24,017 nt of DNA from a virus: positions 1-24,017 of the IMG/VR virus record IMGVR_UViG_3300032293_000890, one strand, 5' to 3'. Shown piece after piece: positions 1 through 24,017 of this stretch. A program made the translations under genes and the position numbers. The notes under the pieces were generated by a model that searched no databases, was not told where the DNA came from, and saw only the letters and a list, made by a program, of their open reading frames with translations. The stretch's first letter is position 1. Each line of letters starts with the position of its first letter.

Positions 1-39
1 CTTAACACATTACAAGAAAGAGGAAGATTAGATGATTAA
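1..39 (+). CDS. 3' end of an upstream gene (partial)
   Basis: Frame 1 is open from the window edge to a TAA at 37-39 and would encode the last 12 residues of an upstream protein (ending QERGRLDD). It would overlap the next gene's ATG at 32 by 8 bases, like other overlaps in this window. Frame 2 also ends nearby, at TAG 29-31, so I cannot say which frame is real. In lambda-type tails the gene before the tail chaperone is usually the major tail protein, but nothing in 12 residues confirms that. Confidence 0.3.
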   Translation, partial: LNTLQERGRLDD

Positions 40-496
40 AAAACCTAAGGCATATTGGCAATTCTATAGTCAACAAGCATCGGCCCGTAGTAGAATTGAT
101 TGTCAAGGAAACCCTATTGAATTTAATTTAACATTTGATCAATGGTTTAAGATATGGCAAGACAGCGGACATTGGGAACAACGAGGAATCCGTAAAGGTC
201 AATATTGTATGAGTAGATACAATGACATTGGCAATTACGAAGTTGGCAATGTGTTTATCCAACCTGTTCAACAAAATACTAAAGATGCCATTAAGGCAGG
301 TATTGTTGGAAATAAAAATATTCCTCATACTACAGAGACAAAAAGTAAGATTGGAATAGCAAATGGTCGTCAAGTTAAAACACCCATTGGTGTTTTTCAT
401 AGTTGTAAAGCTGCTGGACGAGCATTAAACATGACAGGTGAGGGTGTGGCACACCGTATTAAAACAAAGCCACAAGATTATTCATACATAGATTAA
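32..496 (+). CDS. Homing-endonuclease-like protein, family copy 1
   Basis: 154 residues. The N-terminal two thirds has the pattern LTFDQWFKIWQ, then SGHW, RG, MSRYNDIGNYEVGNVFI, then QN. The G-x-Y-x-x-x-N block followed by QN resembles the end of phage HNH/AP2-like homing proteins, but I see no HNH catalytic histidines. The C-terminal part (about residues 115-150, starting TPIGVFHSCKAAGRAL) looks like the helix-turn-helix repeat (NUMOD/IENR type) that homing nucleases use to bind DNA. Related N-termini occur at 19386-19724 and 23886-24017, so this is a dispersed family. A purine-rich AGAGGAAG precedes the ATG. It lies directly upstream of the tail chaperone gene, so it is probably a free-standing intergenic insertion. 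Nuclease activity is inferred, not shown. Confidence 0.6.
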   Translation: MIKKPKAYWQFYSQQASARSRIDCQGNPIEFNLTFDQWFKIWQDSGHWEQRGIRKGQYCMSRYNDIGNYEVGNVFIQPVQQNTKDAIKAGIVGNKNIPHTTETKSKIGIANGRQVKTPIGVFHSCKAAGRALNMTGEGVAHRIKTKPQDYSYID

Positions 497-509
497 AAGG
501 AAAAAGATT

Positions 510-806
510 ATGAAATTAACACAATTAGCAGCAAAACCACAATTAGTCAAAATCGAACTCACAGACGAAGACATTATTAAAGAGTTTGGTGAAGAATTAG
601 AATTTTTCATATATGACAGACAACCAATGGACAAGTTTGTTCGATTGGCACAGATGAAGGGCGATGACATGAGTGAATTAATTACTGCTGTAAATGATAT
701 GGTTCTTGATGAAGAGGGAAATCCTATTGTCAAGGACGGATTAGTTTTGCCTACCAATGTAATGACCAAAGTTATTGGCAAGGTAGTAGAAACGCTGGGA
801 AAGTAA
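510..806 (+). CDS. Tail assembly chaperone, short form (gpG-like)
   Basis: 98 residues, acidic. It sits two genes before the tape measure gene, the usual place for the lambda gpG-type chaperone that coats the tape measure protein during tail tube assembly. It is shorter than lambda gpG. The start at 510 has an AAAAGGAAAAA ribosome binding site a few bases upstream. The final codons read CTG GGA AAG TAA, so the frame ends right after the heptamer GGGAAAG (797-803), which is the lambda G/T slippery site in the same phase (G GGA AAG). Function is inferred from position and from this slippery site, because the family varies too much in sequence to recognise directly. Confidence 0.8.
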   Translation: MKLTQLAAKPQLVKIELTDEDIIKEFGEELEFFIYDRQPMDKFVRLAQMKGDDMSELITAVNDMVLDEEGNPIVKDGLVLPTNVMTKVIGKVVETLGK

Positions 807-1042
807 CACAGGAGTCCATAGATCCTAAAAGCATCGAATCAAGTTTAATTTTAACAATTGATAATCTGAGCAAACGCTATGGAATGTTGCCCAGTGAAGT
901 CATAGTAAGGGCAAACACATTTGATCTAGTAATTATGGACACAGCAATGACATTGGAGAGACACTTCCAGGATGCTAGCCAAGAAGGTTATATTCCTGAA
1001 GTCTCAACAGAAGAATTGTTAAAGATAAAGGATAGAGCATGA
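510..1042 (+). CDS. Tail assembly chaperone, -1 frameshift product (gpGT-like)
   Basis: Slipping back one base on GGGAAAG (797-803) continues translation as GTA ACA CAG from 803 and stays open to TGA at 1040-1042. This adds 79 codons to the 98, giving about 177 residues. The extension begins VTQESIDPKSIES and contains KRYGMLPSEV and TLERHFQDAS, helical in character as expected for a T-domain that binds tape measure. Nothing else explains 807-1038: no ORF in that frame starts with a recognisable ribosome binding site. The stop overlaps the next start as ATGA (1039-1042). In lambda and many long-tailed phages the G:GT ratio set by this shift is needed for tail assembly. The frameshift is inferred; the site and the open frame are seen. 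Confidence 0.85.
797..803 (+). promoter_or_regulatory. Slippery heptamer GGGAAAG for -1 frameshifting
   Basis: X-XXY-YYZ heptamer in the correct phase, one codon before the zero-frame stop. It is identical to the lambda G/T slip site. I see no strong stem-loop directly downstream, which is also the case for lambda. Confidence 0.85.
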
Positions 1043-1344
1043 GTTTAAATGTTAAAATTAAAATAGATGATAATATAACACCAAGTTGTCAAAAAAAACT
1101 TAAACAACTTGATGCTGTTCCTTTTGATGTCTATACCTTTTGGAAGGCACATACTCCTATAGCAAAGATCAACGGCGGCAATGCCCGTCGCAATACATTC
1201 TTAAAGAAAGATGAAATTATTGCAGCATACCCTTATGCTCAACGTTTAGATGATGGGTATAGTAATCAAGCACCAGATGGTATGAGCAAGCCTACTGAAG
1301 CCTATTTTAAGCGTCGAATTGATGCTATTCTTGGGAAGAAATAA
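1039..1344 (+). CDS. Small tail-completion-like protein
   Basis: 101 residues, basic at the C-terminus. The central part reads KINGGNARRNTFLKKDEIIAAYPYAQRLDDGYSNQAPDGM. This has the order seen in HK97 gp10-like and minor head-tail joining proteins: an LRR/ARR-type turn, a strand, then YA-x-x-x-E/D-x-G-x-x-x-QAP-x-G-M. Those proteins cap or complete the tail and usually lie before the major tail protein gene; lying between chaperone and tape measure is less usual. The start overlaps the stop of the frameshift product (ATGA), so translation is probably coupled. The family call is from pattern memory only. Confidence 0.5.
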   Translation: MSLNVKIKIDDNITPSCQKKLKQLDAVPFDVYTFWKAHTPIAKINGGNARRNTFLKKDEIIAAYPYAQRLDDGYSNQAPDGMSKPTEAYFKRRIDAILGKK

Positions 1345-1346
1345 TT

Positions 1347-3830
1347 ATGAGTGATTTAAGATATAGTGCCACGCTGGACACAAGCCAAGCAGAACGAAAC
1401 TTAGATAGGTTTCAGAAAGCTGTTGTCAATGTAAATGATACATTTATAAGATTTAGAAATACCATTGCTACAATTAGCCTTGGTACTTTTTTACAACAAA
1501 CTATTAACAGTGCTGCTAGATTAGATGCTTTGTCAAAAAGCACTGGCATAGCCGCAGATACACTAAAAGGTTTTAGTGATGCAGTTAGAGCCGGCGGCGG
1601 AAATGCTGATCAGGCCGCTGATGCCATTAGTGATCTAGTTAAGAATATCGGTGATGCTGCTAATGAAGGTGGTGAATTAGTAAAAGCATTTGCCAAGGCA
1701 GGTGTAAGTTTACAAGAACTTAGAACCAGCAGTGAAGAAGATATTTTTAGAAAAACTATCGATGGCATTGCTAAGATTGGTGATAATGCTACTCAAAGCG
1801 CAACTAAGGCTAAAATCTTCGGTGAAGCATTAAAAAATGTTGATCTCAAGACTGTTAATGGTGGACTTAGTGAATTCATCAATAATGCTAGAGGTTATGG
1901 TTCTGAAGCCAAAGCCGCAGCAGACGCACAGCGACAATTTGCCACAGCAGTTGATAAACTACAAACTGTTGTTCTCAAAGTAAGCAAACCATTATTAGAT
2001 CTTGTTAATGCCATTAATCTAACCAGTGCCGCAGTGAGTAAGTTCTTTGCTGTATTAGGTGAGGCATTACTGTTTGCCGCATTTGCTGCTGGTATTTTGT
2101 TAATTGGCAAGGCAATATTATTCATTGGTAGTGCTGGGCTTATTGCTATCGCAGGTATTAGAACTCTTGGAACAGGCATTGCTGGATTGTTTAAAGTATT
2201 AACAACTCCATTACTGCGAGCAGATTTGTTTAAAAATCTTGCCATGCTTAGTCCTGGAATGGCTAGTAAAATTAAATCAGTATCAGAAGCTATCGGTGTG
2301 CCTATTGCTTGGCTAGCAGCAAACTGGGGAAAGTTAGCCATCGCAGTCGGTGCTGGTATTGGTGCCTTAAAGGAATACTTTGGTTTAGGTAAAACTCCTG
2401 AAGTTCCAACAGCACCAGCAGCACCCGAGACAGCACCACCTACAGCAGATAGAGGTCAAGAAACTAGATTGGCCAGGATGGCTAAGATTCGTGAAGCTTT
2501 TGAAAAGAATACACTTGCGGCCAAACAAGAATTGGCTGTTATTGGTGAAGCAATAAGCAATCAAGGATTCCGCCTCGGAACAGAAACTGCGTTAATTGGT
2601 AAAACTGAAGATCAGATAGAATTAGGCCGAACTATGGCAGATCTAACTGAGCAGATGTTTAATAAACAAGAAGATATTAGAAGACAAGTTGAAAAACTTA
2701 CACTAGAGCATAGTCTTCTTAAGAAAGAACAAACAGAAGAAAGCAAGATTCTAAGTGATCAAATTGGAATCTTACAAAATCAAAGCAAAGAAGTTGAAGA
2801 ACTTTACGGTCGTCACAAGGAAAATATTAAAAATCAACTTCAGCTATTACAAAATGCTCGTTTAGTCGAAAAGGCTCGCTTACAAGACATTGAGAATAAT
2901 ACAAAAGCAATTGAAGATCAAATTGTTCGCCAAAAACAATTTGGAGATATCCTACGCGGCATTAATGATAAAAAAGTTAATCTAAACTTTGAATCTAGTC
3001 TAAAAGGACTAACTCCACTTCAGCAAGAGATTGCCAAGATTCAAGAATCAGCAAGAATGGCGGCATTAGAAGCAGGACGTAGTTTCTCAGCAGCATTTCC
3101 TGAAGAATTATCAACGCAAGTTAGAGAATTAGATGATGGAACTAAGGAATATTATGGAACAGCAGTCGAACTTGCTAACGGGTTAGATCAGATTGCGAGT
3201 GCTTACAAAGGCATTGCTGATGAACAGATCAAAGCACTGGGAGTTAGTCAAGAGTATCTAGCTGGTAATCTTGATAGTCTAGGTGTTTGGAGAGAAGAAT
3301 TCCTTATAGGAACCAAAGACGCATTTACTAAGTTTAGAGATGATGCTATGGATGCTGGTAAGCAGGCCTCTAATAGTTTTAACAACTTTACACAGGGTAT
3401 GGAAGATGCCTTTGTTAAGTTTGCTCAGACTGGTAAACTCAGCTTCAAGGACTTGGCCAACAGTATCATTGCTGACTTGATCCGTATCGCAGTGCGTAAG
3501 GCCATTGTGGCTGCTGTCGGTGGACCATTAGGCAGCTTGTTTGGATTTGCCAATGGTGGTCCGGTTCAAGGCGCAACACCTATCATTGTTGGTGAGCGTG
3601 GCCCTGAATTATTTGTCCCAACTTCAGCAGGTAAGATTGTCAGCAATTCAACCTTAAAGGGCAGTGGCCAAAACACTGGAGGCATGAACAGTGGTGGACA
3701 GACCGTAGTCAACTATAATATACAGGCAGTAGATGCCAGCAGTTTCCGCAGCTTGGTTGCTAAGGATCCTAGTTTTATATTTGCTGTTACAGAACAAGGC
3801 CGTCGTAGCCAACCAACTAGGAGCAGATAA
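1347..3830 (+). CDS. Tail tape measure protein (lambda gpH type)
   Basis: 827 residues, the longest tail-region gene after the fibres. Order: an alpha-helical N-terminus rich in A, D, K; an Ala/Ile/Leu-rich hydrophobic stretch at about residues 232-272 that could cross a membrane during DNA injection; a linker rich in P, A, T near residues 347-370; a long charged coiled-coil region (about 375-560); and a C-terminal module with FANGGPVQG, then IVGERGPELFVP. This last motif is typical of lambda-family tape measure C-termini, which are often trimmed by cleavage. At the usual 1.5 angstrom per residue the length predicts a tail of about 120 nm. It follows the chaperone genes, as expected. Its stop overlaps the next start as TAATG. 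Confidence 0.93.
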   Translation: MSDLRYSATLDTSQAERNLDRFQKAVVNVNDTFIRFRNTIATISLGTFLQQTINSAARLDALSKSTGIAADTLKGFSDAVRAGGGNADQAADAISDLVKNIGDAANEGGELVKAFAKAGVSLQELRTSSEEDIFRKTIDGIAKIGDNATQSATKAKIFGEALKNVDLKTVNGGLSEFINNARGYGSEAKAAADAQRQFATAVDKLQTVVLKVSKPLLDLVNAINLTSAAVSKFFAVLGEALLFAAFAAGILLIGKAILFIGSAGLIAIAGIRTLGTGIAGLFKVLTTPLLRADLFKNLAMLSPGMASKIKSVSEAIGVPIAWLAANWGKLAIAVGAGIGALKEYFGLGKTPEVPTAPAAPETAPPTADRGQETRLARMAKIREAFEKNTLAAKQELAVIGEAISNQGFRLGTETALIGKTEDQIELGRTMADLTEQMFNKQEDIRRQVEKLTLEHSLLKKEQTEESKILSDQIGILQNQSKEVEELYGRHKENIKNQLQLLQNARLVEKARLQDIENNTKAIEDQIVRQKQFGDILRGINDKKVNLNFESSLKGLTPLQQEIAKIQESARMAALEAGRSFSAAFPEELSTQVRELDDGTKEYYGTAVELANGLDQIASAYKGIADEQIKALGVSQEYLAGNLDSLGVWREEFLIGTKDAFTKFRDDAMDAGKQASNSFNNFTQGMEDAFVKFAQTGKLSFKDLANSIIADLIRIAVRKAIVAAVGGPLGSLFGFANGGPVQGATPIIVGERGPELFVPTSAGKIVSNSTLKGSGQNTGGMNSGGQTVVNYNIQAVDASSFRSLVAKDPSFIFAVTEQGRRSQPTRSR

Positions 3831-4510
3831 TGTCCATACAAAATATTATAGATCGAGCACAGCAGATTGAAATCGATCGCCGCCGTATTGTGGCGCAGAC
3901 CATCAGCCGTAGCCAACGCATTAAGACATCGGAGCGAAGCACATCTCAACCATGGCGCTTTAAGGTCACACCACCAGGTAGCTTGCCTTGGACAGCCAGT
4001 AGAGGCTTCATTGAAGTAATTGATCTAAATGATCGTGTTAATGAATATACCATCAGCCTAAATAACAATCCGGGCATGAACTATATCACTGCCTATCAAG
4101 GTATTATAACCACTGCTGCATTGAATAATCTTTCTATTCACGCAGCCACTACTAGCACATTGACCATTACTGATATGCCGGCTATTGGCGCTCCTACAAC
4201 TGATCCAGAACGTGCTGTGACTACTAGCACTGTAATGTTTTATGCTGGTGACTTAATTCAACCTGCCAACAGCCGTTATCCTTACACTGTGGTCAGCACG
4301 GTTATTAGAGGTGCTTCCACAACTACATCAGTGACACTACATAGACCTATAATTACTAGCGAAGGAATTAACCTAGTGGGGCAAGGTGTTAAGATTGGCA
4401 ACAGTTGTTCATGGCGAGTAATTGTATCCGGACTACCAACTTATCAATTAATTCCCATGCGACAGGTCCAATACACAGGTGACTTCGAGCTTATTGAAAA
4501 GGTTATCTAA
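3830..4510 (+). CDS. Minor tail protein after the tape measure
   Basis: 226 residues. It has a basic helical start, then TSQPWRFKVTPPGSLPW and a largely beta-strand, Thr/Ser-rich body. It occupies the lambda gpM position directly after the tape measure, where distal tail or tail tip proteins are encoded. No catalytic motif is visible. Start and previous stop overlap (TAATG), and the next gene begins directly after its stop, so the tail tip genes look translationally coupled. I do not recognise the family from sequence; the call rests on context. Confidence 0.6.
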   Translation: MSIQNIIDRAQQIEIDRRRIVAQTISRSQRIKTSERSTSQPWRFKVTPPGSLPWTASRGFIEVIDLNDRVNEYTISLNNNPGMNYITAYQGIITTAALNNLSIHAATTSTLTITDMPAIGAPTTDPERAVTTSTVMFYAGDLIQPANSRYPYTVVSTVIRGASTTTSVTLHRPIITSEGINLVGQGVKIGNSCSWRVIVSGLPTYQLIPMRQVQYTGDFELIEKVI

Positions 4511-5167
4511 ATGTCTACATCAATTCCAGCATTAGAATTAAGTTCAATTAAACATTGCCTTCTGATTGATATCACTGTGAATGATACTGTTTATAGAATC
4601 AGCAATGCCTACAGTCCTATAGTCTACAATGGCAATACCTACACACAGCTAGGACACTTTATGGGCATGAGTGAAATTCAAGATGACCTACGTATTACCA
4701 ACAATCAGATTGGCATACAGTTAAGTGGCATCCCACCAGATGATGGTAGTCCTAACTACATGAGCGTGGTATTGAATTCAAATATCAAAGGTAGCCGAGT
4801 TCAAATCTACCGTGCTTTCTTTGATGTAGTTTCGGGCAATTATGTTGCCACACAGGTATATCTCCGCTTTAGTGGATATATCAGCAACTACAGTCTAAGT
4901 GAAAACTGGGACCAAGAAAGCAAATTAGTCAGCAATACCATTGGTATTCAATGTAGCTCTATTCATGCTATCATGGAGAAGAAATACACCGGACGCAGAA
5001 CTAATGATGCTGATCAACAGTTTTGGTATCCCGGCGACGTTGGCATGTATCGTGTAAAAACATTGGCAGACAGTCAGTTTGACTTTGGCAAACCTTATTC
5101 AGCACCGGCAGGTAATAGTCCTCCTCCTGACAGTGGCGGCGGTCTTTTTGATGGTGGATCATTCTAA
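4511..5167 (+). CDS. Tail tip/baseplate hub-like minor tail protein (gpL position)
   Basis: 218 residues. Early strands contain YRISNAYSPIVYNGNTYTQL, an opening common in phage hub proteins that describe a surface to be assembled. The C-terminal third carries GRRTNDADQQFWYPGDVGM and then FDFGKPY, close to the R-x-T/S-N/D-x-x-x-Q-x-x-x-PGD-x-G pattern of DUF2163-like and gpL-like tail hub proteins. The last 20 residues are Gly/Ser/Pro-rich and flexible. It lies in the tape measure - M - L order of lambda-type tails. Its stop overlaps the next start as TAATG. I have not matched it to a single named family. Confidence 0.65.
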   Translation: MSTSIPALELSSIKHCLLIDITVNDTVYRISNAYSPIVYNGNTYTQLGHFMGMSEIQDDLRITNNQIGIQLSGIPPDDGSPNYMSVVLNSNIKGSRVQIYRAFFDVVSGNYVATQVYLRFSGYISNYSLSENWDQESKLVSNTIGIQCSSIHAIMEKKYTGRRTNDADQQFWYPGDVGMYRVKTLADSQFDFGKPYSAPAGNSPPPDSGGGLFDGGSF

Positions 5168-5625
5168 TGATTAAGCAGGCACATACACTAATGGACGCTC
5201 GGCATATTATTAAAATGATCCAGCAGTTCCTAAATGAAACCAGTTATAGTCAAGCGGCTGAGGCCAGCCGTGATGTTGAATATCTAGGTCGTCTAGCTTT
5301 TACCTTTATACAAAAAGGTTATGTTTGGCTAGCATTTGTCGATGAACTACCAGTGGGCATATTAATTGCTGTAAAAGAACCAAACTTATGGAGTCCTAAA
5401 AATATTCAACTTAGGGAATTAGTTTGGTATGTGGTGCCCCAACATAGAAAGACCTCAATAGGAGGCAGGTTATTCGCAAAATATTGCGAAACAGCAGAAC
5501 TTTTAATTAATCAAAACCTGATTGATGGATATTTTACCACAAGAATGACCACTACTGATCCTGTGGGTCTAGAACGTCGCGGCTTCAAATTAAAAGAATC
5601 TACATACTTAAAGGAAAGAACATAA
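5167..5625 (+). CDS. GNAT-family N-acetyltransferase within the tail operon
   Basis: 152 residues with a GNAT layout: VWLAFVDELPVGILIAV (strands 3-4), then LRELVWYVVPQHRKTSIGGRLF. The latter holds the acetyl-CoA pyrophosphate-binding loop Q/R-x-x-x-x-G/A, read here as QHRKTSIGGR, followed by a helix. Late residues RRGFKLKEST match the usual GF-E-T end of the fold. GNAT proteins move an acetyl group from acetyl-CoA to an amine; the substrate is unknown. It occupies the slot where lambda encodes K (peptidase) and I, and is coupled by TAATG on both sides, which argues for a virion-assembly or late role rather than a random cargo gene. Confidence 0.8.
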   Translation: MIKQAHTLMDARHIIKMIQQFLNETSYSQAAEASRDVEYLGRLAFTFIQKGYVWLAFVDELPVGILIAVKEPNLWSPKNIQLRELVWYVVPQHRKTSIGGRLFAKYCETAELLINQNLIDGYFTTRMTTTDPVGLERRGFKLKESTYLKERT

Positions 5626-7523
5626 TGCCAGCATTTACCGCAGCGGCGGCATTCATAGTCGCAGAAATTGGAGGTATTGCTCTCGCAGCCGCTCTTGGCT
5701 CAGCAGGACTTGCCTTTGTCACTAGTGTTGTGGCAGTTGGACTTGCCATTGGCACAGCAAGATTATTAGGTCTTACTGGTGGTGCTGGTGGAACCGCACA
5801 GGATCCAGGTGTTCGTATTCAATTTCCACCTGCTACTAATAATAAAATTCCCATTGTTTATGGAACAGTCAATACCAAAGGTGTTGTGACTGATGCTCGT
5901 ATTTCCAACGAAAACAAGACCATGACCTATGTGTTGGTTCTAAGTGAAAAAACACAGACTGGCACATTCTCAGTGGGCGAGTGCTATTGGAACGATCAAC
6001 TATTGGTATTTGATGAAGACAATGCTGAAGCACACATTGTTCGCAGTTCAATTGATCAAAACGGCCTGGGTGAAAATAATACTAACTTTAGTGGACTAAT
6101 CCGCGTGCGTGTCTACGCTGGCAGCACCAATAGCTTTGATCAGATATTTCCTCCACAGGCCACAGCCAATACTGAAAATGCCAAGACATTGCTAGGTGAA
6201 GCAAATGTTAATTACCTACTGAATGATCTAGTATTTGCTGTTGTTCAAATTGATTACAATAGCGAAAAAGGTATTACAGGACTAGGTCAGATTACATTCC
6301 AACTGAGCAACACACTGAATAATCCATCATTAGTCTGGTATGATTATCTTTCTTCAGATAGATATGGTGCTGCTATTCCTATAGCACAGATCAACACTAC
6401 TACCAGTATCAGCACTAGCAATCCACTTAGTGTTTACAATGTTAGCAATCAAATCCCACCTAATCAGTTTGCTAATGATGGCACTACTACTTCAACGCAG
6501 GCTCGTTATGTAATGAACGGTATTATTTCTACAGGTGACACTGTTAAGAATAGCATTGAAAAGATCAGTCAAGGATCTGCCTGTTGGACTACATTTGATT
6601 ACAGTCAAGGTCAGTGGAAATTGTTGAATAATCGTGCTGCCAGTGCGGGTGAATTGACTTCGGCATTTGTATTTGATGATGATAATATCATAGGCGAAGT
6701 AGGTATTACAGCCACTAACTTAGAAGATCTTTATAATCTATTAGAAGTTGAATTTGCCAGCCGTAGGATCCGCGACCAGAATGACTACTTCAAAGGTGCC
6801 ATTGACCCAGGTGAGATGAATGATCTTGAACCACCTAACACATTAAACATGCGATTAGAAATGGTCAACAATGCCTTACACGCTGCCCGCATTGGTCTAA
6901 TTGAACTAAAGCAGAGTCGTGTTGATAAGATTATTACATTCCGTGCTGACTATTCAGCCATACAGTGTGAAGCCGGCGATGTAGTTAAGATCAACAATGA
7001 TGTCTATGGCTTTGATGACAAGTTATTCCGCATTACTAAGATTCGTGAAGTTGAAGGTGAAGACGGTAGTATCACTGTTGAAGTTACAGCATTAGAATAT
7101 AATTCTTCGTTATACACTGATGAAACTCTAATTGATTCAGCAGACACTCCAGGATCGGGCATTCCTACATTTGGTGGATCAGCTACACTTCCGCCACCAA
7201 GTGCGCCTATTGTGGCTACAATTTCTACAACTACGCCTGGTTTTAGCTTAACTACTACCATTGCCCCGGGATCAACCGCAGTAGACGAACTTCAATGGTG
7301 GTATAACACAACCAGCACAGGCTCATTTAGCTACTTTGCCAACGAGTATCCACCAGGTGGCACTTATCTAGCTGGCAGCACAGTCACTGATATTGTCAGC
7401 TTGCCATTTGCGGGCACATTCCACTTCAAGGCAAGAACAGGACTAGGTGCTAGATATAGCGAACTGTCCGACTCAAGCGATCCAGGCTTTGTATGGAATC
7501 CCAACGACTACGGCGGAATCTAA
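5625..7523 (+). CDS. Tail tip attachment protein (gpJ-like)
   Basis: 632 residues. The N-terminus (residues 1-45) is a hydrophobic Ala/Gly/Val stretch like that of lambda gpI or the N-terminus of many tip proteins. Next comes a segment with IPIVYGTVNTKGVVTDARIS and MTYVLVLSE, characteristic of the central tail tip/host specificity J family (Phage-tail_3 type). A DNA-ring-like beta region follows, then a Thr/Ser/Pro-rich, fibronectin-like C-terminal part from about residue 510. It is much shorter than lambda J (over 1100 residues), and the separate fibre genes downstream probably do the receptor contact. Its stop (7521-7523) overlaps the stop of the convergent HNH gene by two bases. Confidence 0.82.
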   Translation: MPAFTAAAAFIVAEIGGIALAAALGSAGLAFVTSVVAVGLAIGTARLLGLTGGAGGTAQDPGVRIQFPPATNNKIPIVYGTVNTKGVVTDARISNENKTMTYVLVLSEKTQTGTFSVGECYWNDQLLVFDEDNAEAHIVRSSIDQNGLGENNTNFSGLIRVRVYAGSTNSFDQIFPPQATANTENAKTLLGEANVNYLLNDLVFAVVQIDYNSEKGITGLGQITFQLSNTLNNPSLVWYDYLSSDRYGAAIPIAQINTTTSISTSNPLSVYNVSNQIPPNQFANDGTTTSTQARYVMNGIISTGDTVKNSIEKISQGSACWTTFDYSQGQWKLLNNRAASAGELTSAFVFDDDNIIGEVGITATNLEDLYNLLEVEFASRRIRDQNDYFKGAIDPGEMNDLEPPNTLNMRLEMVNNALHAARIGLIELKQSRVDKIITFRADYSAIQCEAGDVVKINNDVYGFDDKLFRITKIREVEGEDGSITVEVTALEYNSSLYTDETLIDSADTPGSGIPTFGGSATLPPPSAPIVATISTTTPGFSLTTTIAPGSTAVDELQWWYNTTSTGSFSYFANEYPPGGTYLAGSTVTDIVSLPFAGTFHFKARTGLGARYSELSDSSDPGFVWNPNDYGGI

Positions 7524-7972
7524 ATATGCTGCCAGGTTCTTCGTGCTCTAATTTCATCTATAGTAAATTTAGATACTCCAAACTGGACGGCAATTAATCT
7601 ATTAGGACCGGGCAATGCTCGAATTTCTAATACTTGCTGTTCAGTCAATTTGGCACTAGAGTTGCTCGATCCTGGCGATCTTCCATGCCCGTGTCTCCCT
7701 TTTACCATCATGTCTTTATGATTGTCTTGTAGGGTTCCTAAGAACAAATGTGCTGGATTTACACAACTAGGATTATCACAAGAATGACACACAAACAAAG
7801 GTCCGGGATCAACCTTTGAACTTAGATAAAAGCTAAGTCGATGAGGCTTCCAAACACGGCCATTGAGTCTAAATTGAATTCCATATCCGTCTGAATCTTT
7901 GGCTCCTTGCCAAATCCAGCAAGAATTTGCTTTATCAACTTTGTTCCAAAACATTTGTTCTGTGTTTTTCAT
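7520..7972 (-). CDS. HNH homing endonuclease with C-terminal helix-turn-helix
   Basis: 150 residues and the only supported minus-strand gene here. The HNH_3 fold is visible: CWIWQGAKDSDGYG at 18-31, the conserved HR at 44-45, a zinc knuckle with CHSC at 62-65 and C70, then VNPAHL (H75), and GT-x-x-x-N-x-x-D at 79-87. Residues about 107-150 (KLTEQQVLEIRAL onward) form the DNA-binding helix-turn-helix common in these proteins. It sits between tail tip and fibre genes as a free-standing nuclease. Its stop overlaps the J-like stop tail to tail. A near-consensus promoter ends 5 bases before the ATG, so its mRNA is probably leaderless and made independently of the phage late genes. Confidence 0.9.
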   Translation of the reverse strand: MKNTEQMFWNKVDKANSCWIWQGAKDSDGYGIQFRLNGRVWKPHRLSFYLSSKVDPGPLFVCHSCDNPSCVNPAHLFLGTLQDNHKDMMVKGRHGHGRSPGSSNSSAKLTEQQVLEIRALPGPNRLIAVQFGVSKFTIDEIRARRTWQHI

Positions 7973-7977
7973 GTCTT

Positions 7978-8006
7978 ATTGTAGCATAATTAGAAAAATC
8001 TGTAAA
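7978..8006 (-). promoter_or_regulatory. Sigma70-type extended -10 promoter of the HNH gene
   Basis: On the minus strand: TTTACA (8001-8006), a 17-base spacer, then TACAAT (7978-7983). TG-C precedes the -10, giving an extended -10. Only AAGAC lies between the -10 and the ATG (7972), so the predicted start is at or next to the A of the start codon. Confidence 0.7.
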
Positions 8007-8008
8007 TA
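8001..8008 (+). promoter_or_regulatory. TAAATA motif, copy 1
   Basis: TGTAAATA upstream of the fibre block. With T4 late promoter spacing (motif at -13 to -6) the start would be near 8014, giving a leader of about 65 bases for the gene at 8079. See the finding on this motif. Confidence 0.35.
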
Positions 8009-8078
8009 CATTATTAGTCCATATCGAACTCAATTTAGACTTATCTAGATTGTTTCACTACTTATAGGAGAACATATT

Positions 8079-8576
8079 ATGGCAGGTATTCTTACGCTGG
8101 GTCAATGGTTGGGTGGACCGGACGACGTCAAAGTCGAAAGCACATTTCCCAGCACAGTAAAAACTTACGCATACAATTTCGCAAGAAGTGTCAGCGGATG
8201 GGATTTCAAACTAGACTATCAAACTGTAGTAGTCGACACTATTTCTTATGATAGAAACACCGGAGCTCCTAACTTTGCCAACAGTCAAGTTATTGGATAT
8301 TTTCCCGGCGGCACAGTTAGCACAGCTACCTATATCAATGTTGTCAGCACCAGCAGCGGCATTATTAATGTCACTCATCCTGCTGCTCTTTATACTGGCG
8401 CAATCTTACCCGATGCTCGAGCCAACTCACCGCTATTAGTAATGAGTTTCACTTGGAGCGATAACATGGTTCCAGCACAGGTCAATACTCATAGAATGGC
8501 TAAAATTCTAGCATGGGAACCTGAAGTAACTCCAAATAATCCTATTAACAGTGCCGGCTTCGTAAGTTTACTTTAA
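8079..8576 (+). CDS. Structural protein of the fibre block, unknown family
   Basis: 165 residues. I do not recognise a family. The sequence is mostly predicted beta strand, with many V/T/S alternations, no membrane segment and no catalytic motif. The N-terminus reads MAGILTLGQWLGG. TAGGAG lies about 9 bases before the ATG. It is the first gene after the HNH insertion and is followed 12 bases later by a large fibre gene with its own TAAGGAG site. Position suggests a small adsorption-apparatus or neck/fibre connector protein. That role is inferred only from neighbours. Confidence 0.55.
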   Translation: MAGILTLGQWLGGPDDVKVESTFPSTVKTYAYNFARSVSGWDFKLDYQTVVVDTISYDRNTGAPNFANSQVIGYFPGGTVSTATYINVVSTSSGIINVTHPAALYTGAILPDARANSPLLVMSFTWSDNMVPAQVNTHRMAKILAWEPEVTPNNPINSAGFVSLL

Positions 8577-8588
8577 GGAGTTGTTGCT

Positions 8589-11198
8589 ATGACATGGGAA
8601 GTTAATATAACCACAACCGAACAGGTTGTCAATACCACAGTATCTAGTACTAATGTGGTTGTCACGCCACCTACTAATACCAGCTTCAATGTAACTAACA
8701 ATACATTCAATGTAGGGGTTACTAATACCAACACAGTATTTGACATCTACTTTGATGCTGTTCAACTTAGACTATCAGATCTCAACACCTTCTGGCGTGG
8801 CGAATGGGTATCGGGAAATGAATATATTCGCGGTGATATTGTTTCTTACAATTACAGCCTATTCTTTCTTAAAGATTTTGATGTAGACATCACAGCAGTT
8901 TATACCAGCACCATTGCTCCTATGGTTATTTCCACGGGCGTTGAGCAGGATACGGAACACTGGCAAAGACTGGTTTGGCATGAAGCACCATTTGATCACA
9001 TTGATGTGACAAATAATGCCGACATTGGTGGAACATTGAATGTTGTTAACAACACTACCATTGGCGGAACATTAGGTGTTACCAGCACCGCAACTATTGG
9101 TGGTGGATTAATCATCGGTGGTAATGGCACAATTGGCGGATCAGTTATTATTAATGGCCAAACAACCATTAACAACACTGCCACTATCGAAGAATTAATT
9201 CTTCGAAAGCCAATGAGTCAGTTAACCGTTACTAACCTGCTGACCGCAGGCAGTTTAGACATTATTGGTGGAGGTCTTACTGTTAATGGTTCAGGCCTTA
9301 CAGTTAACACAACTGCTACCTTTAATAGATCAAGTGTATTCAACAGCACCTCAACGTTTAACAACAAGGTCAATGTTAATGGCAGTGTCAATGTCACAAA
9401 TAGTTTAACCGTTGTTGATTTATTTGCTGACACAATTCAAATTGGCGGTTCGTCATCGGGTAAGCAACTTTACATCAAAGGCAACACATTACTTGATGGC
9501 CAATTAGATGTTACCGGACGTGTTAACTTTTTTAACACAGTTACCCTATCTAGCACATCGACATTAAGTGTCAATGGCATCGCTAACTTTAACAATCTTA
9601 GAGTTAACGGAACGTTAGACGTTTACAATACCGCAACATTCCACAATACCAATACTTTTGTTAAGAACATATTTGTTGATAATAATCTAGTTGCTGGTGA
9701 TGTTTATTATCCAACCGATAAAGGATTAAACACACAGTTCTTAATGACCGACGGTATCGGCAATGCTTCTTGGCAATATCTAGGCGTTGGAACTGTTTGG
9801 ACACTTTTCACTGATCTTACTACTCGTGGTTATAGTATTAAGAGCGGCATAACAGACAGCATTCAAAACGACCTAGCCATATTCACTGGTGGCGATCCCG
9901 ATGATCAATCAGAAAGTCCTAGTGATGCTAAGAGTCGATTAGTTCTAGGTGGAACTGGTAATATTGATTTACGTAGCGCCGGCACCGGAACCGTAACTAT
10001 AACCGCAAATGAAATTCGCAATAACGCAACGTTGGTTACTCTAGGTAATTTTAATGCGTCAGGAAACGGACTTGTTAATGAAACACTAAGTATTAAAAGA
10101 GTAAGCAAGATCGGAGCCGATCCAATTGAATTCTTAGATTCAGTAGACTTTGTAAGTCCAGTTGAATTTCAAAATTACGCAACTTTTCTTTATCCTACTT
10201 ATTTTAGAAATAATATACTTTTAGCTGAATCAAACCTATACATTCAATTCTCTGATGGAACTAAGCAATATACAGCAGCCACAGGTAGCGGTGGTGGCGG
10301 CGGCGTCACTATTGAAAATGAAGGCACCGTAGTCCTCACTACTGCTTCTGTTCTTAATTTTGTTGGCGCTGGAGTCAATGCTTCCAGTCCTAGTGCCGGT
10401 CGAGTCACGATAGAAGTTACTACTGGAACACAGGGTATTCAAGGTCCACAAGGTCCTAAAGGTGACACCGGCAATACTGGAGCATCTGGCGAAGGCAACA
10501 TTAACATGACCATGGATGGTCGTACTAATGGTTGGACTGTCTATAGTGCTTCAGGTAATACCAGCACATTCTTAAAACTCTATTCTAGTGGAATTTACGA
10601 TTTTGCCGAACTGTCAGGTGGCAAAGATGTTAGATTACTCAACGGAGTAAACAATTTTAGCATGGTGACTACCAATTCGTTGGCCACTACTGGTATTACA
10701 TCTTACGCTGGTGGCTTTACTGACATCAACAGTAGAAACGAAACGAAGATCAGCGGAAATCCTGTTACATTATTCTCTACTTCTACAATTAGTCTAGAAG
10801 CTAACACAATTAGACTAACAGCACCTAACCTCTTTATTGGGACAGGAACTGATATTATTTTACCAAGCGACCCTGTTAAGATTGGTGTTAGTAATGCTAC
10901 CAGTAATTTATGGGTTGAACGAATTTATAACAGAAGTGGTGATGGTCCTCCATTATTCCCAAGTGGTATTAGATTCGCAGATGGTACTGTTCAATTCACG
11001 GCATTTGAACCTGACAGTGGTGAATTGCCTCCACTAATTAATAACATAGGAACTGTTGTTACCGCTAGCGCAGAAAACTTCGATGCCGTAGACGCAACAC
11101 CCGCATATTTTGATGCCATTGTGGCATTGGATACGCAACACGTTTGGGTTTATACCGCATTAGGCCCAATTGATGGCTGGTTTGATGCCAGTGCTTAA
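8589..11198 (+). CDS. Large tail fibre with beta-repeats and a collagen-like tract
   Basis: 869 residues. The first 70 are Thr/Asn/Val-rich. Residues about 145-200 carry repeats of TIGGTL, TIGGGL, TIGGSV type, each a short strand and turn, and V-N-G-x-x-x-V/F-N repeats continue to about residue 370, as in trimeric beta-helical fibres. Two F-x-DGT-x-Q-x-TA motifs follow (about residues 553-565 and 797-808); this motif recurs in the next fibres. A collagen-like run of G-x-y triplets (10434-10490, GIQGPQGPKGDTG) precedes a second beta region. The C-terminus ends HVWVYTALGPIDGWFDA. TAAGGAG is the ribosome binding site. Likely a receptor-contacting or structural fibre. Confidence 0.8.
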   Translation: MTWEVNITTTEQVVNTTVSSTNVVVTPPTNTSFNVTNNTFNVGVTNTNTVFDIYFDAVQLRLSDLNTFWRGEWVSGNEYIRGDIVSYNYSLFFLKDFDVDITAVYTSTIAPMVISTGVEQDTEHWQRLVWHEAPFDHIDVTNNADIGGTLNVVNNTTIGGTLGVTSTATIGGGLIIGGNGTIGGSVIINGQTTINNTATIEELILRKPMSQLTVTNLLTAGSLDIIGGGLTVNGSGLTVNTTATFNRSSVFNSTSTFNNKVNVNGSVNVTNSLTVVDLFADTIQIGGSSSGKQLYIKGNTLLDGQLDVTGRVNFFNTVTLSSTSTLSVNGIANFNNLRVNGTLDVYNTATFHNTNTFVKNIFVDNNLVAGDVYYPTDKGLNTQFLMTDGIGNASWQYLGVGTVWTLFTDLTTRGYSIKSGITDSIQNDLAIFTGGDPDDQSESPSDAKSRLVLGGTGNIDLRSAGTGTVTITANEIRNNATLVTLGNFNASGNGLVNETLSIKRVSKIGADPIEFLDSVDFVSPVEFQNYATFLYPTYFRNNILLAESNLYIQFSDGTKQYTAATGSGGGGGVTIENEGTVVLTTASVLNFVGAGVNASSPSAGRVTIEVTTGTQGIQGPQGPKGDTGNTGASGEGNINMTMDGRTNGWTVYSASGNTSTFLKLYSSGIYDFAELSGGKDVRLLNGVNNFSMVTTNSLATTGITSYAGGFTDINSRNETKISGNPVTLFSTSTISLEANTIRLTAPNLFIGTGTDIILPSDPVKIGVSNATSNLWVERIYNRSGDGPPLFPSGIRFADGTVQFTAFEPDSGELPPLINNIGTVVTASAENFDAVDATPAYFDAIVALDTQHVWVYTALGPIDGWFDASA
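10434..10490 (+). repeat. Collagen-like G-x-y tract in fibre
   Basis: About 19 codons in which Gly recurs every third residue (GIQ GPQ GPK GDT GNT GAS G). Short collagen-like trimers act as stiff connectors in phage fibres. Confidence 0.75.
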
Positions 11199-11208
11199 AG
11201 GATAAGAT

Positions 11209-11448
11209 ATGCCAACAACATCAACATACGCAATTAGCTGGGATAACCCAATATTCAACGGATACCAACCGCCACAGATTAGACGCGGTAGTCGTGAACA
11301 ATTAGAACAATACATTGCCAATACTGGTGAATTAGTTTATTCAACATCAACACAACAATTGTTTATTGGAGATAATACAACTCCTGGTGGAATTTTAATC
11401 ACAGGCGGGGGCGAAGGCAATTATGATTTCGGACCAATCATTGGTTAA
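11209..11448 (+). CDS. Stand-alone fibre N-domain protein (Mtd_N-like)
   Basis: 79 residues: PQIRRGSREQLEQYI, then TGELVYSTSTQQLFIGDNTTPGG. This is the RRG...GE-x-x-x-x-T-x-x-x-L-x-x-GD pattern of the N-terminal domain of the phage major tropism determinant (Mtd_N) and similar fibre proteins. The neighbouring 505-residue gene starts with the same module (QFRRG, then GEPIWTTDTNKLYVGDGVTPGG), so the two look like tandem duplicates, this one kept as the bare domain. It has its own AAAGGA site. It may be a short capping subunit or the remnant of a longer fibre gene. Confidence 0.65.
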   Translation: MPTTSTYAISWDNPIFNGYQPPQIRRGSREQLEQYIANTGELVYSTSTQQLFIGDNTTPGGILITGGGEGNYDFGPIIG

Positions 11449-11480
11449 CCAGCGGCTATTGGACATTAAAGGATAAAAAG

Positions 11481-12998
11481 ATGAGTTTACAATTTAGACG
11501 CGGCCCACTTGCCGATTTAGCAACAATAACGCCACTAGCAGGCGAACCAATTTGGACCACAGACACCAATAAACTCTATGTGGGTGATGGTGTTACTCCT
11601 GGTGGCATTATAGTATCCAGCACCGCCACCGGTGTCGCATATAATCAAAGTCTGAATACTACTGATTACGTAAAATTTAGCCGTGTTACTCTTTTACCGG
11701 ACCAAAGTGGATGGGGAAGGCTTTATACTCCACGAGGATATATTTCTACCGCTACTACTAGCAATCTGGGCTTTGAACCTAGTGGACAAATAAGACTTGA
11801 TGCCTATACAGATGTTGGCAATACTGAAGAAAGATCCATATTAGAACTTAGTAACGGACAATTTCGTATTTCAACTATAAGCAAAGTTGGCGGCATTCAG
11901 AAACTCTGGATTTATGATAAGGATGGAATAAAGTTTCCGGATAATACAGTTCAAACTACTGCCTTCACTGGCACCGCTAGTAATCCATTTGATCAAACTT
12001 TAAACACAACCAGCACAGTGGCGTTTGCCAACGCAACCATTACTAATACACTTTACATTGGAACTGATACCACCAATACAATAGGTATGATTGGTGATAC
12101 ATTTGTTATTGCCAGCACATACCCTGGTGGTTTATCTTTAGATGCTGGCACAAGCGAATTACTGCTAGCTGCGTCAAATGGTATTAGGCTACAAGCACCA
12201 CTTAGAAGTACTTCTAGTAATCCTATTACTTTTGATCCAGGTAATGGATCCGTTGAACCAACCTTTGATGCTGCCGCAGATTTAGGTCGTACTTCAAAGA
12301 CTTGGAGGAATTTATATCTAGTCAATACTGGAACAGTATTCTTCGGAACCAATACCGTGGCCGTTAGTTCAACTGGCACACTGTTGGTCAATGGAAGTGA
12401 AGTATCAGGTAGTGGGACTGGTGATATTACATTTGAGGGTGTTAAGATACAAGGTGCTGGCTCAGCAGGTGAGTCGGGTTATTCTACCATTGAACTAGTT
12501 CCAGACACTGACTTATACGCAATTTCTACATCATCAGGAGCATTTGGTAATAGTGGTGGACAATATTTGATTATTGACCCAACAAGTCCTCAACACATAC
12601 ATATCCGAGCAGGTGGACCAATTGACCAAGCACCAGCGCAGTTAATTCTAGGTGGTGAGAAAGCCAACGTAACTGTGCGTGATCAAGATAATAGTTATAT
12701 AGAAAAACATTATGTAACAATTAACACAGAATCAACCGCTAGCACACACTACAGTTGGATATTTGGTGATGATGGAAGTTTAACATTCCCAGATAGCAGT
12801 ATTCAAACTACCGCAGGCGGAACATCTGTTTACGAACGTGGAGGATTGCCAATGGGCACACCAGGTCAAATTATTACCATTAGCGATAGTGGCACAGATG
12901 ATAACTCACCAGCAGGTAATTGGGCACCAGCATATTGGGATGATGACGCAACTGAATGGATCTACATTGGTAATAGTAATTCAGTTACCGCAATTTAA
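11481..12998 (+). CDS. Tail fibre with Mtd_N-like N-terminal domain
   Basis: 505 residues. Residues 1-50 form the Mtd_N-like module with RRG, GEPIWTTDTNKL and GDGVTPGG. The body is beta-rich with TLNTTS and VNGS repeats. Two copies of the F-PD-x-x-x-Q-TTA motif occur (about residues 152-162 and 436-446), followed by a linker and a C-terminal segment with NWAPAYWDDDATEWIYIG. No template repeat or reverse transcriptase of a diversity-generating system is in the window, so I do not call it a variable tropism protein. It has an AAAGGA ribosome binding site and lies 32 bases after its short paralogue. Confidence 0.72.
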   Translation: MSLQFRRGPLADLATITPLAGEPIWTTDTNKLYVGDGVTPGGIIVSSTATGVAYNQSLNTTDYVKFSRVTLLPDQSGWGRLYTPRGYISTATTSNLGFEPSGQIRLDAYTDVGNTEERSILELSNGQFRISTISKVGGIQKLWIYDKDGIKFPDNTVQTTAFTGTASNPFDQTLNTTSTVAFANATITNTLYIGTDTTNTIGMIGDTFVIASTYPGGLSLDAGTSELLLAASNGIRLQAPLRSTSSNPITFDPGNGSVEPTFDAAADLGRTSKTWRNLYLVNTGTVFFGTNTVAVSSTGTLLVNGSEVSGSGTGDITFEGVKIQGAGSAGESGYSTIELVPDTDLYAISTSSGAFGNSGGQYLIIDPTSPQHIHIRAGGPIDQAPAQLILGGEKANVTVRDQDNSYIEKHYVTINTESTASTHYSWIFGDDGSLTFPDSSIQTTAGGTSVYERGGLPMGTPGQIITISDSGTDDNSPAGNWAPAYWDDDATEWIYIGNSNSVTAI

Positions 12999-13021
12999 TT
13001 AAGTGGAATAAGGAAACTTAA

Positions 13022-15775
13022 ATGACAACAAATAGCAATTTTAGAGTAAAGAACGGACTGGAGGTCACAGATCAGGCCGTTATTGATGGCATCACGCTAT
13101 CTAATAGTAGTGGGACATTTGCCGCACAGATCATTACTGCTGAATCAACCAGCACCATAGTTAACAGCAGCACCATAGCATTGATCACAGACATTGGAGG
13201 ACTTGGTGTCGTTGATGCTATGACTAGTTACAATGGTGATACACCTAGTGTTAGTGGAAGCCCAACATACAGCACAGCACAGACCAAGTTTGATGACTAC
13301 AGTTGGAATAACGAAAGCAACACTAACAACTACATAGAAGCCTTCTCCGGTGGCGGATATAATTTTAGTTCAATGGGTTCTGCTAGTAACTGGACTATTG
13401 ACATGTGGATCTACACCAAGAGCGGTGCCAGTAGTTCAGGCAATCAAAAGTTAATTAACGGCAGCGGTTTTGGTGACGGACCCAGCAATATCTGGTTTGG
13501 TGTTGACAATTCAGTCCCATTATCAGGCACACTAAGGGTAGGTAATGGTGGACCCGACGCTAGTGGACCAAGTATGCCCGGAACTGAAGCATGGCACCAT
13601 GTAGGTATAATGCGTAAAGCAGGCGTGCTCTACTTCTTACTTAATGGCACAACCACAGCAGTTTCGGGTAATCCTACTTTAAACTTTGGCAATGGATTAG
13701 AATTCTTAGGTGGTAGTGGTAGTGGTAGTAATTTCGGTCTAGGTTTTGCTAGCCGTATTCGTGTAGCACCAGCTACTGCTTTGTTTGCTGTGGGCACTTA
13801 TCAATTACCAGTTGAAAGTGATTATAATCCAGCTGGCGGCATTAGTGTTACTACACCAGCATCAACTACAAATGCTCTAGACTATAACAGTTTAGCCAAC
13901 AAACCAACTATTCCATCATTTAATCAAACATTAAATACCGGTGACACTGTTACCTTTGCCCGAGTAGATGCTGGCAAGTTAAATGCCACTTCTAATGGCC
14001 TGGCCACACGTTTCATTGGCAGTTATGCCAACAACAGCGGCGGTGGCTCAGCTACTAACGGAGTATACTTAGATTTAGACAGCGAAGTGTTAGGCCTCAA
14101 TGCTAACACTACAGAATTTTGGTCAAACAGTCACGGCGCACAAAATGCTAGAATTGACAGTAATGGTATAAAAATTAATAGAGGTCGACTAGAATTTGCT
14201 GATGGCAGTCAATTGGTCAGTGCCACAACACAGACTAACTTTGCTGTTACAAATAAACTTACAGTAGCAGGCATTGCCCTAGAAGGCGCAAATACTTCTA
14301 CCCTAAAATTAAGTTATACTTCTGGAATTGCTGCCATTGACACATTTGCTGCTGATGTTGAAGTATTGGCCAGAGGCACAGTTCTAGATGATGAGAGTAC
14401 TAACAACTTCACGATCACAGCCGCAGGCAGTGCGGTAGCTGGTTCAACAGGCGAAACTAATTTAGAAGCAGGCAGTTTCTACTCACCGGGCACCAGCAGT
14501 GATTATATCACTATTGCTGGATTTGCTACTAATAATCTTACTGATCCATTTACTATTGACTTTTGGGTCTACACAGATGCCGATGCCACTAGTGGTGTTA
14601 AAACAATAGCAGGTCAATGGGGGTATGCTTGGTTAATTCAAGGTGGCAATAGTAATAACACATATTCAGTTATTTTGAATGGCGGTTCTCATGTTTTAAC
14701 ATTTGATCTAACTCCAGCACAATGGAATCACATTGCCGTTGTTAGAAATGGCGGAACTGTTAAAGTTTATGTTGACGGAGTAGAAGAAGATAGTGATAGT
14801 ATCTCGGGTTCGACCTTAAATTCGGGTCCGGGCAATATTACTTTATTTCTTAATGATGATGGCAATCAACAACCATTCCCAGGTTACATTCAAGACTTCC
14901 GCATAACTTCGGCAGCTCGATACACCGGCACATTTACTCCACCGGCAACAGCCAGTGCTTACAATCTTGGATCAATAGCGGTTAACACTGCCAGCATCCG
15001 AGTTGCTAGCCTTGAGTTTGCTGATGGTACTTCTGTCAGCACTGCTAACGGATTAAGCGGATATTCAGGTATCAGTGGATACTCAGGTGTTGTAGGAGCC
15101 AGTGGTTACAGTGGCTATTCAGGTGTTGTGGGAGCTGAAGGACCACAAGGCTTCCAAGGTGTAAGTGGCTATTCAGGCGTTGTGGGAGCTAGTGGTTACA
15201 GTGGATACTCAGGTGCTGTAGGCGAAACTGGCTCACGTGGTGGTGATGGCGAAACTGGAGCCAGTGGTTACAGTGGCTATTCAGGTGCTGTTGGAACTAG
15301 TGGCTATTCAGGTGTTGCTGGAGCAACTGGTGAAACTGGCGCCAGTGGATACTCAGGCGCTGTGGGAACTAGTGGTTATAGTGGATACAGTGGCCCAGGT
15401 GCTAACCAATCCTTAAACACTAGTGACAGTGTTACCTTTGCCAACATTGATCTTAAGAAGTTTGATGAACAGGTCTACAACTGGGGAACAGTATCCACAG
15501 GCACAGTATGGATTGATGTTAACTCAGGAACCATTCACAGAATGACATTAGGTGGCAACATTACCATGAACGCATTCACTGGCACAGTGGTAACCGGAAC
15601 GTCAGTTACCGTAGTGCTTAAACAAGATGCCACTGGTTCAAGAACATTGACCAGCACAATGAAGTTCGCAGGTGGTAGCAAGACACTCAGCACAGCCGGA
15701 ACTACTACTGACGTGATCAGTGTGTTCTATGATGGTGTAGATTATCTAGCAGCATTGACCAAAGGATTTGTATAA
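13022..15775 (+). CDS. Giant tail fibre with two LamG-like lectin domains and a GYSG collagen-like tract
   Basis: 917 residues. Two concanavalin/LamG-like folds are recognisable: about 80-270 (WTIDMWIYT, HHVGIMRKAG, YFLLNGT) and about 450-645 (FTIDFWVYT, WNHIAVVRNGGTVKVYVDG, IQDFRITSAARYTGTFTPP). Between and after them are F/L-E-FADG-x-x-x-S motifs. Residues about 679-793 are collagen-like with repeated SGYSG units. The C-terminal 120 residues are a beta domain beginning NQSLNTSDSVTFANI and ending DGVDYLAALTKGFV. LamG domains bind sugars or proteins, so this is a good candidate for the host-binding fibre. Its stop overlaps the next start (TAATG), linking it to a third LamG protein. Confidence 0.82.
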   Translation: MTTNSNFRVKNGLEVTDQAVIDGITLSNSSGTFAAQIITAESTSTIVNSSTIALITDIGGLGVVDAMTSYNGDTPSVSGSPTYSTAQTKFDDYSWNNESNTNNYIEAFSGGGYNFSSMGSASNWTIDMWIYTKSGASSSGNQKLINGSGFGDGPSNIWFGVDNSVPLSGTLRVGNGGPDASGPSMPGTEAWHHVGIMRKAGVLYFLLNGTTTAVSGNPTLNFGNGLEFLGGSGSGSNFGLGFASRIRVAPATALFAVGTYQLPVESDYNPAGGISVTTPASTTNALDYNSLANKPTIPSFNQTLNTGDTVTFARVDAGKLNATSNGLATRFIGSYANNSGGGSATNGVYLDLDSEVLGLNANTTEFWSNSHGAQNARIDSNGIKINRGRLEFADGSQLVSATTQTNFAVTNKLTVAGIALEGANTSTLKLSYTSGIAAIDTFAADVEVLARGTVLDDESTNNFTITAAGSAVAGSTGETNLEAGSFYSPGTSSDYITIAGFATNNLTDPFTIDFWVYTDADATSGVKTIAGQWGYAWLIQGGNSNNTYSVILNGGSHVLTFDLTPAQWNHIAVVRNGGTVKVYVDGVEEDSDSISGSTLNSGPGNITLFLNDDGNQQPFPGYIQDFRITSAARYTGTFTPPATASAYNLGSIAVNTASIRVASLEFADGTSVSTANGLSGYSGISGYSGVVGASGYSGYSGVVGAEGPQGFQGVSGYSGVVGASGYSGYSGAVGETGSRGGDGETGASGYSGYSGAVGTSGYSGVAGATGETGASGYSGAVGTSGYSGYSGPGANQSLNTSDSVTFANIDLKKFDEQVYNWGTVSTGTVWIDVNSGTIHRMTLGGNITMNAFTGTVVTGTSVTVVLKQDATGSRTLTSTMKFAGGSKTLSTAGTTTDVISVFYDGVDYLAALTKGFV
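15056..15400 (+). repeat. Collagen-like tract with SGYSG units, tandem DNA repeat
   Basis: About 115 codons with Gly at nearly every third position. The units SGYSG, GYSGYSG and GVVGA/GAVGE recur in several near-identical 30-40 base blocks, for example AGTGGTTACAGTGGCTATTC. Tyr in the X position is unusual for collagen. Tandem DNA identity makes length changes by recombination plausible. Confidence 0.8.
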
Positions 15776-16479
15776 TGTTCGCAGCAAGAGGTAACTTTAT
15801 TGCCAAATCTTCTGGTAGCAATGACCCTTATTTCGATAATGTGGTCTTGCTACTTAAAGGTGAAAGCACTGCTGACAGTAGTAATAGTAATTTTACAATG
15901 ACTGCCAGCAGTGGCGATGCCAGTGTCAGCACCGCACAGAAAAAGTTTGGCTCAAGTAGTCTTAATTTTATCAATCGTGGTCGTTATACTGTCAACAGCA
16001 GCCAAAGTAACACTGCCTTTAACTTTGGCACAGGTGCTTACACCATTGATTTCTGGATTAATATCACTGCCAAAGCCGATGGTAACGTGGTTGTAGGTAT
16101 GGGCAACTGGACCAAGACTAACGGCAATCGTTGGTTTATAAGCTATAACATCAGTAATGAATGGAAAATTCTAAGAGAAGGCAATGCGTCTGCGTTCCCT
16201 GGAAGCGGAGCCACTACCTTAAACACCAATACTTGGTATCATATTGCCTACTGTCGTTCTGGATCAACATTAAGAGTCTTTAGAGATGGTGCCCTTATTT
16301 GGACTGTGCCTGCTACTGATAACATAAGTTATCCATATACCAATTATCCATTGACAGTGGGAAATGATTATAACGGAACAACCTTTAACAACAGTCATTA
16401 CATTGACCATATGCGTATTACTAAAGGCGTGGCAAGATATACTGCCGCATTTACACCACCAACGGAGAATGACTACTAA
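15775..16479 (+). CDS. LamG/concanavalin-like lectin protein of the fibre block
   Basis: 234 residues forming a single LamG-like domain: KFGSSSLNF, then YTIDFWINI, NTWYHIAYCRSGSTLRVFRDG and YIDHMRITKGVARYTAAFTPP. These correspond block by block to both lectin domains of the preceding 917-residue fibre. No signal peptide or membrane segment is seen. Overlap with the upstream stop (TAATG) suggests coupled synthesis in a fixed ratio with that fibre. A likely role is an outer receptor-binding subunit or fibre tip; sugar binding is inferred from the fold. Confidence 0.8.
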   Translation: MFAARGNFIAKSSGSNDPYFDNVVLLLKGESTADSSNSNFTMTASSGDASVSTAQKKFGSSSLNFINRGRYTVNSSQSNTAFNFGTGAYTIDFWINITAKADGNVVVGMGNWTKTNGNRWFISYNISNEWKILREGNASAFPGSGATTLNTNTWYHIAYCRSGSTLRVFRDGALIWTVPATDNISYPYTNYPLTVGNDYNGTTFNNSHYIDHMRITKGVARYTAAFTPPTENDY

Positions 16480-16658
16480 TGGAACGCTTTATAGAAGGGT
16501 ATGTTTGCCTAACCCAAGAAGAAATGGCAGATAAAAACATTACTGTAGATGATCTAACGTCTGGTGAATGGTGTGTAGGAACAGATGACCATTATTGGTT
16601 TTCTCCACAAGCATCCACAGTGGTAAGACTAACAGAACAGGGCGTCAATTTTGTATGA
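16479..16658 (+). CDS. Small protein after the lectin gene, unknown
   Basis: 59 residues from an ATG that overlaps the lectin stop (TAATG at 16477-16481), the coupling pattern used repeatedly in this operon. The product reads MERFIEGYVCLTQEEMADK and ends TVVRLTEQGVNFV. It is acidic, with no membrane segment and two cysteines (C10, C32). No family is recognised. It ends 17 bases before the internal ATG of the next gene, so the start of that gene may be set by reinitiation. Being under 60 codons, it is easy to miss. Confidence 0.6.
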   Translation: MERFIEGYVCLTQEEMADKNITVDDLTSGEWCVGTDDHYWFSPQASTVVRLTEQGVNFV

Positions 16659-16917
16659 ATGGCGTAAATGGGAAATGAATCCAATACCAACTATTGATGC
16701 CGAAAGCCTAAGCCTAGCAACACACGTTGAACTGTGTAGTGCTAGGTATAGTCAGCTGGACTCTAGACTAGGCAATCTAGAGTCAAAAATTGACAAAATT
16801 GATCAGAAAGTAGATGATTTCCGCACTGAAATGAAGAAAACACTGATCATTACAGCCGGCACAATCATCACCACTGTCATTACTACTCTAGGTGTAGTTT
16901 TAGTCAAATTACTTTGA
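16651..16917 (+). CDS. Coiled-coil protein with C-terminal membrane anchor (holin or XhlA-like candidate)
   Basis: 88 residues from TTG 16651, or 80 from ATG 16675, which I prefer (MNPIPTIDAES). Residues about 40-60 are heptad-like (LDSRLGNLESKIDKIDQKV), followed by one hydrophobic span, TLIITAGTIITTVITTLGVVLVKLL, here split as TLIITAGTIITTV and ITTLGVVLVKLL. A short coiled coil plus a C-terminal membrane segment is the layout of haemolysin XhlA-like and other phage holin-associated proteins. No endolysin is seen nearby, so a lysis role is only a candidate. Confidence 0.55.
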   Translation: MYEWRKWEMNPIPTIDAESLSLATHVELCSARYSQLDSRLGNLESKIDKIDQKVDDFRTEMKKTLIITAGTIITTVITTLGVVLVKLL

Positions 16918-16946
16918 TTTTTTCTTTGAGCCCGCTAATTAGTAGC

Positions 16947-17183
16947 ATGGACAGAGAGAAATTCAAAACTATAACCGACAAGCTGATGATGCCGTTTGAT
17001 CCCAGACGGCTAGCAGAACGCAGTCTTCCTATTGAAGAACATTGTGGTGATTGTGATCGTGTGGTCAACGGTCGCACTGTGGAATTTTATGTTCGCGGAT
17101 TTGGAACACATCGTGCCACTTGGATGAAGAAGTGCGTCAATTGTAGCAAAAAAGCACCAATATCTTCCTTCCCCGATAAATAA
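16947..17183 (+). CDS. Small zinc-ribbon protein, unknown role
   Basis: 78 residues from ATG 16947. A TTG at 16914 would add 11 hydrophobic residues and overlap the previous stop; neither start has a convincing ribosome binding site. Two CxxC pairs (C33/C36 as CGDC, C63/C66 as CVNC) separated by 26 residues form a likely zinc ribbon. The segment before the second pair is YVRGFGTHRATWMKKC. Such small zinc proteins in phages can bind nucleic acid or host RNA polymerase, but there is no direct sign here. Its stop codon overlaps the TAAATA motif that may start the following non-coding RNA. Confidence 0.6.
   Translation: MDREKFKTITDKLMMPFDPRRLAERSLPIEEHCGDCDRVVNGRTVEFYVRGFGTHRATWMKKCVNCSKKAPISSFPDK
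17175..17182 (+). promoter_or_regulatory. TAAATA motif, copy 2 (GATAAATA)
   Basis: With T4-late spacing (-13 to -6) the start would be G17188, the first base of the 8-bp helix that opens the candidate RNA described next. Confidence 0.4.
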
Positions 17184-17187
17184 ATCT

Positions 17188-17367
17188 GAACGGGGAGTGG
17201 CATTACTTTATCTCCTTATCGACATTTCCTTAAATTCGCCCCGTTCGCCCTTGTCTATCATACTATCTTAAAGAGCGGCAATTCTTAAAAGTTAACAATC
17301 GGACAAGGTTAACCCTAGCGCAACGCTCGGGTTCGAAAAGCCTGGTGTAAGTGCCAGGCTTTTTCTT
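17188..17367 (+). ncRNA. Candidate structured small RNA (RNA1), about 180 nt
   Basis: Four stem-loops follow one another with exactly 2 bases between them. (1) GAACGGGG 17188-17195 pairs with CCCCGTTC 17239-17246. (2) CCTTGTC 17249-17255 pairs with GACAAGG 17302-17308. (3) AACCC-T-AGCG 17311-17320 pairs with CGCT-C-GGGTT 17324-17333, with one mismatch and loop CAA. (4) A 10-bp terminator stem with a T-run, 17336-17365. Loop 1 carries two CCU-rich anti-Shine-Dalgarno motifs, CTCCTTA (17212-17218) and ATTTCCTTA (17224-17232). Loop 2 holds two segments (17260-17271 and 17275-17282) complementary to 17419-17438. No ORF is present. Seen: sequences and complementarities. Inferred: that it is transcribed and regulatory. 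Confidence 0.5.
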
Positions 17368-17368
17368 T
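17336..17368 (+). terminator. Rho-independent terminator
   Basis: AAAAGCCTGG, loop TGTAAGTG, CCAGGCTTTT, then TCTTT. A 10-bp stem followed directly by a T-rich tract. The tail CTTTGGCTAAAATTCC (17365-17380) is shared with other terminators in the window. Confidence 0.85.
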
Positions 17369-17406
17369 GGCTAAAATTCCACTATTATTACCCCCTATTT
17401 TTCAAT

Positions 17407-17417
17407 TATACTAAATA
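17407..17417 (+). promoter_or_regulatory. Promoter-like TATACT overlapping TAAATA motif, copy 3
   Basis: TATACT (17407-17412) runs into ACTAAATA (17410-17417). Predicted start is 17419 if read as a -10, or about 17423 with T4-late spacing. Either places the 5' end in or at the segment complementary to RNA1. No good -35 is visible. Confidence 0.4.
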
Positions 17418-17418
17418 C

Positions 17419-18000
17419 ATTGCCGCTTAAGATAGTATTAGATATGTTAATTCAATCATACTTCTTACGCAGTGAATTAATTTAACACACAAGGTTGGCA
17501 GGCCAGATTGTAATACTGCTGTGGAAAAACTGGGGAATAAACCAGACACGTGACATATTGAAGCACTCCCGTTGCTAAGGCAACTATCCTGAAAAATTGG
17601 AAGTGAGTCTAAGGGTTCGAATCATATACCCGACGCTTTGATATAGTATGAATGTTAACATACGAAAACACTGGCTATAAAAACCCATACATTAGGAACG
17701 AGGTATGGGGCAACGAAAGTTGGATCGTGGTAGGTATGGAGAAGCACAGAACCCATTAGCATACAGTGAAACAATTACCTACTTCCATGTTCAGGCCTAG
17801 GAAACCCTCACAGAATGAACGGAACCAGTAAAACGGTTCCGTTTGACCAAAAGTTGCCCTACAGAATGCTCCCAATACACTTTACTTCAAAAGAAAAAGA
17901 AACAATTGCTATAAAAACAAAATACGAGGCAACGCGAGTATTTTGTTTATGTAGTGATTAGATCTTATTAAGATCTTACAATATAAATGAATAGTTTAAA
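17419..18000 (+). ncRNA. Candidate large structured RNA or leader (RNA2)
   Basis: No ORF of 60 codons or more on either strand. Helices read by eye: TTAATTCA 17447-17454 with TGAATTAA 17473-17480; GGCAG 17497-17501 with CTGCT 17516-17520; CACT-C-CC 17564-17570 with GG-A-AGTG 17599-17605, enclosing GTTGC/GCAAC 17571-17584; GTATG 17646 with CATAC 17659; CCCATAC 17684-17690 with GTATGGG 17703-17709; CAAC-GAAA-GTTG 17711-17722 (GNRA tetraloop); GTAGGTA 17730-17736 with TACCTAC 17776-17782; AACGGAACC 17818-17826 with GGTTCCGTT 17835-17843; AAACAAAATAC 17915-17925 with GTATTTTGTTT 17938-17948; AGATCTT 17960 with AAGATCT 17970-17976. GGGCAAC 17708-17714 can instead pair with GTTGCCC 17853-17859. It may be a free RNA or a 630-base leader of the GIY-YIG gene. 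Confidence 0.45.
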
Positions 18001-18050
18001 TTAGACTTTGTGTAAGATATCTCTTATAATAAATTATAAAGGAAAAAGTT

Positions 18051-18473
18051 ATGTTATATTATATCTACGTATTACAAAATAAAAATAGATTTTATGTTGG
18101 ATTAACCCAAGATGTTACTGGAAGATATATAAATGCTCATCTTACCGGACAGTGTATTTCAAGTAAAAAATTAGGAAATCTTCAAGATCTTAAATTGATA
18201 TATCATTGGATGTGCGATGGATATATTACAGCAAGCAAATTAGAAAGGGCAATTCATAAATTACAAATTCAACATGGCGAAGATATTGTTCTTGAATTTA
18301 TAAAACAAATGCCTCAATATACAAAAGAATATCAAACTTTAATTAATTCACAACTTCTAACAACTTCATATGAAGAAAATAAAGAAGATACTGATGATGA
18401 TGCTTATATCAATCCTTACGATATATCTGAAGATGAAGCACTTGAATTAAACGATAATCTATTCAAAATATAG
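18051..18473 (+). CDS. GIY-YIG homing endonuclease
   Basis: 140 residues. The GIY-YIG core is visible near the N-terminus: Y4-I5-Y6, Y15-V16-G17, then R25 in GRYINAH and the catalytic-type E65 in SKLERAIHKL. The core fills about residues 1-85. The rest is an acidic tail (EENKEDTDDDAYINP) with no recognised DNA-binding module, so target recognition is unclear. AAAGGAAAAA precedes the ATG. It looks more A+T-rich than the tail genes, a sign of separate origin. It lies directly downstream of the structured gene-free region, an arrangement also seen for nucleases next to mobile introns, although no intron core was found. Confidence 0.85.
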   Translation: MLYYIYVLQNKNRFYVGLTQDVTGRYINAHLTGQCISSKKLGNLQDLKLIYHWMCDGYITASKLERAIHKLQIQHGEDIVLEFIKQMPQYTKEYQTLINSQLLTTSYEENKEDTDDDAYINPYDISEDEALELNDNLFKI

Positions 18474-18481
18474 CCTAATAC

Positions 18482-18524
18482 GCCGGTTTTTCCTTCAATT
18501 AAGTAAATATAGTTGAAGGAGAAA
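18482..18524 (+). promoter_or_regulatory. Hairpin hiding the ribosome binding site, with TAAATA motif copy 4
   Basis: CCTTCAA (18492-18498) can pair with TTGAAGG (18513-18519), which includes the GAAGGAG ribosome binding site of the gene at 18529. The loop holds AGTAAATA (18502-18509). If that motif is a T4-late-type promoter the start would be G18515, giving a leader that lacks the inhibitory arm. Upstream transcripts would thus be silenced while the local transcript is translated. CCGGTTTTTCC just before it resembles 22194-22205. Confidence 0.45.
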
Positions 18525-18528
18525 CATA

Positions 18529-18921
18529 ATGGCAAAAGTAGATTTTGTGAAACTTACCCCAACTGATTTAGAGAGAGTAATTGATTTGCTCCAAGAGATT
18601 GTGAATTATAAATCACGAAGTCTCACACCCACAAATTGGAGTAGATTCGAAACTGATTACCTGCCCAAAGTAATTACAGCAATAAATGAAAATAGTTTCA
18701 AAGTAGTTGACCCAACAAATAATATATTTTCTTGGCTTATTGATCAAGCAGTCCATTCAAAGCGAGTGGTTAATAATTTAGGAAAAAAAGATTGGATACC
18801 ACTTACAGATTTTGAAAATTATCAAAATACATTGACCATGTTGAGGGCAGGGGCAAAAGGTCATACCAGTTATCACACTCACGCTATATCTTACACCACA
18901 TTCAAAACCCTGTTTGACTGA
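18529..18921 (+). CDS. Unknown phage protein
   Basis: 130 residues, not recognised. Mostly helical, with LTPTDLERVIDLLQEIVNYKS, an aromatic motif NIFSWLIDQAVHSKRVV, and a His-rich end HTSYHTHAISYTTFKTLF. No signal peptide or membrane segment. The ATG has a strong GAAGGAG site that lies in a potential hairpin with its own embedded promoter-like motif, so expression may be tightly timed. It is followed by a 30-base gap with another TAAATA motif. Confidence 0.6.
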   Translation: MAKVDFVKLTPTDLERVIDLLQEIVNYKSRSLTPTNWSRFETDYLPKVITAINENSFKVVDPTNNIFSWLIDQAVHSKRVVNNLGKKDWIPLTDFENYQNTLTMLRAGAKGHTSYHTHAISYTTFKTLFD

Positions 18922-18925
18922 TATG

Positions 18926-18933
18926 AATAAATA
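18926..18933 (+). promoter_or_regulatory. TAAATA motif, copy 5 (AATAAATA)
   Basis: In a 30-base gap. Predicted start at A18939, giving a 13-base leader containing AGGAAAA before the ATG at 18952. Confidence 0.4.
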
Positions 18934-18951
18934 CCATAAGGAAAACAAGTA

Positions 18952-19389
18952 ATGAAACAAAAAGATCACCCATTATTCGCACGTTGGCGCTTTTGGCAGC
19001 AGGCCTGCTATAACTGTAATTGTCCTAACTATCCAGCTATAGGTGCCCGAGGCGTTCGTGTTGGGTTTGAAAACTTCTGGGCTATGGCAGATTGGGTTGA
19101 AAGTAATCTAGGCTTACCACCACTGGGCATGGGCAGTAAACTAGCACGTATCGATCAAGACGGTGACTACGAGGCAGGCAATCTACGTTGGGAAACCGGC
19201 AGTCAATTAGTAGGCCGTAGCAGTCATGCTAACATTGTAAACTATCGGGGTCGCCGCCAGTGCCTCAGTGCTTGGGCCAAAGAATTAGGATTTAACCCAG
19301 CTACTATATATAATAGAATTAACATCTATGGTTGGAGTCTTGAACGAGCATTTGAAACACCAGCCGAATCAAAGTATAAAGCCAAATGA
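18952..19389 (+). CDS. HNH/AP2-like homing-type DNA-binding protein
   Basis: 145 residues. It follows a widespread phage pattern: HPLFARWRFWQQACYN, CPNYPAIGARGVRV, F-x-x-F/W-x-x-MADWV, LARIDQDGDYEAGNLRWET, then Q and a C-terminal block (LSAWAKELGFNPATIYNRI, then GWSLERAFETP) that is a short helix-turn-helix. In relatives the RIDxDGxYxxxNxRW segment closes the HNH-like fold; several zinc or HNH residues look degenerate here, so activity is uncertain. It ends in an ATGA overlap with the next homing-type gene, forming a two-gene unit. AAGGAAAA is the ribosome binding site. Confidence 0.75.
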   Translation: MKQKDHPLFARWRFWQQACYNCNCPNYPAIGARGVRVGFENFWAMADWVESNLGLPPLGMGSKLARIDQDGDYEAGNLRWETGSQLVGRSSHANIVNYRGRRQCLSAWAKELGFNPATIYNRINIYGWSLERAFETPAESKYKAK

Positions 19390-19724
19390 CAAAAAAAATG
19401 TATTATGATAAGGATCTACATGACCAGCATGTAGCTTTCCTGCGAGCTCGCGCACAGGCCAACTTTCGTAAAGAATCTTGGCAATTAACTATTGAAGATT
19501 ATTTCAAGCTATGGAGTGAGAATTGGTACGAAAGAGGTCGTGCTAGAGATTCCAAAGTATTATCTAGGAAAGACTTTGAAAAGGGTTGGACACTAGAGAA
19601 TGTGGAAATTATCACACGCTATGAACAGCTATTAAGAAAATTCCGTGTTTATGGATTTTCCAAAGCATCACCTAACTACGTTAAACGCACCTATAGGCCA
19701 CGCAACAAGAATGTTCAATCCTGA
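19386..19724 (+). CDS. Homing-endonuclease-like protein, family copy 2
   Basis: 112 residues. ARAQANFRKESWQLTIEDYF, KLW, then RG, LSR, W-x-LENVEIIT aligns with the N-terminal module of the gene at 32-496 (ARSRI, LTFDQWFKIW, RG, MSR, Y-EVGNVFI) and with the fragment at the window end. It lacks the C-terminal helix-turn-helix of the first copy and instead ends in a basic tail (KRTYRPRNKNVQS). No catalytic motif is seen. It may be a degenerate or accessory member. Start and previous stop overlap as ATGA. Confidence 0.6.
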   Translation: MTKKMYYDKDLHDQHVAFLRARAQANFRKESWQLTIEDYFKLWSENWYERGRARDSKVLSRKDFEKGWTLENVEIITRYEQLLRKFRVYGFSKASPNYVKRTYRPRNKNVQS

Positions 19725-19962
19725 TTATGATCCTTACGAAAGACTTGACGATATAGAATTAGCCATGACCATAAATGCTGAGGTATTGGGCAATCAGCAA
19801 CAATTAATCTTAAATCTAACCAAAATGAATCAACGCAATTTTAAGATGATTAAAGACATGGCTCACGCAATGGAAAACCTCTACAATTATACTCTAACAT
19901 TAGAAGAAGAAATAAAAGAACTGCGTGAACAACAGGCCGCCGGAAGAGAACTAAGGAAATAA
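19711..19962 (+). CDS. Small coiled-coil protein, unknown
   Basis: 83 residues from ATG 19711 (MFNPDYDPYERLDD). The frame is open upstream to 19645, but that would be a long overlap with the preceding gene. The sequence is helical and charged: DIELAMTINAEVLGNQQQLI, then a run of heptads ending TLEEEIKELREQQ, suggesting a homo-oligomeric coiled coil. No family recognised. It ends one base before the methyltransferase start, after the AAGGAAAT site of that gene. Confidence 0.55.
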   Translation: MFNPDYDPYERLDDIELAMTINAEVLGNQQQLILNLTKMNQRNFKMIKDMAHAMENLYNYTLTLEEEIKELREQQAAGRELRK

Positions 19963-19963
19963 A

Positions 19964-20572
19964 ATGAAAACAATGACCCAATTACATGAAGAACGCAAGC
20001 ATCTACCAGGATGGACAGACAAAGAATACCACAAGTATTTTAGTCACTGCTACGAAGAACTATTTGCTCCATACCGTGACAAGCCTATTGATCTACTCGA
20101 AATAGGTTGCGGTTATGGTGGTGCGCTTACAGTATGGAATGATTGGTTACATGATGCTAACTTAACAGGAGTTGAACACACAGATCACAGACCTGAAAGT
20201 AAGAAGCTTCGTGGACAAACCTACTCAGAAGTCTTTCTCTTTAATGAACAGGACCATCCTAGAATCAAGTTAATTGTTCAAGATGCCTACACAGAAGAAT
20301 TGGCCAACACACTAGGCCAATTTGATATCATTGTTGATGATGGATATCACACTATAGAACAGTGGAACAAGTTGATCAAACTCTACTTGCCCAAACTTAA
20401 ACCTGGTGGTATCATGTGTATTGAAGACATTGGTCGCAGATTAATTGATAAACCAATGGGCTTTGATATTCAGGAACTAATTAACCTAGTGCCCAATAAC
20501 AAGACACAGGTGTTTGACATGAGTGAACTTACCACTTATCACGACAGCAGAATTTTAGTAATTTGGAAATAA
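19964..20572 (+). CDS. SAM-dependent class I methyltransferase
   Basis: 202 residues. Motif I is L45-E-I-G-C-G-Y-G-G-A54 for S-adenosylmethionine binding, with the acidic residue E71 at the end of strand 2. FDIIVDDGYHT (120-130) and LKPGGIMCIED (145-155) match the DDGSH...LKPGG...ED pattern of the Methyltransf_24/TylF-like O-methyltransferases that act on sugars and small molecules; here Ser is replaced by Tyr. In a phage this could modify a glycan, a nucleotide or a host metabolite. Neighbours give no substrate. The TAAGGAAAT ribosome binding site is 9 bases complementary to a loop of candidate RNA1. Confidence 0.85.
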   Translation: MKTMTQLHEERKHLPGWTDKEYHKYFSHCYEELFAPYRDKPIDLLEIGCGYGGALTVWNDWLHDANLTGVEHTDHRPESKKLRGQTYSEVFLFNEQDHPRIKLIVQDAYTEELANTLGQFDIIVDDGYHTIEQWNKLIKLYLPKLKPGGIMCIEDIGRRLIDKPMGFDIQELINLVPNNKTQVFDMSELTTYHDSRILVIWK

Positions 20573-20573
20573 T

Positions 20574-20783
20574 ATGAAAAAGACCACACCCGCATTGTTA
20601 GACAATCGAGACACGCCAAAGTATTATCTAATCAAGATAAAAAATAATCTCAAAGACACTACAGAGATCAAGTTCTCTAATCGACAAGCTGCCCACACAT
20701 ATTACAATCAAATTCGCAGTGCTGGCATTTGGTCAGATAGTTGGCTTGAAACAATTGAACTCACCGAACACACTATTGACTAA
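20574..20783 (+). CDS. Small unknown protein
   Basis: 69 residues, start one base after the methyltransferase stop, with GGAAATA upstream. It contains YYLIKIKNNLKDTTEIKFSN and a helix with AHTYYNQIR. No recognised family, no membrane segment. The following frame (to 20982) overlaps its end and lacks a good start of its own, so these two could be one protein split by a frameshift. Confidence 0.5.
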   Translation: MKKTTPALLDNRDTPKYYLIKIKNNLKDTTEIKFSNRQAAHTYYNQIRSAGIWSDSWLETIELTEHTID

Positions 20784-20982
20784 AGGAGAATGGGCATGGG
20801 TTGACCCATATTTTGTATGGCGAGTTGACCTAGCTCTACCCTTCAACGACGATGTCATCTACGACATGAACAATAACGGATATTGGATAAGAAAACCAAG
20901 CAAGACAGCCGTAATTTGGGCACTTAAAGGTGTTCAATTTGGCACAAGATTTGGCGAACAATATTATGACAGTGAACCCTAA
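20776..20982 (+). CDS. Small unknown protein without a canonical start
   Basis: About 68 residues if TTG 20776 is the start (GTG 20719 gives 87). The convincing part is GEWAWVDPYFVWRVDLALPF, then DMNNNGYWIRK and ALKGVQFGTRFGEQYY, aromatic-rich. A strong AAAGGAG (20782-20788) lies just inside it, but the two ATGs that fit that site (20790, 20796) are in another frame and end after four codons at TGA 20802-20804. Either a frameshift joins it to the gene before, or an indel has damaged the start. Confidence 0.4.
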   Translation: MTKGEWAWVDPYFVWRVDLALPFNDDVIYDMNNNGYWIRKPSKTAVIWALKGVQFGTRFGEQYYDSEP

Positions 20983-20994
20983 GACAACAACATT

Positions 20995-21234
20995 ATGACA
21001 GTTACCCTATTAGAAGTACCACTAAAACCCCTTAAACTCAATATACCCCGAGTCCTAACACCAGCCGTTCCACAACGTATTGAACCACAATGGTACAGTT
21101 TGACACCAGTGGTCAAGGCAATTGAATTGCATCTAAAGTCACAATACGGCATTCGATATCTTTGGGCAACAGCATTAACCAGTAAATTACAGATTGAAGA
21201 AATGTTGTTAAAAGACAACAAGATAAATGCTTGA
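20995..21234 (+). CDS. Small unknown protein
   Basis: 79 residues, proline-rich at the start (LEVPLKPLKLNIPRVLTPAVPQRIEPQWYSL), then a helical half (VVKAIELHLKSQYGIRYLWATAL). Not recognised. The ribosome binding site is weak. Its last codons overlap the promoter region of the lipoprotein gene. Confidence 0.45.
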   Translation: MTVTLLEVPLKPLKLNIPRVLTPAVPQRIEPQWYSLTPVVKAIELHLKSQYGIRYLWATALTSKLQIEEMLLKDNKINA

Positions 21235-21238
21235 TCTA

Positions 21239-21247
21239 TGTTATACT
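21239..21247 (+). promoter_or_regulatory. Extended -10 promoter for a leaderless lipoprotein gene
   Basis: TG-T-TATACT (21239-21247), followed by AATAAC and the ATG at 21254. The start of transcription would fall on the A of the ATG. No -35 is evident, as is common for extended -10 promoters. Confidence 0.6.
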
Positions 21248-21253
21248 AATAAC

Positions 21254-21496
21254 ATGAAATTGTTAATACTTGCGCTAGCCCTGCTCACTACCGGATGTGC
21301 TAGTAATAATACATCTGAATATTCTCCCGCTTCATCTAGCAATAAACAAGTCATTCGAGACACTAACGGTACTACCACTGCGGTTGTCCAAAACGGTAGG
21401 ATTTTATCCACCAATGGCGCTACAATAGCTTATATCAGAGGCAGTAATGTTTACTCAACCTCTGGTAATCGGATCGCTAATTTCCGAGCCAAGTAA
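21254..21496 (+). CDS. Small lipoprotein
   Basis: 80 residues from ATG 21254 (an ATG at 21227 would spoil the signal). MKLLILALALLTTGC is a signal peptide ending in a lipobox-like TTGC, with C15 the likely lipidated residue. The mature part has a Ser/Asn linker and then four short repeats of the type D-x-NG, QNGRILS, TNGATIAYI, GSNVYSTSGNRIANF, which look like a small beta-repeat. Role could be superinfection exclusion, envelope interference or part of a spanin; the last is less likely since it is not proline-rich. A promoter directly before it and a terminator directly after it make it a one-gene unit, the layout of a moron. Confidence 0.75.
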   Translation: MKLLILALALLTTGCASNNTSEYSPASSSNKQVIRDTNGTTTAVVQNGRILSTNGATIAYIRGSNVYSTSGNRIANFRAK

Positions 21497-21545
21497 AAGA
21501 TAGTGGAGATGTGTAGCCTATCCTTGAAACTGCTATCTTTTTGAA
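21495..21545 (+). terminator. Hairpin terminator after the lipoprotein gene
   Basis: AAAAGATAG (21495-21503, overlapping the stop codon) pairs with CTATCTTTT (21533-21541) around a 29-base loop, followed by TT. Confidence 0.5.
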
Positions 21546-21546
21546 A

Positions 21547-21591
21547 GCCACCCGTTTAACTTAATGTTATCCTCCCGGGTGGCATTCTTTT
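21547..21591 (+). terminator. GC-rich hairpin with T-rich tail
   Basis: GCCACCCG (21547-21554) pairs with CGGGTGGC (21576-21583), followed by ATTCTTTTGGCTATAAAT. The tail repeats that of the terminators at 17336 and 21638 and contains TAAATA copy 6. Confidence 0.6.
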
Positions 21592-21594
21592 GGC

Positions 21595-21602
21595 TATAAA
21601 TA
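21595..21602 (+). promoter_or_regulatory. TATAAATA motif, copy 6
   Basis: Exact T4 late promoter consensus. The predicted start near 21608 would give a short transcript ending at the terminator at 21638-21669 unless it reads through to the gene at 21757. Confidence 0.45.
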
Positions 21603-21637
21603 TCCATAAGAACTGCTTAATACCTTAGGACTGTTCT

Positions 21638-21669
21638 AAAGCCACTCGCCACAGTGGCTTTTTCTTTGG
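21638..21669 (+). terminator. Rho-independent terminator
   Basis: AAAGCCACT (21638-21646), loop CGCCAC, AGTGGCTTT (21653-21661), then TTCTTTGG. Confidence 0.85.
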
Positions 21670-21680
21670 CTAAATTTTCG

Positions 21681-21710
21681 TTAGGTATAAACTAACTTCT
21701 GCGTTATACT
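21681..21710 (+). promoter_or_regulatory. Probable sigma70-type promoter before the gene at 21757
   Basis: TATACT at 21705-21710 with a weak TTAGGT 18 bases upstream. It sits just after the terminator and about 50 bases before the next start. Confidence 0.4.
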
Positions 21711-21756
21711 ATTATTACTGCGAAGGAAAAGCAGTTTAACTTAAAAGGAAATTAAA

Positions 21757-22005
21757 ATGATTTATAAATTAAGCTACAATGTAGCATTTGATCCAAAGGC
21801 AACACAAGAAGTTTTTGCGGAAAATGAAATTGAATTAGCCCACGCTTTGTTAGACATGGAAAGAGATGTTGGTAAGGTATGTTTTAATGTAGCAATCGAA
21901 GAAGTTGAAAGACCAGAAAACTTCCAAAGAATGGATCAAGCAACATGCCTAAGAGCAATACAAACCTGGGCTAAGATACTTGAGAAAGATTTGAAAAACA
22001 AATAA
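21757..22005 (+). CDS. Small unknown protein
   Basis: 82 residues: MIYKLSYNVAFDPKATQEVF, then a helix NEIELAHALLDMERD and an acidic end with AIQTWAKILEKDLKNK. No recognised family and no membrane segment. AAAAGGAAAT is the ribosome binding site. Terminators on both sides and a promoter upstream make it a separate unit, perhaps expressed early. Confidence 0.6.
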   Translation: MIYKLSYNVAFDPKATQEVFAENEIELAHALLDMERDVGKVCFNVAIEEVERPENFQRMDQATCLRAIQTWAKILEKDLKNK

Positions 22006-22009
22006 AATA

Positions 22010-22035
22010 GAGCAGGGCTAGAAATAGCCCTCCTC
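22010..22035 (+). other. Stable hairpin with GAAA tetraloop
   Basis: GAG-C-AGGGCTA (22010-22020), GAAA, TAGCCCT-C-CTC (22025-22035). No T-run follows, so it is not a simple terminator. It could protect an mRNA 3' end. Confidence 0.6.
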
Positions 22036-22040
22036 ACTAG

Positions 22041-22075
22041 GCCAAGTGTACTGACTAACATTTGGCAAATTTTCT
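22041..22075 (+). terminator. Probable terminator
   Basis: GCCAAGTGT (22041-22049) pairs over 9 positions (one G-T) with ACATTTGGC (22058-22066), then AAATTTTCTCTT. Confidence 0.65.
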
Positions 22076-22087
22076 CTTATTAGGTTA

Positions 22088-22116
22088 TTGACCTTTTCCT
22101 TCGCAGGTTATATACT
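22088..22116 (+). promoter_or_regulatory. Strong sigma70-type promoter
   Basis: TTGACC (22088-22093), 17-base spacer, TATACT (22111-22116). Predicted start near 22123. It points into a strong hairpin at 22134. Confidence 0.75.
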
Positions 22117-22133
22117 AATAATAAGAAAGCAGG

Positions 22134-22175
22134 AGTCCTTTATTAGCAAGTGCTAGTAAGGGACTTTCTTTTGAC
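22134..22175 (+). terminator. 14-bp hairpin terminator or attenuator just after a promoter
   Basis: AGTCCTTTATTAGC (22134-22147), loop AAGT, GCTAGTAAGGGACT (22152-22165). All 14 positions pair, two as G-T, followed by TTCTTTTGACT. The promoter upstream would make an RNA of only about 50 bases, so this is either an attenuator for the terminase operon or a tiny RNA gene. Confidence 0.75.
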
Positions 22176-22182
22176 TAAAAAT

Positions 22183-22205
22183 CCGGATAAACACCGGTTT
22201 TCTTT
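22183..22205 (+). terminator. Second short hairpin with T-rich tail
   Basis: CCGG (22183-22186), loop ATAAACA, CCGG (22194-22197), then TTTTCTTT. The short stem makes it weak alone. Confidence 0.4.
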
Positions 22206-22212
22206 AGGGTTG

Positions 22213-22220
22213 AGTAAATA
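22213..22220 (+). promoter_or_regulatory. TAAATA motif, copy 7 (AGTAAATA)
   Basis: Four bases (TGGT) before the terminase small subunit ATG at 22225. T4-late spacing puts the start at 22225-22226, so that mRNA would be leaderless. Confidence 0.4.
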
Positions 22221-22224
22221 TGGT

Positions 22225-22617
22225 ATGGAAGATACCAATACAACTCCCACCTCAAGAAAGAAAACAGGACCCAAGCCTAAACAATTAACTGAAAAGATTG
22301 TATTAGGTCTCCCAGTAGGTCGTGATAAGAAGATAGTGCCTCCAGATGAAGTGTTTAAATTAAAAGCACTTGGCTGCTCTGATCGCGACATCGCCAACTA
22401 TTTTGGCATTCACGAAGATACTCTACGCAACAATTTCTCGGATATTCTTACAAAAGCCGCAGAAGAAATTAAGATTAGCCTAAGGCGTGCTATGTTACAT
22501 AATGCCTGCGTTAATCACAATGCCGCAGTTCAAATCTTCCTTGCTAAGAATCTACTTTCGATGTCAGATTCACCAATGAATGCACAGGATGATAAACCTT
22601 TGCCCTGGGAAGATTAA
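22225..22617 (+). CDS. terS: Terminase small subunit
   Basis: 130 residues from ATG 22225 (MEDTNTTPTSRKKTGPKPKQ). The frame is open upstream to a GTG at 22150, but that lies inside the terminator hairpins. Residues about 46-72 form a helix-turn-helix (LKALGCSDRDIANYFGIHED, then TLRNNF). A helix pair follows with AMLHNACVNHNAAVQIFLAKNLLSMSD, typical of small terminase subunits that bind the packaging site and feed DNA to the large subunit. The adjacent large subunit, sharing TAATG, confirms it. No Shine-Dalgarno sequence precedes the ATG. The hairpin-rich 22006-22224 is a reasonable place for a pac or cos site. Confidence 0.82.
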   Translation: MEDTNTTPTSRKKTGPKPKQLTEKIVLGLPVGRDKKIVPPDEVFKLKALGCSDRDIANYFGIHEDTLRNNFSDILTKAAEEIKISLRRAMLHNACVNHNAAVQIFLAKNLLSMSDSPMNAQDDKPLPWED

Positions 22618-23844
22618 TGCCATTGACAATACCACAATTAACAATCGCGACCAGCGATAGGAGGTTCCGTGTAGCAATATGCGGAAGACGATTTTGGCAA
22701 GACACATATCAGTTTAAGAGAACTTTGTAGATTTGCCTCTAAACCAAAAAGTCGTGTGTGGTATATTGCCCCGACCCGAGGGCAAGGTAAGGGTATTGTT
22801 TGGGAACACTTAAAGGCCCGATTACAAGGGCTTCGATGGTTAAAAAAAGTAAATGAAAGTGATCTAACACTTCACCTTGTAAATGGCAGTGAGATATCAA
22901 TTAAAAGCGCAGATGCGTATGACCGAATGCGTGGATTCTCTGTTAATTTTGTGGTGTTAGATGAATTTGCTGACATGGATGAAGGCGTTTGGACTGCTCT
23001 AAGACCTACTCTAAGTGACAAGCAAGGCCACGCTTTCTTTATTGGAACACCTAGGGGTATGAGCAACTGGTCAAAAGATATGTTTGACATGAGTCTAACT
23101 AATGAAAACTGGGCTAGTTTCCAATACACTACAATTGATGGTGGGCAAGTTACTCCAGAAGAAATTGAAGCTGCTCGCAATGAAATGGATGAGCACAGTT
23201 TTAGAGAAGAGTATCTTGCCACCTTTGAATCTAAAAGCGGACGTATATTCTATGCGTTTGATCGACATCACAGTCTTAAGAAACATTCAGGAATTATTCC
23301 TAATGAAATACACATTGGCCTTGACTTTAACGTAGCAAACTTATGTGGATGTATTGCTGAAAAAACAGCCAATGGACTACATATATTTGATGAAATGAGA
23401 TTATCATCATCTAATACTGATGAAGTAGTTCAAGAAATAAGAACACGATTTCCGACACAAAAAATTATTGTTTATCCTGACCCTGCTGGTAATCAATCTC
23501 GCACCAGTGCGGGGGGCAGAACAGATCACACTATATTAAGAACAGCTGGCTTTACTGTTAAAACACACAATGTTACTAAGAGTGTGCGTGATGGTATCAA
23601 CGCAGTTAATAGTTTATTCACTAACAGCCTAGGAGAACACAGATTATTTGTAGATCCGCGCTGTCGTAATGTAATTGAAAGCATGGAGAAACACTGTTAT
23701 AAAGAAGGAAGCAATTTGCCTGATAAAGATTCAGGATTTGATCACATGTCGGATGCGCTTAGATATCTAACTGAATATCTATATCCTATTAGGCAGCTTG
23801 CTGCTCCTATGCCTATTAGACAATGGGGTCATAAAATTGGTTAA
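22617..23844 (+). CDS. terL: Terminase large subunit, apparent +1 frameshift in the P-loop
   Basis: The start ATG (22617) overlaps the small-subunit stop. The first 26 codons read MPLTIPQLTIATSDRRFRVA then ICGRRF. After CGA TTT the frame continues TGG CAA GAC and stops at TAG 22728-22730. Skipping one T in the TTTT run (22692-22695) restores GRRF-GKTHISLREL and an open frame to 23844, about 408 residues. ATPase motifs: P-loop GRRFGKT (23-29), Walker B VVLDE (D115, E116), motif III IGTPRG (about 142-147). Nuclease motifs: D236 in IGLDFNV, D288 in YPDPAGN, D375/D379 in FDHMSDALRYL. The protein is otherwise complete, so an indel in the sequence or a recent mutation is likelier than old decay; +1 ribosomal shifting is a third option. 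Confidence 0.88.
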
Positions 23845-23872
23845 TTATAATAGTCTAGTAATGTTTAGATAG

Positions 23873-23880
23873 TATAAATA
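23873..23880 (+). promoter_or_regulatory. TATAAATA motif, copy 8
   Basis: Exact T4 late consensus. With -13 to -6 spacing the start is 23886, exactly the A of the following ATG. Confidence 0.45.
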
Positions 23881-23885
23881 CTTGT

Positions 23886-24017
23886 ATGAAAATACTAACA
23901 CCAAATTACAAGAAAGACTTTAATAATCAACGAAGCAATGCTCGAATTAGAAATGTAGAATGGCAGTTAACTTTTGAACAGTGGTTTTACATTTGGGAAA
24001 AAAGCGGCAACCTTACA
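23886..24017 (+). CDS. Homing-endonuclease-like protein, family copy 3 (partial, runs off the edge)
   Basis: 44 residues visible: MKILTPNYKKDFNNQRSNAR, then VEWQLTFEQWFYIWEKSGNL. The LTFEQWFYIWEKSG block matches LTFDQWFKIWQDSG of the gene at 32-496 nearly residue by residue, and LTIEDYFKLW at 19386-19724. It has no ribosome binding site, but a TATAAATA motif ends 5 bases before the ATG, suggesting a leaderless mRNA. It lies after the large terminase, where a portal gene would be expected next. Confidence 0.7.
   Translation, partial: MKILTPNYKKDFNNQRSNARIRNVEWQLTFEQWFYIWEKSGNLT

Follow-up and report, generated by a model that had tools for sequence, protein, structure and literature searches.

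In the 24,017-nt IMG/VR record IMGVR_UViG_3300032293_000890 (positions 1 to 24,017, hereafter the window), a structured 3' UTR that ends in an intrinsic terminator carries in one of its loops a sequence complementary to the predicted first bases of the next transcript. As computed, this complementarity exceeds chance and starts exactly at the predicted +1 of a terminator-promoter module that is common to related phage contigs. The region is tentatively read, with a confidence somewhat short of even, as the junction at which one transcription unit of a tailed phage gives way to the next, where a 3' UTR and a 5' leader, both from the same strand, may form an antisense-like pair in trans or upon read-through.

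In the window the tail genes extend to about 17 kb and the terminase genes lie close to the right end, as judged from the ORF list and from Pfam and PHROG matches; its terminase is closest to that of the lake phage DSL-LC06 (47%), followed by those of pelagiphages (44% or less). The listed large terminase ORF starts at 22756 and its frame seems broken at 22618-22760, near the ATP-binding (Walker A) region, possibly through a sequencing error; the longer frame is intact in the sequence L037. Three free-standing homing-type endonuclease genes were recognised by Pfam or PHROG matches (HNH at 7520-7972 on the minus strand, GIY-YIG at 18051-18473 and HNH at 18952-19389, both on the plus strand), and TATAAATA, a T4-type late-promoter sequence, has two plus-strand copies outside the listed genes (21595 and 23873), which may be due to chance. 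The upstream tail gene block ends on the plus strand with an ORF at 16914-17183, the product of which is a small CxxC protein, Zn-ribbon-like, with weak similarity to an L037 protein and no Pfam or PHROG match. Between this ORF and the GIY-YIG endonuclease gene at 18051 lie 867 nt without an ORF of at least 50 codons. The part of this gap downstream of the predicted +1 (17419-18050, plus strand), ORF-free in both the ORF list and the open-stretch scan, may be read either as a non-coding RNA (RNA2) or as a 632-nt leader of the GIY-YIG gene. An ORF-free stretch of 388 nt is also present upstream of a small gene in L037 (3204-3591), with a very strong predicted structure (z = -7.7) that sequesters the ribosome-binding site.

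The MFE structure of 17188-17367 consists of four adjacent stem-loops and is more stable than expected from shuffled sequences (z = -3.7; z = -5.0 for 17188-17450). On the plus strand these are stem-loop 1 (17188-17246), stem-loop 2 (17249-17308), the loop of which carries the complementary arm A, stem-loop 3 (17311-17333) and an intrinsic terminator (17335-17370), made up of a hairpin at 17335-17364 and a T-run and found as the same module in relatives. The first-pass annotation had described four stem-loops, the last a rho-independent terminator, which the fold bears out, and a uniform spacing of 2 bases, which it does not, the spacers being of 2, 2 and 1 nt. It had further taken an RNA to begin at 17188, which found no support. 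Since no promoter-like site lies near 17188 and the first stem starts 5 nt past the stop codon of the ORF at 16914-17183, the segment 17188-17367 ('RNA1') is most readily taken for the tail operon's 3' UTR, unless it is processed.

Arm A (17252-17282, plus strand), mostly unpaired in the loop in the MFE fold of the 3' UTR, is complementary to arm A' (17419-17444, plus strand), the predicted first 26 nt or so of RNA2. According to the inverted-repeat search, ATACTATCTTAA (17260-17271) pairs with 17427-17438 and AGCGGCAAT (17274-17282) with 17419-17427, forming a core in which a 3-nt bulge separates 12 from 8 exact pairs, and to which the model fold adds six pairs (17252-17257 with 17439-17444) for a helix of 26 bp in all with two bulges. 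The match of the second loop to 17419-17438, complete apart from a 3-base bulge in the first-pass annotation, was found again and is above chance. When the full 24 kb was dinucleotide-shuffled 200 times, no shuffle contained a 12 + 8 bp pair within 300 nt, allowing a single bulge of up to 4 nt, and the duplex of stem-loop 2 with 17419-17450 (-30.5 kcal/mol) was equalled by none of the 2,958 other 32-nt plus-strand pieces tried against the same stem-loop (mean -10.3, sd 3.3). A looser scan, of every 24-nt piece against its own upstream 250 nt, places the site among the few strongest, together with others near 10462, 10882 and 19042; the pairing energy alone is not unique, and it is the placement that is remarkable. 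Pairing had been envisaged both in trans and in cis, and either is energetically favourable by computation: the trans cofold is better than the separate folds by about 10 kcal/mol, and in the read-through RNA the long helix forms with P = 0.98. The terminator hairpin also forms in the read-through RNA (P = 0.997), and since the two structures coexist, an attenuator or terminator-antiterminator switch was rejected. A length of 26 bp is suitable for RNase III, for a site of which at least about 20 bp of double-stranded RNA was required here.

Pattern searches identified behind the terminator a promoter module, TTTGGCTAAA-N31-TATACTA (17366-17413, plus strand), the -10 box of which, TATACT, is present at 17407-17412, where it had been annotated. 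With a -10 hexamer ending at -7 relative to +1, this box predicts 17419, an A, as the first base of RNA2, which is also where the complementary stretch begins. The module has a poor -35 box (ATTATT) here and a spacing of 31 against a commoner 30. The module (hairpin, T-run, GGCTAAA, 30-31 nt, TATACT) is common to related phage contigs and was reached through weak covariance-model matches in the terminators of L032, L011 and L031. When 402 kb from terminase relatives were searched by pattern, a T-run followed by GGCTA(A/T)A was found seven times, every time behind a hairpin (7/7), and a TATACTA or TATAAT box starts 30-31 nt after it in five of the seven (two in the window, two in L032 and one in L031), the L011 occurrence carrying just a shifted TACTAT. 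The -35 boxes in L031 and L032 (TTGACT, TTGCAA and TTGACT) have 17-nt spacers, as in sigma-70-type promoters. The pattern TTTGGCTAAA-N30/31-TATACTA, fixed beforehand to spacings of 30 and 31 and yielding counts that are not a random sample, occurs in the viral collection at 27 distinct places including the two of the window; 12 score as lying inside an ORF, and several of the places outside ORFs bear TTGACA-like -35 boxes. The recurrence of the module in other phages supports the earlier proposal that a second RNA starts at about 17419 behind the terminator and a promoter, the start being a predicted one and the -35 box poor. Recurrent copies, often with TTGACT or TTGACA at -35, were located at 17335-17413 and 21640-21711 of the window, at 5675 in L031, at 4708 and 5082 in L032, and near the plus-strand end of L169, which is nearly the same as the window from 21665 onward. 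The leader (+1 to +40) of each module was also compared with the RNA upstream of it, with shuffled leaders as the control. The complementarity has z = -6.2 at the 17419 junction against -1.4 or weaker in every other computable module, and therefore belongs to this junction and not to the terminator-promoter module. The common module offers, independently of the pairing, a handle for transcription-unit mapping in uncultured phages.

In the mechanism proposed here, the tail operon would end in the structured 3' UTR and its intrinsic terminator, with the next promoter directly behind. Both RNAs would come from the same strand, the complementarity being an inverted repeat and not the result of overlapping transcription. 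The released 3' UTR would pair through arm A with arm A' at the 5' end of RNA2 in trans, and a helix identical to this one would arise in cis in a read-through RNA. In both cases RNA2 would become double-stranded at its 5' end and, as we guess, probably offer RNase III a site there. Arm A' can alternatively pair with arm B (17452-17475, plus strand), which inverted repeats, folds and similarity ranking mark as an imperfect direct copy of A, in a predicted local 5' hairpin of RNA2. The A/A' pairing would open this hairpin, and the fate of RNA2 would thereby depend on expression of the upstream operon. We infer that both RNAs exist with these ends and that they pair in the cell to this effect. 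The poor -35 box, the spacing of 31 instead of 30, the alternative fold of A' on B and the lack of an ORF close behind A' speak against the A/A' pairing model. The open-stretch scan found no Shine-Dalgarno sequence followed by the start of a real ORF behind A' until 18051, and so there is no obvious translational target. The more specific proposition, in which the 3' UTR would serve as an antisense RNA acting in trans on the extreme 5' end of a non-coding transcript made from the promoter behind its terminator, is considered unlikely. If true, such a pair would constitute a compact relay reporting expression of the upstream operon, or read-through, to the next unit. If the pairing is used, the tail of an operon RNA would act on the first bases of the neighbouring transcript, in a layout that could escape notice at other terminator-promoter junctions.

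The long helix may also serve in cis only, as a processing or insulation element around the terminator hairpin of the read-through RNA, an RNase III cut within it separating the two RNAs with no regulation in trans. The high probability of the helix alongside the terminator hairpin and its suitable length favour such an element, and in icaR RNase III is known to cut paired UTRs (PMC3868564). We nevertheless regard it as somewhat unlikely, since in cis there would be no need for the complementarity to start precisely where a separate RNA is predicted to begin.

Further repeats downstream raise the possibility of a DNA-level array, in which A, A', B and B' would be copies, in alternating orientation, of a site of about 15 bp that a DNA-binding protein of the phage or the host recognises, or else pieces of promoters, and the RNA pairing would be a by-product. 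Arm B' (17636-17652, plus strand), detected by inverted repeats, duplex energies and similarity ranking, is another segment partly complementary to A, at about -20 kcal/mol, and the likeness of A to B and to the complement of B' exceeds that of 99.8% of window pieces. Near-matches to the 15-mer ATCATACTATCTTAA number 7 in the window where 1.3 are expected, a count that 0 of 100 shuffles reached. This repeat family and the excess of the 15-mer leave room for a DNA-level array; the A/A' match, however, runs 8-9 bp further past the bulge, outside the common core, and starts at the predicted +1, which makes the array distinctly unlikely as the explanation. The idea of a tandem duplication was examined by alignment of 17254-17450 with 17452-17661, which scored only about 2.3 sd above shuffled sequence.

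Relatives of the region were sought with two genes upstream of it and the one downstream, which led to L003 (IMGVR_UViG_3300033571_008880) and its copies and to one weak match, L043; the region itself is carried by L003 and its copies only. L003 is identical to the window over 17184-17768, shows a few differences in 17769-17834, of which one cluster falls in the loop of a hairpin at 17818-17843 and leaves the stem intact, and diverges from about 17868. The identity at 17184-17768 says little about constraint, because another aligned block of the two, of 7.9 kb, has only 5 mismatches. The sharp loss of similarity between window 17868-18528 and L003 4955-5110, in otherwise near-identical phages, is by alignment a mosaic or mobile junction; the GIY-YIG gene of the window is absent from L003 there, and similarity between the genes that follow is only distant. 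Searches of Rfam with the whole window, and with the gap at E up to 10, gave chance matches only (for example MicC, 25 bits against a cut-off of 90). In 50,697 phage records neither DNA similarity nor the upstream proteins of the region were found, and a search of GTDB genomes gave no match. A covariance model of 17252-17444, applied to 44 sources (490 kb), scored well only on the two known copies and on their reverse strand. The 17-mer CTTTTTCTTTGGCTAAA occurs in 75 stretches of viral contigs, many of them apparently coding, and says nothing by itself.

The region might also form the 5' domain of a single phage RNA of the GOLLD and ROOL kind, large and structured and spanning about 17188-17890, the 'terminator' then being an internal hairpin. 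A long ORF-free stretch in a phage genome is a trait of GOLLD and ROOL, and the 867 nt fold well as a whole (z = -6.9); the stretch is common to L003 up to about 17867 despite different genes behind, and in DSL-LC06 a structured gap of 755 unannotated nt occupies a comparable place. Unlike GOLLD and ROOL, the region has no Rfam match and no tRNA gene, and the terminator and promoter module interrupts it in the middle. Its 3' part folds weakly (z = -1.7 for 17440-17900 alone), 120-nt windows are mostly ordinary, and the stretch is not significantly similar in sequence to the gap of DSL-LC06, a global alignment being no better than with shuffled sequence; such a large RNA is quite improbable. 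The gap in DSL-LC06 (OR003941.1, 573-1327) has z = -5.2, a terminator-like hairpin near its end and no Rfam match. A motif common to it and the window (GTATGGAGAAG...TTACCTAC) was given up as lacking support, as 14 of 14 matches in viral contigs lie inside ORFs. Retron, intron and omega-RNA ideas were likewise dropped; Rfam gave no match, and in the genes of the window that were examined no reverse transcriptase was noticed. Chance complementarity without function is the least probable of the alternatives, for although the looser scan gives a few other places of similar upstream pairing energy and the conservation amounts to one near-identical relative, none of the 200 shuffles or 2,958 pieces matched the site, which coincides with the predicted +1.

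The first-pass annotation knew of no described phage system with this layout; the c4 RNA of phage P1 is close in logic and differs in layout. The c4 RNA of phages P1 and P7 (immI operon) acts on its target by base pairing. In P1 it is trans-acting and represses Ant synthesis (PMC8546580). As with c4, an RNA from the same strand lies upstream of its target and a loop sequence is complementary to a downstream site, the pairing being predicted here. However, c4 is processed from a transcript that also bears the target and controls translation of ant, whereas in the window the arms are separated by a terminator and a promoter, and the target site has no nearby ORF behind it whose translation it could control. 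The Rfam covariance model of c4 gave no match to the region, either at the gathering threshold or at E up to 10. The small RNAs derived from 3' UTRs include DicF, SroC and OppZ, some of which act on their own locus (PMC9438474). The window shares with them a structured 3' region of an operon mRNA with an intrinsic terminator at its end, recognised here from the sequence alone, and differs in that its arm A is complementary to the 5' end of the transcription unit that follows. In icaR of Staphylococcus aureus, the 3' UTR pairs with the 5' leader in cis or in trans to form an RNase III substrate (PMC3868564), and a 3' UTR/5' leader pairing of this kind is predicted for the window as well. The UTRs of icaR are in one mRNA and the site is a Shine-Dalgarno sequence, whereas the window would have two transcription units, a longer helix and no Shine-Dalgarno sequence in the arm. 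In logic the proposed mechanism resembles c4 and the icaR pairing; these two and the 3'-UTR-derived RNAs are taken as comparisons rather than as families to which the region is assigned.
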